Source: an uncultured Verrucomicrobia subdivision 3 bacterium
GTDB lineage: Bacteria > Verrucomicrobiota > Verrucomicrobiia > Limisphaerales > UBA8199
Assembly (NCBI GenBank): GCA_903913865.1
Contig: CAIWMU010000199.1
Coordinates: 1 to 64,000, forward strand
Direction: 5' to 3'
Length of the DNA: 64,000 bases
A program made the translations under genes and the position numbers. Below, one piece after another: positions 1 through 64,000 of this stretch. The notes beneath the pieces are model-generated. The model saw only the letters and a list, made by a program, of their open reading frames with translations, ran no database searches and was not told where the DNA came from. Position 1 is the first letter of the stretch. Each line of letters starts with the position of its first letter.

Positions 1-64
1 ATCATGGGTTTACAATATCGCAACCCGCCCTGTGCGTGGTGGTCCACACGTTCGTTTCTCCGGC

Positions 65-136
65 ACAACCACGTTGTGGTTGTTGCAAACCTCCCGCACG
101 CACCCGGGGTAGCGCGGAGAACCGCGCAACCCCGGG
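65..136. repeat. Two adjacent hairpin palindromes
   Basis: Two inverted repeats lie in sequence without a credible gene. At 65-83 an 8-bp perfect stem (ACAACCAC / GTGGTTGT) encloses a 3-nt GTT loop. At 103-136 a 15-position stem with one A-A mismatch (left arm 103-117, right arm 122-136) encloses a 4-nt AGAA loop. The second hairpin runs straight into the tandem repeat that begins at 134. A sequence resembling the first hairpin, but less symmetric, occurs near 20948-20966. These look like REP-type intergenic repeats or structured RNA; neither end carries a T tract, so a terminator is less likely. Confidence 0.6.
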
Positions 137-545
137 CTTTGTGGCAGAACGCCGTTGGCGTTCCCGGAGGTAAATTTGGGGCAATGTGAGAAAAGTGGCG
201 CAATCTATCGGGACATTATGCAGTGGCACATCTCTGAGGGCGCAACGGGCTTTGTGGCAGAACGCCGTTGGCGTTCCAGGAGGTAAATTTGGGGCAATGT
301 GAGAAAAGTGGCGCAGTCCCGCGGGACATTACCCAGTGACACGTCCCTGACGGCGCAACGGGCTTTGTGGTGGAACGTCGTTGGCGTTCCCGGAGGGGAA
401 TAGGGGCAATGGGAGAGAAGGATAGCAATGTGGCGGGACGATACCCATGGGAACATCCCTGACAGCGCAACGGGCTTTGTTGCAGAACGCCATTGGCGTT
501 CCCGGATGGGAATGGGAGGTTTGCCAGAAGGCAATTAGGTCAACG
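134..545. repeat. Tandem repeat, ~113-bp unit, about 3.6 copies
   Basis: Copies start with GGGCTTTGTGG-like sequence at 134, 247, 360 and 472, giving periods of 113, 113 and 112 bp; the fourth copy fades near 545. Copies 1 and 2 are nearly identical over their first 60-70 bases, and copies 3 and 4 are more diverged. Every copy has a 7-bp hairpin with a 3-nt loop (GAACGCC-GTT-GGCGTTC type) at 147-163, 260-276, 373-389 and 485-501. Copy 3 has a C-to-T change that still allows a G-U pair if the plus strand is transcribed. Open reading frames through this region on the minus strand only reflect the repeat and are not credible genes. Confidence 0.85.
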
Positions 546-647
546 AAGGTTGCAAGACACTGAATAGACGGGGCCAACAACGGGTCCAAATACGATCTTG
601 CGGAGACAAAGTCGATGAGGTTGCGAGGCACTGGACGGAATAGGTAT

Positions 648-667
648 CTGGCGCGCAGGCGCGCCAG
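648..667. repeat. Perfect 9-bp palindrome with 2-nt loop
   Basis: CTGGCGCGC and GCGCGCCAG flank a 2-nt AG spacer. It lies 17 bases before the REP-like sequence at 684-720 in a stretch with no convincing gene. No T tract follows on either side. It belongs to the same palindrome-rich cluster as 65-136. Confidence 0.6.
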
Positions 668-683
668 GAGGCAGAGAACCCAA

Positions 684-720
684 CCCCTTCTTCTCCGCGT
701 TCTCCGCGGCTCCGCGCGAG
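684..720 (-). repeat. REP-like repeat of the 'CGCGGAG' type
   Basis: Read on the minus strand this is a run of imperfect CGCGGAG units followed by AAGAAGGGG. Short intergenic repeats of this style are familiar from many genomes, including Verrucomicrobiota and Cyanobacteria. It sits 115 bases beyond the 3' end of the transglutaminase gene that ends at 836. Recognition is from memory and is not backed by a search. Confidence 0.5.
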
Positions 721-835
721 ATTTTTCCCGGACCCTGCGGAAAACGTGCAGCGCCCATGCCCATCTCGAAACTCCTGAAGGGATTGCCGGAGGGGGAGAA
801 GTCCGGGCGGCGTCAAGTTGGTTGGCTTGTTGGGG

Positions 836-1717
836 TCATCCCAGAATCGGCGCCACATCGACTGCCACATGGAGTTTGTGGTTTCCCCCTCCGGCGAGCA
901 CTCCCCGGGAGGGGCTTACGTCACCGAAGTCACGACCCCAGGCGAGGGTGATGTGGCGTTCGGAGGGGAAGGTGTTGTTAGTGGGGTCCATGTCGATCCA
1001 TCCAAAGCCGGGACCACACCATGCCTGCACCCATGCGTGGGAGGCGTCGGCCCCGACGAGGCGCGGTTTTCCAGGGGGTGGCTGGGTTTCCAGATATCCG
1101 CTGACATAGCGGGCCGGGAGGCCGATTGAGCGCAGGCAGGCGATCTGGAGGTGGGCGAAATCCTGGCACACGCCGCGCCTCTTTTTGAAAACCTGTCTCA
1201 GCGGAGTCGCCACAGTGGTGGCGGTGGGGTCAAATGCAAAGTCGGCGTGGATGCGGTGCATCAGATTCTCGCAGCCATCGAGAATGGGGAGTTCAGGGGG
1301 GAAAGATTGGGCGCAGTAGGCCTGAAAATCGATGTCCCGTTCAGCGAACGGGGAACTGAAGACGAACTCGGATGCGGCATCGGCCATGGAGCCGTGGGAG
1401 CCATCCGCCAGATCGCGTATGATCTCCCACGGTTCCGTGGCGGTGGGGAGTGGAAGGGTGATGGGAGCCACGCTGACAGAGGTCCGGGCGGTCAGTTCAA
1501 GCATGGCATGCGGCATCTCCAGATCCAGGAATGTGTAGGGATTGCCGAAATAATCGGTGCCGGATTTGAGATGATCCGGGAAAGGGTCGATTTGAATGGA
1601 GTGGGAATGGATTTCCTGGTGCGCGCAGGTTCGTGGGGAGAGGCAGAGGCGGTGGTGGGCCACGGATACGAGGTTTTCGTATTCGTAGCGGGTGGTATGG
1701 GTCACCTGGTATTTCAT
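836..1717 (-). CDS. Transglutaminase-like cysteine peptidase, 293 aa
   Basis: Transglutaminase-like family protein with the N-terminal beta domain usual for bacterial members (about residues 1-85) and a papain-like catalytic core. The triad is visible: Cys184 in RRGVCQDFAH, His227 in ASHAWVQ and Asp244 in DMDPTNN. The start at 1717 is chosen because GGAGG lies 6 bases upstream and only one base separates it from the stop of the preceding gene. It is the last gene of a five-gene minus-strand operon holding two ATP-grasp, two alpha-E and two transglutaminase units. In such operons this protein is predicted to hydrolyse or transfer a peptide or isopeptide bond. The substrate is unknown. No signal peptide is seen, so it is probably cytoplasmic. 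Confidence 0.9.
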   Translation of the reverse strand: MKYQVTHTTRYEYENLVSVAHHRLCLSPRTCAHQEIHSHSIQIDPFPDHLKSGTDYFGNPYTFLDLEMPHAMLELTARTSVSVAPITLPLPTATEPWEIIRDLADGSHGSMADAASEFVFSSPFAERDIDFQAYCAQSFPPELPILDGCENLMHRIHADFAFDPTATTVATPLRQVFKKRRGVCQDFAHLQIACLRSIGLPARYVSGYLETQPPPGKPRLVGADASHAWVQAWCGPGFGWIDMDPTNNTFPSERHITLAWGRDFGDVSPSRGVLAGGGNHKLHVAVDVAPILG

Positions 1718-1718
1718 C

Positions 1719-4304
1719 TTAGCTCCTCCGCGCTTCCGCGTGGGTGAAGTAGCTTTGGGTGATGGCTTCAGACATGCCGCGCAATTCTCCGGCACAACGT
1801 CCCAGCAACCTGACAAGTTGTGGCGATCCAGAGCCGGTATCATCTGAAATCAATTCAAGCCAGTCTGTTTCCCGCAGGAGCGGGATGATCTCGTTGATGT
1901 GGTCTTCCGGATCCACCCCGCAGGGGGGTTCCCTGTGCAAGGGGGGGGCGGTGTCGCAAAGGGCTGGGGTTTCCGGCAGATCGGAGCGTTTCGTCGGGGT
2001 TCGGCCTGATTGCGGAAGGTGCTCGACGTGTTGATTCAGGGCATGGACCTGGAAGGCGAGAGACCTTGGGTTCGATTCATCGCCGAGCAGCAGATCCAAC
2101 ACCCCGGGCCAGTGAGGTAGCGCGAAGTAACGCCTGCGGTAGGTCATGCTGCTGTCTGCGACCTCCAGGAGGGGCTCAAGAATCGCTTCCTGAAGGGTGT
2201 CCCGCGCGGTTGCCGCCTGCAGCAGGGTGGCCATGTTGATGCCGCGCTCGAGCCGGCGTCCCAGATCAAGGAACCGCCAGCCGTGGCCCCGGGTCATGTT
2301 CTCCATCTCCATTCCACTGATGGCGGCAAGGTCAACGATGAGGGTGTTCAGGAGACCGAGCGTTTCCGAGGATCGAAAGCGTCCATCTGCTGTGGTGCGT
2401 GTTGAGGCTTGAAGCCTGTTCAGGATGCTCCAGGTGTCGGTGGAGAAGCGATCGCGCAGAACGAAAGCGAGATTACGCACGCGGCCTATGACCTCCCGCA
2501 CGCTCCCGAGGCGGTGTCCAGAGAAGATTAACGATTGAATCTCCCGTTCCACTCCCGCGAGGCGATAGGTTTCCCGGAACCTGTCCGGAAACAGTTCAAG
2601 ATCCACCAGCAGGCGGATGAGAGCGCCGAGTTCCGGTGTTTCCTCGGCTCCAGCCTCGCCGGTGAGACGGAACAGGACGCAGCGGAGCATGCGGGTGCTG
2701 TCCTCCAAACGCTCCAGATAGCGACCGAGCCAGTAAAGGTTGTCGGCAACCCGGCTGGGGACCTCTGCGGGGGTTTTCTCGAGCCGCACCAGGTGGGTCT
2801 GCTGGCGGGTTGTGGGCGGGGGAGGTTGTGCTTCCGCAAGGACCCATGTGTCCTTGCTTCCGCCACCGCTCTGGATCGAGACCACCAGATGTTCCGCCGC
2901 GTTTGAAAAGCGGGTCAGGGCACCCGGCATGACGGCGTAACCTGAAGAGGTGGCGCAGACGAACATCCGCAGGACACAGGGGCGGGGTTCGACCCTGTTT
3001 TTCTCCAGCACAGGTGCGGAGCTGAGAGCGATGCGCTCCTGGCCGACGAAATCGAAGGGGGCATTGGACATCGCGCTGAGCAGGGATGCACGGCCTGACT
3101 CATCGAGATTGCTTCCGAAGACCGGCTCGGCAGCGGCCGGTGTGAAGGCCCGCTTGATCACGAGCCCCTCGAGGTTCTGTTGGACGTGGTCGAACTCTGA
3201 CCGCGTTCCGCACCACCAGGTGGCCACATTGGGGAGCAGCAGCTCCGCCCCGAGCAGATCACGACAGAGGCCGGGCAGAAAGGCCATCAGGGCCGGCATC
3301 TCAACGGCCCCGCTCCCGAGCGCGTTGGCCATTGTGACCGTGCCGGAACGAACCGCCTCCACCAGCCCGGGAACGCCCAGGGAGGAATCGCCGCGCAATT
3401 CGAGGGGATCGCAATAGTTGTCATCCATGCGGCGGAGGATCACATCCACAGCCTGCAGACCCCCGAGGGTCTTGATGAACACCCTCTTGTCCCGCACGGT
3501 CAGGTCCCCCCCTTCGACGAGCGGGAATCCCAGGTAACGGGAAAGGAAGACCTGCTCAAAATAGGTTTCGTTGTAGGGTCCGGGTGTGAGGACTACAGCA
3601 CGAGGGGTGTGGTTGGAGGCCGGGGCGAGCGCGAGAAGTCCCTCCCTCGCCTGCTGGAAGAAGCCTGGAAGGCGGCTTACCTGACTGTCCCGGAATTCAT
3701 CCGGCAGGACCCGGGATAGCACCAGCCGGTTCTCCAGGGCATAACCAGCCCCCGATGGTGCCTGGGTGCGATCGGCCAGAACCCACCAGCGGCCATCCGG
3801 TGCGCGGGCGATATCGACGGCGTGGAGGAACAGGAAATTGCCGCCCACTGGCTGGATGCCGTGGCATGGCCGGAGAAACGCCGGGTTGGCAAAAAGGAGG
3901 GCGGGTGGGATCTGGTGGTTCTTGATGAGATCCTGGGGCCCGTAGAAATCCTGCAGGAGGCGGTTGAGGAGGCGGGCACGCTGAATCAGGCCGGCCTCAA
4001 TCTGCTGCCATTCCTGATGGGGGATCACCATGGGAACGAGATCCAGGGGCCAAGGCCTTCCCATGCCCTGTGCATCGGAGTAAACCGTGTAGGTGGCCCC
4101 GTGTTCCCTCAGGATGCGGCGGGTCCCCTCCCGGCGGGAGCAGAGATCCTCCGGAGTGAGGCGTTGCAGTGCGTCAAGGAGTGGAGACCAGTGGGGGCGG
4201 GGAGTTCCTCCCTTCTCGAGCAGTTCGTCAAAAGCCCCCGCAACTGGAACATAACCTTCCAGTAGCGGATGGCGGAGCGTGGCGGTTGATTCTGTGCTGC
4301 TCAT
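1719..4304 (-). CDS. Circularly permuted ATP-grasp fused to alpha-E domain, 861 aa
   Basis: Fusion of a circularly permuted ATP-grasp domain (about residues 1-510, COG2308/DUF404-DUF407 type) to an alpha-E domain (about 530-850, COG2307/DUF403). The first half carries VLADRTQAPSG at 175-185 and QSGGGSKDTWVL near its end; the second begins SRVADNLYWLGRYLERLE. Where the free-standing paralogue at 8803-10392 has Glu-Asp-Asn, this copy has Ala177-Asp-Arg179. It thus lacks the Glu and Asn that normally hold Mg-ATP in ATP-grasp enzymes and may be a pseudoenzyme or use another site. The start at 4304 is the first ATG in a good context, but no Shine-Dalgarno is clear; a TTG at 4346 or GTG at 4319 are alternatives. 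It is separated by 122 nt from the gene upstream. An 8-base C tract (G at 1941-1948) lies inside the alpha-E part. Confidence 0.88.
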   Translation of the reverse strand: MSSTESTATLRHPLLEGYVPVAGAFDELLEKGGTPRPHWSPLLDALQRLTPEDLCSRREGTRRILREHGATYTVYSDAQGMGRPWPLDLVPMVIPHQEWQQIEAGLIQRARLLNRLLQDFYGPQDLIKNHQIPPALLFANPAFLRPCHGIQPVGGNFLFLHAVDIARAPDGRWWVLADRTQAPSGAGYALENRLVLSRVLPDEFRDSQVSRLPGFFQQAREGLLALAPASNHTPRAVVLTPGPYNETYFEQVFLSRYLGFPLVEGGDLTVRDKRVFIKTLGGLQAVDVILRRMDDNYCDPLELRGDSSLGVPGLVEAVRSGTVTMANALGSGAVEMPALMAFLPGLCRDLLGAELLLPNVATWWCGTRSEFDHVQQNLEGLVIKRAFTPAAAEPVFGSNLDESGRASLLSAMSNAPFDFVGQERIALSSAPVLEKNRVEPRPCVLRMFVCATSSGYAVMPGALTRFSNAAEHLVVSIQSGGGSKDTWVLAEAQPPPPTTRQQTHLVRLEKTPAEVPSRVADNLYWLGRYLERLEDSTRMLRCVLFRLTGEAGAEETPELGALIRLLVDLELFPDRFRETYRLAGVEREIQSLIFSGHRLGSVREVIGRVRNLAFVLRDRFSTDTWSILNRLQASTRTTADGRFRSSETLGLLNTLIVDLAAISGMEMENMTRGHGWRFLDLGRRLERGINMATLLQAATARDTLQEAILEPLLEVADSSMTYRRRYFALPHWPGVLDLLLGDESNPRSLAFQVHALNQHVEHLPQSGRTPTKRSDLPETPALCDTAPPLHREPPCGVDPEDHINEIIPLLRETDWLELISDDTGSGSPQLVRLLGRCAGELRGMSEAITQSYFTHAEARRS

Positions 4305-4426
4305 TTTGACGGGGCACACAGTGGCATGAGCGCGCCTCCGATGCAATCGCGGGCAGCTACCCGGGGCAGCGTGGGTGCTTGAACCAGCATCTGCCCTTTA
4401 ATCGATCGTCATCAGGATTGCCCGGT

Positions 4427-7400
4427 TCAGGTGGTCCGCAAGTCGAGGGTGAATGGAAACTCCGGATTCCGCTCCACGGTCTTCGGGATCATCCTGCCGA
4501 TGGTGTGGCCGTGCCGGAAGAAGCGGGCAAGCCGGCGGCTCTCCGCCTCGTAGGCGTTTACGGGCAGGCTCGTGTGGTTGCGTCCGCCGGGATGGGCCAC
4601 GTGGAATGTGCAGCCGCCCAGGCTGCGCTGATTCCAGGAATCGACCACGTTGAAGACCAGCGGGGTATGGACCCCGATTGTGGGATGGAGGCATTGCGAT
4701 GGCTGCCAGGCGCGGTAACGCACCCCGGCAACGTATTCTCCGTTCGTTCCCGTCGGGTGCAGGGGAAGCGAAATCCCGCCCACACTGATGACATGGCGCG
4801 AGTCGATCAAGCCTCTAGCTTTGACCTGCAGCCGCTCCAGCGATGAATCGACATAGCGGACTGTGCCGCCTCCTCCACCCTCCTCACCCAGGACATGCCA
4901 CGGTTCGAGGGCCTGGCGGATTTCCAGATGAACATCCCGCACTTCCAAATCTCCTATCTGCGGGAATCGGAACTCAAAATGCGGTGCAAACCAATCGGCC
5001 CGGATCGGATAGCCGGACTGGCGCAGATCCTCGATCACATCCCTGAAGTCATTCCATACAAAGTGAGGCAGCATCCAGCGGTCGTGGATGTCCGTTCCCC
5101 AGCGGACGAGCCGGTTCCTGCAGGGGGCCTGCCAGAATTTTGCGATCAGGGTCCGGAGCAGGAGTTGCTGGGCCAGGCTCATGCGCGGATGGGGGGGCAT
5201 TTCAAAGCCCCGCATCTCCAGCAGCCCGAGCCTGCCAGAGGCGCTGTCGGGCGAGTAGAGCTTGTCGATGCAAAACTCGGCGCGATGCGTGTTGCCGGTG
5301 GAGTCGATCAGCAGGTTGCGAAACAGCCGGTCCGCAAGCCACGGGAGTGCCGCGTGGTCCGGGATCTGGCGGAAGGCCAGCTCCAGCTCATGGAGGGAGT
5401 CGTTCCGCGACTCATCCACACGGGGGCTCTGGCTGGTGGGGCCGATGAACATCCCGCTGAACAAAAAGGAGAGGGATGGGTGGTTCTGCCAGTAGGTGAT
5501 GAGGCTGCGAAGCAGATCCGGGCGGCGGAGCAGGGGACTGTCCACCGGGGTCGATCCTCCCAGAACAATATGATTTCCGCCACCGGTGCCGGTGTGGCGT
5601 CCATCCACCATGAATTTTTCGGCACAGAGTCTTGCCTGGCGCGCCTCATCATAGAGGACCTCGGTGTTCCGGACCATTTCCTTCCATGTGGCTGCAGGGT
5701 GCATGTTCACCTCGATCACTCCGGGATCCGGAGTGACCTTGATCACATTGAGCCTTGAATCAGAAGGCGGCGGGTAGCCCTCCAGGACCACCGGGGTGTC
5801 GAGTTGCCCGGCTGTCTCCTCCACGGCGGCGGCAAGATTCAGGTAGGTCTCCAATGAATGGATTGGCGGCATGAAGACGTGGACGCGCCCATTGCGCGTC
5901 TCGACACAAAGAGCTGTTCGGACCACGCCGGGAAGGGATACTCCCCTGGCCGGGTTGGGCTGTGGCTGTTGGGCAACCCTCGTTATTTCGTCATTCCCGG
6001 AGATGAGCCTGTTTCCCGGAGGGGCGACAGGCCGGTGCATGACTGGCTGGGGCTGGCTGGAGCGCCGAACCACAAGCGGAGGCCGTTCCTGTGTGGGATC
6101 CTCGGGAAAGGGGATGTTGGCGTCCGAGGCGGTCGCCCAGGGGAGGGAATCCAGCGGCAGTCGAAGCCCGATCGGGGAATCCCCGGGGATCAGGTAACAA
6201 CGTTCCGTCCTGAAGAACCAGGGCCCGCTTTCCCAGCTGTTCATGGCGGGAGTGGAGGTGCTTTGCAGCGGGAGCACATAGCCAGCCACCTTGTCGAGTC
6301 CCCGTTCAAAGACCCGGGCCAGTTGGGCACGCTCATCCTCATTCCTGAGGTTTGATTTCAGCGGGTCAACGTTTGCGGGCAGCCTACGTTCCTTCCAAAG
6401 GTAATACCAGGCATCCTCGTAGGCGGGGAGGATATGATCATCCCCGCAGCCCAAACGGTCAGCCAGAGCGTGGATGAACTGCTCTGCCCGGCCCGTATCG
6501 AAGCCGTAAATGGATTGCTCATTCGCGAACAACTCCTGCCGGGTCCAGATGGGTTGACCATCTTTGCGCCAATAGCATGCGAGGGCCCAGCGGGGCAGGG
6601 GTTCGCCGGGATACCACTTGCCCTGCCCGTAGTGGAGAAGCGGGTCGTGGGCAAAACGGTCCTTCAACCGCCCGAGGAGAGTGTCCGCGAGGCGTCGTTT
6701 TGTGGGTCCCATCGCCTCGGTGTTCCACTCGGCCCCGTCCATGTCGTCGATGCTGACGAAGGTGGGTTCTCCCCCCATGGTGAGGCGACAGTCCTGACGG
6801 ATCAAATCCTCGTCCACCCGGTGGCCCAGATCCAGGATGGCGTCCCATTGGGCATCCGAGTAGGGGTTGGTGACCCTTGGGGATTCGTGGATGCGGGAGA
6901 CGCTCATTTCCACGCTGAACTCGCATTCGCACTCATCCACGGCACCCGAGATGGGTGCTGCGCTTTGAGGATCCGGGGTTGCCGCAAGGGGAATGTGGCC
7001 TTCCCCGGCCATCAAACCGCTTGTGGGGTCGAACCCGATCCATCCCGCGCCCGGCAGGTAAACCTCGCACCATGCGTGGAGATCGGTGAAGTCTTTCTCC
7101 GGTCCGCTTGGTCCATCCAAAGACTTCACATCCGGGGCCAGTTGGATCAGGTATCCGCTGACGAAGCGGGAGGCAAGTCCTGCGTGACGCAGGAGCTGGC
7201 ATAGGAGCCATGCGGAATCCCGACAGGAGCCGCTGCCCTTCTCCAGGGTTTCCTCAGGGCTTTGCACCCCCGGTTCGAGCCGGATGAGGTATTTGATTTC
7301 CCGGCACAACAACTGGTTTACATGGACCAGAAAATCGATGGTGCGCGGTTTTTCGGCGGGTTTGGTGCCTGCCGGGGTGGGTGGGGGGAAATCGTTGAGA

Positions 7401-7801
7401 ATTTTCTTTAACGTCGCACTGAACTTCGGGCTCAATGGGCCGCAACGGCGGAATGGTTCCAGCTCATGATCCAGACCCGAGTCGTAGGCGAATGGAAACT
7501 GTTCAGCCCCCGGTTCGAGAAAGAAATCGAAAGGATTGTAGACGGACATCTCCACGACCAGACCGACATCGACAGTAAATTCGCGGGTTGTGCCATTAAA
7601 CACGAGCCGGGCGAGATAGTTGGATTGAGGGTCCTGCTGCCAATTGAGGAAATGTTCCCCGGGAGTGATCTTGAGCGAGTAACTCAACACCCGGGTGCGG
7701 GAATGAGGCGCAGGGCGGAGACGCACAATCTGGGGACCCAAATTGACTGGGCGATCATAGGCGTAGTGCGACCTATGACTCAGGGCGACGTGGATGGACA
7801 T
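4427..7801 (-). CDS. Transglutaminase-like protein with large DUF2126 region, 1124 aa
   Basis: The N-terminal third is a transglutaminase-like unit: beta domain about 1-90, Cys193 in GSGSCRDSAW, His242 in DLHAWCEVY and Asp258 in GFDPTSG. From about residue 310 to the end it matches DUF2126, recognised by LTMGGEPTFVS and by long, highly conserved W- and R-rich stretches. This fused layout is the usual partner of free-standing circularly permuted ATP-grasp and alpha-E genes, which lie directly upstream here. The 15-nt gap to the upstream alpha-E stop is almost entirely C on the coding strand, including C7 touching the ATG, so there is no Shine-Dalgarno. Translation may depend on coupling. Predicted role: peptidase or transferase acting on the product of the ATP-grasp partner; true substrate unknown. 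Confidence 0.9.
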   Translation of the reverse strand: MSIHVALSHRSHYAYDRPVNLGPQIVRLRPAPHSRTRVLSYSLKITPGEHFLNWQQDPQSNYLARLVFNGTTREFTVDVGLVVEMSVYNPFDFFLEPGAEQFPFAYDSGLDHELEPFRRCGPLSPKFSATLKKILNDFPPPTPAGTKPAEKPRTIDFLVHVNQLLCREIKYLIRLEPGVQSPEETLEKGSGSCRDSAWLLCQLLRHAGLASRFVSGYLIQLAPDVKSLDGPSGPEKDFTDLHAWCEVYLPGAGWIGFDPTSGLMAGEGHIPLAATPDPQSAAPISGAVDECECEFSVEMSVSRIHESPRVTNPYSDAQWDAILDLGHRVDEDLIRQDCRLTMGGEPTFVSIDDMDGAEWNTEAMGPTKRRLADTLLGRLKDRFAHDPLLHYGQGKWYPGEPLPRWALACYWRKDGQPIWTRQELFANEQSIYGFDTGRAEQFIHALADRLGCGDDHILPAYEDAWYYLWKERRLPANVDPLKSNLRNEDERAQLARVFERGLDKVAGYVLPLQSTSTPAMNSWESGPWFFRTERCYLIPGDSPIGLRLPLDSLPWATASDANIPFPEDPTQERPPLVVRRSSQPQPVMHRPVAPPGNRLISGNDEITRVAQQPQPNPARGVSLPGVVRTALCVETRNGRVHVFMPPIHSLETYLNLAAAVEETAGQLDTPVVLEGYPPPSDSRLNVIKVTPDPGVIEVNMHPAATWKEMVRNTEVLYDEARQARLCAEKFMVDGRHTGTGGGNHIVLGGSTPVDSPLLRRPDLLRSLITYWQNHPSLSFLFSGMFIGPTSQSPRVDESRNDSLHELELAFRQIPDHAALPWLADRLFRNLLIDSTGNTHRAEFCIDKLYSPDSASGRLGLLEMRGFEMPPHPRMSLAQQLLLRTLIAKFWQAPCRNRLVRWGTDIHDRWMLPHFVWNDFRDVIEDLRQSGYPIRADWFAPHFEFRFPQIGDLEVRDVHLEIRQALEPWHVLGEEGGGGGTVRYVDSSLERLQVKARGLIDSRHVISVGGISLPLHPTGTNGEYVAGVRYRAWQPSQCLHPTIGVHTPLVFNVVDSWNQRSLGGCTFHVAHPGGRNHTSLPVNAYEAESRRLARFFRHGHTIGRMIPKTVERNPEFPFTLDLRTT

Positions 7802-7816
7802 GGGGGGGTAGGGGGG

Positions 7817-8809
7817 CTATTGCGATTGGACCAACGGGCGGGCGGATCGTTTCTGTGGTTGCTGGGCCTTGAAGGCAAAAAAGGTTTCGAAAATGCCGGC
7901 ACTCACCGAGTTGATCCGGGTTTGCAGCTCGTCCAGATATTCGTGGAGGCCGTGGGAGATGATTTCATCGACCGATGCAAATGAGAGATCGGAGCACAGT
8001 TGGCCTATAAGCTTCTCCGGTCCGTTCCGATACGTTCCGTAGGGAGTGCCGGAGATGGCATGCAGCGAGTCGCGGGCATTGGCGAGGCAGTATTGAATGG
8101 CACGCGGGAATTCCCGGTTCAGCACGAGGAAATCCACAACGCCGCGCGGGGAGATTCGCCCGTGCCATTTGCGGTACATTTCGAAGGCGGAGGCGGAGCG
8201 AAGCACCGCAGCCCACTGGATATCATCAAATGGGGTTCCCACATCCCCTGAAGAGCGGAGCAGGAGATAGTATTTCACATCCAGAATGCGGGATGTCTTG
8301 TCGGCACGTTCAAGCTTCCGGCCCAGTCGGCAGAAGTGCCAGGCCTCCCCGTGTGTCATGGTGGCATCTGTGATGCCTGTGAACAGGTGGCTCGATTGTT
8401 TGATCTCCGTGAAAAACTCCTGAAGAACATCTGTTTGGGTCAGGTTCTTTGGGGCCGATTTGATGGTCAGATAGAACTTGTTCAGCTGCAGCCACATCTC
8501 TGAGGAGATGATCTCGCGCACGGTTCTGGCGTTTTCCCGGGCCGAACAAACACAGGAGAAGATGGAATTCGGATTCTCCGGATCCATGACCAGAAAATGA
8601 AGGGCCGCCTCGCGGGTGGCTTCGCCATATCTCCGGGCGAAGTCCTCATGATCGCCCGTGGTATTTATCAGCGGTGCCCACTGCTCAGCCTCACCGCCGG
8701 GATTATCCAGCAGGAGTTGAAGGTTCACCGCGATGAACCGGGCAACGTTTTCGGCCCGTTCCACATAGCGGCTCATCCAATAAACGGAATCAGCAACTCG
8801 GCTTAACAT
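7817..8809 (-). CDS. Alpha-E domain protein (DUF403), 330 aa
   Basis: Stand-alone alpha-E protein, an all-helical family of unknown biochemical role that nearly always accompanies circularly permuted ATP-grasp proteins. The N-terminus SRVADSVYWMSRYVERAE is the family hallmark and is echoed in the second half of the fused protein at 1719-4304. Length is normal for the family. Its ATG overlaps the stop of the upstream ATP-grasp gene (ATGTTAA at 8803-8809), which points to translational coupling and a tight functional partnership. The gene ends with TAG. No signal peptide or membrane segment is apparent. Confidence 0.9.
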   Translation of the reverse strand: MLSRVADSVYWMSRYVERAENVARFIAVNLQLLLDNPGGEAEQWAPLINTTGDHEDFARRYGEATREAALHFLVMDPENPNSIFSCVCSARENARTVREIISSEMWLQLNKFYLTIKSAPKNLTQTDVLQEFFTEIKQSSHLFTGITDATMTHGEAWHFCRLGRKLERADKTSRILDVKYYLLLRSSGDVGTPFDDIQWAAVLRSASAFEMYRKWHGRISPRGVVDFLVLNREFPRAIQYCLANARDSLHAISGTPYGTYRNGPEKLIGQLCSDLSFASVDEIISHGLHEYLDELQTRINSVSAGIFETFFAFKAQQPQKRSARPLVQSQ

Positions 8810-10392
8810 GAGGGTTCCTGTGTCTCCTTGGCGGATTGTGTGGATGTGGCTTTTACGCCTGCGCCAGTCGGGGGGGCAGATCCTTTGTTGTGTTTCGGTT
8901 GCGGGGTATCTGTCAACCCGATCTCCACCCCGGAACTGTCTGTCATGTTAACCTGCGGCGAATCTGCCAGCACCCAGGTATCCTTGCTCCCTCCACCCTG
9001 CGAGGAGTTGACCACCAGCGATCCTTTTTTGAGCGCCACCCGGGTCAGGCCGCCGGGCATCACGAAAATGTCCCGTCCGTAGAGAATGTAGGGCCGGAGA
9101 TCCACATGGCGCCCCTCAATCCGGTCCCCGATCAGCGTGGGCACCCGGGAAAGGGAGAGGGTGGGCTGTGCGATGTAATTCCTGGGGTTGGCTTTTACAC
9201 GGGAGGCAAACTCCTCGCGTTGTTCTTTGGTGGAATGAGGTCCGACCAGCATGCCATAGCCGCCCGATTCGTTTGCCGCCTTGACTACCAGCTCATCAAG
9301 ATGTTCCAGCACATATTCCCGGTCCTTTTCCTCGGCACAGATGTATGTGGGCACGTTCGGGAGGAGGATGTCCTCCCCAAGATAGTATTTGATGATTCTG
9401 GGGACGTAGGCATAGACCACCTTGTCGTCCGCAACGCCGGTCCCGGGCGCATTTGCCAGCGCGACATTGCCCGCCTTGCAGGCTTGCATCAAGCCGGGCA
9501 CGCCCAGCAGGGAATCGGCCCGGAAGCAGCGTGGATCCAGAAAATCATCATCCAGCCGCCGATAGATCACATCCACCCGCTCAAACCCCTTCGTGGTTCT
9601 CATCAGAACACACTCATCCTCCACCACCAGATCGCGCCCTTCCACCAGTTCGATTCCCATCTGTCTTGCCAGAAAGGAGTGTTCGAAATAGGCGGAGTTA
9701 TAGATGCCGGGTGTCAGGAGGACGACCCGGGGGGATGTTGTGCCTTCCGGGGCCAGGTATTCGAGCATGTCCCGAAGTTTCTGGGTGTAATCCGATACCG
9801 GGCGAATCCGGGAGGTGGAGAATAGCTGGGGGAATAGTTGCTTGAGAATCTGGCGGTTCTCCAGGACGTAACTGACTCCGGACGGGCATCTCAAATTGTC
9901 TTCCAGCACATAGATCTGGCCATCACTGTGGCGGACCAGATCAGTCCCGGTGATGTGGCACCAGATCCCGCGCGGCGGGTTCCATCCCACGCACTGTTCC
10001 CTGTAGGATTTTGCTGAGAAGATGATCTCCCGGGGCACCACGCCGTCCTTGAGGATCCTTTGCTCGTGGTAGAGGTCATCAATAAACAGGTTGAGGGCGT
10101 GGATGCGCTGTTTAAGGCCCCGTTCGATCAGGCTCCACTCGGTTGCGGGAACGATTCGTGGCAAAAGGTCAAAGGGGAAGATCTTCTCCACACCGGCCTC
10201 TTCGCCATAGACATTGAACGTGATCCCCATTTGCAACAGGGCGCGTTCTGCGGCCCTCTGCCGGTTCTCCAGTTCTCCTGGCGGCAGGCTGGCAATGGCG
10301 CGGGCCAGGGGCCGGGCAGATGGCCGGGCAGATCCTTCCTTGGAAAACATCTCGTCAAAGAAGTTTCCCACTTCGTAATTATCAAACCACAT
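8803..10392 (-). CDS. Circularly permuted ATP-grasp protein, 529 aa
   Basis: First gene of the operon; a circularly permuted type-2 ATP-grasp protein (COG2308, DUF404/DUF407). Residues 161-172 read YVLEDNLRCPSG, keeping the E-x-N (Glu164, Asn166) motif expected to hold Mg-ATP; near the C-terminal end SSQGGGSKDTWVL is present. It is therefore the likely active amide-bond ligase, while the fused paralogue at 1719-4304 has lost these residues. The reaction predicted for such operons is ATP-dependent ligation of an amino acid or peptide, with the transglutaminase-like partners acting on the product; this is a comparative-genomics prediction. The C-terminal tail after about residue 480 is low-complexity and variable. 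It overlaps the next gene by 7 bases. Confidence 0.9.
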   Translation of the reverse strand: MWFDNYEVGNFFDEMFSKEGSARPSARPLARAIASLPPGELENRQRAAERALLQMGITFNVYGEEAGVEKIFPFDLLPRIVPATEWSLIERGLKQRIHALNLFIDDLYHEQRILKDGVVPREIIFSAKSYREQCVGWNPPRGIWCHITGTDLVRHSDGQIYVLEDNLRCPSGVSYVLENRQILKQLFPQLFSTSRIRPVSDYTQKLRDMLEYLAPEGTTSPRVVLLTPGIYNSAYFEHSFLARQMGIELVEGRDLVVEDECVLMRTTKGFERVDVIYRRLDDDFLDPRCFRADSLLGVPGLMQACKAGNVALANAPGTGVADDKVVYAYVPRIIKYYLGEDILLPNVPTYICAEEKDREYVLEHLDELVVKAANESGGYGMLVGPHSTKEQREEFASRVKANPRNYIAQPTLSLSRVPTLIGDRIEGRHVDLRPYILYGRDIFVMPGGLTRVALKKGSLVVNSSQGGGSKDTWVLADSPQVNMTDSSGVEIGLTDTPQPKHNKGSAPPTGAGVKATSTQSAKETQEPSC

Positions 10393-10763
10393 AGCAGGGG
10401 GGTAACCGACTGTGTTTGGCTTAAAGCGTTAAACGTATGTAACTCATCGCGTCCTAATAGCAAGGGCGGTGCCACATGATCCAGGGAAAGGTCGCAGGCT
10501 TGGATCTGGAATACTTTCAGCGATGCCAGGATCGGAAGGATGCATCGGGAGGAGTGAGGTTTGCAGGCTGAAACCCTTCAGAATGGGCCTTCTCCGGCCA
10601 ATTCGGATCGCTGGATTACCCACGGCAGGGATCTCGCGGCATGCCTTAAATATTGCTGCACCGTCAGTCCCCTTCTGTTTTGCCGTCGGTTGGGGTCGAT
10701 GGAGATGGTTTTATTTATCCACCCTGTGTAAAAGTAATCGTTTAGCTGGATCTTCGGGCGAGT
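10393..10763. other. Intergenic region upstream of the ATP-grasp operon
   Basis: About 370 bases lie between the 3' end of the interrupted phosphatase gene and the start of the ATP-grasp operon. It should hold the operon promoter, reading leftward. A weak minus-strand candidate is TTGCTA and TACATA 16 bases apart around 10432-10459, which I would not defend. A plus-strand reading frame through 10469-10780 has no family resemblance and overlaps the phosphatase 3' end, so I do not call it. No terminator or tRNA was seen. Confidence 0.4.
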
Positions 10764-11813
10764 TCAGTTTGATGGCATAGCCTTTCCCTGCAGCACAAAA
10801 TCAACGATGAGAGGCAGATGATCGGACCCCACGTTCGGGCCTGTGGTTTTTCCCGTCAGGATGATCCCATCCGTGTGGAGGCAGTGATCAATCGGGATCA
10901 GAAAGAGAGGCAGGTAGGTGGGCCAGGTCGGTCGAAGGCCGACGCCGCGTGGACCATTTCGAAGCCCCGACTGGTTGAGCAGGTTTTTGAACGGCTGGCA
11001 CTAGGGGGTCGCATTCAGATCCCCCAGCAGGAGCACCGGAGATTTCGCCTGCCTGACGCGTTCCGCAACGGCTTCCAATTGTTCATTTCTTGAGAGGGAA
11101 TTCTCACGACCCGAGGGAGGCAGGGGATGGGTGGCGATGAGTGTGACCCGACCTTCCGGCAGGTTCACCTCCACGACGGCCGATGGGAGGTCTTCGCTTC
11201 CCAGTTGGGCGATCTCGCTGCTGGCGAATGGGTGCCTGCTGTAAACTGCGATCCCGAAATTGTCCTCCCGCGGCATCGACACCGAGTGTGGATATTCCCG
11301 AAGCGCATCAGCCAGATCAGAGATCCAGCGGTCACTCACCTCCTCAAGGACGACAAACTCCGGATGGAGATCCCTGATGGCTCCCGCGACCTTCGTTGGG
11401 CTGCCCTTCTCCGTGTTCACATTCATCAGCAGTGCCCGGCGGGGGTGGGAACCGGGGAGTTGGGGCGTTTCGTTGCCCAGATAAAACGGGGCGACCGTGC
11501 ACAGATTCACGAGGGCGAACCCAATGAATATGGCCGGGGCTTTGCGGCGCCGGTTGAAGAGGAGAAGCGTGGCGGTGATCAAAAGCCCCAACAGGTATTG
11601 GATGCGGAAATGAGAAAAGAGATCGAGAAACCATGAGAGTCCCCCGAGAAACCCGAGGATGGTCGCAGTGGAAAGGACGACGCCGGAAGCCGCAACAAGG
11701 TCCCAAGGGTCAAGCTTGAGACTGAGCCATCCACGCCCTCTGAAGTTTGCTCTCGTTTGATCTTCCCGGGGGCTGGAATCCTGACTCTGCGTCGCGTTCT
11801 GATCCGGGCTCAT
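10764..11813 (-). pseudogene. Endonuclease/exonuclease/phosphatase family membrane protein, interrupted by in-frame TAG
   Basis: The first 270 residues contain about three membrane segments (roughly 37-95) and then an endonuclease/exonuclease/phosphatase (EEP) domain with the metal-site Glu in LEEVSD and GDLNATP. A TAG at 11001-11003 follows ATP. Reading on in the same frame gives the expected rest of the domain: PFKNLLNQSGLR, then PTWP, IDHCLHTDG, and SDHLPLIVDF with the catalytic Asp-His, ending in TGA at 10764-10766. Relatives usually have Trp after ATP, so TGG-to-TAG is the simplest change. All of the downstream frame is intact, so the lesion is recent, a sequencing or strain variant, or is suppressed. 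TAG is a normal stop elsewhere in the window. The gene follows mnmA by 29 nt and may share its transcript. Substrate unknown. Confidence 0.85.
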
Positions 11814-11842
11814 GTGTCTGGGAACAAAACAGGAATTGTCAA

Positions 11843-12949
11843 CTATCGAGCCCTCGTGATCCAGCCCCCGCCGAGAACGAGATCATCCTGATAAAAAACA
11901 GCTGCCTGTCCCGGAGTTACCGCACGCTGCGGGAGGTCGAGTTGAATCCGGGCGCGACCTCCATCCAGGGGAGTAATGGTCGCCGGGGTTCCTGGATGGT
12001 TGTAGCGGATTTTTACTGTTGCCCGGATGGCTTCAGAGTCGCCCCCCGGGAGCGGGGTTGGAAATGGAATCCAGTTGCAACGATCCACAGTGAATTCGCC
12101 GCAGTCGAGGGCTGCGTCATCCCCCACAATCACCCGGTTTTGTTCCGGATCCAGTTCAATGACGTAGAGCGGTTTGGGGGATGAGATGCCGAGCCCCTTG
12201 CGCTGGCCGATGGTGTAGAACTCAACGCCGTCATGATGTCCCAGGACATGGCCTTGCAGGTTCACAATTTCACCACGGTGCTTCGTTGCGAGACCTGCCT
12301 GTTGGAGAAATGCTCCGTAGTCGTTGTCCGGCACGAAGCAGATCTCCATGCTCTCCTCCTTGTCTGCAGTCTTCAGCTGGCATTGTCGGGCAACATCGCG
12401 GGTGTCACTTTTGGTTTTCTCCCCCAGTGGGAACATGGCACGTGCGAGTTGATCCTGCCTGAGTGAGAAAAGGAAATAGCTCTGGTCCTTGCGCCGGTCC
12501 AAGCCACGCTTCAGCAGTGTGCGGGAGCCATCGGGACTTTTTTCAACCCGGGCGAAATGTCCCGTGGCAATATATTCGGCACCGAGCTGGTTCGCCCGGT
12601 CGATCAACCGGCCGAACTTGAGGTTTTGATTGCACATTACGCACGGGTTGGGTGTGCGACCGGCTTTGTATTCGTCCGCAAAGTATTGGATCACAACGGA
12701 TTGAAAACGTGGTGATTCATCCACCAGATAGTAGGGAATCCCCAGCTTCTGGCACACGGAGCGGGCATCGGTGACGGCTTGCGGACCGCAGCATTTGTCC
12801 TCGGCGCGGGAGACGCAATCCTGTGGCCAAAGCTTCAGGGTGATGCCCACCACATCGTATCCTTGATCCAGCAACAGGGCGGCAGTGGCCGAGGAGTCCA
12901 CTCCGCCACTCATTCCCACCACAACCCGGGTCTTTCGTTCGATCGCCAC
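11843..12949 (-). CDS. mnmA: tRNA-specific 2-thiouridylase MnmA
   Basis: Makes the 2-thio group of wobble uridine-34 in tRNAs for Lys, Glu and Gln, using ATP to activate the uridine and sulfur relayed from a cysteine desulfurase. The 368 aa match the usual length. Visible motifs are the PP-loop SGGVDSS near the N-terminus, the nucleophile Cys in NPCVMCN, the second catalytic Cys in EICFVPDNDY, and GQRKGLG in the C-terminal half. The start is GTG at 12949; no Shine-Dalgarno is clear. It is divergent from the FAD oxidoreductase gene about 100 bases away, and the interrupted EEP gene follows it. Confidence 0.97.
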   Translation of the reverse strand: MAIERKTRVVVGMSGGVDSSATAALLLDQGYDVVGITLKLWPQDCVSRAEDKCCGPQAVTDARSVCQKLGIPYYLVDESPRFQSVVIQYFADEYKAGRTPNPCVMCNQNLKFGRLIDRANQLGAEYIATGHFARVEKSPDGSRTLLKRGLDRRKDQSYFLFSLRQDQLARAMFPLGEKTKSDTRDVARQCQLKTADKEESMEICFVPDNDYGAFLQQAGLATKHRGEIVNLQGHVLGHHDGVEFYTIGQRKGLGISSPKPLYVIELDPEQNRVIVGDDAALDCGEFTVDRCNWIPFPTPLPGGDSEAIRATVKIRYNHPGTPATITPLDGGRARIQLDLPQRAVTPGQAAVFYQDDLVLGGGWITRAR

Positions 12950-13046
12950 AGGTCACGATCATATTCCAGAACACCGCTGAAGCCAACAACTGGTCTGGAG
13001 CGGTTATTGGTCCCGGGAGCGGGTAATCCATTCGATGGAGGGATTT

Positions 13047-14759
13047 ATGGGCATTTTGGTTGACCGGGTCGTTCTGGATGGGTTGACTGCACGGATGACT
13101 GGCTTGAGGCGTTTCGTATTGGTCGGGATTCTGAACCTGCTCGCGGTAATGGAAGGTGTGGGAGACACCGTCGATGTGGTGATCTATGGGGGCACATCAG
13201 CCGCAGTTGCAGCAGCGGTGCAGGTGAAGCGGATGGGCAAGTCGGTGGTCATCGTCTGTCCCGACAAGCACCTTGGGGGGCTTTCCAGCGGGGGGTTGGG
13301 GTTCACAGACACCGGGGACAAGTCTGTGATTGGCGGGATTTCAAGGGAGTTTTATCAGGGGATTTGGGAGCACTACAACGATCCCGCCGCCTGGAAGTGG
13401 CAGAAGCGGGAAGCTTACGGAAACAAAGGGCAGGGGACTCCGGCGATTGATGGGGCGCAGCGCACGATGTGGATTTTCGAGCCTCACGCCGCCGAGGCCG
13501 TTTTCGAGGACTGGATCCGCCGTTATAAGATCCCCGTGGATCGTGATCAGTGGTTGGATCGAGATGTCGGGGTCAGGAGGAAGGCGGGGCGGATCGTTTC
13601 GATCCGGATGCTGAGGGGGAAGAGTTATGAGGGGAGGATGTTCATTGATGCGACCTATGAGGGGGACCTCATGGCGGCAGCGGGTGTCCAGTATGCTGTG
13701 GGGCGGGAGGCCAAATCCGTCTATGGGGAGGAATGGGCGGGAGTTCAGACGGGACAATTCCACCACAGACACAACTTTTCTGTCATCAAGGGAGGAATCA
13801 GCGCCTACCTGATTCCCGGTGACCCGGCGAGCGGGCTGCTTCCACGCATCAGTCCGGAACCACCCGGGAACCGGGGGGATGGGGATAAACGTGTGCAAGC
13901 CTATTGTTATCGGTTGTGCCTGACGGACAATCCGGACAACCGCGTGCCCTTTCCCAAGCCCATCGGCTACGATCCCGGGCAGTATGAACTGGTGCTGAGA
14001 ATCTATCAATCCGGTTGGAGGGAGACGTTTGACAAGTTCGACGCCATTCCGAACGCGAAGACCGATACCAACAACCATGGTCCGATGAGCACCGACAACC
14101 CGGGTTACAACTACGATTATCCTGAGGCGGGCTATGTCCGGCGGCAGGAGATTCTGAAAGAGCACGAACAATACGAGAAAGGTTGGCTCTACTTCATCGC
14201 TAATGATCCCCGGATTCCAGCGGATGTCAGGGAAGCGATGGGAGGGTGGGGACTCTCGAAAGATGAGTTTATCGATAACGGAAACTGGCCACACCAGATT
14301 TACGTCAGGGAAGCCCGGCGTATGAAGGGCGTCCATGTGATGACGGAGCACGAACTCCTGAAGCGGCGTCCCACCCCGGAACCTGTCGGGATGGGCTCCT
14401 ACAGCATCGATTCGCACAACGTCCGGCGCTATGTCACACCGGCGGGGCTGGCCGAGAACGAGGGGGATATTGGCGTGTCCACCAAGGGACCTTATCAAAT
14501 CTCCTTCGGCTCGTTGCTTCCGAAGAAATCCCAGTGCTCCAACCTGGTGGTGCCTGTCTGTGTTTCAAGTTCCCACGCGGCGTTTGGAAGCATTCGGATG
14601 GAGCCGGTGTTCATGATCCTGGGTCAGTCGGCGGCGACAGCGGCCGTGATGGCAATGGATGCACATCAGGCGGTTCAGGACCTGCCATACGCCCGGTTGC
14701 GTGACCGGTTGCTGCAGGATCGGCAGGTTTTGGAACAATCCCAAGCCCTTGGGAAGTGA
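13047..14759 (+). CDS. FAD-dependent oxidoreductase, exported or membrane-anchored
   Basis: Member of the FAD_oxidored family common in Verrucomicrobiota and Planctomycetota, often linked to carbohydrate catabolism but with substrates mostly unknown. After an N-terminal hydrophobic stretch comes the dinucleotide-binding strand VDVVIYGGTSAAVAA, then GGLSSGGLGFTD. A second conserved block, IDATYEGDLMAAAGV, is typical of the family. The C-terminal part has QSAATAAVMAMD for FAD contact. I chose ATG 13047 because GGAGG ends 5 bases upstream; ATG 13035 and ATG 13095 are also in frame, and 13095 would give a cleaner signal peptide. The gene stands alone between mnmA (divergent) and the TPR gene 250 bases downstream. 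Confidence 0.85.
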   Translation: MGILVDRVVLDGLTARMTGLRRFVLVGILNLLAVMEGVGDTVDVVIYGGTSAAVAAAVQVKRMGKSVVIVCPDKHLGGLSSGGLGFTDTGDKSVIGGISREFYQGIWEHYNDPAAWKWQKREAYGNKGQGTPAIDGAQRTMWIFEPHAAEAVFEDWIRRYKIPVDRDQWLDRDVGVRRKAGRIVSIRMLRGKSYEGRMFIDATYEGDLMAAAGVQYAVGREAKSVYGEEWAGVQTGQFHHRHNFSVIKGGISAYLIPGDPASGLLPRISPEPPGNRGDGDKRVQAYCYRLCLTDNPDNRVPFPKPIGYDPGQYELVLRIYQSGWRETFDKFDAIPNAKTDTNNHGPMSTDNPGYNYDYPEAGYVRRQEILKEHEQYEKGWLYFIANDPRIPADVREAMGGWGLSKDEFIDNGNWPHQIYVREARRMKGVHVMTEHELLKRRPTPEPVGMGSYSIDSHNVRRYVTPAGLAENEGDIGVSTKGPYQISFGSLLPKKSQCSNLVVPVCVSSSHAAFGSIRMEPVFMILGQSAATAAVMAMDAHQAVQDLPYARLRDRLLQDRQVLEQSQALGK

Positions 14760-15006
14760 CCGGTTGAACGAGGGGATGGAGACATCCATGGACTTTACCC
14801 CTATAAAACGGGCGGGGCTCCGATTGTCGCTCCGGGTGAAAGGCCTGTCATGCGGTCGGGTTAAACGACGGGAGGGGGTGTTTTGGGTGGTTTTTGCAGG
14901 GGAGGAGGTTCGGACGGATGCAAAAAGCGGCTCTGGAGCGTTTTCCGAGCATTTTCAAGCTTGCCTTTTGACCCCGTGACCGGAACATTGTTCTCCTTAA
15001 ATATTT

Positions 15007-15720
15007 ATGGATTCCGATATCACTCAATCAGATTCGTTCTGGAAGCTCTGGGCTTGGTTTGAAAAAAACCGCAAGCAGGTCATTTATGGGGTTGCTGCGA
15101 CCTTCGGTGTGGCGTTGGTGGTTTGGTTTTTCATCTGGCGCCATCAGGAGAACCTGATTGCCGCTTCCGAGGCTTTGGCCAAGGCATCCACGGCCCAAAT
15201 GACCAATCCCAATGCTTCCCAGAACTCTGCCGAAGCGTTCCTGAAGGTGGCTGCGGATTACCCTGGATCCCCTGCCGCAGAACGTGCTGTCCTTTTGGCG
15301 GCTGGAAGTCTTTTTACGCAGGGCAAGTATCCCGAGGCACAGGCGCAGTTTGGCCAGTTCATTCGCCAGTTCGGTGGAAGTCGTCTTCTGGCGCAGGCAA
15401 AGCTGGGTGTTGCGGCATCACTTGACGCACAAAACAAGCCGACAGAGGCCATCGCCGCCTACAAGGATCTGGTGGACAGGCACACGAGCGACATTGTGGC
15501 GCCCCAGGCAAAGTTTGCCCTCGCCCGGCTGTATGAAGTCCAGAATCAACCTGAGCAGGCGAAGAAGCTGTTTGAGGAGATCGCCCGTGGTGATTCCTAT
15601 GGATCCATCGGTTCTGAGGCTGGAATGCGCCTCGAAGAGTTGAAGCTGAAGTATCCCAGCCTCACGCCGCCCCCTGTTGCGGTCACGAATGCTCCTGCGG
15701 CCCTGCCTGTTAAGAAATGA
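15007..15720 (+). CDS. Tetratricopeptide membrane protein, YfgM-like
   Basis: 237 aa with a short cytoplasmic N-terminus, one membrane helix (about 26-44, IYGVAATFGVALVVWFFIW) and a periplasmic part built of TPR-like helical pairs, including AAERAVLLAAGSLFTQGKY and AKFALARLYEVQNQPEQA. This layout matches the YfgM/ancillary SecYEG-translocon family. The C-terminus is Pro/Ala-rich. Its stop overlaps the start of ugd by 4 bases (ATGA), so the two are probably co-translated. The ATG at 15007 has no strong Shine-Dalgarno. The role as a translocon partner is inferred from the family only. Confidence 0.75.
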   Translation: MDSDITQSDSFWKLWAWFEKNRKQVIYGVAATFGVALVVWFFIWRHQENLIAASEALAKASTAQMTNPNASQNSAEAFLKVAADYPGSPAAERAVLLAAGSLFTQGKYPEAQAQFGQFIRQFGGSRLLAQAKLGVAASLDAQNKPTEAIAAYKDLVDRHTSDIVAPQAKFALARLYEVQNQPEQAKKLFEEIARGDSYGSIGSEAGMRLEELKLKYPSLTPPPVAVTNAPAALPVKK

Positions 15721-17006
15721 AATTGGCGATCATCGGAACCGGTTACGTCGGTTTGGTGAGCGGAGCCTGTTTTGCGGAGGTCGGGCACACGGTTATCTGT
15801 GTTGATAACGACCCTGCCAAGGTCAAGGTTTTGACGGATGGGGGGATTCCCATCTACGAACCCGGGTTGGAGGAGATGGTCAAGGCCAATGTGGCTGCAG
15901 GCCGTTTGAGGTTCACGACCAGCACTGAGGAGGGTGTTCAGGGGTCTGATGTCATCTTCATTGCGGTTCCCACCCCACCACTGCCGGATGGTTCGGTTGA
16001 TCTGAGTTACATCGAGAAGGTGGCCCGGGAAATTGCCTCTGCCATGACGAGTTACAAGATCGTCGTGGACAAGAGCACCGTGCCGGTCAAAACAGGGGAC
16101 AAGGTTTCGGAAACCATCAAGCGCTACTGCAAGGCCAAGGTGGAGTTCGATGTCGTAAGCAATCCGGAGTTCCTCAGGGAAGGCTTTGCTGTCGATGATC
16201 TGATGCATCCTGACCGGGTCGTGATAGGGACCAAATCCCTGCGACCGGTGAATGCGATGAAGCAGATTTATCTGCCATTCAACGCTCCGATCGTGGTGAC
16301 GGACATCAACTCGGCTGAGTTGATCAAGCACGCATCCAACAGTTTTCTGGCGTTGAAGATCTCCTATATCAATGCGATTTCAGTGATCTGCGAGGCCACG
16401 GGAGCGAATGTTCAGGAAGTCGCCAATGGCATGGGGATGGATGAGCGTATTGGCCGCCGCTTTCTGGATGCCTCGCTTGGTTTTGGAGGCAGTTGTTTTC
16501 CGAAGGATCTCAGTGCTTTCATCAAGATTTCCGAGCAGGTCGGCTATGACTTCGGTTTGTTGAAGGAGGTTCAGAAGATCAACACGTTCCAGATGGATCG
16601 TTTCGTCAAAAAGATCTCTGAAACACTCTGGGTGCTGAAGGATAAGACAATTGGAGTTCTTGGTCTGGCCTTCAAGCAAAACACCGACGATGTCCGGATG
16701 TCTCCTGCCATCGATTTGTGCCTTCGGTTGCAGAAGGAGGGGGCCATCCTGCGTGTTTATGATCCCAAGGCGATGGACAAGGCCAAAGGGGTTCTGAAGG
16801 ACGTCACGTTCGTGGAGGACATGGACAGCGTGCCCGAAGGTTGTGACGCCCTCGTGGTTGCCACCGAATGGGAGCAGTTCAAGAAACTGGATCTGGAGCG
16901 ATGCCGGGGGGCGATGACCCACCCCATCATGTTCGATGGCCGGAATATGTTCGATCCCGCGGAGATGGAGCAGTTGGGCTTCATATACAAGAGCATCGGT
17001 CGGTGA
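15717..17006 (+). CDS. ugd: UDP-glucose 6-dehydrogenase
   Basis: Oxidises UDP-glucose to UDP-glucuronate in two NAD-dependent steps, supplying sugars for exopolysaccharide and LPS. The N-terminal Rossmann fold is plain (MKLAIIGTGYVGLVSG). The catalytic Cys260 sits in GFGGSCFPKDL, preceded by the central helix containing HASNSFLALKISYIN. The C-terminal UDP-binding domain has GLAFKQNTDDVRMSPA. The 429 aa are full length. It overlaps the upstream TPR gene by 4 bases and is followed 10 bases later by a Nudix gene. A DegT aminotransferase further downstream also fits sugar-nucleotide metabolism. Confidence 0.96.
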   Translation: MKLAIIGTGYVGLVSGACFAEVGHTVICVDNDPAKVKVLTDGGIPIYEPGLEEMVKANVAAGRLRFTTSTEEGVQGSDVIFIAVPTPPLPDGSVDLSYIEKVAREIASAMTSYKIVVDKSTVPVKTGDKVSETIKRYCKAKVEFDVVSNPEFLREGFAVDDLMHPDRVVIGTKSLRPVNAMKQIYLPFNAPIVVTDINSAELIKHASNSFLALKISYINAISVICEATGANVQEVANGMGMDERIGRRFLDASLGFGGSCFPKDLSAFIKISEQVGYDFGLLKEVQKINTFQMDRFVKKISETLWVLKDKTIGVLGLAFKQNTDDVRMSPAIDLCLRLQKEGAILRVYDPKAMDKAKGVLKDVTFVEDMDSVPEGCDALVVATEWEQFKKLDLERCRGAMTHPIMFDGRNMFDPAEMEQLGFIYKSIGR

Positions 17007-17016
17007 GGTGGGGCGG

Positions 17017-17442
17017 ATGAGCATCATTGAGGTTTCCGCCGGTTTGGTGTTTCGCGCGGGGCGATTATTGATCACCCAGCGGCAACCGGACGCGCATCTG
17101 GGCGGTTTGTGGGAATTTCCGGGAGGAAAACGGGAACAGGGGGAGACCTTTGAGCAATGTCTCGTCCGGGAGCTTCAGGAGGAACTTGCCATCGAAATTT
17201 CCATCAGGGGTGAGTTCGAGGAAATCACCCACGCCTACCCCGGAAAGACGGTATTTCTGAAGTTTTTTTGCTGCGACTGGAAACGGAATGAGCCTCAAGC
17301 CCTCGGATGCCACGCTTTTGAATGGGTCACCCTTGAGGATTTGGACCGTTTTCCCTTTCCGGCGGCTGATGCACGACTGTTGCTGAGGCTTAAATCGGAA
17401 CCTTTCCACTTCGCCAGCGACCACCTCAAAGCTACCCCATGA
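17017..17442 (+). CDS. MutT-like Nudix hydrolase
   Basis: 141 aa, close in size and sequence to the 8-oxo-dGTP diphosphatase MutT, which cleanses the nucleotide pool. The Nudix box runs from Gly in FPGGKREQGE through RELQEELAI and matches G-x5-E-x7-REU-x-EE-x-G-U except that the last Gly is Ala. The C-terminal FEWVTLEDLDRFPFPAAD is also MutT-like. The start at 17017 is preceded by GAGGTGGGGCGG, which can serve as a ribosome-binding site; longer in-frame starts would lie inside ugd. Co-transcribed with ugd by position. Exact substrate not proven. Confidence 0.88.
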   Translation: MSIIEVSAGLVFRAGRLLITQRQPDAHLGGLWEFPGGKREQGETFEQCLVRELQEELAIEISIRGEFEEITHAYPGKTVFLKFFCCDWKRNEPQALGCHAFEWVTLEDLDRFPFPAADARLLLRLKSEPFHFASDHLKATP

Positions 17443-17485
17443 TGGGTGTTTTGGTGGTTAGTTGCGGTTATTCAGACGCTTTTCC

Positions 17486-17513
17486 TTGACCCATTGTGTT
17501 GGCCCCGTAATTT
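17486..17513 (+). promoter_or_regulatory. Candidate sigma-70 promoter upstream of the aminotransferase
   Basis: TTGACC (17486-17491) and TAATTT (17508-17513) are 16 bases apart in the 91-base gap between the Nudix gene and the DegT aminotransferase. The -35 box matches five of six consensus bases and the -10 box is weak. The predicted start would give a short leader of about 14 bases before ATG 17534, which has no Shine-Dalgarno. Confidence 0.35.
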
Positions 17514-17533
17514 GTGGCGCGCACCAACGAATT

Positions 17534-18784
17534 ATGTCAACAAAACTTGCTATACTTGGGGGCAAGCCCCTTCGCACCCGCCGCTTTTCTTCCTGGCCCG
17601 TTTTCGGTGTTCCCGAGGAGAAGGCCTTGATCAAAACTCTGCGCAGTGGCAAGTGGGGCAGGCTGCAGGGGGATCAGGTTTCGAAGTTTGAGCAGACTTT
17701 TGCCCGGATGCATGGGTGCGAGCACGGCATCGCCGTGGTGAACGGGACTGTTTCACTGAAACTCATTCTGATGGCTGCGGGTGTGCAGGCTGAGGATGAG
17801 GTGATTGTGCCGCCCTATACATTTCTGTCGACCGCATCGGCAGTCGTTGAGGCGAATGCCGTGCCGGTGTTTGCGGACATTGATCTGAACACCTTCAATC
17901 TGGATCCCAAGGCGGTTGAAGCGGCGATCACACCCCGGACCCGGGCGATCATGCCGGTTCATTTTGCCGGCCAGCCGGTTGACATGGCTCCGATCATGGA
18001 GATCGCGCGGAAGCGAAAGCTTCTGGTGATTGAGGATGCGGCCCATGCCCATGGTGCAGCGTGGGAGGGCAAGCCAGCCGGTTCCCTTGGGGATGTGGCT
18101 TCCTTCTCGTTTCAATCGAGCAAGAATCTGACCTGCGGGGAAGGGGGGATCATCACCACCAACGACGACCGCCTCGCGGCATCCTGCAGGTCAATCCACA
18201 ACTGCGGGCGTGTGCCGGGTGGCATCTGGTATGAGCACCATGTGATCTCCGGGAATTATCGTTTGGGCGAGTTTCAGGGAGCGGTGTTGAACTGTCAGTT
18301 GGCCAGGCTGGGAGCGCAGACCCGCACGCGGGATCGCAACGGGCGGTATCTCGCGGCAAAGCTGTCCCGGTTTCCGGGGTTGCACATGCAGCAGCGTCCG
18401 GCCGGATGCACCCTTCATGCCTACCACTTGTTCATGTTGCGCCTTGAGGCAGCCAACTTTGGTGCCCCACGCGCAGCGGTGGTGAAGGCGTTGCAGGCTG
18501 AGGGCATCCCATGTTCGGGCGGGTATGGATTTTCCCTGCCACAGCAACCCCTGTTCCGCAACAAAGCATTCGGACCCTATCTGGCCGGGGCTGCCAAAAA
18601 GCTGGACTACAGCCGTGTGAAGACGCCGAACAGTGACTTGATCTGCCGTGAACAGGCAATCTGGATCGAGCAGAGCGCCCTGCTTGGCAAACGGCAGGAC
18701 ATGGATGACATCTTCGCCGCCTTTGAGAAGGTTCATGCGCAGCGGGATGCCCTTTCAGAATGGGCCCGGAAGGAGGGAATGTGA
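17534..18784 (+). CDS. DegT/DnrJ/EryC1 family PLP-dependent aminotransferase
   Basis: 416 aa from ATG 17534. Fold-type I aminotransferase family that usually aminates keto-sugar nucleotides. The PLP-binding Lys197 lies in SFQSSKNLTCGEGG, the family's signature, and VIEDAAHAHGA carries the Asp that contacts the pyridine nitrogen. VNGTVSLKL near residue 75 fits the phosphate-binding turn. The N-terminal LAILGGKPLRT is typical of the subgroup. The 3' end carries a Shine-Dalgarno (AGGAGGG at 18772-18778) that serves the next gene, and the two overlap, so a shared pathway with the downstream sugar transporter is plausible. The sugar is not known. Confidence 0.9.
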   Translation: MSTKLAILGGKPLRTRRFSSWPVFGVPEEKALIKTLRSGKWGRLQGDQVSKFEQTFARMHGCEHGIAVVNGTVSLKLILMAAGVQAEDEVIVPPYTFLSTASAVVEANAVPVFADIDLNTFNLDPKAVEAAITPRTRAIMPVHFAGQPVDMAPIMEIARKRKLLVIEDAAHAHGAAWEGKPAGSLGDVASFSFQSSKNLTCGEGGIITTNDDRLAASCRSIHNCGRVPGGIWYEHHVISGNYRLGEFQGAVLNCQLARLGAQTRTRDRNGRYLAAKLSRFPGLHMQQRPAGCTLHAYHLFMLRLEAANFGAPRAAVVKALQAEGIPCSGGYGFSLPQQPLFRNKAFGPYLAGAAKKLDYSRVKTPNSDLICREQAIWIEQSALLGKRQDMDDIFAAFEKVHAQRDALSEWARKEGM

Positions 18785-20076
18785 GTTTCGAAGGTGCAGG
18801 AGCCGGTTCCCAGCCCTCCCCGGGGGGATTCCTCAACCGCCGGATTGTTCCCGCGCTTACGGCTCTGAGCGACAACACCTACATGTCGGCCATCCGGGCT
18901 GGAATGGTTTCGGTGGTCCCCCTCACTATCATAGGCGGTCTGTTCATTATCATCGCCTTTTTGCCAGTGAACGGTTGGGACAAGATCGTTGAGCGGTATC
19001 TGCCACTTTTGCAGGTGCCTGTGACAGCCACGTTCGGGTTGTTGGGTGTTTTTGTCTGTTTCGCGATTGGTTATGACCTTGGGCAGCGATTGAAGCAGGA
19101 GGCGATTGTTAGCGCTTCAATGTCAACGTTGCTGTTCATGCTCATCCAGGTGCAGATGAAAGATCAGACACTTTCGATGGATGCACTTGGATCGAAGGGA
19201 TTGTTTACCGCCATTATCATTGCGCTGCTCACGGTGCGGGTGCAGAAGTTCTTTACCGATCACAACGTGGTGATCAAACTGCCGAAGAATGTGCCAGCGG
19301 TGGTTTATGAGTCGTTTGTGTCGCTTACTCCGATGCTCTTTCTGGTTGTCACCCTCTGGGTGATCCGGTTCGTGCTGGGGGTGGACATCAACGCCTGCAT
19401 TCAAAAGGCTTTTGAGCCGGTGGTGTTCGCGCTCAACACACTGCCAGGCATCCTTGTTTATGCGTTTCTTGTCACTCTCCTCTGGTCTGTGGGGATAAAT
19501 GGTGATAACGCGATGGATGCCATTGTTGCACCCATTTTTCTCCAGTTTTTGACAGCGAATGTCGAGGCCACTGCCGCAGGGCAACCTCTGCCTTATGTTA
19601 CTGCCTACGGATTCTTCACCACATTCGTCAACGTTGGCGGTACCGGGGCGACGATTGCCCTGGCGCTGGTGATGTTGAATTCGAAGGAGCCGGGCTATCG
19701 CAAAGTGAGCCGGCTTTCCCTGCCGACCCAGATTTTCGGGATCAACGAGCCCATCTTTTTCGGATTCCCGATCGTTCTGAACCCCGTGTTCATGGTCCCC
19801 TACATTTTGAACGCCCTGCTGCTAACCACGGGGAGTTTCCTCCTGATGCAGTGGGGGGTGATTCATCGGCCTTTGGTGAACGTGCCGTGGACCACGCCCC
19901 CGATCATTGGTCATTACCTTGTATCCGGCGGCGATTGGAAGGCTGCGGTTTGGGGGGTGGTTTCCATCTTTATAGCCATGGCGGTTTACTACCCTTTTGC
20001 CAGAGCGGCGGAGAGGCAGCGGCTAAAAGCCGAGGCCGATTCACAGGCCACCATCAATCCCTCAGTAACGATTTGA
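18781..20076 (+). CDS. PTS EIIC-like sugar permease (lactose/cellobiose family)
   Basis: 431 aa with about ten membrane segments, matching the EIIC permease of the cellobiose/chitobiose/lactose phosphotransferase family. INEPIFFGFPIVLNPVF (Glu323) is the conserved sugar-site loop. The other expected sugar-site element, a Gly-Ile-His-Gly turn, reads GING here with Asn240 in place of His. There is no EIIA or EIIB domain and none nearby, so this may be a facilitator rather than a true PTS permease. The GTG start at 18781 overlaps the aminotransferase stop (GTGA) and has AGGAGGG just upstream, giving translational coupling. The N-terminal 20 residues are Gly/Ser/Pro-rich. Confidence 0.88.
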   Translation: MSFEGAGAGSQPSPGGFLNRRIVPALTALSDNTYMSAIRAGMVSVVPLTIIGGLFIIIAFLPVNGWDKIVERYLPLLQVPVTATFGLLGVFVCFAIGYDLGQRLKQEAIVSASMSTLLFMLIQVQMKDQTLSMDALGSKGLFTAIIIALLTVRVQKFFTDHNVVIKLPKNVPAVVYESFVSLTPMLFLVVTLWVIRFVLGVDINACIQKAFEPVVFALNTLPGILVYAFLVTLLWSVGINGDNAMDAIVAPIFLQFLTANVEATAAGQPLPYVTAYGFFTTFVNVGGTGATIALALVMLNSKEPGYRKVSRLSLPTQIFGINEPIFFGFPIVLNPVFMVPYILNALLLTTGSFLLMQWGVIHRPLVNVPWTTPPIIGHYLVSGGDWKAAVWGVVSIFIAMAVYYPFARAAERQRLKAEADSQATINPSVTI

Positions 20077-20145
20077 CCTCTCAGCCGCAGTTCTGGGGGA
20101 ATTTGCGGCAGTCAAAAGGCCAGTTCTGAAACTGCAGATGGCCCG

Positions 20146-20781
20146 CTACTGCTTGCCTCCACCGTCCTTGAGAATCATTCCGGCAATATCGGGGTAGAGC
20201 TTGCGGATGCAGGACGGGCAGACGCCGTGGGTGAAGGTCAGATCAGAGTGCTCATGGAGGTAGCTCTCCAGCTTCTGCCAATAACCCTTGTCATCCCGGA
20301 CGTTGCGGCAGTGGGCGCAGATGGGGAGGAGTTCCTTCAGGCGGGACATCTCAGCCTCCTGCTTGCGCCGTAGTTCGTTCTGGGATTCGATGCGGTCCGT
20401 AACGTCCAGACAAGTGCCGATGTAGCCCGCGAAGTTCCCGGTGCTGTCGCTATAGGGGGTTCCACGATCAAAGAGCCAGCGATAGATCCCATCGCAGCGC
20501 CTAAGGCGGTATTCCATCTCGAAGATCTGTCTCTGAGAGAACGACGTTTCGTAAATGGAGATGCACTTCTGCAGGTCATCGGGATGCACCCCTTCAGCCC
20601 AGCCGCTTCCCAATTCCTGATCCAGGGTTCGTCCGGTAAATGCGAGCCAGCGCTCATTGAAGTAGTCGCAACCCATTGTCAGGTTGGCGCGCCAGACCAA
20701 CAAGGGGGATTGTTCCACCAGTTGACGGTATTCCTGTTTCGAAAGAATGGCTTTCGTCGCCGGGGCAGGGGGTAGTTTCAT
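20146..20781 (-). CDS. PAS-domain protein with C-terminal Cys-rich motif
   Basis: 211 aa. A PAS fold of the PAS_3 type occupies about 15-135 (SPLLVWRANLTMGCDYFNERW to GYIGTCLDVTDR). A short linker helix leads to a conserved tail, ICAHCRNVRDDKGYW and HGVCPSCIRKLYP, whose paired CxxC motifs look like a metal site. This tail is common at the ends of bacterial PAS and receiver proteins, but its function is unknown to me. No kinase, cyclase or DNA-binding domain is present, so it probably acts through a partner. It is convergent with the EIIC gene, 69 bases away, and has no obvious co-transcribed neighbour. Confidence 0.82.
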   Translation of the reverse strand: MKLPPAPATKAILSKQEYRQLVEQSPLLVWRANLTMGCDYFNERWLAFTGRTLDQELGSGWAEGVHPDDLQKCISIYETSFSQRQIFEMEYRLRRCDGIYRWLFDRGTPYSDSTGNFAGYIGTCLDVTDRIESQNELRRKQEAEMSRLKELLPICAHCRNVRDDKGYWQKLESYLHEHSDLTFTHGVCPSCIRKLYPDIAGMILKDGGGKQ

Positions 20782-21060
20782 CTGCGAATCAGAATAGCTG
20801 GTTAAAAAAATTGGTCATCATGTTTTTATGGGGTCGATAGCCTGGGGTTAAATGGACAGAACCCCCAAAACTTTCTTTCTATCTCCCTTCATCATGAATC
20901 ACATTACAGAAGCAGTTTGGTGGATTCAAGTGGGTTTGCATATTCTCAACCACAACGTGTTGCTTTTGGGCCGACTTGAGAGGGTTTCCCCGATGTTGGA
21001 ATTATTCTCTCCAGGTTTAAGGGCGGCCTGATGGAGGGTCGATGTGAGATTTCTTCGCGA

Positions 21061-22272
21061 TCAGTGCGTTTTGCTGACAATTTCGGGCATCTTGAAGATG
21101 GGCAGGAACATGCAGATGACCATCCCGCCGACAACGACACCCAGAAAGACGATGAGGATAGGCTCGACCAGTGCGGTCAAACCGGAAAGGGTTGTCTCGA
21201 TTTCCTCGTCCAGAAAGTCGGAGATTCTCTCCAGCATATTGTCGATCTTGCCGGTCTGTTCACCGGCAGTGAGCATCCGAATGATCATTGTGGGAAAGAC
21301 CGGGTGCTTCCCCAGGGCAGAGGAGATGCTTTCTCCCCGTTCAATATCGGTGGCTGCGACCTTGATGGCATTTTCCATGACCATGTTTCCCACGGTTTGG
21401 GAGACGATCTGGAGAACCTCCAGAATTGGCACACCGCTCCGGACCAACGACGCGAGAGTTCGGGTGAACCGCGCCAGGCAGATCTTGTGGGCGATCTGGC
21501 CAAAGACCGGAAGCCGGATCCGGCTGGCATCCCAAAAATGACGCCCCGCCGGGGTTCGGATAAAATAAATCCAGCCGTAGATGCTGCCCCCTGCGACAAG
21601 GATCATGAGCAGCGCATAGCTCTGGACCGCCTGGCTGACGTTTATCAGGAATTGGGTTGGAGCCGGCAGTTCTGCGTTGAAGCTCTTGAAGATGTCTCCG
21701 AACACAGGAACCACCTTGATCAGGAGGAAGATGGTGATCGCCACCGCCACCACGCTGACCACCGTGGGATACATCATGGCGGCTTTGACCTTCTTCCGCA
21801 GCCGGGCGGTGTTCTCCAGATAGACGGCAAGGCGTGCCAGGATCTCAGCAAGCAACCCCCCCCTCTCCCCGGCCCCCACCATGCAGACATACAGGCGGGT
21901 GAACACTTTCGGATGCTTTTGAAGGGCATCGGAAAAACTGTCGCCCCCCTCCACCCGGGAGCAGACATCCCGGATGACATCGCGCATCACCTTGTTTGAC
22001 GTCTGGTCCGCGAGGGACTGAAGGGATTGAACCATGGCGAGGCCTGCATCGATCATGGTGGCCAGTTGGCGCGTGAAGATCACCAGATCCGCCAGTGCCA
22101 CCTTCCCGCCGCCGGTGGTTCCCTTTTTACCAGCCTTCTCCTGAATGGAGACCACCAGAAGGTCACGGTTGAGGAGCAGCGAGATGGCGGCCTGCTCGGT
22201 GGCGGCCTCCACAGTGCTGCGGATTTCCCTGCTGCTACCAGTTTCCCTGGCTATGAAGACATAAGTGGGCAT
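21061..22272 (-). CDS. Type II secretion / type IV pilus inner-membrane platform protein (GspF/PilC)
   Basis: 403 aa; inner-membrane platform of a type II secretion or type IV pilus assembly machine. Two copies of the T2SSF helical domain flank membrane segments: the first around residues 65-190 (TRQLATMIDAGLAMVQSLQ), the second around 270-390 (FTRTLASLVRSGVPILEVLQ). Membrane helices are at about 170-190, 220-240 and 375-395. The N-terminal MPTYVFIARE is the family start. No ATPase, pilin or secretin gene is adjacent, so this is a detached member of the machine. The 280 bases upstream of the PAS gene and downstream of this one hold no gene. Confidence 0.93.
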   Translation of the reverse strand: MPTYVFIARETGSSREIRSTVEAATEQAAISLLLNRDLLVVSIQEKAGKKGTTGGGKVALADLVIFTRQLATMIDAGLAMVQSLQSLADQTSNKVMRDVIRDVCSRVEGGDSFSDALQKHPKVFTRLYVCMVGAGERGGLLAEILARLAVYLENTARLRKKVKAAMMYPTVVSVVAVAITIFLLIKVVPVFGDIFKSFNAELPAPTQFLINVSQAVQSYALLMILVAGGSIYGWIYFIRTPAGRHFWDASRIRLPVFGQIAHKICLARFTRTLASLVRSGVPILEVLQIVSQTVGNMVMENAIKVAATDIERGESISSALGKHPVFPTMIIRMLTAGEQTGKIDNMLERISDFLDEEIETTLSGLTALVEPILIVFLGVVVGGMVICMFLPIFKMPEIVSKTH

Positions 22273-22496
22273 CGCAAAAAAATTGTTAAGTGGAAAGGCA
22301 GGTCACTGAAGTGCCTGTCTGCCGGATTCGCATCTTATTGAACATTACCTGTTACCATGTAGCAGGGTTCGTTCCATACTCTTCAATGTGAAGAAACCTG
22401 AGGCATTCCATCAAAAATGGGCCTCCAAGGTGAACTATCCACTCCCGGAAGTGTCCCGGGCTGGAACAATGCTGCACAGAATCGAGAAAAAAAAGG

Positions 22497-22525
22497 TTGT
22501 CAGAGCCCTGTTAATCGCATACATA
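22497..22525 (+). promoter_or_regulatory. Candidate promoter in the 359-bp gap before the porin
   Basis: TTGTCA (22497-22502) and TACATA (22520-22525) are 17 bases apart, about 107 bases before the porin ATG. The -35 matches five of six consensus bases; the -10 is poor. The rest of the gap (22273-22631) holds no gene I can support and must also contain the promoter of the divergent PilC-like gene. Confidence 0.3.
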
Positions 22526-22631
22526 GGATTCTCAAGGCACCGGTTTTGGTGCGCTGGCACGGACTGTATTCGTGCCTGAAAATGGAAAACAGTGTAGGAA
22601 CTTAACGCAAACAAGATCGGAGTAACGATTC

Positions 22632-23816
22632 ATGAATAATAAATGGACAGTTGCGCTGGCCGCCCTTGGGGTGGTTAGCATCGCGTCGGTCGCTCAGGCT
22701 GAAGAGAAGGCAAGCCAGGCTCTTACCTCCCTCTCCTCCACAACCATCAGTGGTTATGTGGATACGTCGGCCCATTGGAACTTTGGCACAGGGAATGCAA
22801 ACCTGCCCATCTACAAGTTCAATAGCGCCAGCAAGGCCGATGGTTTCAATTTGAATGTCGTTCAGGTTAGCCTGGACAAGCCCCTCGATGAGTCTGAGTG
22901 GGCCTCTGGCTACCATGTTGACATGTGGGCGGGTCCGGATGCAAAAGCCTTGGGGACAAGTTCCTTCGGTGGTGGTGGCGATGTTGCCATCCGTCAGGCT
23001 TATGTGGCCCTTCGCGCCCCCCTGGGCACCGGCCTCAACCTGAAGATGGGTGTGTTTGACAGCATCCTTGGCTATGAGTCCGTGGAAGCTGGCAAGAACC
23101 CCAACTACACCCGCTCATTCGGTAACACGCTGGATCCTCAGACCCATACCGGTTTGCTGGCCAGCTACCGTTTCTGTGAGGTTTTCAGTGCATCTGCCGG
23201 CGTGGCGAACACAACCGGGCCCCAGATCAACACCCGTCCTGATTCCAGCCGTGCCGAATCCTACAAGACCTACATGGGCTCTGTGGCTATGACCGCCCCG
23301 GAGAGCATGGGCTTCCTGAAAGGTTCCACCGTGTATGCCGGTGCTGTCAGTGGCTTCAACAACAGCATCCCCACGACCTCCGTGGATATGGCTGCCCAGA
23401 GCTACTACCTCGGTGCCACCATCGCGACTCCGGTCGACGGCCTCCGTTTCGGAGCAGCATATGATCTGCTGGTTGCCAACACCCTCGCGGCATCCACCCA
23501 CCAGAAGCGGGACGACAGCGCCCTTGCCGGGTATGTCTCGTTTCAGGCCACCGAAAAGCTGAGCCTCCATGGCCGGTTTGATTGGGCGCGCATTGATCAG
23601 GATCTCCCGACCCCTACGACAGATGTCAGCCTCTACGCCACCACGGCTACAGTTCAGTATGAGCTGTGGGCAAACGTGCTCTCCCGCTTGGAATTCCGCT
23701 GGGATCATGCTGATCACGGTAAGGTCTACGGGGATTCTGGGATTAGTTCCTCCTCAATCACACCCGACCGCGCCAACGCATTCCTGCTTGCTTTGAACGT
23801 CATCTACAAGTTCTAA
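22632..23816 (+). CDS. Outer-membrane beta-barrel porin (BBP2-like)
   Basis: 394 aa. A clear signal peptide (MNNKWTVALAALGVVSIASVAQA) is followed by a mature protein of alternating beta strands ending in IYKF, the terminal Phe expected for BAM recognition. The pattern resembles the putative beta-barrel porin family (BBP2) that is abundant in Verrucomicrobiota: ISGYVDTSAHWNF near the start, then IRQAYVALRAPLGTGLNLKMG and FDSILGYE. It probably forms a diffusion channel in the outer membrane. Codon use is skewed to C-ending codons compared with neighbours, consistent with high expression. It has its own strong terminator just downstream. Confidence 0.85.
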   Translation: MNNKWTVALAALGVVSIASVAQAEEKASQALTSLSSTTISGYVDTSAHWNFGTGNANLPIYKFNSASKADGFNLNVVQVSLDKPLDESEWASGYHVDMWAGPDAKALGTSSFGGGGDVAIRQAYVALRAPLGTGLNLKMGVFDSILGYESVEAGKNPNYTRSFGNTLDPQTHTGLLASYRFCEVFSASAGVANTTGPQINTRPDSSRAESYKTYMGSVAMTAPESMGFLKGSTVYAGAVSGFNNSIPTTSVDMAAQSYYLGATIATPVDGLRFGAAYDLLVANTLAASTHQKRDDSALAGYVSFQATEKLSLHGRFDWARIDQDLPTPTTDVSLYATTATVQYELWANVLSRLEFRWDHADHGKVYGDSGISSSSITPDRANAFLLALNVIYKF

Positions 23817-23840
23817 GTTAGGCTGATTGCTTAATCTCAA

Positions 23841-23880
23841 AGCCCCCGTCGCGGGAAACTGCGGCGGGGGCTTCCTGTTT
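23841..23880 (+). terminator. Rho-independent terminator of the porin gene
   Basis: A 12-bp stem (left arm 23841-23852, right arm 23861-23872, one G-U pair) with an 8-nt loop is followed by TCCTGTTTT. It lies 24 bases after the porin stop. The opposite strand lacks a T tract, so it mainly serves plus-strand transcription; the converging giant gene ends at 23926. Confidence 0.85.
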
Positions 23881-23925
23881 TGAGGGAAGGCTGAATCAAG
23901 TTCCGGGGCGATGTGAAGAGTGGCC

Positions 23926-26900
23926 CTACTTCGACAAGCGAAAGAAGGAGGATCCGTTGGTTTGCACGATCGGGATCAGGATTGCATTTGAAACAACACC
24001 GCCCACGCCGAACCACTTTGTCGTCAGACCTGATCCGGGGGAGTTTGTTTGACCTTGCAGTTGCCATCCGGAGAGGTTGGACGGCCAGGAAAGTCGAAAG
24101 GAATGGGAGTTTGTTTGGACTGAGATACCGGGAATCGGGAGGACTGTGATCGTCCCGTCGATCAGCAATCGCTGGGTTTCCCAATAGAGCTGCCTCGGGA
24201 GCAGGGGAAGGACGATTTTGGTGAATTGCCCCGCGTAATTTGTGGCGGAGAACAATTTGAATGTGCCCCCCGAACTGAGATCGCCTCCCAGATTTGTGAC
24301 GCTGAGCGTTCCCCCACAAACAAGCTTGCCGCCGCAGGAGAGTTGATCGTTGGCACTGGTGCTGCCCGTTTTTTGAAGCTCCATGAGGCATGAGCCCGCC
24401 AACACGACCGATCCGCCGACTGTGAGTGTTCCGATGCGGTTTCCCGGGGAGAGACATCCACCGTTACTGACGGTCAGGGAACCGGTGATCACTCCTGTTC
24501 CGGCCAACGTTCCGCCCTCAGCGACCACCGCATTCGCCTGAATCGTGCCGTTGTTGATGAACCGACCGGATGCGACAAGAACATTCGGAAACACGAAGGA
24601 CCCCACAGTCAGATCACCTGTCCCTGTTTTCCTGAGGGTGCACGGGCCGACTCCATTGTAAAACTGGAAGGTCTGGGTCAATGATGCTCCAGTGGCGACG
24701 TTGATTGTGGAGTCCCCGTCCAGGGCGATGTGCTGGTTCAGCGATGCGATGCCGCTGATGCAGCGCAGCGCCCCGTTGGCATCCGGCCCGTTCCCAAGGA
24801 TGTGCATGTGCTCGGCGAGGGAAAGGTTCCCACTCAATTCAAGAGCGGCGTTGTTTCCAACCAACGTCCATGTCGCTGCGCTGAATCCGCCCTGCCCGAG
24901 GGCGTTCCCATTGCTGATTCGCACGATCTCGCCATTGATTTGCCATGCCCCGGCAAAATTGTTCACGGCGTTCAGAGTCAGTGTGCCGGCACCATTTTTT
25001 GTGATCGATCCTGTCCCCGTGATCTGGCCTGAGAACGTGCCGTCTTGATCATTGCCACCCAGAGTCAGGTTGTTGGCGCCGATGTTCAGCGATCCTCCCA
25101 GGGGTCCAGCTCCAGCCAGATTGCCGATGGTTTCGCTTCCATCCAGCTTGAGCAGCACGCCTGAAGTGTTCGCAAGGGTTATCGTCGAGGTGTCCGGGAT
25201 GGACTCTCCGTTGGTCAGCGAGAGGGTGCCGCTGTTGAGATTAATGTTACCCTTAAAGGTGTTGCCGCCCGCCAGGGTGAGGCTGCCGGCACCCTCCTTG
25301 TTCAAATCCCCTGCGCCGCCGATGGCTCCGTTCACGGTCAATTTGGTGATTCCATTCACATTCCAACTCTGTGTCGCAACCAGGCTTATGTTGTGGTTGA
25401 TGGTCAGGCTTTGGGTGGCAGTCCCCATTTTGATTCCATCGGTTCCCAATCCCAGTGTTGTGGCCCCGCTAATCGTCACCGGGCCTGAAGGGTTGAGGAT
25501 CTGTAATCCGCTCCAGAGGGTGTCAGCTCCGAGAAGGGTGGAGTTCGGGGATGTGACCGTTGAATCCCAGGTTGCGATGCTCGATGCCCCGGGGGGCAGT
25601 CCCCCCACCCAGCTTTGACCATAAACAAGCGCTGTGGTGTTGTTTGCTTTCACAACCACAGGGTTGGTGGATGTGGCCTGGTCGATGGAAGTGCCCGTAG
25701 CGAGAAAGTCATCGATCCAGATGGATTGCTGCCCGTTGCTGAGAGTCGTGGCATCGATCTTGAATGTAAAACCGTTGGTGAAGAACTGGGTGTTTGTGCC
25801 GGAGTTGGGGCGCAGATCGGTAAATTGGAGCCACACATCCTGACGTTCATCATAACCCCATGCCTGCCCGGTTGGGTAATATTCGTCGCGACCCAGATTG
25901 CGGATTTTCACCCACCCGTTCGTTCCCAGATAAGACAGTGTGACGCCGCTTGCGTTGTTGACGCCGTGAAGCTTGTAGCGGAAGGAGATGCGCAAGCTGG
26001 AGCATGGGGAAGGGTCCAGTTGCATCTGTAGGAGACCATTGCCAGTCCCATGGCCGATATTGCACTCCGCGCATCGGTTGGATGAGTAGAACGTGTTGCC
26101 GGTGAGGTCCCAGCGGCTGCCCGTGGACCAGGCACCCAGCCATGCGGTCTGCCTGCCACCATCGAAATCGTCCCGGGCCAGAACCCTCTGGCCTTGCTGG
26201 ACCGTCTGGTAGCGGTAATTGAAGCGACGGTCCGGGGCGCTGTCCCCATTGATTCCAAAGTCGGCGATGTCGCCGGCTGCCTGAAAATTGTCCACCCAAT
26301 GGAAGTCGAAGCCGATGGGATCGGCTCCGAGCCCGAGATCGGATCTGGCAAGGCGCAGCATAAGAGTGTTGCCCGAGACTTTGCAGGGGATATTGCTCCC
26401 GAGGGTGGACCAGATCCACCCATTGGTGGTGGTCGTGTTGCGGGCGAGGGTGGTTGTGGTTGCGCCAACTCCATTCAAGTTAAGGGCATAGTCGTATCCC
26501 TCCCAGCCGGTCGCATGGTTTTGATCCGCATCAATGAACAGGACCATCCAGTTGCTCCCGGTTCGGCTGGTGATGTTCGATCGGCACTGGGCAAAGAAGT
26601 AGAGATAGGACTCGTCCCGTGCGACCTTGAGCAGGGTGAAATCGTTCCGTCCGGAGGTGTTGGTGTAGATGCCGTTTTGTTGGACGGAGGAGGCAAAATT
26701 GCGCGGGATCGTGTCATTGGCGGGATCGAAGAAGGATGTTGTAATGTTGGTCCAATCGCTGAAGTCCCCGCCCACGTTAATGGTTTGTGGCGGACCGCCG
26801 GCCGGAACCGGACGCGCGCCTTTGCGTTGGCGATTCTGACCCACCATCTGGAAATAATAGTTGTCGGTGTAGCCTCCCTTCATCGGTTCGATGTCCCGGT

Positions 26901-29565
26901 TGTATTCCTGATTGTATTCGTCCACGAAATAGAAACCGTTCGCCGGGCAGGGCTGTCCCAGCATGTAAACTGCGCCCGCTGAAGGGGATTGAAACGCTCC
27001 TGCGATCCATTCATTCCAGCCGGTGATGAAAAGAAAATCCGGGTCTAGTTTGAGGCCGAAATTCATTTGCTCTGCAAAGAACAGCCCCTTGTCCTGGGTG
27101 CCTCCCACGGGAAGGTGCAGGCGGTCATAGGCGGGTTGGGTATGGTTCGTATAGCTGTGGCCGATATTCGAGGAGGACCATCCACCGATGGTCACCGGTG
27201 TGGATTCCGGGTGGTCCGGGGAGTCATGATATCCAAACTGCTGCGGAGTTTTTGAATCGATCCAGGCCATTTTGTCGAGTCCCCCCTCCCACGCCCACGA
27301 CTGTCTCCAGGTGAAGAAGTTCTGGATTGCTGCCGGGGGGGCGGGGTCGGTGGCGTCGAGTCCGTTGATGTAGCCCAGAATGAGCGGCTTGCCGTGCCAA
27401 TAATACCAGAGGTCGGGGTATTTGTTGGGGGCGTAGAAGGTGTTGTAAAGGTAAGTGATGGTTGCGGCGCTGCCAGCGTGGGTCAGAAAAACGATCTTAA
27501 GGTTGGTCTTGAACCCCTCGCTCCTCATTTTTCGGATCATGTCGCACAACGCGTAGAGTTGGGTATCGTAGGTGACCGCGTTGCTATAATCCATGATGAG
27601 GACATCAACCCCGGCATGCGTGAGCAGGGCGATCTGACGCCGCAGGACCCACGGATCATTGGGAAGATAGTAACCTGCAGCGGGTTCACCCCAATAATAG
27701 GTGGCGGAAACCTGCTGGAAGATGGGATTGTCGGCCCAGGGATTCAGGGGATTGGTGTATGGGTGTGCAGCGATCCAACGGGAGACATCCCAGTTCGTCG
27801 TGGATCCGTAGCCCGGGTAGTTGTGCCATAGGAAATAAAAAACTCCGATCGGACGGTTGGTTCGCGGGCTTCCACATTCCTTGTTGCCTGGGGTTGTCCG
27901 TCCCAAGCCATCTGTTGCGACCCAGGTGTCCTGCATCAGGTCAACCATGGGAGAGCCAGTTGTGAAGGTCATCACTGCTCCCGGGGAGCTGGTGCCATCC
28001 AGCGCGATCCCGTCTGCGCGCCAATAGTAGGTGGTGTTTGGGGAGATCCCATCGAGGTTGTAAGTCTGGGTCGTTGTCCTCCCCATCCAGATTCCCTGCG
28101 AGTTGGTTGTCGCGAGGAAGACTGCATTTGAGGACGTGGCAAAGTAGAGGTCGTGGGCGGTGGTCCCAAGTTCCCGGGGCCACATCAGAGTCAGGGGATC
28201 AGCCTGATCCATGGGAACCACCTGCGCTTGAGGTGGTTGAAAATAGCCCGAGGCGACTTGAAACACGACGTAGTGGGGGATGTTGGTTCGGATCGAAACC
28301 GACTTCCCGGGTGGCACCTGATCGGGCACCAACCGCAGGCTGTTGAGAGTGCCCGAATACGAAATCCCGGTGTAACTACCGGAGGTGAATCCACCCAAAT
28401 CTGAGATGTTGAGGCGCCCGGCGAGCGTTAGGTTTCCGTTGACCCGGATGAATCCGTTGGTGATGCCTCCGGGAGTGCCAAGTCCGAAGCTGAGCGAGGC
28501 ATTCGAGGTTGTTGTGAGGGTGCCAACGGTGAGGGTTCCTGAGCCGACAAGACCTGGTTGCAGAGTGCCGCCGTCCTGGATCGATACGGTTCCGCTGATC
28601 ACCCCCGTGCCCCCCAGCACACAACCATTCAAGACACTGACGGTCCCTGAACTGGTCAGGAGTTTGTTGATCCGGATTGTGCCGCTGTTGATGGTCGTTC
28701 CGCCGGGACTGGTGTTTGTGCCGTTCAGGGTCAATACTGCGGGGCCATTTTTGTTCAGACCGCCTGTGCTGGTCATGGGGCCACCCAGGGTCAGGTTTTT
28801 GAGGCAATAGATGTCCCGAACATTCACCGCCCCCTGATTCAAGCTTACTGGGCCATTGATCGTCAGATCCCCAGCCGGGGTCGTCCCTACCTGGATGGAG
28901 TCGATGATCCATCGGACGGTTCGGATTTCGAAGCTGTTGGTGAGGGTTCGACTGCCACCGGATTGGAACCATGCCTGGCTGTCCCCAACAATCGAACCGA
29001 TCTGGACTTTGCTGGTCCCGAAGGAAAAATCGTGTCCGCAGGAAATCCCCCCATTGCCACCGGATGGAGCCAGCACGGTGGTGCCACCATAGGTGTTGGC
29101 GGCATTCAAGGCGAGGTAGCCATTGCCGGACTTTACAAGGCCATTGGTGCCTGCAATCACAGTAGCGATCATCGCGGATTTCCCTGAGGCCAACCCACTG
29201 ACGCTGATGGAAGGCGAAACCCCGCCCAGGGTCAGCGTTGAGGAGGCCGGGGTGCCGGGTGCCAGAAACCAGTTTGCGGCTGTGGTTGCGTTTGTATCGC
29301 CAAAACTGAGGCTGTTGATGGCCCGATTTCCATCGAGGGAGATTGTGGAATCCGTGCTGACATCAAGGGTGCTGAAATTGGCACCGTCACTGGTCGATGT
29401 GGGCAGGACGCCGCCGGTCCAGAAGGATTGAGTCCCCCAGCTGCCGGATGCGCTGCCACTCAGGAGCCGGGTCCAAGTGAACATGACCGCCTGAGCCCGA
29501 ATGGGCATGGCCATAACCGAGGTCAGTAGCAGTGCAGTGAGCAGGTTTCTTGATGCGGTTTTCAT
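23926..29565 (-). CDS. Giant exported protein: beta-strand repeats plus GH99-like domain, 1879 aa
   Basis: Signal peptide MKTASRNLLTALLLTSVMAM ending near AQA. Residues ~30-470 are autotransporter-associated beta-strand repeats (GGTTINSG, LTLNGTNTSPGG types), then a fibronectin-like stretch (~480-570). A GH99/WbsX-like TIM-barrel domain follows (~565-870): RPIGVFYFLWHNYPG, VDVLIMDYSN, and FITGWNEW. Next is a CBM9-like domain (~935-1095, DESYLYFFAQC, LFIDADQNHATGWEG), a jelly-roll-like part, and a second block of beta-strand repeats (~1310-1820). No C-terminal autotransporter barrel is present. A role in cleaving or binding alpha-mannan-type glycans at the cell surface is likely but unproven. 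The start at 29565 is the ATG before the signal peptide; the longer frame to 29769 would overlap recO. It follows recO by 23 bases. Confidence 0.82.
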   Translation of the reverse strand: MKTASRNLLTALLLTSVMAMPIRAQAVMFTWTRLLSGSASGSWGTQSFWTGGVLPTSTSDGANFSTLDVSTDSTISLDGNRAINSLSFGDTNATTAANWFLAPGTPASSTLTLGGVSPSISVSGLASGKSAMIATVIAGTNGLVKSGNGYLALNAANTYGGTTVLAPSGGNGGISCGHDFSFGTSKVQIGSIVGDSQAWFQSGGSRTLTNSFEIRTVRWIIDSIQVGTTPAGDLTINGPVSLNQGAVNVRDIYCLKNLTLGGPMTSTGGLNKNGPAVLTLNGTNTSPGGTTINSGTIRINKLLTSSGTVSVLNGCVLGGTGVISGTVSIQDGGTLQPGLVGSGTLTVGTLTTTSNASLSFGLGTPGGITNGFIRVNGNLTLAGRLNISDLGGFTSGSYTGISYSGTLNSLRLVPDQVPPGKSVSIRTNIPHYVVFQVASGYFQPPQAQVVPMDQADPLTLMWPRELGTTAHDLYFATSSNAVFLATTNSQGIWMGRTTTQTYNLDGISPNTTYYWRADGIALDGTSSPGAVMTFTTGSPMVDLMQDTWVATDGLGRTTPGNKECGSPRTNRPIGVFYFLWHNYPGYGSTTNWDVSRWIAAHPYTNPLNPWADNPIFQQVSATYYWGEPAAGYYLPNDPWVLRRQIALLTHAGVDVLIMDYSNAVTYDTQLYALCDMIRKMRSEGFKTNLKIVFLTHAGSAATITYLYNTFYAPNKYPDLWYYWHGKPLILGYINGLDATDPAPPAAIQNFFTWRQSWAWEGGLDKMAWIDSKTPQQFGYHDSPDHPESTPVTIGGWSSSNIGHSYTNHTQPAYDRLHLPVGGTQDKGLFFAEQMNFGLKLDPDFLFITGWNEWIAGAFQSPSAGAVYMLGQPCPANGFYFVDEYNQEYNRDIEPMKGGYTDNYYFQMVGQNRQRKGARPVPAGGPPQTINVGGDFSDWTNITTSFFDPANDTIPRNFASSVQQNGIYTNTSGRNDFTLLKVARDESYLYFFAQCRSNITSRTGSNWMVLFIDADQNHATGWEGYDYALNLNGVGATTTTLARNTTTTNGWIWSTLGSNIPCKVSGNTLMLRLARSDLGLGADPIGFDFHWVDNFQAAGDIADFGINGDSAPDRRFNYRYQTVQQGQRVLARDDFDGGRQTAWLGAWSTGSRWDLTGNTFYSSNRCAECNIGHGTGNGLLQMQLDPSPCSSLRISFRYKLHGVNNASGVTLSYLGTNGWVKIRNLGRDEYYPTGQAWGYDERQDVWLQFTDLRPNSGTNTQFFTNGFTFKIDATTLSNGQQSIWIDDFLATGTSIDQATSTNPVVVKANNTTALVYGQSWVGGLPPGASSIATWDSTVTSPNSTLLGADTLWSGLQILNPSGPVTISGATTLGLGTDGIKMGTATQSLTINHNISLVATQSWNVNGITKLTVNGAIGGAGDLNKEGAGSLTLAGGNTFKGNINLNSGTLSLTNGESIPDTSTITLANTSGVLLKLDGSETIGNLAGAGPLGGSLNIGANNLTLGGNDQDGTFSGQITGTGSITKNGAGTLTLNAVNNFAGAWQINGEIVRISNGNALGQGGFSAATWTLVGNNAALELSGNLSLAEHMHILGNGPDANGALRCISGIASLNQHIALDGDSTINVATGASLTQTFQFYNGVGPCTLRKTGTGDLTVGSFVFPNVLVASGRFINNGTIQANAVVAEGGTLAGTGVITGSLTVSNGGCLSPGNRIGTLTVGGSVVLAGSCLMELQKTGSTSANDQLSCGGKLVCGGTLSVTNLGGDLSSGGTFKLFSATNYAGQFTKIVLPLLPRQLYWETQRLLIDGTITVLPIPGISVQTNSHSFRLSWPSNLSGWQLQGQTNSPGSGLTTKWFGVGGVVSNAILIPIVQTNGSSFFRLSK

Positions 29566-29588
29566 TGGGTTTTGGTCACCGCATAAGA

Positions 29589-30227
29589 TCAGGCGAGAGC
29601 GAGTTCCCGACCGGGAGGTATTCTGCCGATATGATAAGCCAGGTAATTGTGGAGGAATTGTCCAAGTTCCCCGATTTGGGAGGGAGTTGCACGAATGTGA
29701 CTGATAAAATCCCAGCTCTCTGAGAGGAATGCGGAGGCCAGTTTCGATGCTCCCGGAGTGAGACGGCATTCTGAGAAGTCCGGCCCCAGCCCGAGTTCAT
29801 GGAGGAGCTTGAGTTCGAACGCAAACAGAGTCTCGGGACGTGGTTCAGAGGAGGCTGCCACCCGGACGGTTTCACGGAAGAGTTGGTGTATGGCAGGGAT
29901 GGGGGTGTCGATCTCGGTGGCTGCCTCAATCAGGGCGGTGCAATAGGAGGCCTGGCGCAGGGACTGCAAATCCTGACGCAGCGTGGCGTGAGTCTCGCGG
30001 AGGAGGACTTCACGGAGTGTGTGCAGTTCTGATCTCCGGCTGCGGTGGAAAGAGAAGTTGACCTCGTAGAAGAGGTCGAGCTTGCCCAGATAGGAGGATT
30101 TCGGTCGCCTCGCCCCCTTGGCAACGGTTGAAAGGCGCCCATGCTCCGCAGTAAGCCAGACGACGATCAGGCTCGTTTCCGTCAGGAGACGGGTGCGCAG
30201 GATAATGCCTGAAGCCGATTCAAGCAT
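29589..30227 (-). CDS. recO: DNA repair protein RecO
   Basis: 212 aa; loads RecA onto SSB-coated single strands with RecR in the RecFOR gap-repair pathway. The N-terminal OB fold is recognisable from GIILRTRLLTETSLIVVWLT and TVAKGARRPKSSYLGKLD, followed by the all-helical C-terminal half (ETLFAFELKLLHELGLGPDFS). It is shorter than the E. coli and Bacillus proteins and has no zinc-binding cysteine set. The start at 30227 is the ATG of MLESASGIILRT; it overlaps the upstream DUF502 gene by 8 bases, so the two form an operon. Confidence 0.9.
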   Translation of the reverse strand: MLESASGIILRTRLLTETSLIVVWLTAEHGRLSTVAKGARRPKSSYLGKLDLFYEVNFSFHRSRRSELHTLREVLLRETHATLRQDLQSLRQASYCTALIEAATEIDTPIPAIHQLFRETVRVAASSEPRPETLFAFELKLLHELGLGPDFSECRLTPGASKLASAFLSESWDFISHIRATPSQIGELGQFLHNYLAYHIGRIPPGRELALA

Positions 30228-31032
30228 TTTCGGTTGGTGTGTGCGGCGCCGATGCCGCCCCCGGCCTGGGCATAGGCGGTGGTGCTGGGGGGGAAAGCTG
30301 TTGGTTCGGAACGGGCAGGGTTCCTCCAAGCGGGTTCCCCCCGGAAGTGCCATTGCTTATTTGATCGGGAACGATGGCCCCGAGGCTGATGATGTATTTG
30401 ATGCCGTCGGCCACGCTCATCTGCAGCTTGGTCACCTTTTCCTCGGGAAGTTGAACCAGGAAGCCGGAGGTTGGATTGGGGGTCGTCGGGATGAAGACTG
30501 TCATCATCTTCCGACCGGGCGGCAGGGAGGCATCATCAAAGCCATCATTCGTGACAAAGCCCACGGAATAGATGCCGGGGTAGGGGAACTCAACAGACAC
30601 CACGGTGCGGAAGGATGTTTTCTTCCCGGTCGAGAAGGCATCGTTGACCTGCTTTGTCGCGGCATAGACCTTGTTGAGCAGGGGGATCTGGAGCAGGACT
30701 GTGTCCACCCATTGAATGATTTTCTTCCCAAGGTAATACCGGGCAAACAGCCCGATCCCGCAGATGAGAATCATCGCCAGGATGAAGGCCCAAACACTGG
30801 AATACCAGTAGAGAGGGCCTGATCCAGCATCCTGATGGGTCCAGGTGCGGGGCACGAAAATGAGGAGGAGGTCTGTGAACCTTGCGAGCGTGCCGAAAAG
30901 CCAGACAATGACCGCCACGGAGATAAAGGCAGGCAGGACGACAGCCAGGCCAGCCACAAAATTGGCGCGCCAGCGGGTTATGGAACCGATTTTCACTGCT
31001 TCAATGATATGGTCTGCAAGGGTGGCACACAA
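30220..31032 (-). CDS. DUF502 membrane protein
   Basis: 270 aa. Two or three membrane helices: about 23-47 (FVAGLAVVLPAFISVAVIVWLF) and 77-97 (VWAFILAMILICGIGLFARYY). Between and after them are family-typical motifs: PLLNKVYAATKQV, SVEFPYPGIYSVGFVT and VFIPTTPNPTSGFL. These define DUF502, a widespread inner-membrane family whose function is unknown. The C-terminal 45 residues are Pro-rich and not conserved. It overlaps recO by 8 bases, an arrangement that suggests joint expression rather than a shared process. Confidence 0.9.
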   Translation of the reverse strand: MCATLADHIIEAVKIGSITRWRANFVAGLAVVLPAFISVAVIVWLFGTLARFTDLLLIFVPRTWTHQDAGSGPLYWYSSVWAFILAMILICGIGLFARYYLGKKIIQWVDTVLLQIPLLNKVYAATKQVNDAFSTGKKTSFRTVVSVEFPYPGIYSVGFVTNDGFDDASLPPGRKMMTVFIPTTPNPTSGFLVQLPEEKVTKLQMSVADGIKYIISLGAIVPDQISNGTSGGNPLGGTLPVPNQQLSPPAPPPMPRPGAASAPHTPTENA

Positions 31033-31092
31033 GCCACAGCCCGATGCCCCCCTGCAGCTTCGATTCCAGCCAAACGGAACCGTCCCCGGAGC

Positions 31093-32298
31093 CTACAGAT
31101 CGCGAAGGGCTGCGGATATGGAAACCCTTGCAGCCCGCAGGGCGGGGAAGAGGCCTCCTATCAGACCAATGAGGGCCGCCCAGACGATTCCTTGAATGAG
31201 TAGTTCAGGGGTAACCCGGAAGGCGAAGGTGACCTGGCTGAAGCTCTGCCAGTTCATTGTGGCGGTCTGGAATCCGTTGAAGGCTCCATATGCGAGGCAG
31301 CCTCCCAGCAACCCGCCAAAGAGGGCCAGGGCCAGTGATTCCAGCATGACAGAGACGATCACGGCGCTGGAGCCGAATCCCAGAGCGCGCAGGGTCGCGA
31401 TCTCACGCTTTCGCACCGAAACACTTGTGTACATTGTATTCAGCGCCCCAAAGACGGCACCGAAAGCCATCAGCAGTGCCACGATAAAGCCAAGGGTCGT
31501 GATCAGTTTGGTGACCGACGTGGATTGTTCAGCATAGTAATCACTCTGCCGCACGACTTTGACATTGAGGCGGGGGTTGGTGGTGAGTGCATCCTTGAAT
31601 GACTGAAACTCCGAGGGGGACTCAAGTTGGGCCTGAACGGACTGGTAGGAGTCCCCCCGGTTGTAGGCGGATTGAAGCACCCGTGCATCGGTCCAGATTT
31701 CCGACTCAGCCGTGCCGCCCCCGGCAGAGAAGATTCCCACCACAGGCCATTCGAAGCGGCCTACTGGAATTTTGCCGCCGACCTCAAGTCCCGCAAACTG
31801 GCGGGCGGCACCAGAGCCCACCATCACCTCATTGCGTCCCCATTCCAAGGCCCGACCCGACTCGATCTTGAACTGGTCCCTGATCTGGAAGGCCGCTTTT
31901 TCAACACCCCGCATCGGAACATTCGCGTCCATGCCCGTGCTGCGGGCGGGCAGGTTGATGATGACGAACAATTCAGCGGAGGAAAGGGGACCATCGGGAC
32001 CACGGGAGAGGCCCGGGGTTTCTGAAATCAGGTTCACATCCTCCCTTGCAAGGCCACTAACCATCTCCGTTTCCGCCCCGCTTCGGAGAACCACCACGTT
32101 GCGGGGGGATCCGGACATTTCAAGGGCACGGCGGAACCCTGCGCCAATGGACAACACACCCACCAGCACGGTGACAACCCCGGCAATGCCAAAAACCGCT
32201 GCCGCCACGGAACCGATCCGGGCAGGAATTCCGAGCAGGCCGAACTTGGTGATTGAGACAACCTGTGAGAGCCAATTAATCGGGCCAGCCATAATCAC
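31093..32298 (-). CDS. ABC transporter permease, MacB/FtsX-like
   Basis: 401 aa with four membrane segments in the FtsX/MacB plan: one near residue 35-55, a large periplasmic domain (~60-265), and three near the C-terminus (~270-300, 325-345, 365-385). KREIATLRALGFGSSAV is the FtsX coupling helix. It partners the second permease gene, which overlaps it by 4 bases, the ATPase and the adaptor in one operon. Likely a half of a heterodimeric mechanotransmission ABC exporter that moves a peptide, lipid or antibiotic out of the periplasm; substrate unknown. Confidence 0.9.
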   Translation of the reverse strand: MIMAGPINWLSQVVSITKFGLLGIPARIGSVAAAVFGIAGVVTVLVGVLSIGAGFRRALEMSGSPRNVVVLRSGAETEMVSGLAREDVNLISETPGLSRGPDGPLSSAELFVIINLPARSTGMDANVPMRGVEKAAFQIRDQFKIESGRALEWGRNEVMVGSGAARQFAGLEVGGKIPVGRFEWPVVGIFSAGGGTAESEIWTDARVLQSAYNRGDSYQSVQAQLESPSEFQSFKDALTTNPRLNVKVVRQSDYYAEQSTSVTKLITTLGFIVALLMAFGAVFGALNTMYTSVSVRKREIATLRALGFGSSAVIVSVMLESLALALFGGLLGGCLAYGAFNGFQTATMNWQSFSQVTFAFRVTPELLIQGIVWAALIGLIGGLFPALRAARVSISAALRDL

Positions 32299-33449
32299 AT
32301 CCTTCTCAAAGCGTCTGCGACGCGGAGGCGCATCGCATGGATTGCCGGAAACACCCCGGTGACAAGGCCGAGCATGATGCTGATCACAAGGCCGATCAGC
32401 ACATCATGGGCCGGGAACGCAAACAGGGGCAGCATCCCTCCGGTGGGGTCCCCGCGTGAAATCATGAGCACGGCCACTCCAAGACCGGCGATGCCGCCGA
32501 GGATCGAGACGAGACACGACTCTGCCAGGATCAATCCCAGCACCTGGGTGCTCGTAAATCCGATCGCCTTGAGCACGCCGATCTCGCCCGCCCGCTCCCG
32601 GACGGATTGGGACATTGTGTTTCCGGTGACCAAAAGAATGGTGAAAAAGACCGCCCCCATGATGGATGCGGTGATCATCGCAATATCCCCGATCTGCCGA
32701 GTGAATGCCTGGACGAATGCCCCCTCGGTCTCCGCTTTTGTTTCCGCAGCGGAGTTGGCGAATTCGGCGTCAATCGCCTGCGCGATCTGGGGAGACCTCG
32801 CAGGGTCGGTCACACGCACTATGTACCAACCGACCAGGCCTTTGCCCTGTTCCCGGGCCTCATCGAAGTAATCGAACCGGAAGAACATCTGGGTCGTATC
32901 CGTGTTCCTTTCTTTGCCATCAAAGATGCCTGCAATCTCAAACTCCCAGGCGTGGCTGCCACCTTTCTGCATCCAGATGGCAGATTGGATTGGGATTCTG
33001 TCGCCGATTTTCCATTTGAATCTCTCCGCGGTTTTGCGACCGACGATGCATGCGGTGCGGGTGCCCATCCAGGCAGCTTTTTCCTCAGGCTTCAGAATAA
33101 ATTCGGGGTGCATCTGGAGGAACTCCTCCGGAACGACCGGCATCTGGGGGAAGAAATTCTTCGGCTCCTGATACACGCCGCCGAACCAGGTGAGGTGTGT
33201 TGCGCCTGAAACGCCGGGGATTCGTTCCATGCGAGCCTTATAGGACTCTGGAAGCAACTGGATGAGGGAAACTTTGTGCCGCACGACGAGGCGGTTGGCT
33301 CCCTCCAGTGTGATTCCCCCTGCCAGTGCCTGCTTGATGGCCGAGAGGAACCCAAAAAGAACGAACGCAACCAGAATGGAAAGGATCGTGAGGGCGGTGC
33401 GGAGCTGCTTGCGCCTGAGGTTGCCCCAGATGAGGTGGAAAAATTTCAT
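32295..33449 (-). CDS. ABC transporter permease, MacB/FtsX-like
   Basis: 384 aa, the same four-helix plan as the next gene: helix at about 18-40 (LRTALTILSILVAFVLFGFLS), periplasmic domain 45-255, three C-terminal helices, and AGEIGVLKAIGFTSTQV as the coupling helix. The periplasmic domains of the two permeases differ in sequence, so the transporter is probably a heterodimer. Overlaps the following gene by 4 bases and follows the ATPase gene by 18 bases. Confidence 0.9.
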   Translation of the reverse strand: MKFFHLIWGNLRRKQLRTALTILSILVAFVLFGFLSAIKQALAGGITLEGANRLVVRHKVSLIQLLPESYKARMERIPGVSGATHLTWFGGVYQEPKNFFPQMPVVPEEFLQMHPEFILKPEEKAAWMGTRTACIVGRKTAERFKWKIGDRIPIQSAIWMQKGGSHAWEFEIAGIFDGKERNTDTTQMFFRFDYFDEAREQGKGLVGWYIVRVTDPARSPQIAQAIDAEFANSAAETKAETEGAFVQAFTRQIGDIAMITASIMGAVFFTILLVTGNTMSQSVRERAGEIGVLKAIGFTSTQVLGLILAESCLVSILGGIAGLGVAVLMISRGDPTGGMLPLFAFPAHDVLIGLVISIMLGLVTGVFPAIHAMRLRVADALRRM

Positions 33450-33467
33450 GGGCGGTCGTCGCTCCGT

Positions 33468-34169
33468 CTATTGAATCGGCTCCGTCGCCAGTTGGCCCTT
33501 ATTCAGATACACGGTGCGGGAAGCCCGCGCGGAGGCATGGGGATCATGGGTTACCATGATAATTGTCTTCCCCTGCTCGCGGTTGAGGGCCTGAAGCAGA
33601 TCCAGAATCTCATCTCCTGCCTTACGGTCCAAGTCGCCTGTGGGCTCGTCACAGAGGAGCAGGGTGGGGTCCGTCACGATGGCTCTGGCGATGCCGACCC
33701 GTTGCTGCTCGCCACCCGAAAGAGTGCGGGGATAATGCCTGGTCCGGTGGGACAACCCAACAGCCTCCAGTGCGGCAGCCACATGCTTCTGGCGCTGGGC
33801 CTTGTTCAGGTGTGTCAGGAGAAGGGGCAACTCCACGTTGCGCTCTGCGGTCAGGACCGGCACCAGATTGTAAAGCTGGAACACGAATCCGATGTGGCGC
33901 GCCCGCCAGTCGGCGAGCTTGCGGTCGGATAATCCATCCAAAGGTTCGCCATCGATGCGGACCGTCCCGCGTGTGGGACGATCGAGTCCTCCAATGAGGT
34001 TCAGCAGCGTGCTCTTCCCGGACCCCGAGGGCCCCATCAGTGCGAGAAACTCCCCTTTCGGCACATGCAGATTCAGGTCCCTCAGAACATGAATCTCCTC
34101 GGCGCTTCGCTTGAATACCATCTCAACGCCTTCAACCGCCACCAGATGTCCCACGTTTGTGTCGCTCAT
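33468..34169 (-). CDS. ABC transporter ATP-binding protein, MacB/LolD type
   Basis: 233 aa from ATG 34169. All ABC motifs are intact: Walker [10 protein letters not shown], signature [14 protein letters not shown], Walker [13 protein letters not shown] and the H-loop His in VTHDPHA. The sequence is of the LolD/MacB/FtsE class that pairs with FtsX-like permeases. It powers the two permeases encoded downstream. An upstream ATG (34193) would add eight residues, but relatives begin close to MSDTN. Confidence 0.95.
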
Positions 34170-34222
34170 CGTCTTTTCCCAAAATAGGTTCAACCATCAA
34201 ACCAGCCCGCCGCCGAATTCTC

Positions 34223-35449
34223 TCAGTTTCTCTTTTCCCGGACCTTCGTCCCATCCGCCAGTTCCTGGGGCCAGTCGAGAGCGACACATTCGCCCACCAC
34301 AAGGCCACTTGCAAGCAGCGCGTCTTCGCCGATCACCTCTGCTACCGTGACGGCACGGCGCTCGGTTCGTCCATTCGCAACCACCATGACAACATCCCGA
34401 CTGCCCTGGCGTTGGATTGCCCCCTTGGGGACGATGACGCCGCCTGAGGGGATGGAGCTTTTTGCCCCACCCGCACCGTGGAAGCCCACTTTCACGCTCA
34501 TTTGGGGCAGGATACGAGGGTCCAGTTTGTCGAAGCCAACCCGAACCCGCACCGTGGATTTCTGCCGGTCCGCCGTGGGGATGATCGCGATGACCTTGCA
34601 GGGGATCTTCCATTGGGCGTAGGCGTCGAGCATCGCCTCCACAGGCTGTCCTGGGGTGACGCGGTTGATGTAGCTTTCATTCACATCGATTTCGATCTCA
34701 AGGGAATCCATGTCCACGATGGTGCAAATTCCGGTGCGGGTGAAACCGCCACCCGCAGAGACCGGGGAGATCATCTCACCGGGCTGGGCATTTTTGGAGG
34801 TTACAATTCCGGCGAACGGGGCGCGGATGATTGTGTCATCCATCTGCTGGCGCCACAGGGCGGTTTGCTGTTCCTCCACCGTGACCTGGCTTTCCTGTTG
34901 GGCGAGTCTTGCGCGGAGTGCCTGCTCCTCGGCCTCGGCTTTTTCGCTGTCTGCCGTGGTGGCAATGCCTGCCGACAGGAGGTTCCTGATTCTTTGAAGG
35001 TCCCGTCCGGCCTGGTTTATGCGCACGCGAGTTTCCGCCAGTGCGGCCTGGGTTGCCTTCAATTGCGCTTCAGCCAGAGCTAGGCTGGCTTTGATGTTCG
35101 TGTCGTCGAGCCGGGCAACGATCTGGCCCTCTTTCACGAGCATACCCTCCTCAACCATCACTTCGAGGACCTTCCCGGTGACCTTTGATGAGATGGTGGC
35201 CTCCCGGCGGGGGGTCACATAGCCGGATGCATTGAGAATTGTGCGATCAGCAGCCGGGCCCGAAGTCATCTGGCGGGCGGTGACAACCCGCACCTCCAGA
35301 GGACGATTCCGGCTTTGCCAAAAAAAGGCCAGAGCCGTGATGGCTGCAAGGAGGAGAAGGATCCAAACGATCCAACCCCGGCTCCTTTCCTGAGATGGAG
35401 GCGGTCGGTTGATCTTCAACTCATCCAGACTCGTTTTGACGTGGCTCAT
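34223..35449 (-). CDS. Periplasmic adaptor (MacA/HlyD-like)
   Basis: 408 aa, first gene of the four-gene ABC efflux operon. One N-terminal membrane anchor (about 26-43, WIVWILLLLAAITALAFFW), then a membrane-fusion-protein plan: split lipoyl domain (SGYVTPRREATISSKVTGKV and APFAGIVTSKNAQPGEM), a long helical hairpin (~115-195, rich in Ala, Gln and Glu), and a beta-barrel domain. It should link the permease pair to an outer-membrane TolC-type channel, which is not encoded here. The Ser-Gly-Pro-rich C-terminal section ends VREKRN. Confidence 0.92.
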   Translation of the reverse strand: MSHVKTSLDELKINRPPPSQERSRGWIVWILLLLAAITALAFFWQSRNRPLEVRVVTARQMTSGPAADRTILNASGYVTPRREATISSKVTGKVLEVMVEEGMLVKEGQIVARLDDTNIKASLALAEAQLKATQAALAETRVRINQAGRDLQRIRNLLSAGIATTADSEKAEAEEQALRARLAQQESQVTVEEQQTALWRQQMDDTIIRAPFAGIVTSKNAQPGEMISPVSAGGGFTRTGICTIVDMDSLEIEIDVNESYINRVTPGQPVEAMLDAYAQWKIPCKVIAIIPTADRQKSTVRVRVGFDKLDPRILPQMSVKVGFHGAGGAKSSIPSGGVIVPKGAIQRQGSRDVVMVVANGRTERRAVTVAEVIGEDALLASGLVVGECVALDWPQELADGTKVREKRN

Positions 35450-35760
35450 TTATGTAAGACATCAGAGAAACCCTTTTTGATGGCAGGGTCAATTCGGATC
35501 GGGGGACGATTTTGGGGTATGCAGCACCGAACCTGATGAAATTGCGAAGGGAATCAGAAAATTTGTTGCAAAGAAGCAGTCGATAAGGCAAGCATTGTCC
35601 GAGAAGCCCATGACAGAATTTGCTTGTAGATCTTGCTTTTGTGTGGATGGGGGGCATGGGCAAGCAGGTCCGGATCAATGATAAAGGAAACTGAGTCACT
35701 GTCCGGGGATCGTTATTGTCGGGTCTCTGTCGTTGTTCGCAGTTTGAGGAGGAAGGCACT
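35450..35760. other. Divergent intergenic region between efflux operon and sulfatase
   Basis: 311 bases must hold promoters in both directions. I see no convincing -35/-10 pair and no open frame with family likeness. The only clear signal is a Shine-Dalgarno (GAGGAGGAAGG at about 35746-35756) in front of the sulfatase ATG at 35761. Confidence 0.5.
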
Positions 35761-37689
35761 ATGAAAACTATGCAAATTCCAAGTTTGGGTCCTGAAGTTG
35801 CCGGGACGATCGGGCGGCGTGATTTTTTGAAGCTTTCTGCTACAGCTATCGTGGGATCCCAGTTTCTGGGACTTGCAACCCGCGAGGCATTGGCTGATCA
35901 ATTGCCGAACAAAATGAACCTTCTGCTGATCCTTACGGATCAGGAGCGGCAAATGATGTGGTTTCCTTCAGGGTGGGAGTCGAAGAATTTGCCGACCATG
36001 ACCCGGTTGAAGGCCAATGGGCTGACGTTCACAAGTTCCTTCACTGCGACATCCATGTGCTCCCCGTCACGCAACACGCTGTTTACAGGCCTGTTTCCGG
36101 CACAGCATCGGCTGACAAATACCTTGAGTGAGTCGGAGACGGAGCAGGATCAACGCCAGCTGGACCCAACCCTCCCGAACCTTGGAACATGCCTCAAAGA
36201 GGCTGGTTACGATGTCATTTACAAAGGAAAGTGGCACATGAGCAAGCATGTCGTCGGGGCAGATGGTAGCAGGATCGAGGACGATATAGGGCGCTATGGC
36301 TTTGATGGGTGGGACGCCCCGGATGCCGGTGGCGATACCGCGATCAACAATTTCGGGGGCGGGAGCATCCAGAATGACGCACGGTTTCTCAACGATGCGG
36401 TGGCCTTTCTCAAAGAGCGTTTGGCTCACCCTTCTGAGAAGCCCTTCTGTCTGATTTTGTCATTGGTCAACCCCCATGACCTGCTCAGCTATCCCCGAAC
36501 CTACAACTCAGGAGGTTACTCCGATGATCCGTGGTTGGTGCCATCTGATCCTGCAATTTCCATTCCCCCCACCAACGGTGAGAACCTTCAGCTTAATAAG
36601 AAGCCGACACCTCATCAGGATACGCTGAACTCCCTTGCGTTCGGACTTGGTCCGTTGCTGACGGAGTCTGCCAAGTTGGATTATTTGAATTTCTACGGGA
36701 ATCTGATGAAGCTGGTGGATAGTCAGATTGGGCAGCTATTGGCTGTCATGGACAATGGTGGTGCGGAGGGCAGGGCGATGCTCGACAACACTCTCATTGT
36801 CCGGACGTCGGACCATGGGGAGAACGGGCTTTGTCATGGGGGTCTTAGGCAGAAGATGTTCGTCGCCTATGAGGAAACGATTCGTGTAGCCCTGGTCTGG
36901 TCGAATCCAAGGCTGTATCCGACCTCGCACACAACATCCGCAATGGTTTCGCATGTTGATCTGTTGCCGACAATTTGTGCTCTCACCGGGGTGCCGAATT
37001 GGGGGGCAAAGGGGTTCAAGGGTGTTAATTACAGCAGCATTGTCATGAACCCGACTGCTTCGCCCGTTCAGGATTATGTCTTGTTCACTTTTGATGACAT
37101 TTATGCCGGGACGGATCCTGCGAATTCTCCGGATGGGTTGGTCGCACCGCCGAATCGAATCCAGATGATGCGCACTGCAGACTACAAGTATGTTCGCTAC
37201 TACGACGGGAACGGCGGGGTCGCTGACCAGAGCGAGTTTTATGATCTGCGACCAAGCGGGGGGGATTATGATAGCACCTTTGGCCTGCCGTTGGAGATGC
37301 GTAACCTTTCAACCTGGGCTGTCGCGAACTTTCCGAATCCTCCGAGTCTTACTCCCTCGCAGGTCGCAGCCCGCAACCAGCTCTCACAAAATTTGGCAAC
37401 CGTCGCAACCTCCCGCCTCCAACCCCGATCGGTCAGCACACCTGTTCCACCGGAAAAACTGAAGCTTGCCGTGGTCCGCTCTCCGGATTCCAGTGGTTCA
37501 CACGCGATGGTTCAGATCACGTTTCTCTCGCGTGCGGACGAGACCTACCAGATCCAGAAGACCAGTAATCTTGTCGACTGGTCGGACCTTGGTGATGTCA
37601 TTATTGGAAATAACGGGTTGATTTTGCGAAGCTACGACTTAACCGATCAGAAGGCGTTTTATCGCATCCAATGGGCAGTGCGAAGCTAA
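35761..37689 (+). CDS. Tat-exported sulfatase (S1 family, Cys type)
   Basis: 642 aa. Hydrolyses sulfate esters using a formylglycine made from Cys100 in MCSPSRNTLFTG (C-x-P-x-R). A twin-arginine signal (GRRDFLKLSATAIVG) near residue 20 places it in the periplasm or outside. Metal-site motifs include LLLILTDQER and RTSDHGEN; KGKWHMSK carries the conserved Lys and His. The C-terminal 70 residues (SRADETYQIQKTSNLVDWSDLG) form a small beta module common at the ends of verrucomicrobial exported proteins. The maturase that would create formylglycine follows 82 bases downstream. Natural substrate unknown, perhaps a sulfated glycan. Confidence 0.93.
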   Translation: MKTMQIPSLGPEVAGTIGRRDFLKLSATAIVGSQFLGLATREALADQLPNKMNLLLILTDQERQMMWFPSGWESKNLPTMTRLKANGLTFTSSFTATSMCSPSRNTLFTGLFPAQHRLTNTLSESETEQDQRQLDPTLPNLGTCLKEAGYDVIYKGKWHMSKHVVGADGSRIEDDIGRYGFDGWDAPDAGGDTAINNFGGGSIQNDARFLNDAVAFLKERLAHPSEKPFCLILSLVNPHDLLSYPRTYNSGGYSDDPWLVPSDPAISIPPTNGENLQLNKKPTPHQDTLNSLAFGLGPLLTESAKLDYLNFYGNLMKLVDSQIGQLLAVMDNGGAEGRAMLDNTLIVRTSDHGENGLCHGGLRQKMFVAYEETIRVALVWSNPRLYPTSHTTSAMVSHVDLLPTICALTGVPNWGAKGFKGVNYSSIVMNPTASPVQDYVLFTFDDIYAGTDPANSPDGLVAPPNRIQMMRTADYKYVRYYDGNGGVADQSEFYDLRPSGGDYDSTFGLPLEMRNLSTWAVANFPNPPSLTPSQVAARNQLSQNLATVATSRLQPRSVSTPVPPEKLKLAVVRSPDSSGSHAMVQITFLSRADETYQIQKTSNLVDWSDLGDVIIGNNGLILRSYDLTDQKAFYRIQWAVRS

Positions 37690-37771
37690 TCCAACGCGGT
37701 GAAGAGTAATGAATTCGGGCATGCCTTGAGGGATCGAACTTCCAGGTTTTTAACCCTTCAACCCTGAAAAA

Positions 37772-39016
37772 GTGGATATTGGATCTGGAGCGCCGGACAC
37801 GTTTCAAGTGATGGCAAAGCCAGGCGGTGCTGCCTGCAACCTTGATTGCAAATATTGCTTTTACTTGGACAAGCTGAATCTCTCCCACTCCAGCAGCGGG
37901 GCTATGATGAGTGATTCGGTTCTCGAGGCCCATGTTCGACAGCACATTCAAGCCCAGCGCAGTGCTGATGTTGTTTTCACATGGCAGGGTGGGGAGCCGA
38001 CCCTTCTGGGAGTGGAGTTTTTTGAAAAAGTGGTCAATCTCCAGCGACGTCATGGAATCGGGAGGACGATTCTTAATACATTCCAAACCAATGGAGTTTT
38101 ACTGGATGATTTGTGGGGTGGATTTCTAAAGCGTGAGGATTTTCTGGTTGGTATAAGTCTTGACGGTCCCCGCCCGCTTCATGATTGCTACAGGGTCGAC
38201 AAGTCGGGAACTCCAACCTTCGATAGGGTCATCTCCGGGCTTGAAGTTTTGAAGCGCCACGGTGTGGAGTTCAACACCCTCAGTGTCGTTCACCGAACCA
38301 ACTCCAAGCATCCCGTCGAAGTTTATCGATTTCTTAAAGAATTAGGTTCCAGCTACCTGCAGTTCATCCCACTCGTTGAACGCATGCCGGATGCAGTTGG
38401 TATTACAGGTGGGGAGCGGGTTGCGCCGCCGCTCAATTTTGCGGCAGATAACGTCATTGATCCAGTTGTCAGTTCCTGGAGTGTGGAAGCCGAGGACTAT
38501 GGGCAGTTTTTGACAGCAGTTTTTGACGAGTGGCTGAGGAGGGATGTGGGGGTGGTTTTTGTTCAGCTGTTCGATGTGGCTCTCGGCATTTGGATGGGGC
38601 ATCCCTCAGGTTTGTGCCTGTTCAGGGAGGAATGTGGCGATGCTGTGGCTTTGGAACGAACTGGGGATGTTTACAGCTGCGACCACTTTGTTCACCCCGA
38701 TTTTCGGCTCGGTAATCTGATGGAGACGAGTCTTTCGGATTTGGTTCGATCTCCACGGCAGCGGCTTTTTGGCAGGGCAAAGGCTGCGCATCTGCCCGCT
38801 TATTGTCACAGCTGTGACGTGCGATTTGCCTGCAATGGTGAGTGCCCCAAAAACCGATTTCTGCAAACTCCTGATGGTGAGTTCGGCTTGAACTATCTGT
38901 GTGGTGCCTACAAACGGTTTTTTCATCATGTGAATCCTGTGATGCGCCAGATGGCCTGGTTCGCCCTCAGTGGACGACCTCCTGCAGAAATCATGTCCCT
39001 GCGTGGGGAATGTTGA
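37772..39016 (+). CDS. Anaerobic sulfatase-maturating enzyme (radical SAM)
   Basis: 414 aa. Oxygen-independent conversion of a sulfatase Cys or Ser to formylglycine, by S-adenosylmethionine radical chemistry. The radical-SAM cluster motif is Cys22-NLD-Cys26-KY-Cys29. Further on are TWQGGEPTLLG and ISLDGP. The C-terminal SPASM region carries the cysteines for two auxiliary Fe-S clusters (SCDH, YCHSCDVRFACNGECPKNRF, YLCGAY). It must act on the sulfatase in the cytoplasm before Tat export, which fits the upstream gene. The start is GTG 37772; ATG 37811 would cut off the conserved FQV before MAKP, so I prefer the longer form. Confidence 0.94.
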   Translation: MDIGSGAPDTFQVMAKPGGAACNLDCKYCFYLDKLNLSHSSSGAMMSDSVLEAHVRQHIQAQRSADVVFTWQGGEPTLLGVEFFEKVVNLQRRHGIGRTILNTFQTNGVLLDDLWGGFLKREDFLVGISLDGPRPLHDCYRVDKSGTPTFDRVISGLEVLKRHGVEFNTLSVVHRTNSKHPVEVYRFLKELGSSYLQFIPLVERMPDAVGITGGERVAPPLNFAADNVIDPVVSSWSVEAEDYGQFLTAVFDEWLRRDVGVVFVQLFDVALGIWMGHPSGLCLFREECGDAVALERTGDVYSCDHFVHPDFRLGNLMETSLSDLVRSPRQRLFGRAKAAHLPAYCHSCDVRFACNGECPKNRFLQTPDGEFGLNYLCGAYKRFFHHVNPVMRQMAWFALSGRPPAEIMSLRGEC

Positions 39017-39048
39017 CGAGTTCGGTAGAATTCGGCACTCTCGCATCC

Positions 39049-40218
39049 ATGAACTATTCTCGTGCGTTTGCAGTATGTGGCCTTGCGTTTTCTTGTGTCT
39101 TGAGTTGTTCCGCCGGATTTTATGGTGATCCGCCGGATGCCCGCCATCCCTGGGCCATTCACGACATGAACCGTCCCCAGCCCAAGGTCGTTGTGCCCGG
39201 GACATTCAGCACTCAGGAGCAACCGGGCAAGCCGCCTGCGGATGCCATCGTGCTCTTTGACGGGACTGATCTGTCCCACTGGGTATCAGCGAAGGAGGGG
39301 GCACCCCCGGCGAAGTGGAAAGTGGAGGATGGGCACATGGAAGTGGTGCCCGGCAGCGGGGATATTCAGACAAAGGACCAGTTCGCGGACTGCCAGCTGC
39401 ACGTTGAATGGGCTGCTCCGACTGAGGTGAAGGGCAGCGGACAGGGGCGGGGTAACAGCGGTATTTTCCTCATGGGCATCTGTGAGATTCAGGTGCTCGA
39501 CGTTTATGACAACCCGACCTATGCGGATGGTGGGGCCGGCTCTGTTTACGGAGTCAATCCTCCGATGGTGAACGCCATCAAACCGCCCGGACAATATCAG
39601 GTTTACGACATCGTATTCCGCAAGCCGGTTTGGAAGGATGGCACCATGCTTGATCCCGGCCATGTGACGGTGTTTATCAATGGCATTCTGGTTCAAGAAG
39701 CCACACCGCTTGAGGGTCCCACCGGCCACATGAAGCGTACAACGCATGGCCCGTTTCCTGACAAGGGCCCGATCAAGCTCCAGGACCATGGAAACCCGAT
39801 GCGGTTCCGCAATATCTGGTATCGTCCGCTTTCACCGCGTCCCATTGAGGGCGGAACAGATGGTGGATTCCTGACGGAGGAGGCCACCAAGGCGAAGCGC
39901 CAGTCGATCGCGGCAGACATCCGGGCCGATGCGGCGAAAGGTGATTCCAAAGACACTCTTCGTATCGCGCTGCGTCTGATGGAATCTCTCGCCTACGAGT
40001 TGGATCCTGCCACTGTGAAGAAGGTGGAAGACTGGGCTGGCGAATACGATACAGCGCTGAAGGCCATGAATCCGGATCAGATCAAGGGGAAAAAGGATGA
40101 AATCCGCTCCATCCATGGGGCTGTGCGTTATACCACGCAGTTTGGGCTTCTCCCCGCGTCGCTCCCTTTGAAGGCCGATCTTGATAGGATCGTAAAAGAG
40201 CAGAAGTGGGACAAGTAA
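39049..40218 (+). CDS. DUF1080 (3-keto-disaccharide hydrolase-like) protein
   Basis: 389 aa. N-terminal signal sequence (MNYSRAFAVCGLAFSCVLSC); a lipoprotein cleavage at LSC is possible but weak. The DUF1080 domain spans about 60-265: FDGTDLSHWVSAKEG, then FADCQLHVEWAAP, GRGNSGIFLMG and IRFRNIWYRPL-like text near the end. Known DUF1080 members are laminarinase-like jelly rolls, some cleaving 3-keto-glycosides. The C-terminal 110 residues are helical and Lys/Asp-rich. The gene lies 32 bases after the maturase and has its own terminator at 40262-40292. Confidence 0.87.
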   Translation: MNYSRAFAVCGLAFSCVLSCSAGFYGDPPDARHPWAIHDMNRPQPKVVVPGTFSTQEQPGKPPADAIVLFDGTDLSHWVSAKEGAPPAKWKVEDGHMEVVPGSGDIQTKDQFADCQLHVEWAAPTEVKGSGQGRGNSGIFLMGICEIQVLDVYDNPTYADGGAGSVYGVNPPMVNAIKPPGQYQVYDIVFRKPVWKDGTMLDPGHVTVFINGILVQEATPLEGPTGHMKRTTHGPFPDKGPIKLQDHGNPMRFRNIWYRPLSPRPIEGGTDGGFLTEEATKAKRQSIAADIRADAAKGDSKDTLRIALRLMESLAYELDPATVKKVEDWAGEYDTALKAMNPDQIKGKKDEIRSIHGAVRYTTQFGLLPASLPLKADLDRIVKEQKWDK

Positions 40219-40261
40219 TCGTTCGCTTCCTATTCGTCCTTTAGGCCTGATGGCCGCCTGC

Positions 40262-40292
40262 AAAGCGGGGTTTGGTTGCAAGCCCCGCTTTT
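40262..40292 (+). terminator. Rho-independent terminator after the DUF1080 gene
   Basis: AAAGCGGGG (40262-40270) pairs perfectly with CCCCGCTTT (40283-40291) across a 12-nt loop, and T residues are built into the 3' arm. It separates the sulfatase/DUF1080 transcript from the NIPSNAP gene. Confidence 0.8.
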
Positions 40293-40297
40293 GCAGA

Positions 40298-40326
40298 TTG
40301 ACAAAAGTCGTCGGCGAGGTTCTACA
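40298..40326 (+). promoter_or_regulatory. Candidate promoter of the NIPSNAP gene
   Basis: A perfect TTGACA (40298-40303) is followed after 17 bases by TCTACA (40321-40326), a weak -10. Transcription would begin about seven bases later, at or next to the ATG at 40333, so the message may be leaderless. The AAAGGGG in front of the ATG is too close to be a good Shine-Dalgarno. Confidence 0.4.
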
Positions 40327-40332
40327 AAGGGG

Positions 40333-41136
40333 ATGAAACGAAGATCATTTATATCTCGATCCCTTGGCGTTGCGGCAGCAGCCACGGCAGGGCTGTCATC
40401 CACTCTGGTTCCGCAGGCATCCGCCCAGGCTGCCCCGGGCCGTGACTATTACGAATTGCGGGTCTACCGGCTGAAGGCCGGGGCACAGACCGCTCCCCTT
40501 GAAGCCTACCTTGAGAAGGCGGCCATCCCGGCTTTGAACCGCATGGGGATCAAGCCGGTGGGGGTTTTTACCGAAATCGAGCCGAAGGAGGCCCCCGCTG
40601 TATTTGTGCTTCTGCCAAGCACCGATCTGGGGTTGCTGGCTTCCGCCTGGCTCCGTCTGAGCACCGATCCGGCCTACCGGGCTGCTGCGGCATCCTATTT
40701 GGAGACGCCCAAGGGCAGCCCGGCCTTTGAGCGGATTGACAGTTGGCTTTTGCTGGCGTTTTCAGGGATGCAGCGTTTGGAACAGCCTGATTATTCGAAG
40801 AATGGGAAGCCGCGCCTTTTTGAGTTGCGCACCTACGAGAGTTATTCCGAGGCGAAGGGTCAGAAGAAGGTGGACATGTTCAACAGTGGTGAGATCGAAG
40901 TGATGCATGAGATCGGCCTTGGTCCGATCTTTTTCGGGCAGGCATTGACTGGTCCGAACATGCCCCACCTGACCTACATGACCTCCGGGGAAAATGCCGA
41001 GGAGCACAAGAAGCACTGGGATGCTTTTGGAAAACATCCGGTCTGGGAGAAGTTGAAAAATGATCCCCAATACGCCGACACTGTGTCGAAGATGTTGAAG
41101 TGGATGCTAAAGCCAACGGCCTATTCGCAGATTTGA
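40333..41136 (+). CDS. NIPSNAP family protein, Tat-exported
   Basis: 267 aa. The N-terminus MKRRSFISRSLGVAAAATAG is a twin-arginine signal, cleaved near ASAQA. The mature part has two NIPSNAP (ferredoxin-like, dimeric alpha/beta barrel) repeats: YYELRVYRLKAGAQ at about 39 and LFELRTYESYSEAKGQKKVDMF at about 160, the second continuing to HKKHWDAFGKHPVW. Exported NIPSNAP proteins of this kind are common in Planctomycetota and Verrucomicrobiota; their reaction is not known. It is followed immediately (no gap) by the sensor kinase gene. Confidence 0.9.
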   Translation: MKRRSFISRSLGVAAAATAGLSSTLVPQASAQAAPGRDYYELRVYRLKAGAQTAPLEAYLEKAAIPALNRMGIKPVGVFTEIEPKEAPAVFVLLPSTDLGLLASAWLRLSTDPAYRAAAASYLETPKGSPAFERIDSWLLLAFSGMQRLEQPDYSKNGKPRLFELRTYESYSEAKGQKKVDMFNSGEIEVMHEIGLGPIFFGQALTGPNMPHLTYMTSGENAEEHKKHWDAFGKHPVWEKLKNDPQYADTVSKMLKWMLKPTAYSQI

Positions 41137-44100
41137 TTGGGTGCTGTGGATCCCACTTCAAGCTTCAACTCCAATTGTGCTTCCAAGTGGGGAGGCTGGT
41201 ATCGTGCCCTGCGCTGGTGGGGCATGTGGCTGGTGGTCCTGTTTTGGACGGCAAGCCGTTCGTTGGTTGTCGGCGGAAGTTTCACCGTTGATACCTGGAC
41301 CACGGAGAAAGGTCTGCCCCAGAATTCCGTCATCTCCCTGACCCAAGCCAAAGACGGATATCTTTGGCTTGGGACACTCAACGGATTGGCCCGGTTTGAT
41401 GGTGTTGGCTTTTCCGTTTTTGATGAGAGTAACACTCCGGGGCTGAATAACAGCCGGATCGTCAAGGTGTTCGAGGACAGCCGGACGAACCTGTGGGTTG
41501 GGACGGAGACCGCCGGGGTCGTGCTGGTTGAACCCAACGGAAAAGTAACGGGGGTGGATATCGGGCGCGGCAGCCGGGATGGGCGATTGATGGCAGTGGT
41601 GGAGGATCAGTCCGGGGCGGTTTGGCTCTACACCGCCGATGGTCAGTTGTGCCGATATTTTGAAAAGCGGGTGGACGTGTGGAACGTGGGCACCCGGGTC
41701 CCGAGCAACTGCCGCGCACTTGCAGTTGAAAAGACAGGCCTGCTCTGGGTGGGGACAGATTGGAGCCTTGCGGCACTCCAACCTTCATCTTCCGGCGCTG
41801 CAGCCGGGCTCCCGGTGGTGCAGGAGGTGTCTGTTTCAAGGAAGTTGGATTTCATCCTGCCTTGCAAGAAAGGGGGGTATTGGCAGATCGCGGATGGCAG
41901 GATTTCCCGGCAGGTCAACAGTCGCATGGAGGAGGATTTGGGAGCCTATCCGTGGACCAATGTGCCCGTAGCTGCGGCCTGTGAGGATGACAGGGGGCAG
42001 CTCGTCGTGGGCACCTATGGGGATGGTGTTTACTGGCATGATGCGGGTGGGGGATGGCAGAAGCTCTCAGTGGAACTTTCCCATACCTATATTTTATCGC
42101 TGGTTTGCGACCGGGAGGGATCCTTGTGGGTCGGGACCGATGGAGGGGGGCTTAACCGGGTTCGTCGACAGATTTTCAGTGTGCTGCCCGGTTCAGGAGC
42201 CTTCACGGTGCAATCGGTTGCGTCAACATCCACAGGGGACGTCTGGTTCGGAATCAATGGGGGTGGTATGGCTCTTTGGCGCAATGGCGTTTTGGAGCGG
42301 TTCAAGGAGGCGCAGGGGCCGGCAAACCCCTATGTGCGGGCTGTGTTGAGCGATCACAACGGGCAGCTCTGGTCCGGCACCTACGGGGGGGGCTTGTTTC
42401 AGTTGAGCAGCAATAGCTTCCGCCGTGCCCCCGGGGGGGAAGGGTTGGATTCCCACATCTCCGCGCTGTTTGAGGATCGAACAGGCAGACTGTGGGCTGG
42501 CACACAGAATGGTCTGGGCTGGTGGAGTGGAAGCAGATGGCAGGCGTTGACCAATCCGATCTCTGGCAGTTCAGTGCAGGCGATAGCCGGTGATCTGGAA
42601 GGTGGACTGTGGGTGGGGACCTACTCGGGAGGTCTCAACCACCTCAGGGACGGAAAGGTAACGATCTATGGTCGCACGAACGGTCTGCCCAGCGACAATA
42701 TCACCTCGCTACTGCTGGACAAGGAAGGTGTTTTGTGGGTTGGGACAGCAAACGGCCTGGGTCGGCTGGCCAATGGAGTCTGGTCACGGTTCATGCGTGA
42801 AGATGGCCTTCCTGTGAGTAATCTGGGCTACCTTCTCGAGGATGATCACGGCTTTATCTGGGTGGGATCCAATGCGGGTTTGATGAGGATTCGCAAGCGG
42901 GATCTGGGTGATTTCGCAACCGGGGCAAAGAGTAGTTTTTTTTGCAGGCTTTACGGAAAGCCGGATGGCCTGTTGAGCGGGGAATGCACCCAGGGTTCCC
43001 AGCCAGCGGCGCACAGGTCAGCTGATGGAAGGCTTTGGTTCCCAACGATCAAAGGATTGGCGGTGATCGATCCAGCCACCATAGCCGTCAACAGCAATCC
43101 CCCTCCCGTGATTATTGAAGCGGTCTTGATCGATAGTCATCTGCATGGCACCAATTCACTCCGATCGCCACCGCCCCAGCGGGTAGTCATCCCGGCGGGA
43201 AGGGAGGGCCTGGATATTCAATTTGCCTGTTTGAACCTGGCCGCTCCAGAAAAGTGCAGGGTCAATTTCCGCATGTTCGGCCATGAGAATGGATGGACGA
43301 CCCGCGATGGGATCTCCCGGACGGTCCATTACAGCAAACTTCCCCCCGGCCAGTATCGTTTTCAGTTGACCGCTGCCAATGAGGATGGGGTGCGCAACGA
43401 TGAGGGTGCATCGCTCGTGGTGGTTGTGCTGCCGCCATTCTGGAGAACCTGGTGGTTTATTGGCCTGGTAGGTTTTGTCGTGCTTGGGGTCGTTGCCGGG
43501 GTTGTTCACTATGTTTCCACCCAGCGTTTGCAACGGCAACTGGCCGGGCTTCGCCAAAAGGAGGCATTGGAGAAGGAGCGGGCACGGATTGCCCGTGACA
43601 TCCATGATCAGGTGGGTGCGAGCCTGACCCAGGTGTCCCTGATTGGTGAGATGCTGGAAGCGGACAAGGATCAGCCTGAGGAGGTGGAGGCCCATGCCCG
43701 GCAGATCTCTCAAACCGCCCTTGAAACCACCCGCGCGCTGGATGAGATTGTCTGGACCGTCAATCCTTCGAACGACACGCTTGAGGGCCTTATCAACTAC
43801 GTGTGCAAATACGCGCAGGATTATCTGGCGGTTGCCGAGGTGCGCTACAGGCTCGAGGTTCCGACACCGCTTCCTGCCACACCGATTTCCCCGGAGCTGC
43901 GCCACAATGTGTTTCTTGCCGCCAAGGAGGCGATCACGAACGTCGTGAAGCATGCCCGCGCCAAGTCTGCCTCAGTCAGGTTGAAACTCGAACCGGGCCG
44001 GTTCAGCCTCGAGATTGAAGATGACGGCCGGGGGTTGGGAGGGATGGACCCGAAGGCGGCCGCTGCGAGAAATGGATTGCGCAACATGCGCAAACGGATG

Positions 44101-44187
44101 GAGGATGTGGGCGGAAGTTTTGCCATTGAGCCCGGTGCGGAAGGGGGAGCTGTTGTCAAACTCAGCGCACCGATAGGAACTTCCTGA
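41137..44187 (+). CDS. Two-component sensor kinase with beta-propeller sensor, 1016 aa
   Basis: Membrane sensor of the Reg_prop/Y_Y_Y type. A hydrophobic N-terminal segment (~30-46) is followed by a large periplasmic part: repeated LWVGT-x-GL blades from about 55 to 600, forming two seven-bladed propellers by family precedent, then a Y_Y_Y domain (~680-765). A membrane helix lies at about 770-790. The cytoplasmic kinase is of the HisKA_3 class with His823 in ARDIHDQVGASL and an ATPase domain with ITNVVKHARAKSA and DDGRGLGG. In relatives the propeller senses oligosaccharides. The start is uncertain: TTG 41137 abuts the upstream stop, GTG 41146 and ATG 41224 are alternatives. The response regulator follows 2 bases on. 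Confidence 0.93.
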   Translation: MGAVDPTSSFNSNCASKWGGWYRALRWWGMWLVVLFWTASRSLVVGGSFTVDTWTTEKGLPQNSVISLTQAKDGYLWLGTLNGLARFDGVGFSVFDESNTPGLNNSRIVKVFEDSRTNLWVGTETAGVVLVEPNGKVTGVDIGRGSRDGRLMAVVEDQSGAVWLYTADGQLCRYFEKRVDVWNVGTRVPSNCRALAVEKTGLLWVGTDWSLAALQPSSSGAAAGLPVVQEVSVSRKLDFILPCKKGGYWQIADGRISRQVNSRMEEDLGAYPWTNVPVAAACEDDRGQLVVGTYGDGVYWHDAGGGWQKLSVELSHTYILSLVCDREGSLWVGTDGGGLNRVRRQIFSVLPGSGAFTVQSVASTSTGDVWFGINGGGMALWRNGVLERFKEAQGPANPYVRAVLSDHNGQLWSGTYGGGLFQLSSNSFRRAPGGEGLDSHISALFEDRTGRLWAGTQNGLGWWSGSRWQALTNPISGSSVQAIAGDLEGGLWVGTYSGGLNHLRDGKVTIYGRTNGLPSDNITSLLLDKEGVLWVGTANGLGRLANGVWSRFMREDGLPVSNLGYLLEDDHGFIWVGSNAGLMRIRKRDLGDFATGAKSSFFCRLYGKPDGLLSGECTQGSQPAAHRSADGRLWFPTIKGLAVIDPATIAVNSNPPPVIIEAVLIDSHLHGTNSLRSPPPQRVVIPAGREGLDIQFACLNLAAPEKCRVNFRMFGHENGWTTRDGISRTVHYSKLPPGQYRFQLTAANEDGVRNDEGASLVVVVLPPFWRTWWFIGLVGFVVLGVVAGVVHYVSTQRLQRQLAGLRQKEALEKERARIARDIHDQVGASLTQVSLIGEMLEADKDQPEEVEAHARQISQTALETTRALDEIVWTVNPSNDTLEGLINYVCKYAQDYLAVAEVRYRLEVPTPLPATPISPELRHNVFLAAKEAITNVVKHARAKSASVRLKLEPGRFSLEIEDDGRGLGGMDPKAAAARNGLRNMRKRMEDVGGSFAIEPGAEGGAVVKLSAPIGTS

Positions 44188-44189
44188 AT

Positions 44190-44816
44190 ATGCCGATTAC
44201 TGTTTCAATTGTGGAGGATAACGACCAGCTTCGCGCGACACTTGCGCGGGTGCTTGGTCGAACGGATGGTTTTCGTTGTGTGAGCCACTATGGTAACGCC
44301 GAGGCGGCGCTTGAGGCACTGCCCCGAGACAAGCCGAACGTTGTGCTCATGGACATCAACCTGCCAGGGATGAACGGGGTGGAGTGTGTGCGTAGGTTGA
44401 AGGCTGCGGAGCCGGGCATACAGGCCATCATGCTGACCGTTTATGAGGATACTGAGAACATTTTCAACGCACTTGCAGCGGGGGCCTCGGGTTACATGCT
44501 GAAGCGGACCAAGACCGCAGAGTTGATTGAGGCAATCCATGAGGTGCTGCGGGGAGGTTCCCCAATGACCACCCATATCGCGAGGAAGGTGACCGAATCG
44601 TTCCGGAAAGCCGGGCCATCGCCCCAGCCAACTGAGAATTTGTCGGAACGGGAGCAGGAGGTTCTTGATTGTCTCAGCCAGGGCTTTCTCTACAAGGAAA
44701 TCGCCGAAAAGCTTGGGATCAGCTACGAGACCGTGCATACCTATATCCGTCGCATTTACGAGAAACTTCAGGTTCGAACCCGCACAGAGGCCGTGGCAAA
44801 ATTCCTGCGCCGGTAG
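44190..44816 (+). CDS. LuxR/NarL-family response regulator
   Basis: 208 aa. Receiver domain 1-120 with phospho-acceptor Asp55 in VVLMDINLPGMNG, acidic pocket EDND near the start, conserved Thr in MLTVYED and Lys in YMLKRTK. The LuxR-type helix-turn-helix is at 145-205 (LSEREQEVLDCLSQGFLYKEIAEKL, then ISYETVHTYIRRIYEKL). It lies 2 bases after the sensor kinase and is its evident partner. Targets are likely the adjacent carbohydrate genes and perhaps the deacylase downstream, but no binding repeats were found. Stop is TAG. Confidence 0.95.
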   Translation: MPITVSIVEDNDQLRATLARVLGRTDGFRCVSHYGNAEAALEALPRDKPNVVLMDINLPGMNGVECVRRLKAAEPGIQAIMLTVYEDTENIFNALAAGASGYMLKRTKTAELIEAIHEVLRGGSPMTTHIARKVTESFRKAGPSPQPTENLSEREQEVLDCLSQGFLYKEIAEKLGISYETVHTYIRRIYEKLQVRTRTEAVAKFLRR

Positions 44817-44909
44817 GGGATTGAGGGCTGATCTGCAGTGAGACAATTCTTGGTAATTTTACAGACTTTTACAGTTGCCTTTTGGAACATTCGTGCAAGG
44901 GTGGTTTTG

Positions 44910-45506
44910 ATGAGAATTTTTTTGGCCGGACTTTTGTTTTTGCTGTGGTGTGGGGGTGCTGCTTGTTCGGCTGTGTCGATGGAAGTCGTGGCGGTGGATG
45001 ATGGGGTGATATCGTCGGCGGACAATCGGGCAAGTTGTCAGGTCCTTCGTCTTGATTCGGTCGGGGGGCGGTTCGGTTTCGGGATGACACAGCATGGGGC
45101 TGCGTTTCATCAGGCTGAGGGGTATCTTGGGTGTATGCTGCCATGGTTCTGGACATCCACGAGTGGATGGCGGGTTGAGACGACGATGGAGGGTGCGTGT
45201 GGCGGGTTGTGGGATGGGACCGACGAGGCGGTGGTGGGCAGCGTCGGGCCTGGGGTGAAGGTATCCCCTCGGGGTCTTCCAGTCTTTCTGGAGGGGGGAA
45301 TCGATCCAACCTTCCTGAGTTTTCATGATTTTGCGGGGCGCAATCTGGGCTCGGACTTCCAATTTACGAGCCATGTCGGGCTGGGGTGGGATGTTGTCTC
45401 CCATGTCCGGGTGGAATACCGTTTCCAGCACATGTCGAACGCCGGGTTCAGCAAGCCGAATCCGGGCTTGAATTTGCACATGTTCTGCGTCGGATACGCT
45501 TTCTGA
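44910..45506 (+). CDS. PagL-like lipid A 3-O-deacylase (acyloxyacyl hydrolase family)
   Basis: 198 aa. Signal peptide MRIFLAGLLFLLWCGGAACS, then an outer-membrane beta-barrel ending in Phe. YRFQHMSNAGFSKPNPG near the C-terminus holds the His174-x-Ser176-Asn motif of PagL, which removes the 3-O acyl chain of lipid A and so remodels the outer membrane. The third, acidic catalytic residue is not obvious: Asn188 lies near where a Glu is expected in the Pseudomonas enzyme. The start 44910 gives a clean signal peptide; an upstream GTG at 44838 is less likely. It follows the response regulator by 93 bases and may be regulated with it. Confidence 0.75.
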   Translation: MRIFLAGLLFLLWCGGAACSAVSMEVVAVDDGVISSADNRASCQVLRLDSVGGRFGFGMTQHGAAFHQAEGYLGCMLPWFWTSTSGWRVETTMEGACGGLWDGTDEAVVGSVGPGVKVSPRGLPVFLEGGIDPTFLSFHDFAGRNLGSDFQFTSHVGLGWDVVSHVRVEYRFQHMSNAGFSKPNPGLNLHMFCVGYAF

Positions 45507-45574
45507 GAGGGGAATTCAGATTCCGCTTTTACGGTTGTTGAATTTGCCGGGAACTTTGGTTAGCCTTCAAGAGT

Positions 45575-46948
45575 ATGACGTTAACCGAAAAGATCTTGGC
45601 GCGTGCATCGGGCAAGGCCCGGGTGCAGGCCGGCGACAATATATGGGTGAAAGCCGATGTGCTCATGACCCACGATGTTTGCGGGCCGGGCACGATCGGC
45701 GTCTTCAAACGGGAGTTTGGTGCGACTGCCAAAGTATGGGACCGCAACCGGATCGTCATCATCCCCGACCATTACATCTTCACCTCGGACTCAAAGTCGA
45801 ACCGCAATGTCGATATTTTGAGGGAATTCGTGAAGGAACAGGACATCACTTACTTCTACGACATCATCGACGATCCGTCCGGCAAGTGGGTGTTTGATGC
45901 CTCCAAGGGGCTGCTGAAGCGCCAATTTGGATCACGGTATGCGGGAGTTTGCCACGCCGCACTGCCTCAGAAGGGGCACACACGCCCAGGCGAGGTGCTG
46001 TTTGGGACCGATTCCCACACTTGCATGGCGGGCGCTTTCAACCAGTTTGCCACCGGCATCGGCAATACCGATGCGGGGTTTGTGATGGGGACCGGCAAGC
46101 TGTTGCTTAAGGTTCCCGAGACGATGCATTTCCGGCTGGAAGGGGCGCTGCAACCGGGCGTCATGGCGAAGGACATCATCCTCCACTGCATCGGTGAGAT
46201 TGGATTTGATGGTGCGACCTACCGGGCGCTTCAGTTTGACGGGGCGGGTGCCACCGGCTTGAGCATGGATGATCGCATGACGATTGCCAACATGGCCATT
46301 GAGGCCGGCGGGAAGAACGGGATTTTTGAGTATGACGGCCAGACCAAGGCCTTTGTGGATCATCGCTGCAAGCTGAATGGGACCCGGGCCGATTATCAGC
46401 CAGTTGAGAGGGATCAAGACGAGACCTTCGTTTACGAAAAAACGATTGATCTCTCCCTGCTTGAGCCGACGGTGGCATGTCATCCGGACCCCGGTCAGCG
46501 CAAGCTGGCCAGGGAGTTGGGGAACATAAAACTGGATCGCGCTTACATGGGTTCCTGCACTGGCGGAAAGACCAGCGATTTTCTCGAGTTTGCCCGGTTG
46601 CTGAATGGGAAGCGGGTCGTAATCGACACCTTCGGGGTTCCTGCCACACCTGAGATCGCACACGATCTCCAGACCGCCCGATGGGGGGATAAGACAGTCT
46701 GGCAGATTCTCCTGGATGCGGGGGTTCAGATGACGGAAAATGCGGGATGTTCCGCCTGCCTGGGTGGTCCTGTGGACACTTTCGGCCGGATGAATGCTCC
46801 TCTGAAGTGCATCAGCGCCACGAACCGGAACTTTCCGGGTCGCATGGGGCACAAAGATTCTCAAGTGTTTCTGGCATCTCCGGCCACCGTCGCAGCCAGT
46901 GCATTGGCTGGAAAGATCACTGATCCCCGGGAGTATCTCCCATCCTGA
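45575..46948 (+). CDS. leuC: 3-Isopropylmalate dehydratase large subunit
   Basis: 457 aa. Isomerises 2- to 3-isopropylmalate in leucine synthesis, together with LeuD, using a 4Fe-4S cluster. Cluster ligands are seen in GTDSHTC, GSCTGG and AGCSACLGG; the active-site loop DHYIFT is present. Length and layout are those of the bacterial/archaeal-type short LeuC. A methanogen-like homoaconitase function cannot be excluded from sequence alone. No leuD, leuA or leuB is adjacent; the gene stands between the deacylase and the ligase-like gene. Confidence 0.9.
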   Translation: MTLTEKILARASGKARVQAGDNIWVKADVLMTHDVCGPGTIGVFKREFGATAKVWDRNRIVIIPDHYIFTSDSKSNRNVDILREFVKEQDITYFYDIIDDPSGKWVFDASKGLLKRQFGSRYAGVCHAALPQKGHTRPGEVLFGTDSHTCMAGAFNQFATGIGNTDAGFVMGTGKLLLKVPETMHFRLEGALQPGVMAKDIILHCIGEIGFDGATYRALQFDGAGATGLSMDDRMTIANMAIEAGGKNGIFEYDGQTKAFVDHRCKLNGTRADYQPVERDQDETFVYEKTIDLSLLEPTVACHPDPGQRKLARELGNIKLDRAYMGSCTGGKTSDFLEFARLLNGKRVVIDTFGVPATPEIAHDLQTARWGDKTVWQILLDAGVQMTENAGCSACLGGPVDTFGRMNAPLKCISATNRNFPGRMGHKDSQVFLASPATVAASALAGKITDPREYLPS

Positions 46949-47011
46949 TCAAGTGGACACTGTGCTGAGAGTGGGGCATCCCCCAATGGTGGATTCCCTG
47001 GGGGGGATGCT

Positions 47012-48904
47012 TTGAATCGCCGGGACTGGGACAGCCTTTGCGAGCGGGGGATTCTTGGCTTGATGCTGGGGGTTCTGGTGGTTGGCCCTCTGGCCCTGGG
47101 TGGGGTTGGAGTTGTCCCGTTTCTCGTCATTCAGGGTTTGACCCTTGGGGTGATGGGTTTGTGGGCCGTGCGCATCTGGTTGCACCCCTCCCCAAGAATT
47201 CTCTTCCCTCCCGTCTGCTGGCCTGTTCTGGCGTTCGCGGCCTACGCCATATGTCGCTACTATACGGCGGACATTGAATACGTTGCCCGGCAGGAACTCT
47301 CGAGGATTTTGGTCTATACCTTTCTGTTTTTTGCCGTCCTCAACAATCTCCATCGGCGCGAGTCGGTTCAAGTCATCACCTTCACGCTTCTGGGGTTGGG
47401 GATGTTGATTGCGGGATTTGCGATTTACCAGTTCATCTCCGGATCCGACCGGGTCTGGCATCTCTTCAAACTCTACAAGGGGCGCGGGACCGGCACCTAT
47501 ATGAACCCCAACCATTTGGGGGGATTTCTCGAATTGCTGCTGCCACTGGCCCTGGCCACCGCCCTTCTGGCCAGATTCAAGCCACTTACACGGATTCTGG
47601 TGGGATACGCAGGGTTGGTTATCCTTGCAGGACTCGGTGTGACTTTATCACGCGGGGCCTGGGCTGCTGCGTTTTTTGGGCTGCTCCTGCTATGCGGGGC
47701 GCTCATGTTTTACCGGCAGTATCGATTGCCGGTGATACTGCTTCTCGTTGCCGTTTGTGGGGCCAGCGCAATCTTCGTTCAGACGAGTCCTCTCACCAAA
47801 CTTCGGCTGAAGCAGATTTTCACATCCAAAGGCGGGGTGGATGACAACATGCGGTTGTCCCTCTGGAAACCAGCATTTCAGATCTGGCAGCAGAATCCCT
47901 GGTGGGGGGCTGGACCAGCCCATTTTGACTACCGGTTTCGGGCTTTCAGACCCATCAACGTGCAGAAGCGACCCGATCGCGCCCACAATGACTACGTGAA
48001 CACCCTTGCGGACTGGGGAATTGTGGGATTTGGCCTTCTGGCCTCCATTTGGGGAACCTTATGTTTCACTCTGTATCGCACCTGGCCCTATGTTCGTGGG
48101 GCTTCGACGGAATTGGGTGATCAAAAGGGGAGTACAAAGTTTTCATTCGTTCTGGGGGCAGGCATTGGCCTTGCAAGTATGTTGCTCCATTCCTGGGTTG
48201 ATTTTAACTGGCACATACCCGCCAACGCGATCATTGCCGTAACCTTCATGGCAGTGCTGACTTCCTTCACCCGATTTGCGACCGAGGGTTACTGGTTTCG
48301 GGCAGGGGTTGGTTTGAGATGTTTGGTCACTTTGGTCCTTGTGTCTGGCCTGGTATGGCTTGGGGGGCAGGGGGTTCGTATGGCCCGGTCGCAGGTCTGG
48401 TTGGAGAAGGCTTCTCTGGCACCCCTTTATTCTATTGAGCAGGTGGGGTTACTTAAGAAGGCATATGAGATCGATCCCCGAAATTTTGAGACCACTTATG
48501 CCATTGGGGAGGCGCTGAGAACTCAAAGCTCTGAGGGTGGGAGAAACTATCGGGAGTTGGCGAAACAAGCTTTGGAATTCTTCCAAATTGGCATCAATTT
48601 CAACCCCTGGGATGGGTATCAGCAGTTGCGTGCAGGTTTCTGTTTGGATTGGCTGGATAGAAGATCAGAAGCGGATGCTTATTTTGGACGTGCGGAAGCC
48701 TTGGATCCCAACGGTGCTTTCATGATGGCGCAAATCGGCATTCGCTATGTGCAATTGGGGGAATATGCCGCTGCGCGTCCCTGGCTTGAACGTTCGACCC
48801 GGCTTGAGTGGGAAGGCAACCCGTTGCCCCATAATTATTTAAAGATATGTGAAACGCGCCTTGCGGAGGCGGCAACCAACTCGGTCTCCCCGGTTCGGCC
48901 ATGA
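47012..48904 (+). CDS. O-antigen ligase-like polytopic membrane protein with TPR tail, 630 aa
   Basis: About twelve membrane segments over residues 15-450, with a large loop (~265-330) containing NMRLSLWKPAFQIWQQNPWWGAGP and DRAHNDYVNTLADWGIVGFG; this is the Wzy_C/O-antigen ligase signature, the His in AHND being a likely catalytic residue. The C-terminal 170 residues are TPR-like (KAYEIDPRNFETTYAIGEAL). It probably joins a lipid-linked glycan to another molecule in the periplasm. The start is TTG 47012, six bases after a run of seven G that also makes the only ribosome-binding site. Confidence 0.85.
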   Translation: MNRRDWDSLCERGILGLMLGVLVVGPLALGGVGVVPFLVIQGLTLGVMGLWAVRIWLHPSPRILFPPVCWPVLAFAAYAICRYYTADIEYVARQELSRILVYTFLFFAVLNNLHRRESVQVITFTLLGLGMLIAGFAIYQFISGSDRVWHLFKLYKGRGTGTYMNPNHLGGFLELLLPLALATALLARFKPLTRILVGYAGLVILAGLGVTLSRGAWAAAFFGLLLLCGALMFYRQYRLPVILLLVAVCGASAIFVQTSPLTKLRLKQIFTSKGGVDDNMRLSLWKPAFQIWQQNPWWGAGPAHFDYRFRAFRPINVQKRPDRAHNDYVNTLADWGIVGFGLLASIWGTLCFTLYRTWPYVRGASTELGDQKGSTKFSFVLGAGIGLASMLLHSWVDFNWHIPANAIIAVTFMAVLTSFTRFATEGYWFRAGVGLRCLVTLVLVSGLVWLGGQGVRMARSQVWLEKASLAPLYSIEQVGLLKKAYEIDPRNFETTYAIGEALRTQSSEGGRNYRELAKQALEFFQIGINFNPWDGYQQLRAGFCLDWLDRRSEADAYFGRAEALDPNGAFMMAQIGIRYVQLGEYAAARPWLERSTRLEWEGNPLPHNYLKICETRLAEAATNSVSPVRP

Positions 48905-48980
48905 GTTTGGAGGATGGTTGGGCAGGAAGAATTTCGAACGAGCATGACTGCAAGTTTCTTCAAAAAAAACGCGTATTCAT

Positions 48981-49008
48981 TTGACAATATGCAGCCCCTC
49001 CCTAGAAT
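48981..49008 (+). promoter_or_regulatory. Strong sigma-70-type promoter of the FecR-like gene
   Basis: TTGACA (48981-48986, perfect) and TAGAAT (49003-49008, five of six) are 16 bases apart, giving a start about 49015 and a 31-base leader with the Shine-Dalgarno CAGGAG before ATG 49046. It is the best promoter I can see in the window. Confidence 0.8.
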
Positions 49009-49045
49009 CATTCGTAGAACCGCGAAAGTTTGTACAGGAGTAAAT

Positions 49046-49879
49046 ATGAAAAACATTAGATTAGCCCTACGGAGTTTGGTCGTTTGCGGATTGGCGCTGA
49101 CGCTTGCGAGCGTTGCTCAAGCCCAGACGCAAGGTGCTGCGAAAGTTGTTCAGATCAAGGGGTCGGCCCGCTACGCCATTGGCGGAGGATCATGGGAACC
49201 GCTGAAGCAGGGAATGACTGTCAAACCTGGCACTGTAATTCAGACAGGCGTTGAGAACGGTTCCTATGTGGATCTGGTTTTGACCGAATCTGAAAATGCC
49301 CCTGTTCCTGCCGCATTCATCGGCGCTCCGAAATCGGGTGGAGCTGGTGCCGGTTCCGGCAAGGGTGGTGGTTACAAACCCACAGCGGAACAGAATGTCA
49401 TTCGCCTCTACGCCAACACTCTTCTCGGCGTTGACAAGCTTTCCTCAGTTCAAACCGGTGCTGAGTTGGTCACCGACACTCAGCTGGATTTGAAGGCTGG
49501 GAAAATCTTTGGTAGCGTTAAGAAGATGAGTGCAGCTTCGAAGTATGAGGTAAAGCTGCCAAATGGCGTTGCTGGCATTCGTGGCACCACCTTCGAGATC
49601 AGCACCTCTGGCGTTCTCACAGTTCTTGATGGTCAGGTTGTTCTTGCCATCACTGGCAAGGATGGAACTGTTACAACCAAGGTCATTTCTGCGGGACAGA
49701 GTTTTGATCCCGGTGTGGATATCATCAGCACCATTCCCCAGTCCGAAATTGTTCGGATGGAGACCACCGCCAACGGAACCCAAGTGACCGTTACGGATGG
49801 TGGAGCCGCAGTTCAGGTTACACCTGATACAACGGTTCAGTTCGTTTCTCCGACCAGCGGGCGCACGGGCCCGAACTAG
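49046..49879 (+). CDS. Exported FecR-domain protein
   Basis: 277 aa. Signal peptide MKNIRLALRSLVVCGLALTL ending near VAQA. The FecR-like beta domain runs from about 30 to 235: VQIKGSARYAIGGGSWEPLKQGMTVKPG, KAGKIFGSVKKM and PNGVAGIRGTTFEISTSG. The last motif, GVAGIRGT, is typical. A Gly-rich insert (GAGAGSGKGGG) interrupts it at about 97-110. FecR proteins sense or relay periplasmic signals, and this soluble type is repeatedly found beside CHASE2-cyclase genes, as it is here. It has its own strong promoter and terminator. Confidence 0.88.
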   Translation: MKNIRLALRSLVVCGLALTLASVAQAQTQGAAKVVQIKGSARYAIGGGSWEPLKQGMTVKPGTVIQTGVENGSYVDLVLTESENAPVPAAFIGAPKSGGAGAGSGKGGGYKPTAEQNVIRLYANTLLGVDKLSSVQTGAELVTDTQLDLKAGKIFGSVKKMSAASKYEVKLPNGVAGIRGTTFEISTSGVLTVLDGQVVLAITGKDGTVTTKVISAGQSFDPGVDIISTIPQSEIVRMETTANGTQVTVTDGGAAVQVTPDTTVQFVSPTSGRTGPN

Positions 49880-49900
49880 TCCTTCACTCTTTCAAAAAAA

Positions 49901-49931
49901 CCAGGGCAGCCTCGTGTTGCCCTGGTTTTTT
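49901..49931 (+). terminator. Rho-independent terminator between fecR-like and cyclase genes
   Basis: CCAGGGCA (49901-49908) and TGCCCTGG (49918-49925) form a perfect 8-bp stem, extended by A7 before and T6 after; the loop is 9 bases. The symmetry allows action on both strands. The cyclase GTG at 49948 is only 17 bases from the end of the T tract, leaving no room for a promoter between them, so the cyclase must rely on read-through or a promoter inside the first gene. Confidence 0.88.
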
Positions 49932-49947
49932 ATTTTCTATCACGGTC

Positions 49948-52239
49948 GTGAAGGCGTGGCTAAAAGGATTCGGGCGGGTTCCCGTGTTGATCGTCGGGAC
50001 GGTTCTTCTCCTTGTTTGCCTTCTGCGACTTGAACACCTCGACTTTTTCGAGCGGCTGGAGCAAATCACCTATGACATGCGCCTCAGGAAGGCGAATGTT
50101 TTTCCCTCTCCACTAGCCACCAATCTAGGGTTTGTTTGGATTAATGAGGAGAGTATCAAAACGGTTCAAAACCGGTCGTTGGGTTACAGTTTTGGGCTTT
50201 ATTGGCCCCGTCAGGTTTACGCGAGAGTGGTAAACGAGCTTGCAGCTCAGGGCGCCAGAATGGTGGCCTTCGACGTTCTTTTCGGTGACTTAAGACCGGA
50301 TCAGCCTCCTGTTCAGTTGTCTGGCAGCCGGTTGATGGAATCCGACGATTACTTCGCTTCGGAATTGCGTCGGTCCAGCAACGTGGTGATCGCGATGAGT
50401 CAGGGATTGGTGCCTCCCCCCCTGTTTGCAACCAACGCATTTGCCTTGGGGGATATCTCCACAGATCGTGATGCTGATGGGGTTTTGCGCAGGGTAAGAC
50501 TGTTTCGCAATTATCGGGACTGGCATCCGGTGTTGTTGAAGGCCCAGGCGGACCCGGAGTTGGGAATAGACCTTCGAGAAGCGAGGATTGAGACCAATAG
50601 TTTGGTCCTTTCCCGTCTGATCGGTGACATCTCCGTGCCATTGGATGCGCAAGGGAACTTCAGTCTTGCTGACTTTCTGGGATCCAAAATTCCATCAGGG
50701 ATGGCAGCAACTGCCCGTCCATTTACTGAAAGGAGGATCTGGCACATGGGGGTGGTGATGGCGGCCTTCGACCTGGGGCTGGATCTGGATAAAGCCTTCG
50801 TGGAACTTGAAAAGGGCCGGGTCACTCTGACCGGAACCAATGGAGTTACCCGTGTCATTCCAGTCGATTCATCTGGCTATTTTTATATCAACTGGCGGAT
50901 GCCACCCAATCACCCCTCCCTGATGCAGGAGGGAATTCATGGGTTGCTTAGCCAGAATCGGGATCGCTGGAAGGAAGTGGATCTCGCAGGAGGATCGCGG
51001 TGGAAGGGCAGGCTTGCCGTCGTTGGTTCAAGCGCGGTCGTGGGTAACGATCTCACAGACAGAGGATCCACCCCGTTAGATTCTGAGACTATTCTAGTAA
51101 GCAAGCACTGGAATGTTGCCAACTCCATCATCACAGGCCGTTTCATCCGGAGGTCATCGGTTCTGGTGGACCTTTGCCTGATCATTGTCCTGGGTATTGC
51201 TGCCGCGTTGTTGACCTGGCGGTTCCGGGCCATGGCTGCCTTTGGTCTCGTTGCAGGATTGGCAATTGCATACCTCGTGACATCCCTTCTGGTCTTCATG
51301 TGGGCAGGCTATTGGATGGCGATTGTCCTTCCGGTAGGGGGGGCTTTGGTGATGACTTATATTTGTCTTGTGACGTGGAGGGCCATTTTTGAACAAGCCG
51401 AGCAGCGGCGCGTGAAGTCCATTTTTTCGAAGATGGTCTCCCCCAAGATCGTGTCCGAGCTGTTGAGTGCCGGGCATCTGAATCTTGGCGGGGCCCGGAG
51501 GGAGGTGACGGTTCTTTTTGCAGATGTCCGGGGTTTCACCGAGTTGACCGACGTCACGCAGGATCAGGTGGCTGAGCTTGTGAGGGTGAACAATCTCAAG
51601 GGTGCAGAAGCGGAGGCAGCGTTTGATGATCAGGCACGGGAAACTTTGGCAACCGTAAACGAGTATCTGGGGTTGGTGGCCGATACGATCATCCGGCACG
51701 ATGGCACGCTCGACAAGTTCATCGGCGATTGCGTGATGGCATTCTGGGGTGCCCCGACATCCAATCCCCGGCATGCAGTCCAGTGCGTCCGGGCGGCGAT
51801 CGAGGCTCAGCGGGCGGTTCACAGGTTGAATTGTGACCGCAGGGTTGAGAATGACCAACGTAAGCAGGAGAACGAGAGACTGGCCGCTGCCGGGAGGCCG
51901 TTATTGCCGCTTCTTCCGATCCTGTTGCTTGGCACCGGCATCAACTCGGGGATGGCAACTGCCGGTTTGATGGGCTCGAAAGCTGAAACGCGGAACTACA
52001 CCGTTTTCGGGCGGGAAGTAAACCTTGCCAGTCGTCTTGAGAGTCTGAGTGGAAGAGGAAGGGTTTTCCTAAGCGAGGGCACCTACAACCACCTGAAGGC
52101 GCTTGAACCTGAACTGGCAAAAATCTGTGTGGAGCATCCGGCGGTCAATGTTAAGGGCATCCGGTCGGCCGTGAAGGTTTATGAAGCTCAGTGGATGGAG
52201 GTGTCGTCGAACTCAGCGACCGCAGACGCGGTCGTTTGA
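49948..52239 (+). CDS. CHASE2-domain adenylate/guanylate cyclase, 763 aa
   Basis: Membrane class III nucleotide cyclase. An N-terminal helix (~11-27) is followed by a periplasmic CHASE2 sensor (~40-390; ITYDMRLRKA, VAFDVLFGDLRPDQP), three membrane helices (~395-475) and a cytoplasmic cyclase domain (~500-755). Metal-binding Asp residues are in VLFADVRGFTEL and DKFIGDCVMAFWG; the transition-state Asn and Arg are in VNLASRLES. The Lys and Thr positions (DKFIGD, NYTVFG) suggest ATP use. Two insertions are visible: about 23 residues before LDKFIGD (VNNLKGAEAEAAFDDQ) and one at RKQENERLAAAG. The start is GTG 49948 without a Shine-Dalgarno. Confidence 0.93.
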   Translation: MKAWLKGFGRVPVLIVGTVLLLVCLLRLEHLDFFERLEQITYDMRLRKANVFPSPLATNLGFVWINEESIKTVQNRSLGYSFGLYWPRQVYARVVNELAAQGARMVAFDVLFGDLRPDQPPVQLSGSRLMESDDYFASELRRSSNVVIAMSQGLVPPPLFATNAFALGDISTDRDADGVLRRVRLFRNYRDWHPVLLKAQADPELGIDLREARIETNSLVLSRLIGDISVPLDAQGNFSLADFLGSKIPSGMAATARPFTERRIWHMGVVMAAFDLGLDLDKAFVELEKGRVTLTGTNGVTRVIPVDSSGYFYINWRMPPNHPSLMQEGIHGLLSQNRDRWKEVDLAGGSRWKGRLAVVGSSAVVGNDLTDRGSTPLDSETILVSKHWNVANSIITGRFIRRSSVLVDLCLIIVLGIAAALLTWRFRAMAAFGLVAGLAIAYLVTSLLVFMWAGYWMAIVLPVGGALVMTYICLVTWRAIFEQAEQRRVKSIFSKMVSPKIVSELLSAGHLNLGGARREVTVLFADVRGFTELTDVTQDQVAELVRVNNLKGAEAEAAFDDQARETLATVNEYLGLVADTIIRHDGTLDKFIGDCVMAFWGAPTSNPRHAVQCVRAAIEAQRAVHRLNCDRRVENDQRKQENERLAAAGRPLLPLLPILLLGTGINSGMATAGLMGSKAETRNYTVFGREVNLASRLESLSGRGRVFLSEGTYNHLKALEPELAKICVEHPAVNVKGIRSAVKVYEAQWMEVSSNSATADAVV

Positions 52240-52244
52240 GGACA

Positions 52245-52310
52245 CCAGACTTCAAAACCACCGGCATCCCAAGCCATGGGAGTATGGATCATCCGGCGGC
52301 CGAAGTCTGG
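52245..52310 (+). other. Long-range inverted repeat before coaD
   Basis: CCAGACTTC (52245-52253) and GAAGTCTGG (52302-52310) are perfect 9-bp complements separated by 48 bases, inside which CCGG sequences can pair again. It falls in the 128-base gap between the cyclase and coaD. There is no T tract, so it is not a standard terminator; a leader structure or a protein-binding site is possible. Confidence 0.4.
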
Positions 52311-52367
52311 TTTCAGGTGGATTACTTTCCTTCTCGCTCTTGGGGTGTCCCGTGTTAAATTGAATCC

Positions 52368-52856
52368 ATGCGGACGGCGATATATCCGGGTAGTTTTGAT
52401 CCGGTCACCAACGGTCACCTGGATGTTATCCAGCGTGGGACGAAACTCTTTGATCGGATCGTGGTGGCCGTGGCGGCAAATGATACCAAGCAGCCACTTT
52501 TCACTCGTGACGAGCGGAAGCAGATGGTTGGTCGGGCGGTTCGGCATCTGCCCACCGTTGAGGTTGATGCATTTGACGGGTTGCTTGTGGATTATGTGGA
52601 GCGCCGTGGCGCACAGGCCGTGATCCGGGGCTTGCGAGCAGTGTCGGATTTTGAATTTGAGTTTCAACTGGCGTTGATGAACCGGAAACTGAACGAGCGA
52701 ATCGAGACGATCTTCATGATGCCGAAGGATACATACACCTTTCTAAGTTCCAGGATCGTGAAGGAGATTGCGAGTTTGGGGGGCGATGTCAGCGCTTTTG
52801 TGCCCGCACACGTTCGGGCCGCCCTTTTGAGCAAATACAAGATAAAGGTCACCTGA
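52368..52856 (+). CDS. coaD: Phosphopantetheine adenylyltransferase
   Basis: 162 aa, the normal length. Transfers AMP from ATP to 4'-phosphopantetheine, the penultimate step of coenzyme A synthesis. The nucleotidyltransferase motif is YPGSFDPVTNGHLD (residues 6-19, T/H-x-G-H). Downstream motifs VIRGLRAVSDFEFEFQLALMN and TYTFLSSRIVKEIA, with the ISSR-like SSR, are also present. The gene precedes yceD by 75 bases and starts the fatty-acid/CoA cluster. Confidence 0.97.
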   Translation: MRTAIYPGSFDPVTNGHLDVIQRGTKLFDRIVVAVAANDTKQPLFTRDERKQMVGRAVRHLPTVEVDAFDGLLVDYVERRGAQAVIRGLRAVSDFEFEFQLALMNRKLNERIETIFMMPKDTYTFLSSRIVKEIASLGGDVSAFVPAHVRAALLSKYKIKVT

Positions 52857-52931
52857 CGGAAAACCAAACCATGCGGTCGGCGCCCTGTTTCTATCTGGCA
52901 AAAGCAGGCAATCCCGGCCGGGAGGAAGTTT

Positions 52932-53417
52932 ATGGCACTGATAATCAACATGCGGGAGCTTGAGGACGGGGATATCGAGATGGAGGGTATCCTGCCTCTT
53001 GAAGAGTTGGAGATCGATATCCATGACGAGTTAATCGTTGTGGCCGGAGGGCTGGAATACGACTTTACAGTGCAATCCATGGAAGGGGGGCTACTGGTAA
53101 GAGGCATATTCACGCTACCCCTGAAGTGTGAGTGCTCCAGGTGTCTGAAGCCCTATGATAGTAATCTCAGCCTTACGGACTGGTCGATTCACATCCCGTT
53201 GGAGGGGGATGATGCCGTCCCGGTGGTTAATGATACGGTGGACTTGACTCCTGCGGTGAGGGAAGATATTCTGCTCGAGTTTCCGCAACATCCGTTGTGT
53301 GACCCCGAGTGTAAGGGGCTGGCAAAAGTAACTGTTGCCGGGGTGAACACCACTGCCGAGAAGGTGGACGAGCCAGGCCCGTCTCCATGGTCGGAATTGA
53401 ACAAGTTGCAACTTTAG
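52932..53417 (+). CDS. YceD/DUF177 protein
   Basis: 161 aa. Matches DUF177 (YceD), a small family found directly upstream of rpmF in many bacteria and implicated in 23S rRNA processing in some. FTLPLKCECSRCLKPYD holds a CxCxxC motif, and LTPAVREDILLEFPQHPLCDPECKGL is the conserved C-terminal half. GGGAGGAAG at about 52919-52927 is a good ribosome-binding site for ATG 52932. The position before rpmF-plsX-fabH is the usual one. Confidence 0.93.
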   Translation: MALIINMRELEDGDIEMEGILPLEELEIDIHDELIVVAGGLEYDFTVQSMEGGLLVRGIFTLPLKCECSRCLKPYDSNLSLTDWSIHIPLEGDDAVPVVNDTVDLTPAVREDILLEFPQHPLCDPECKGLAKVTVAGVNTTAEKVDEPGPSPWSELNKLQL

Positions 53418-53433
53418 AACCTGAAATAATTTT

Positions 53434-53622
53434 ATGGGCGTTCCTAAGAGAAAACCGTCAAAGAGTCGTCAGCGTATGCGTCGCGCATACAATAGCGTGC
53501 TCAAGCTTCCGCAATTGGGCAAATGCCCTCAATGCGATGTCCCCTACGTCCCCCATCGGGTGTGTCCCGCTTGTGGGTTTTATCGGGGTCGTCAAGTGAT
53601 CACGGTGGCCGTGGGTGCCTGA
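53434..53622 (+). CDS. rpmF: 50S ribosomal protein L32
   Basis: 62 aa including the standard N-terminus MGVPKRKPSKSRQRMRRA. A zinc ribbon is formed by Cys31-x2-Cys34 and Cys44-x2-Cys47 (KCPQCDVPYVPHRVCPACG). Lies 16 bases after yceD and 40 bases before plsX; this order is conserved across bacteria, coupling ribosome and lipid synthesis. Confidence 0.98.
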   Translation: MGVPKRKPSKSRQRMRRAYNSVLKLPQLGKCPQCDVPYVPHRVCPACGFYRGRQVITVAVGA

Positions 53623-53662
53623 TTTGGGCCCCCTGGAGCCGGCGAAGCCCGGCAGTGGTGTT

Positions 53663-54706
53663 ATGCGAATCGCAGTCGATGTCATGGGAGGCGACCACGG
53701 CTGCGGGGTCGTCATTCAGGGAGCCATAAACGCTCTCAAGAACGATTCCAAGATTTCGACAATCTATCTTGTAGGGCCTGAGCCTGAGATAAAGGCTGCA
53801 TTGGCAGGCAGGGAGTCTGATCCCCGCCTTCAGATAACTCACGCGAGCGAGTTCCTCACCATGGAGGACAAACCGGTCGCTGCGGTTCGCAAGAAAAAAG
53901 ATTGCTCAATCCTCAGGGCTGTTGAGTTGGTGAAGGATGGCAAAGCTGACGCCGTTGTTTCCGTTGGGAACACCGGTGGAATTTTTGCTGCCGCCACCTT
54001 TAAGATGGGACGCCTTCCGGGTGTTGATCGTGGCTGCATTGCCACTGTCATACCCACTCCGGACAACGAATTTGTTCTGCTCGACTCCGGAGCCAATATC
54101 GATTGCACTCCCTTGAATCTGGCCCAATACGCTGTGATGGGCAGCGTTTATTCCCGTGAGATTCTAGGCTACTCCAAGCCAAGGGTGGGGGTGTTATCCA
54201 TTGGGAGGGAGGAAACCAAAGGAACAGCTCTTACGCTGGAGGTCCTGAGGCTCTGCAAGCTCTTGAACCTGAATTTTATCGGCAATATCGAGGGGCACGA
54301 CCTGTTTCATAATGAGGTGGATGTTGTCATCTGCGATGGATTTGTCGGCAACATTGTTCTCAAGACTTGCGAGAGTCTGGCCATGTCGATGTTCAGGTAT
54401 TTGAAGAGAGAACTGACATCCACCGTAATCCGAAAAATCGGGGCAAAGCTTTCACAGGGAGCCTTTCGAACCATTCGTAACCGGATGGATCCTGATGTAT
54501 ACGGCGGTGCGCCGCTCCTTGGTTTTAACGGGGCCATCATGAAGGCCCACGGTTCCGCCCGTGAAAAAGCCATAACCAGTGCCATCGGTGTGATCGCCAA
54601 GAACGTCAACCATCGCGTTAACGAGATCATGATCTCCGAGATCGCCGATGCCAATCGTCGATTGGATGCCGCCTCCGCAGTGAATTTGTCCACCAACCCA
54701 GCATGA
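53663..54706 (+). CDS. plsX: Phosphate acyltransferase PlsX
   Basis: 347 aa. Converts acyl-ACP to acyl-phosphate, which PlsY uses for the first acylation of glycerol-3-phosphate. The N-terminus is MRIAVDVMGGDHG. Other family blocks are VVSVGNTGGIFAAATFKMGRLPGVDR, LLDSGANIDC and VVICDGFVGNIVLKTCE. I start at ATG 53663, at MRIAVDV; a frame opening at 53615 would overlap rpmF. It overlaps fabH by 4 bases (ATGA). Confidence 0.97.
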   Translation: MRIAVDVMGGDHGCGVVIQGAINALKNDSKISTIYLVGPEPEIKAALAGRESDPRLQITHASEFLTMEDKPVAAVRKKKDCSILRAVELVKDGKADAVVSVGNTGGIFAAATFKMGRLPGVDRGCIATVIPTPDNEFVLLDSGANIDCTPLNLAQYAVMGSVYSREILGYSKPRVGVLSIGREETKGTALTLEVLRLCKLLNLNFIGNIEGHDLFHNEVDVVICDGFVGNIVLKTCESLAMSMFRYLKRELTSTVIRKIGAKLSQGAFRTIRNRMDPDVYGGAPLLGFNGAIMKAHGSAREKAITSAIGVIAKNVNHRVNEIMISEIADANRRLDAASAVNLSTNPA

Positions 54707-55740
54707 CCCAGACACTCAAGCCCTCTTTTCGCAATCCCAGAGCCCGCCACGACTTTCTCGGCCGAACCTGCTCCATCACCGGAGTCGGCTCACACGTTCC
54801 GGAAAGGATTCTTACCAATGCTGAGTTGGAAAAAATGGTCAGCACGACGGATGAGTGGATCACCTCCCGAACCGGGATCAAGGAGCGGCACATCGCCGCT
54901 GCTGACGAGTTTACCTCTGATCTGGGAGCCAAGGCCGCGGTCAAGGCCATGAAGCAGGCCGGGGTCACCCCCGACCAGATTGATCTGATTATCGTCGCAA
55001 CCATCACTCCGGACATGCCTTTCCCCTCCACGGCTTGCCTGGTGCAGAGGAAGATTGGAGCCGTCCGTGCTGCGGCGTTTGATGTTGAGGCGGCATGTTC
55101 GGGTTTTATCTACGCGTTGGAGATCGGCCAGCAGTTTATCATGTCCCGCACCTATGACACGGTGCTGGTGATTGGCGCGGAGAAGCTTTCGTCGATAGTG
55201 GATTGGGAGGACCGCAACACCTGTGTTCTTTTTGGGGACGGGGCGGGTGCAGCCATCCTGCAGAATCGACCCAGCTCGCACGGGCTGCTCACGGTCGTGA
55301 TGGGTGCTGATGGATCCAAATCCGACTTGTTGTTCATGCCTGGCGGTGGGAGCAAATGCCCGGCCACGCAGCAATCAGTGGCATCAAGGTTGCACTACCT
55401 GCGCATGGAGGGGAAGGAAACCTTCAAGAACGCCGTCCAGGCGATGTGCACCGCAGCCAATGAAGCGTTGCGGCGGTGTGAGATCGATATCACCCGCATC
55501 AAGTGCATCATCCCCCATCAGGCAAATCGCCGGATCATTGATGCCGTTGCCGATCGGCTCGGAGCGACACCTGAACAGTGTTTTGTGAATTTGGAGAGTT
55601 TTGGCAACACATCGGCCGCATCGGTTGCCATCGCTCTTGATCAGGCCACGACGTGCGGCAGGATCCAGCGTGGGGACCTTGTTCTGCTGGTTGTCTTCGG
55701 TGCAGGACTGACTTGGGGTGCGGCTGTCATCGAGTGGTGA
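54703..55740 (+). CDS. fabH: 3-oxoacyl-ACP synthase III
   Basis: 345 aa. Starts fatty acid elongation by condensing acetyl-CoA with malonyl-ACP. The Cys-His-Asn triad is Cys132 (VEAACSGF), His272 (IPHQANRRI) and Asn302 (ESFGNTSAAS). The C-terminal LLVVFGAGLTWGAAVIEW is the family end. About 17 residues precede the usual start of the fold (CSITGVGSHVPERILTN); they are probably real because the ATG overlaps the plsX stop. Confidence 0.97.
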   Translation: MTQTLKPSFRNPRARHDFLGRTCSITGVGSHVPERILTNAELEKMVSTTDEWITSRTGIKERHIAAADEFTSDLGAKAAVKAMKQAGVTPDQIDLIIVATITPDMPFPSTACLVQRKIGAVRAAAFDVEAACSGFIYALEIGQQFIMSRTYDTVLVIGAEKLSSIVDWEDRNTCVLFGDGAGAAILQNRPSSHGLLTVVMGADGSKSDLLFMPGGGSKCPATQQSVASRLHYLRMEGKETFKNAVQAMCTAANEALRRCEIDITRIKCIIPHQANRRIIDAVADRLGATPEQCFVNLESFGNTSAASVAIALDQATTCGRIQRGDLVLLVVFGAGLTWGAAVIEW

Positions 55741-55780
55741 ATTGACGGTCGCCGTTCTTGTGCTAGCGTTCATTGGTTAT

Positions 55781-56077
55781 ATGAGCGCGAAACGACCCCA
55801 CCACCCGCATTTTCCGGCGGCCAATACGCCGGTGTCCAAAGCAGCGCAGATCCAGTTGACTGTCTCCATGAACGCTGTGGTGCTAAGGCCAGGAGGGATC
55901 GAATTTCGAAGCATCACCCGTTTTTCTCCCTGGACAGAGATGTCGATGGATCTGGAGGGGAACCGAGGAACCGACCGCGTTCATTGCAATGGAGTGGTTG
56001 TTTCCTGTACCCGCTCAAAGCACATCGGCTATCGGGTTTCGATGGTATTCACTAGTCTCACACGTAACAAAGGGTAG
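55781..56077 (+). CDS. Small PilZ-like protein, degenerate
   Basis: 98 aa from ATG 55781. The pattern SMNAVVLRPGGIEFRSITRFSPWTEM, then CNGVVVSCTRSKHIGYRVSMVFTSL, fits a short PilZ-type beta barrel. The RxxxR and D/N-x-S-x-x-G motifs that bind cyclic di-GMP are absent, so it may not bind the nucleotide. It follows fabH by 40 bases on the same strand. The identification is from pattern memory and is moderate. Stop is TAG. Confidence 0.6.
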   Translation: MSAKRPHHPHFPAANTPVSKAAQIQLTVSMNAVVLRPGGIEFRSITRFSPWTEMSMDLEGNRGTDRVHCNGVVVSCTRSKHIGYRVSMVFTSLTRNKG

Positions 56078-56162
56078 AAAATTGTACCGAATTCGGTGGC
56101 AGAGGCCGGCAGATGGTCCGTAAGTGGGCGTGGCGGATTTTGAAAACACCACGACCCCACCC

Positions 56163-56204
56163 TTCCCGGTTCAAGAGCTTGAAAGCCTGCAGATCTGCCG
56201 GGAA
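56163..56204. other. Nested inverted repeats between converging genes
   Basis: TTCCCGG (56163-56169) and CCGGGAA (56198-56204) form an outer 7-bp stem, and TTCAAG-AG-CTTGAA (56170-56183) forms an inner 6-bp hairpin. They sit 6 bases before the end of the CotH gene and 86 bases after the PilZ-like gene. No T tract is present, so its use as a shared terminator is only possible. Confidence 0.35.
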
Positions 56205-56209
56205 ACCGT

Positions 56210-59200
56210 TCAAGGTGCAACAGAGGTCTTCAGCCGGTAGCATCTTGCGAGGCCTGCATCGATGGCGTCTGTTATTGTTTTTGCGGTCCCATCCCCAGCG
56301 ATGTTTATCACGATGTTCGTCCACGGACTGGCTCCTGAATTTGTAAGATTTTTTCTTTCTATCGAGTAGGTGCGTCCCACACGGCTGTCGAAGGTGAGCA
56401 AAAACTGGGTTCCGACGATTCTGGCTGAATTAAAATGCGGGTAATCGCCCGCGCTCAGCGGATTGGTTCCAGCGATGTATTCCTGCAGGTTGCTATAGCC
56501 ATCCCCATCTGGATCTGCGGCGGATCCCTGGGTGCCGGTCGGGTCCGTCATGTCGAGCCCGTTTGCCTTTTCCCACTCGTCCGGGAGTCCATCCTGATCA
56601 AAATCGGGGATCACGGCACCCTGATTCATCGCGGTTGGGCTAGGTTGGCCCGCCACCCAATTTGATGGATCGTCCGCGTAGCTCCATGGGCTCATACGGC
56701 CGATGCTCAAGCCCGATTCGACGGCGCTTTCCGGCCATGGTCTCAGGCTCGAATAGTGGACCTCCTCAATAGACACATAGGGGACGAATCCCGGAACCGG
56801 AGAATCTGCCAATTCCGGTTTGTCGGGTGCGAGCAAGCGCAGAGTATCGGATTGGTTGGAGAGTTTCCCTGAGAATGGCCCGAAAAGCACGGTCTTCTGG
56901 GCCAAGGAATAACGGGACAGAAACCAGTTGCGAGCTACCGGATCGAAGGTTGGATCGAAGCTCACCAGAAGCATTCTCGAAAACGGAGCCAATTCCGTCT
57001 CTGGCGGGAAGGTGAAGGAGATGCCCCCTTGAATTTTCCAGGTGTTGGTTGTATGCAACGGATCATAGAGTGGCACCGTATCTCCCGAGAGGTTGCTGAT
57101 CTCGACATATTCCTCAAGGGTGTTGGCGTTCGATCCCAACGGGCGCGGTGCGTACATGATTTCGCTGAAGACTATTGGGCCAACTCTGGGGCTGGCGTTC
57201 GTCGCACCGAGCGTATTTGCACGAGGAGTGACAAAATGTTCAAGACCATCCGAACTGACGTGCCTGGTCAAGGTTACCCCATTGAATTGGGGCCCGTAGT
57301 CGAACCCGTGTCTGTATCCGGTGATATTGGTGCCATCGCCCGAGAAGAGATAAGCCTGGTCTCCGAGGGAACTCAGGGCGAAGCTGCCCGTGGCGCCCGA
57401 ACCAAAGTCAGCGGTGGTGAATACCATGAAGCCGCCCGGGCTGATCTGCCTGCCTGATGGAATCTTGTATTTCCTGGGCTGTCCCGGATTGTCCGATAGA
57501 AACCATCCACCGATATCAGCAACCCCCGGACCGGGGTTGAAGAGTTCCACGCTATCCACCTGGGGGAGGTCGGTATGGGGTAGAATCTCGTTTATAAGCA
57601 CTCCGGGAATGCTTATGGCCAGAGGATCAGGTCCGCCGGGGGACCCTTGCAGGCGTGTGCTGGCACGCCAGGAGGAGGAACTGGAGAGGTCCTGCCCAGG
57701 AGAGCCTTCGTCCCGGAGAACAAGGGAGAAGCCCGGGCCATCCGCAGTGGGTATGAGTCCGCCATCGAAGGAAAAATCCAGAATGGGCTCCTTCAGCGAG
57801 CCCTCGAGGTAGATGTGTTCGCCCGAATTGGCGAGGTTGCGGGAGTATTCCCCGATGATATTGGTGACTCCGGGATAACGGCTGAGGAATGCCGCACGGT
57901 TCCGGACAAGAAGCATATACTGGCCTGGAGCAAGTTGTGTGATGGTGTTGGTGCTTGAGAATGTGTAGTCGATTCCGTTGGTGAAGTGCAACCCGGTGAG
58001 CGGGATTGATGCCGGGCCTGCATTCCTCATTTCGATGAACTCGTAGTCCTCGTCGGCGTAGGATCCACCGGCGGGTGGATGATACATGATCTCGGTGACG
58101 ATCAGACTGGGTTTGGTGGTGATCAGGGTGGCTGTGGTAGCCCCGGACCATGAGCTTGAAATCGGTGGATTGCCCCCGACGGCTCCCCCCGTCAGGTTCC
58201 GGTGTGCCGGGTTGAAATTGCGGGCGAAGAGCCGAACATTTTGGGTGATGGTAAGGCTGGTCGTGCCTGAGTTGGAGAGGGCATAGGGGGCGAGACTTCC
58301 TCCGGGCAGGCGGGGATCCAATCCGTTCAACGTGTAATAGGTAATGGTTCCCGCAAGCGGGCTTGGTGTGGAAAGAGTCACCGTTGAGCCTGTCGGCAAC
58401 GGTCCGTTTGTGGCGCTGATGTTTGGGGCCTTCAGGAAGTTCGTGTCGATGAAGTTCACTCGGTCGCTGATCCACTGTTTTAGGAAGTTGATTTCTCCCT
58501 GATAGGTTCCGGAGAAGTTCCAGGTATAACCGTTTGCGGAGGTGATGCCAGAGCGGGGTGATGTGTAGGACCAGCGTGCTTTTTCCCGCGCCTGTCCCAA
58601 ACGCAACTGCGAGGAGAGGGCATCGATCGTTGTGAACACCGTGTTCGTCGAGAAGGGTCCCCGCCGGAGTTCGGTCCAGCGATCAATCCACGCCTGCCAG
58701 AAATCGGGAGCTGTGAACAGCCTGCTCCACCAGCGGACGCCTAGCAGCGCGGGGTTGCCAAAAAAGTCAGTTCCCTGGTCCCCACCAGCCTGGACCCGCC
58801 AGACTCTGGGATTGAAGCATCGGGTGTCTCCACTGTACGAGGTTCCGAGGCTGCGGTCGAAATCCCACAGGGGCCCCATGGCGATTCTGCCACCCCGGTC
58901 CTTGAAGAAGTAGGCGCTAAGGCGGATGCCATCCACGTTGTAGGAAAAAACGTTCAGGATATGGTGGTCGATCCAGGCAGGTTGATCGATGTAGGGTGCG
59001 TAGCCGGAGACGGGGTTTGTGTAGTTGGGCCCCCAGAGAGCCGTTCCGAACGATGCAAAATAACCCTGGATATATTGTGCCTGAAGTGTCCGTTGGGCAG
59101 TCTCCATCTCCAGCCCGGGAGGGTCCACATAGACGATGCCCCCCTGCATGGCGGCATCGTAAAAGGTGCGCTCGTTACTGTCTGCACGGTCGTTTTTTAA

Positions 59201-61414
59201 GAGGTATCCCCCTGTGACATCAGTGGCATTGGTATGCCAGGGCTCGAGTTTGGCGATATCCACCCGGTTTGGCCCGCGCTTCACCTTTTCCTCGATCGTG
59301 TAGAGCCCGTTGTAATTGCCTCCGTAGGAGGGGATGAATGAGAGGGTTCCCCCTCCTGTGTTGAGAAACAGCTCAGCAAACCGTGTGCGGGATGAATAGC
59401 GTCCGATATTACGCGAGAGTTGGTGCATCAACGGGTTGTGGAGGAAGGATGTGTCGAATCCATCCTCGGCAAAGAGGACCCAGTCAGATTCGGAGGGCAT
59501 ACCAAGGAGTTCCTGTTGATGGTCATCGTTGTATTCATCCCACAGTTCAAGGGCGAAGCTGGCCTGAGGCAGCCCCGCCGTGCTGCTTCCGCGGATGTTG
59601 AATCCCGCGCGTGAAACCAATGTTGGAGGGTTGGTGAAGGATGCCCAGCCATTCACCGGCTCAAATACCATGAAGATTGCGGACTGACTGGTTTCCTGTG
59701 GAACGGATCCTCCTGCAAGATTGTGGAGTAGAAAGATGGGCAGGTCCGAGGCGAACGCTGCTGCAGTTGTGGTGATGCGCACATAGTTCTCCGTCCGGGG
59801 CGGGCCGGGCCACTGACTTGAGGATTTTGGGAAGGCACGTGCCCGCACTTGTGCCGTGTTGTTGAGGAGCAGAGGAGTGGTATAAAGGGGGGATGTCGCC
59901 AAAGGAATGTTTGTGATGGCGAGGCTTCCCGATGGAACATTGGATGTGACGATGACGTAGCGAATGTCGCTGCTGTCACTTGTGGTGAGGGTCAACCAGA
60001 TATCGTTGGTGAACACGCCGCCCGCCAGTGAAAACTGCACTTCCGGGCCGAAGCCGGTGCCCCGGGTGCTGTTGGCTGCTCCGGGGGTGCTGTTTGTGAA
60101 ATACCCGGTGAGGGAGGGATCCAGCCTGTCGCGTCCATAGGACACATCTGTGAACTGTCCGGGATAGGTTGGGGAGAATGCGGATACCACAACGCCGCCG
60201 GCATCCACCAACCCCAGAAATCCGCTCCCCGAGCCAAGCTTGAAGTTGGTGTGAAGTTGCCCGGCGGAATTTGTATCCCGGCCGGAGGCATAAATCACCA
60301 GATAGCTCTTTGCTGGAAGTTGGGTGGTGGGGAATTTCCATTTGCCCAGTTTTGTTGCGTCATCTGTGAGCGCCCACCCGGTCAGGCTGACAGGTGTTGT
60401 GTGGCCATTGTAAATTTCGATCCAATCCGGCGTAGACCCAAGGTTGTCAATGACAGATCCCGGCAGAGAACCGCTGTTGGATGCCATGAACTCGGATATC
60501 ATAACCAGAGGCATGGGAGCGTTGGAACTGCAGGTGTATGTCCAACCTTGACCGGAGAAGCTGTTTGACCGGGCTGTGACATCACGAATGCCGTGGGTGG
60601 GAGCCCAGGTGATTTGGACCACGCCGGTTGAGGTTGCCGGGAAGCCGAAGGTAAACTGGGACGGGCTGAGAACCGTCACGGATGTCGCAGGTTGGCCATT
60701 GAGCCGCAGATCGGACGCGTCCACACCGGACACAGGGGTGTTAAACCCCACTTCAAGGGTGCTGAAAGGCCTTACGATGGTGTTTGATACGGGGTAGGTG
60801 TAGGTTACAAAAGGCCGGTTTGTGTTGGGTGTGTAATATAGGGCCGGGTTGATGACGAAGTCTGAACTGCCGATCACGCTGGAGTTGAAGGCTTGCAGGG
60901 CGAGAATGTTGGTGCCTGGAACAAGAAGGCTGCCTGGATTGGGGATGGTGTTTGTCCACCACGGTATTGGTTCCGCAAGTGCACCCGAGGCTGTGCCATC
61001 GAATGGGATGTTACCTGCCGGCATATTGAAACGCCCCACCTCCACTCCGTTGATCCATGCGATGAATCCATCATCACTAAGGCCTGCAATCTGGAGCGTC
61101 CCTATGTCGTCGGGGTTTGATATGACGAACTGGGACCGAAGGAACAGGCAACTGTAGCCTCCATACATGTCAGGGAGGCTGGTGTTTCCCGTGTAGGCTG
61201 TGCCGCTGGCGGGGTCGCGCTCATAAAAAAAAGCTGCCGTGCCCAATGCCCAGGTCCCATCCGAAAAGTCCATGGTCCTCCACGATGATGGATCCGGGGA
61301 GGATGCTTCCGATATACCCTTGAAGTAGTGCCATGAACTGTCCCTGCCGACCAACACTTCTGCAGGGGATGAGATCGTCATAATGCCTGCAAGCAGGAAC
61401 AACCAGAGCCACAT
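56210..61414 (-). CDS. Giant exported CotH-kinase / lamin-tail protein, 1734 aa
   Basis: A signal peptide (MWLWLFLLAGIMTISSPAEV) heads the protein. A jelly-roll-like stretch with GLSDDGFIAWINGVEVG occupies roughly 20-190. Lamin-tail domains recur: first at about 305-420 (MISEFMASNSGSLPG, PDWIEIYN), then about 1100-1210 (IVTEIMYHPPAGG), 1270-1380 (LINEILPHTDLPQVDS) and 1410-1530 (FSEIMYAPRPLGS). Between them is a CotH-like protein-kinase fold (~575-990) with FNIRGSSTAGLPQASFALE, GNYNGLYTIEEKVKRG and MGPLWDFDRSLG. The C-terminus has DQDGLPDEWE and DPDGDGYSNLQEYIAGTNP, a Ca-binding thrombospondin-3-like motif. CotH enzymes phosphorylate spore-coat proteins in Bacillus; the target here is unknown. 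Confidence 0.85.
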   Translation of the reverse strand: MWLWLFLLAGIMTISSPAEVLVGRDSSWHYFKGISEASSPDPSSWRTMDFSDGTWALGTAAFFYERDPASGTAYTGNTSLPDMYGGYSCLFLRSQFVISNPDDIGTLQIAGLSDDGFIAWINGVEVGRFNMPAGNIPFDGTASGALAEPIPWWTNTIPNPGSLLVPGTNILALQAFNSSVIGSSDFVINPALYYTPNTNRPFVTYTYPVSNTIVRPFSTLEVGFNTPVSGVDASDLRLNGQPATSVTVLSPSQFTFGFPATSTGVVQITWAPTHGIRDVTARSNSFSGQGWTYTCSSNAPMPLVMISEFMASNSGSLPGSVIDNLGSTPDWIEIYNGHTTPVSLTGWALTDDATKLGKWKFPTTQLPAKSYLVIYASGRDTNSAGQLHTNFKLGSGSGFLGLVDAGGVVVSAFSPTYPGQFTDVSYGRDRLDPSLTGYFTNSTPGAANSTRGTGFGPEVQFSLAGGVFTNDIWLTLTTSDSSDIRYVIVTSNVPSGSLAITNIPLATSPLYTTPLLLNNTAQVRARAFPKSSSQWPGPPRTENYVRITTTAAAFASDLPIFLLHNLAGGSVPQETSQSAIFMVFEPVNGWASFTNPPTLVSRAGFNIRGSSTAGLPQASFALELWDEYNDDHQQELLGMPSESDWVLFAEDGFDTSFLHNPLMHQLSRNIGRYSSRTRFAELFLNTGGGTLSFIPSYGGNYNGLYTIEEKVKRGPNRVDIAKLEPWHTNATDVTGGYLLKNDRADSNERTFYDAAMQGGIVYVDPPGLEMETAQRTLQAQYIQGYFASFGTALWGPNYTNPVSGYAPYIDQPAWIDHHILNVFSYNVDGIRLSAYFFKDRGGRIAMGPLWDFDRSLGTSYSGDTRCFNPRVWRVQAGGDQGTDFFGNPALLGVRWWSRLFTAPDFWQAWIDRWTELRRGPFSTNTVFTTIDALSSQLRLGQAREKARWSYTSPRSGITSANGYTWNFSGTYQGEINFLKQWISDRVNFIDTNFLKAPNISATNGPLPTGSTVTLSTPSPLAGTITYYTLNGLDPRLPGGSLAPYALSNSGTTSLTITQNVRLFARNFNPAHRNLTGGAVGGNPPISSSWSGATTATLITTKPSLIVTEIMYHPPAGGSYADEDYEFIEMRNAGPASIPLTGLHFTNGIDYTFSSTNTITQLAPGQYMLLVRNRAAFLSRYPGVTNIIGEYSRNLANSGEHIYLEGSLKEPILDFSFDGGLIPTADGPGFSLVLRDEGSPGQDLSSSSSWRASTRLQGSPGGPDPLAISIPGVLINEILPHTDLPQVDSVELFNPGPGVADIGGWFLSDNPGQPRKYKIPSGRQISPGGFMVFTTADFGSGATGSFALSSLGDQAYLFSGDGTNITGYRHGFDYGPQFNGVTLTRHVSSDGLEHFVTPRANTLGATNASPRVGPIVFSEIMYAPRPLGSNANTLEEYVEISNLSGDTVPLYDPLHTTNTWKIQGGISFTFPPETELAPFSRMLLVSFDPTFDPVARNWFLSRYSLAQKTVLFGPFSGKLSNQSDTLRLLAPDKPELADSPVPGFVPYVSIEEVHYSSLRPWPESAVESGLSIGRMSPWSYADDPSNWVAGQPSPTAMNQGAVIPDFDQDGLPDEWEKANGLDMTDPTGTQGSAADPDGDGYSNLQEYIAGTNPLSAGDYPHFNSARIVGTQFLLTFDSRVGRTYSIERKNLTNSGASPWTNIVINIAGDGTAKTITDAIDAGLARCYRLKTSVAP

Positions 61415-61615
61415 AGTGGTATGAAATTATCAAATTTTCTGGAGACGCACCAGAATTTTCGGACACCTGCAACGCTTGCCCGGGTTGAGTCAAATCAAAG
61501 GGCACCGGGGCGGTGAAATCGACGGTTTTCGAGTGTGCATTTGAATTCCCGTTGGATGCGAACTCCGTGTCTGCTCATAAACGACGCAAACAGAGAGCCC
61601 ATGACCCGAATTTGC

Positions 61616-62794
61616 TCAAAGTTCCCGAAGGATCAGGAGGGCATTTGTCGCTGCCTGCCTGACGGATGGAGAACGATCCTGGAGCAGCCGCTCCAGGTCG
61701 GGGATTGCTGTGGTGCTGCTTTTGCCGATCTGCCCAAGGGCTTTGGCGGCGGCCTCGCGTGAAGCATCACTTTTGTCCTGGAGTTGGCGCTGCAGAGCAG
61801 GCACGGCAACGGCAGCCTTGCCCTGGAGTTGGCCGAGGGATTTGGCTGCGGAGGCCCGCACCCTGCGGTCATCATCCCCGAGCCCTTCGATCAGCCGTGC
61901 GACAGCCGGGGGGTCGATTGCGAGCACATCCCCGAGTGCCTCCAAGGCCTGGCTCCGGACTTCGGCGTCCGGATCTTCTGCCATGTGGAGCAGCGGTTGC
62001 TCTGCGAGGCGTCTGGATACCCGGGCCATGCCCAGTGCCCTCGCTGCGTCGATCCGTGCCCGGATCTGGCCATGCTCGACTTGCTCCAGCAGTGAGTGGG
62101 TCGAGGCTGGCGACATGGATGCCAGGGCCCGGATTACCGCCTCACGCACGGGATCGTTGAGGTCGCCCAGACGTGCCACCAGAGCGGGCACGGCGTTGCT
62201 GCCGGAGGGGCCCATTTGCTCTAAACCGGAGGCTGCCGCCTGCCGGACAGTGGCATCCCTGTGTTGGAGGGCATTCGTCAGCGCAGGAACTCCGGACGCC
62301 CCGAGCCGGGCCAGCGCACCAGCACTTTCCCAGATTGAGGGCGGCTTGCCCGCCTCCAGAATTTTGCCCAGTGCAGGGGCCGCCATTGATGCCGCCGGGC
62401 CGAGCATTCCAAGAGCCCGGGTGGCTCCCATCCGGATTTCGTCGCTCGCGGGGTAGCGTATCCGGCGTAACAGGATCACGCGGATTGGTTGCGGGAGCCA
62501 GTCCGTATGATGCCAGGCCACATTCCGGTAATAGGGATCCCCGGGCTCCAGCATGACCACCAACTCTGGTAATATCCGGACTCCCTGCATCCCGAAAAAA
62601 TTGGTGGCCTCAGCCCGCTGCCGGGGATCGTTTGAGAACATGAGGAGGCACCAGTCCTTCAACGGCTTGCCCTGATAGATTTTCCCCCCGGTCGATGCCG
62701 GCATGAGGAATGCGCCCAATAGTGTGGCCACCACCAGTGTGGCGACTGCAATCCAAAGCTTTTTGCCAGTGATCAACAATGCACTCTCCGCCAT
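61616..62794 (-). CDS. HEAT-repeat protein, membrane-anchored
   Basis: 392 aa from ATG 62794. A hydrophobic segment (~10-31, WIAVATLVVATLLGAFLM) suggests an N-terminal anchor with the rest outside the cytoplasm. From about residue 125 it is a run of HEAT/PBS-lyase-like repeats of about 38 residues with the theme IRMGATRALGMLGP, VRQAAASGLEQMGPSG, ASREAAAKALGQIG. Such scaffolds bind proteins; nothing marks a catalytic site. A longer frame to 62893 lacks support. It lies 108 bases after the sialidase-like gene and about 200 bases before the CotH gene, all on the minus strand. Confidence 0.8.
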   Translation of the reverse strand: MAESALLITGKKLWIAVATLVVATLLGAFLMPASTGGKIYQGKPLKDWCLLMFSNDPRQRAEATNFFGMQGVRILPELVVMLEPGDPYYRNVAWHHTDWLPQPIRVILLRRIRYPASDEIRMGATRALGMLGPAASMAAPALGKILEAGKPPSIWESAGALARLGASGVPALTNALQHRDATVRQAAASGLEQMGPSGSNAVPALVARLGDLNDPVREAVIRALASMSPASTHSLLEQVEHGQIRARIDAARALGMARVSRRLAEQPLLHMAEDPDAEVRSQALEALGDVLAIDPPAVARLIEGLGDDDRRVRASAAKSLGQLQGKAAVAVPALQRQLQDKSDASREAAAKALGQIGKSSTTAIPDLERLLQDRSPSVRQAATNALLILREL

Positions 62795-62902
62795 TCCGGA
62801 AGGGCATTCAACACAAAAGGGCGCTGGCTGTTCCGCTTCAAATGAGCGGAATAGGTGTGAGTGACATTTGGCACGCCGATCTGGCGATGCCACCCCAGCG
62901 GG

Positions 62903-64000
62903 TCACTTTTTAGGCAGCCAGCTCTGAACGGTTCCCCCCTCCTTGATCCACAACTCGTCCAGAACGGCGTGGTTGACGATGGTGCGCTCGTGGGAGGTGA
63001 AGATCATGTGGATTTTTCCGTCGCGCGTTTGGAGTGCCATGGGATAACCGTAATCGTAGGGACCCTCCGTCAGGTTTCGCTTCCAGGCCCATGACCGTCC
63101 CTGATCGTTGGACAGGGTCACTGTGAGCGGTGTTCGGTCATTCATGCTATCGTTGAACAGAAGTAGCAGATTGCCGCTGGCGAGTTTGATGAAATCGACG
63201 GCGGCATTCGGATTCTTGAAACTGGAATTGACGCCCTCGCTCCAGGTCCATCCTCCATCCTTTGATTCGGCGCGGACGAGCCAGCCGTTGGTGGTTGGCT
63301 CGTAATTTCCGCCGCGTCGGCAGAAGGCGATCAGGTTGTTTTCTGACGTTTCCACAGCCACCGGTTGGATGTTGCCGGTGGCGGAGCGGATGTGTCCGGT
63401 TTCCTGCCAGGTTTTCTTTTTGGAATCGTAGCGAAGGAATAGGCCACTGCTATCCGCGCCGGTAAAGTCGGGGTTGTTTCCGCCCTCAAAATAGAGTGGG
63501 AGCAGGTAATCGCCGTTGAGGAGAACGATCGGCTTGTTGCAAACCATCATTCCCTGGGTGCTGACGAGGGGAAACGCATCAGACCAGGTGTTCGCATTGT
63601 CCCGGGAGACCTTGGCCTGAACCCGCGATGTGGACCATGTCTCGCCGTAGCGAACAACGTAGAACAGCCAGAGCAGTCCATCGGGGGCCTGCCAGGGAAC
63701 TCCGTTGCCGAGCGAGCGAAAGGGATCGTGGGCGATCCGCACCGGGTGTGACCACTTGTGGCTGCCGCTTTTCAGACGAGAGGCGAACACGCCTGTGTCG
63801 GTTGCGTATTCCCCCTCGCCACCGTAATAGACGACGAAAAGATCACCATTCCGCAGTTCCTCAATCCGGGCAGGATGTTTGTAGGGACCGGTTTTGATTT
63901 CCGCCCCGAAAAGGCGCTCAATGCGCAGTTCCCCAGCCGTGAGCTGGAAGGTTGAGAACTGGGCGCAAGCGCACAGGAGGATCGCCAGAGGGGTGGCCTT
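62903..64000 (-). CDS. Sialidase-like BNR-repeat exported enzyme, N-terminus beyond window
   Basis: At least 365 aa; the frame runs off the right edge without a start. Reading from 64000 leftward gives a signal peptide tail (ATPLAILLCACAQFSTFQLTAG), then IEELRNGDLFVVYYGGEGEY, the usual opening of exo-alpha-sialidase-like propellers. Three Asp-box motifs (S-x-D-x-G-x-T-W) are visible: SRDNANTW, SKDGGWTW and SNDQGRSW. The family includes sialidases and other exo-glycosidases; the substrate cannot be told. Only a few residues of the signal peptide are probably missing. The stop at 62903 is TGA. Confidence 0.85.
   Translation of the reverse strand, partial: KATPLAILLCACAQFSTFQLTAGELRIERLFGAEIKTGPYKHPARIEELRNGDLFVVYYGGEGEYATDTGVFASRLKSGSHKWSHPVRIAHDPFRSLGNGVPWQAPDGLLWLFYVVRYGETWSTSRVQAKVSRDNANTWSDAFPLVSTQGMMVCNKPIVLLNGDYLLPLYFEGGNNPDFTGADSSGLFLRYDSKKKTWQETGHIRSATGNIQPVAVETSENNLIAFCRRGGNYEPTTNGWLVRAESKDGGWTWSEGVNSSFKNPNAAVDFIKLASGNLLLLFNDSMNDRTPLTVTLSNDQGRSWAWKRNLTEGPYDYGYPMALQTRDGKIHMIFTSHERTIVNHAVLDELWIKEGGTVQSWLPKK

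Follow-up and report, generated by a model that had tools for sequence, protein, structure and literature searches.

A gene for a membrane-anchored hydrolase of the endonuclease/exonuclease/phosphatase (EEP) superfamily is interrupted by a single in-frame TAG at residue 271 of 349. We consider it probable that one base recently mutated to give this nonsense codon, in a gene that is dispensable and sporadically distributed. The best reading of the locus is accordingly a young pseudogene or a strain polymorphism, with a one-base assembly error in second place.

Results

The EEP ORF lies on the minus strand of the window (the whole stretch of DNA analysed, 64,000 nucleotides) and runs from an ATG at 11813 to 10764 (Table 1); the preliminary description had left the strand unnamed. 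Minus-strand translation of positions 10764-11813 yields 350 codons with one internal stop, the TAG at 11003-11001 (11001-11003 in plus-strand coordinates). The TAG stands directly 3' of ...LLLGDLNATP and is followed by CQPFKNLLNQSGLR...PTWP...SDHLPLIVDF...PSN and the terminal TGA at 10766-10764. The resumption of the frame for 78 codons with PTWP and SDHLPLIVDF, as described before, is thus seen in the minus-strand translation. The plus strand was rejected as coding across this region; its frame has stops and no family relation is visible in it.

Table 1. Position and basis of the features of the interrupted EEP gene and its neighbours, in window coordinates
Feature	Coordinates	Strand	Basis
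Whole interrupted EEP frame, 349 codons + TGA, membrane-anchored Exo_endo_phos family	10764..11813	-	Translation, Pfam, homologues
N-terminal helical (probable transmembrane) region, residues 36-111, conserved W61, H68, F69, R70	11481..11708	-	AlphaFold2 model, conserved columns
Pre-stop EEP domain, residues 125-270: N131, E158, H229, G264-D265-x-N267	11004..11441	-	Pfam, conserved columns, model
In-frame TAG, residue 271, column Trp in 93% of scored homologues	11001..11003	-	Translation, alignment
Intact downstream frame, 78 codons, residues 272-349: D309/H310, S330-D331-H332	10767..11000	-	Conserved columns, simulation, model
TGA, normal family end position	10764..10766	-	Homologues end at matching place
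mnmA, upstream neighbour; 29 bp from mnmA stop to EEP ATG	11843..12949	-	
Circularly permuted ATP-grasp type 2 gene, downstream neighbour of EEP	8803..10392	-	

The part before the stop matches the Pfam family Exo_endo_phos (PF03372) at 59.1 bits over profile positions 4-158 of 225, and the read-through frame matches at 89.6 bits over positions 4-225 of 225, both exceeding the gathering cut-off of 24.5 bits. As the match extends over the read-through frame, the two halves constitute one gene. An AlphaFold2 model of the read-through frame, with the TAG treated as a residue, has a pLDDT of 83.5 and shows the EEP beta-sandwich fold, with helices 36-55, 61-68, 70-86 and 91-111 in the N-terminal region. 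Foldseek with this model gave 4ruw as the best PDB match (E = 4.5e-15), followed by TDP2 and exonuclease III, while phmmer against solved structures returned no sequence relative, the relatives there being related by fold only. Five other PF03372 matches occur in the same genome, all without internal stops, and none is related to the subfamily of the window's EEP protein at E <= 0.001.

The frame is similar to membrane-anchored bacterial members of the EEP superfamily (PF03372) with an N-terminal helical region, covers the whole profile if read through, and contains all of the conserved N131, E158, H229, GDLN and SDH. It differs from them in the stop at residue 271 and in the replacement of D152 by Glu. 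Residue 152 (11358-11360) is an invariant Asp in the other scored homologues, and its substitution may indicate that function was already altered or relaxed by the time the stop appeared. Residues 241-336 also match, weakly, profile positions 232-325 of NCBIfam NF000373 (19.9 bits, E = 4e-4), which describes VanJ, a membrane EEP protein linked to teicoplanin resistance. Given a curated cut-off of 700 bits the protein is not a VanJ, and a literature search on VanJ brought nothing bearing on it.

The set of homologues combined 20 loci on GTDB contigs, at identities of up to 51%, with matches at E <= 0.001 in 51 of 293 genomes from this order. Of the homologues that entered the scoring, 93% align a Trp with the TAG, as the preliminary description had expected, and a few have Phe, Arg or Gly. 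Complete homologues carry a sense codon here, mostly Trp, and run on to a C-terminal end matching 10764. The short form is therefore not the normal form, and the earlier suggestion that relatives might all end at ATP proved false. A conserved TAG at residue 271 was seen in none of the aligned relatives. A single base change would suffice to turn 71 of the 349 codons in the frame into a stop, which makes a mutation of this kind easy to come by, and the Trp codon itself lies one base from TAG.

The part behind the stop bears no visible decay. All 13 of its columns that are at least 85% conserved are kept, including D309, H310, S330, D331 and H332, which makes the earlier phrase "perfectly intact" a fair one. 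Mean identity with the relatives amounts to 0.420 for this part and 0.394 for the EEP part before the stop, and the resulting ratio of 1.065 ranks 24th from the bottom of 45 sequences, that is, average. GC3 is 0.67 in the downstream half versus 0.69 in the rest of the frame. When neutral substitution of the 234 bases was simulated, an open frame with 13 of 13 columns survived in 5% of runs after 20 substitutions (8.5%) and in 27% after 8, which bounds decay behind the TAG at under about 8.5% neutral substitutions. Since this outcome is rare at 20 substitutions, any time free of selection must have been short; and with intact columns and mid-rank similarity, the break is either recent or not real.

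Termination at the TAG removes, in the AlphaFold2 model, helix 273-282 and strands 309-313, 317-324 and 335-341. The catalytic residues D309, D331 and H332 also lie behind it and are missing from a normally terminated product. By descent the gene is EEP; as an EEP enzyme its short product is incomplete. Judged by EEP enzymology, the 270-residue product should be inactive, because it lacks the last helix, three strands and these three residues.

TAG appears to function as a stop codon in this genome. RF1 is present (470 bits against a cut-off of 423), and TAG terminates about eight other ORFs among the 40 largest of the window, including mnmA, the alpha-E gene and the FecR gene, in line with the earlier observation that it ends normal genes here. 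The preliminary description had also proposed a search for a suppressor tRNA(CUA); no CUA anticodon was found at 52 tRNA places (Rfam model, then ARAGORN; 150 of 180 tRNA candidates scored, in a genome about 95% complete). On RF1, the tRNA survey and the TAG-terminated genes a change of code was rejected, within that coverage of the genome and its tRNA candidates, and the earlier view that TAG is not reassigned is supported. Pyrrolysine was rejected on a PylS score of 26 bits, below the cut-off of 178. Selenocysteine-type recoding was likewise rejected, as the tRNA-Sec match over cut-off on contig C111 is a tRNA-Ser(TGA) by ARAGORN and Sec in any case uses TGA. Another contig of this genome, 3.2 kb long (C33; L088, 133-1140), holds seven low-scoring tRNA genes in about 1 kb, one with the unusual anticodon Arg-GCG and none with CUA, which is perhaps a mobile or phage-like tRNA array.

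The gene is patchily distributed. In the only genome of the same genus that was compared (G001), mnmA is followed by a gap of 341 bp and then the ATP-grasp gene, with no EEP gene and no trace of one seen between them, and 12 other family members have no EEP match. The closest relatives reside in genomes labelled Deltaproteobacteria, Hydrogenedentota, Kiritimatiellae, Lentisphaeria, Myxococcales and Spirulina. Absence from family members combined with this scatter points to a mobile and dispensable gene, loss in the sisters being also possible, and one that probably came by horizontal transfer. Repeats that an insertion bearing the gene might have left on its flanks were looked for, and no direct repeats and only two weak inverted pairs were found.

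Within the same order the gene is broken elsewhere. A genome of another family (G031; L121, 1754-1984) retains a heavily decayed pseudogene with two TGA stops, the first in the codon homologous to the TAG of the window. The stop there is TGA rather than TAG, and as a Trp codon becomes a stop by two different single changes, chance is enough to account for the shared codon. In a second genome (G156; L122, 1260-4719) the homologue lies in two pieces about 2.5 kb apart, followed by a frame change near the end, where the gap is possibly the insertion of a mobile element. The frame is broken in two further genomes (G212 and G142). Assembly faults could underlie some of these breaks too.

Discussion

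Our results favour a recent nonsense mutation, one of the origins offered in the preliminary description, as the most likely source of the stop. It is supported by the Trp of the relatives at this position, by a downstream frame still intact, by the presence of RF1 and by the lack of a CUA tRNA among the places surveyed. Further support comes from the gene being absent at this locus in the same-genus genome, having no match in 12 family members and existing as decayed copies in the order. A single-base change would recently have turned Trp codon 271 into TAG, at which RF1, in a genome with no suppressor tRNA detected, would end translation normally to give the 270-residue product. The downstream frame would then look intact only because there has been too little time for decay. 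Against this explanation, the lack of decay downstream makes selection on a full-length protein indistinguishable from a very young mutation. From sequence alone, the TAG may be young, not real, or tolerated by read-through, and these cannot be fully separated.

Belinky et al. (2021, PMC7918605) report that bacterial genes widely carry in-frame stops, that dN/dS is often < 1 in such cases, and that most of these stops persist only over the time scale of population polymorphism. The case described here resembles theirs in having a single internal stop in a gene that is otherwise conserved and scarcely, if at all, decayed around it. It differs in being known from one strain, where placing it as a polymorphism or computing a dN/dS would take a second. 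It fits the known picture, adds no new kind, and is ordinary.

We infer that the base at the stop is real. That the TAG is instead absent from the organism, as a one-base consensus error or a base from a minority strain, is rather unlikely and is nonetheless the principal competitor. The assembly is of the metagenome type and fragmented (267 contigs; estimated completeness 95%, contamination 2%), and the sequence behind the stop is preserved as it would be in a working gene. Single-base consensus errors are, however, rare in assemblies of adequate depth, and among 30 other ORFs of the window scanned with Pfam none has an obvious mid-gene break, so the assembly as a whole is not riddled with errors.

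Regulated or leaky read-through of the TAG, giving a short and a long product with the downstream half kept under selection, is improbable. It would account for a downstream half that is intact in frame and has the codon composition of the rest, and many bacterial in-frame stops do keep dN/dS < 1 (PMC7918605). The RNA around and behind the stop (97 nt) has no unusual structure (z = 0.26) and no Rfam element was matched in the window; nor was a suppressor tRNA or a PylS over its cut-off found to decode the codon. The short form stops partway through the EEP fold and lacks catalytic residues, and complete homologues have a sense codon where a conserved TAG might have been expected. The programmed read-through put forward in the preliminary description thus drew no support from any test that could be run. 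More specifically, a near-cognate tRNA decoding UAG at a useful level in vivo would supply a little membrane EEP enzyme beside a short membrane form, with selection having kept the downstream half, which we judge very improbable. Were read-through to be shown, leaky decoding would set the level of a membrane hydrolase.

That the halves are two polypeptides, a split enzyme with re-initiation behind the stop, is scarcely credible: both are well kept, but the stop sits inside the EEP domain and no usable start follows it, in-frame ATG, GTG and TTG being absent until a GTG 57 codons on, just before SDH, so that no product could hold the missing part.

Returning to the nonsense mutation, single in-frame stops are common in the accessory genes of environmental genomes, and the case matters little in itself. 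It does carry a warning, as automated annotation will split the EEP gene into two fragments or report a truncated enzyme. Elsewhere in the window, positions 836-10392 hold a series of transglutaminase-like, ATP-grasp/alpha-E fusion, DUF2126 amidoligase, alpha-E and ATP-grasp genes, in which the ATP-grasp/alpha-E pair occurs twice side by side, once fused and once split.
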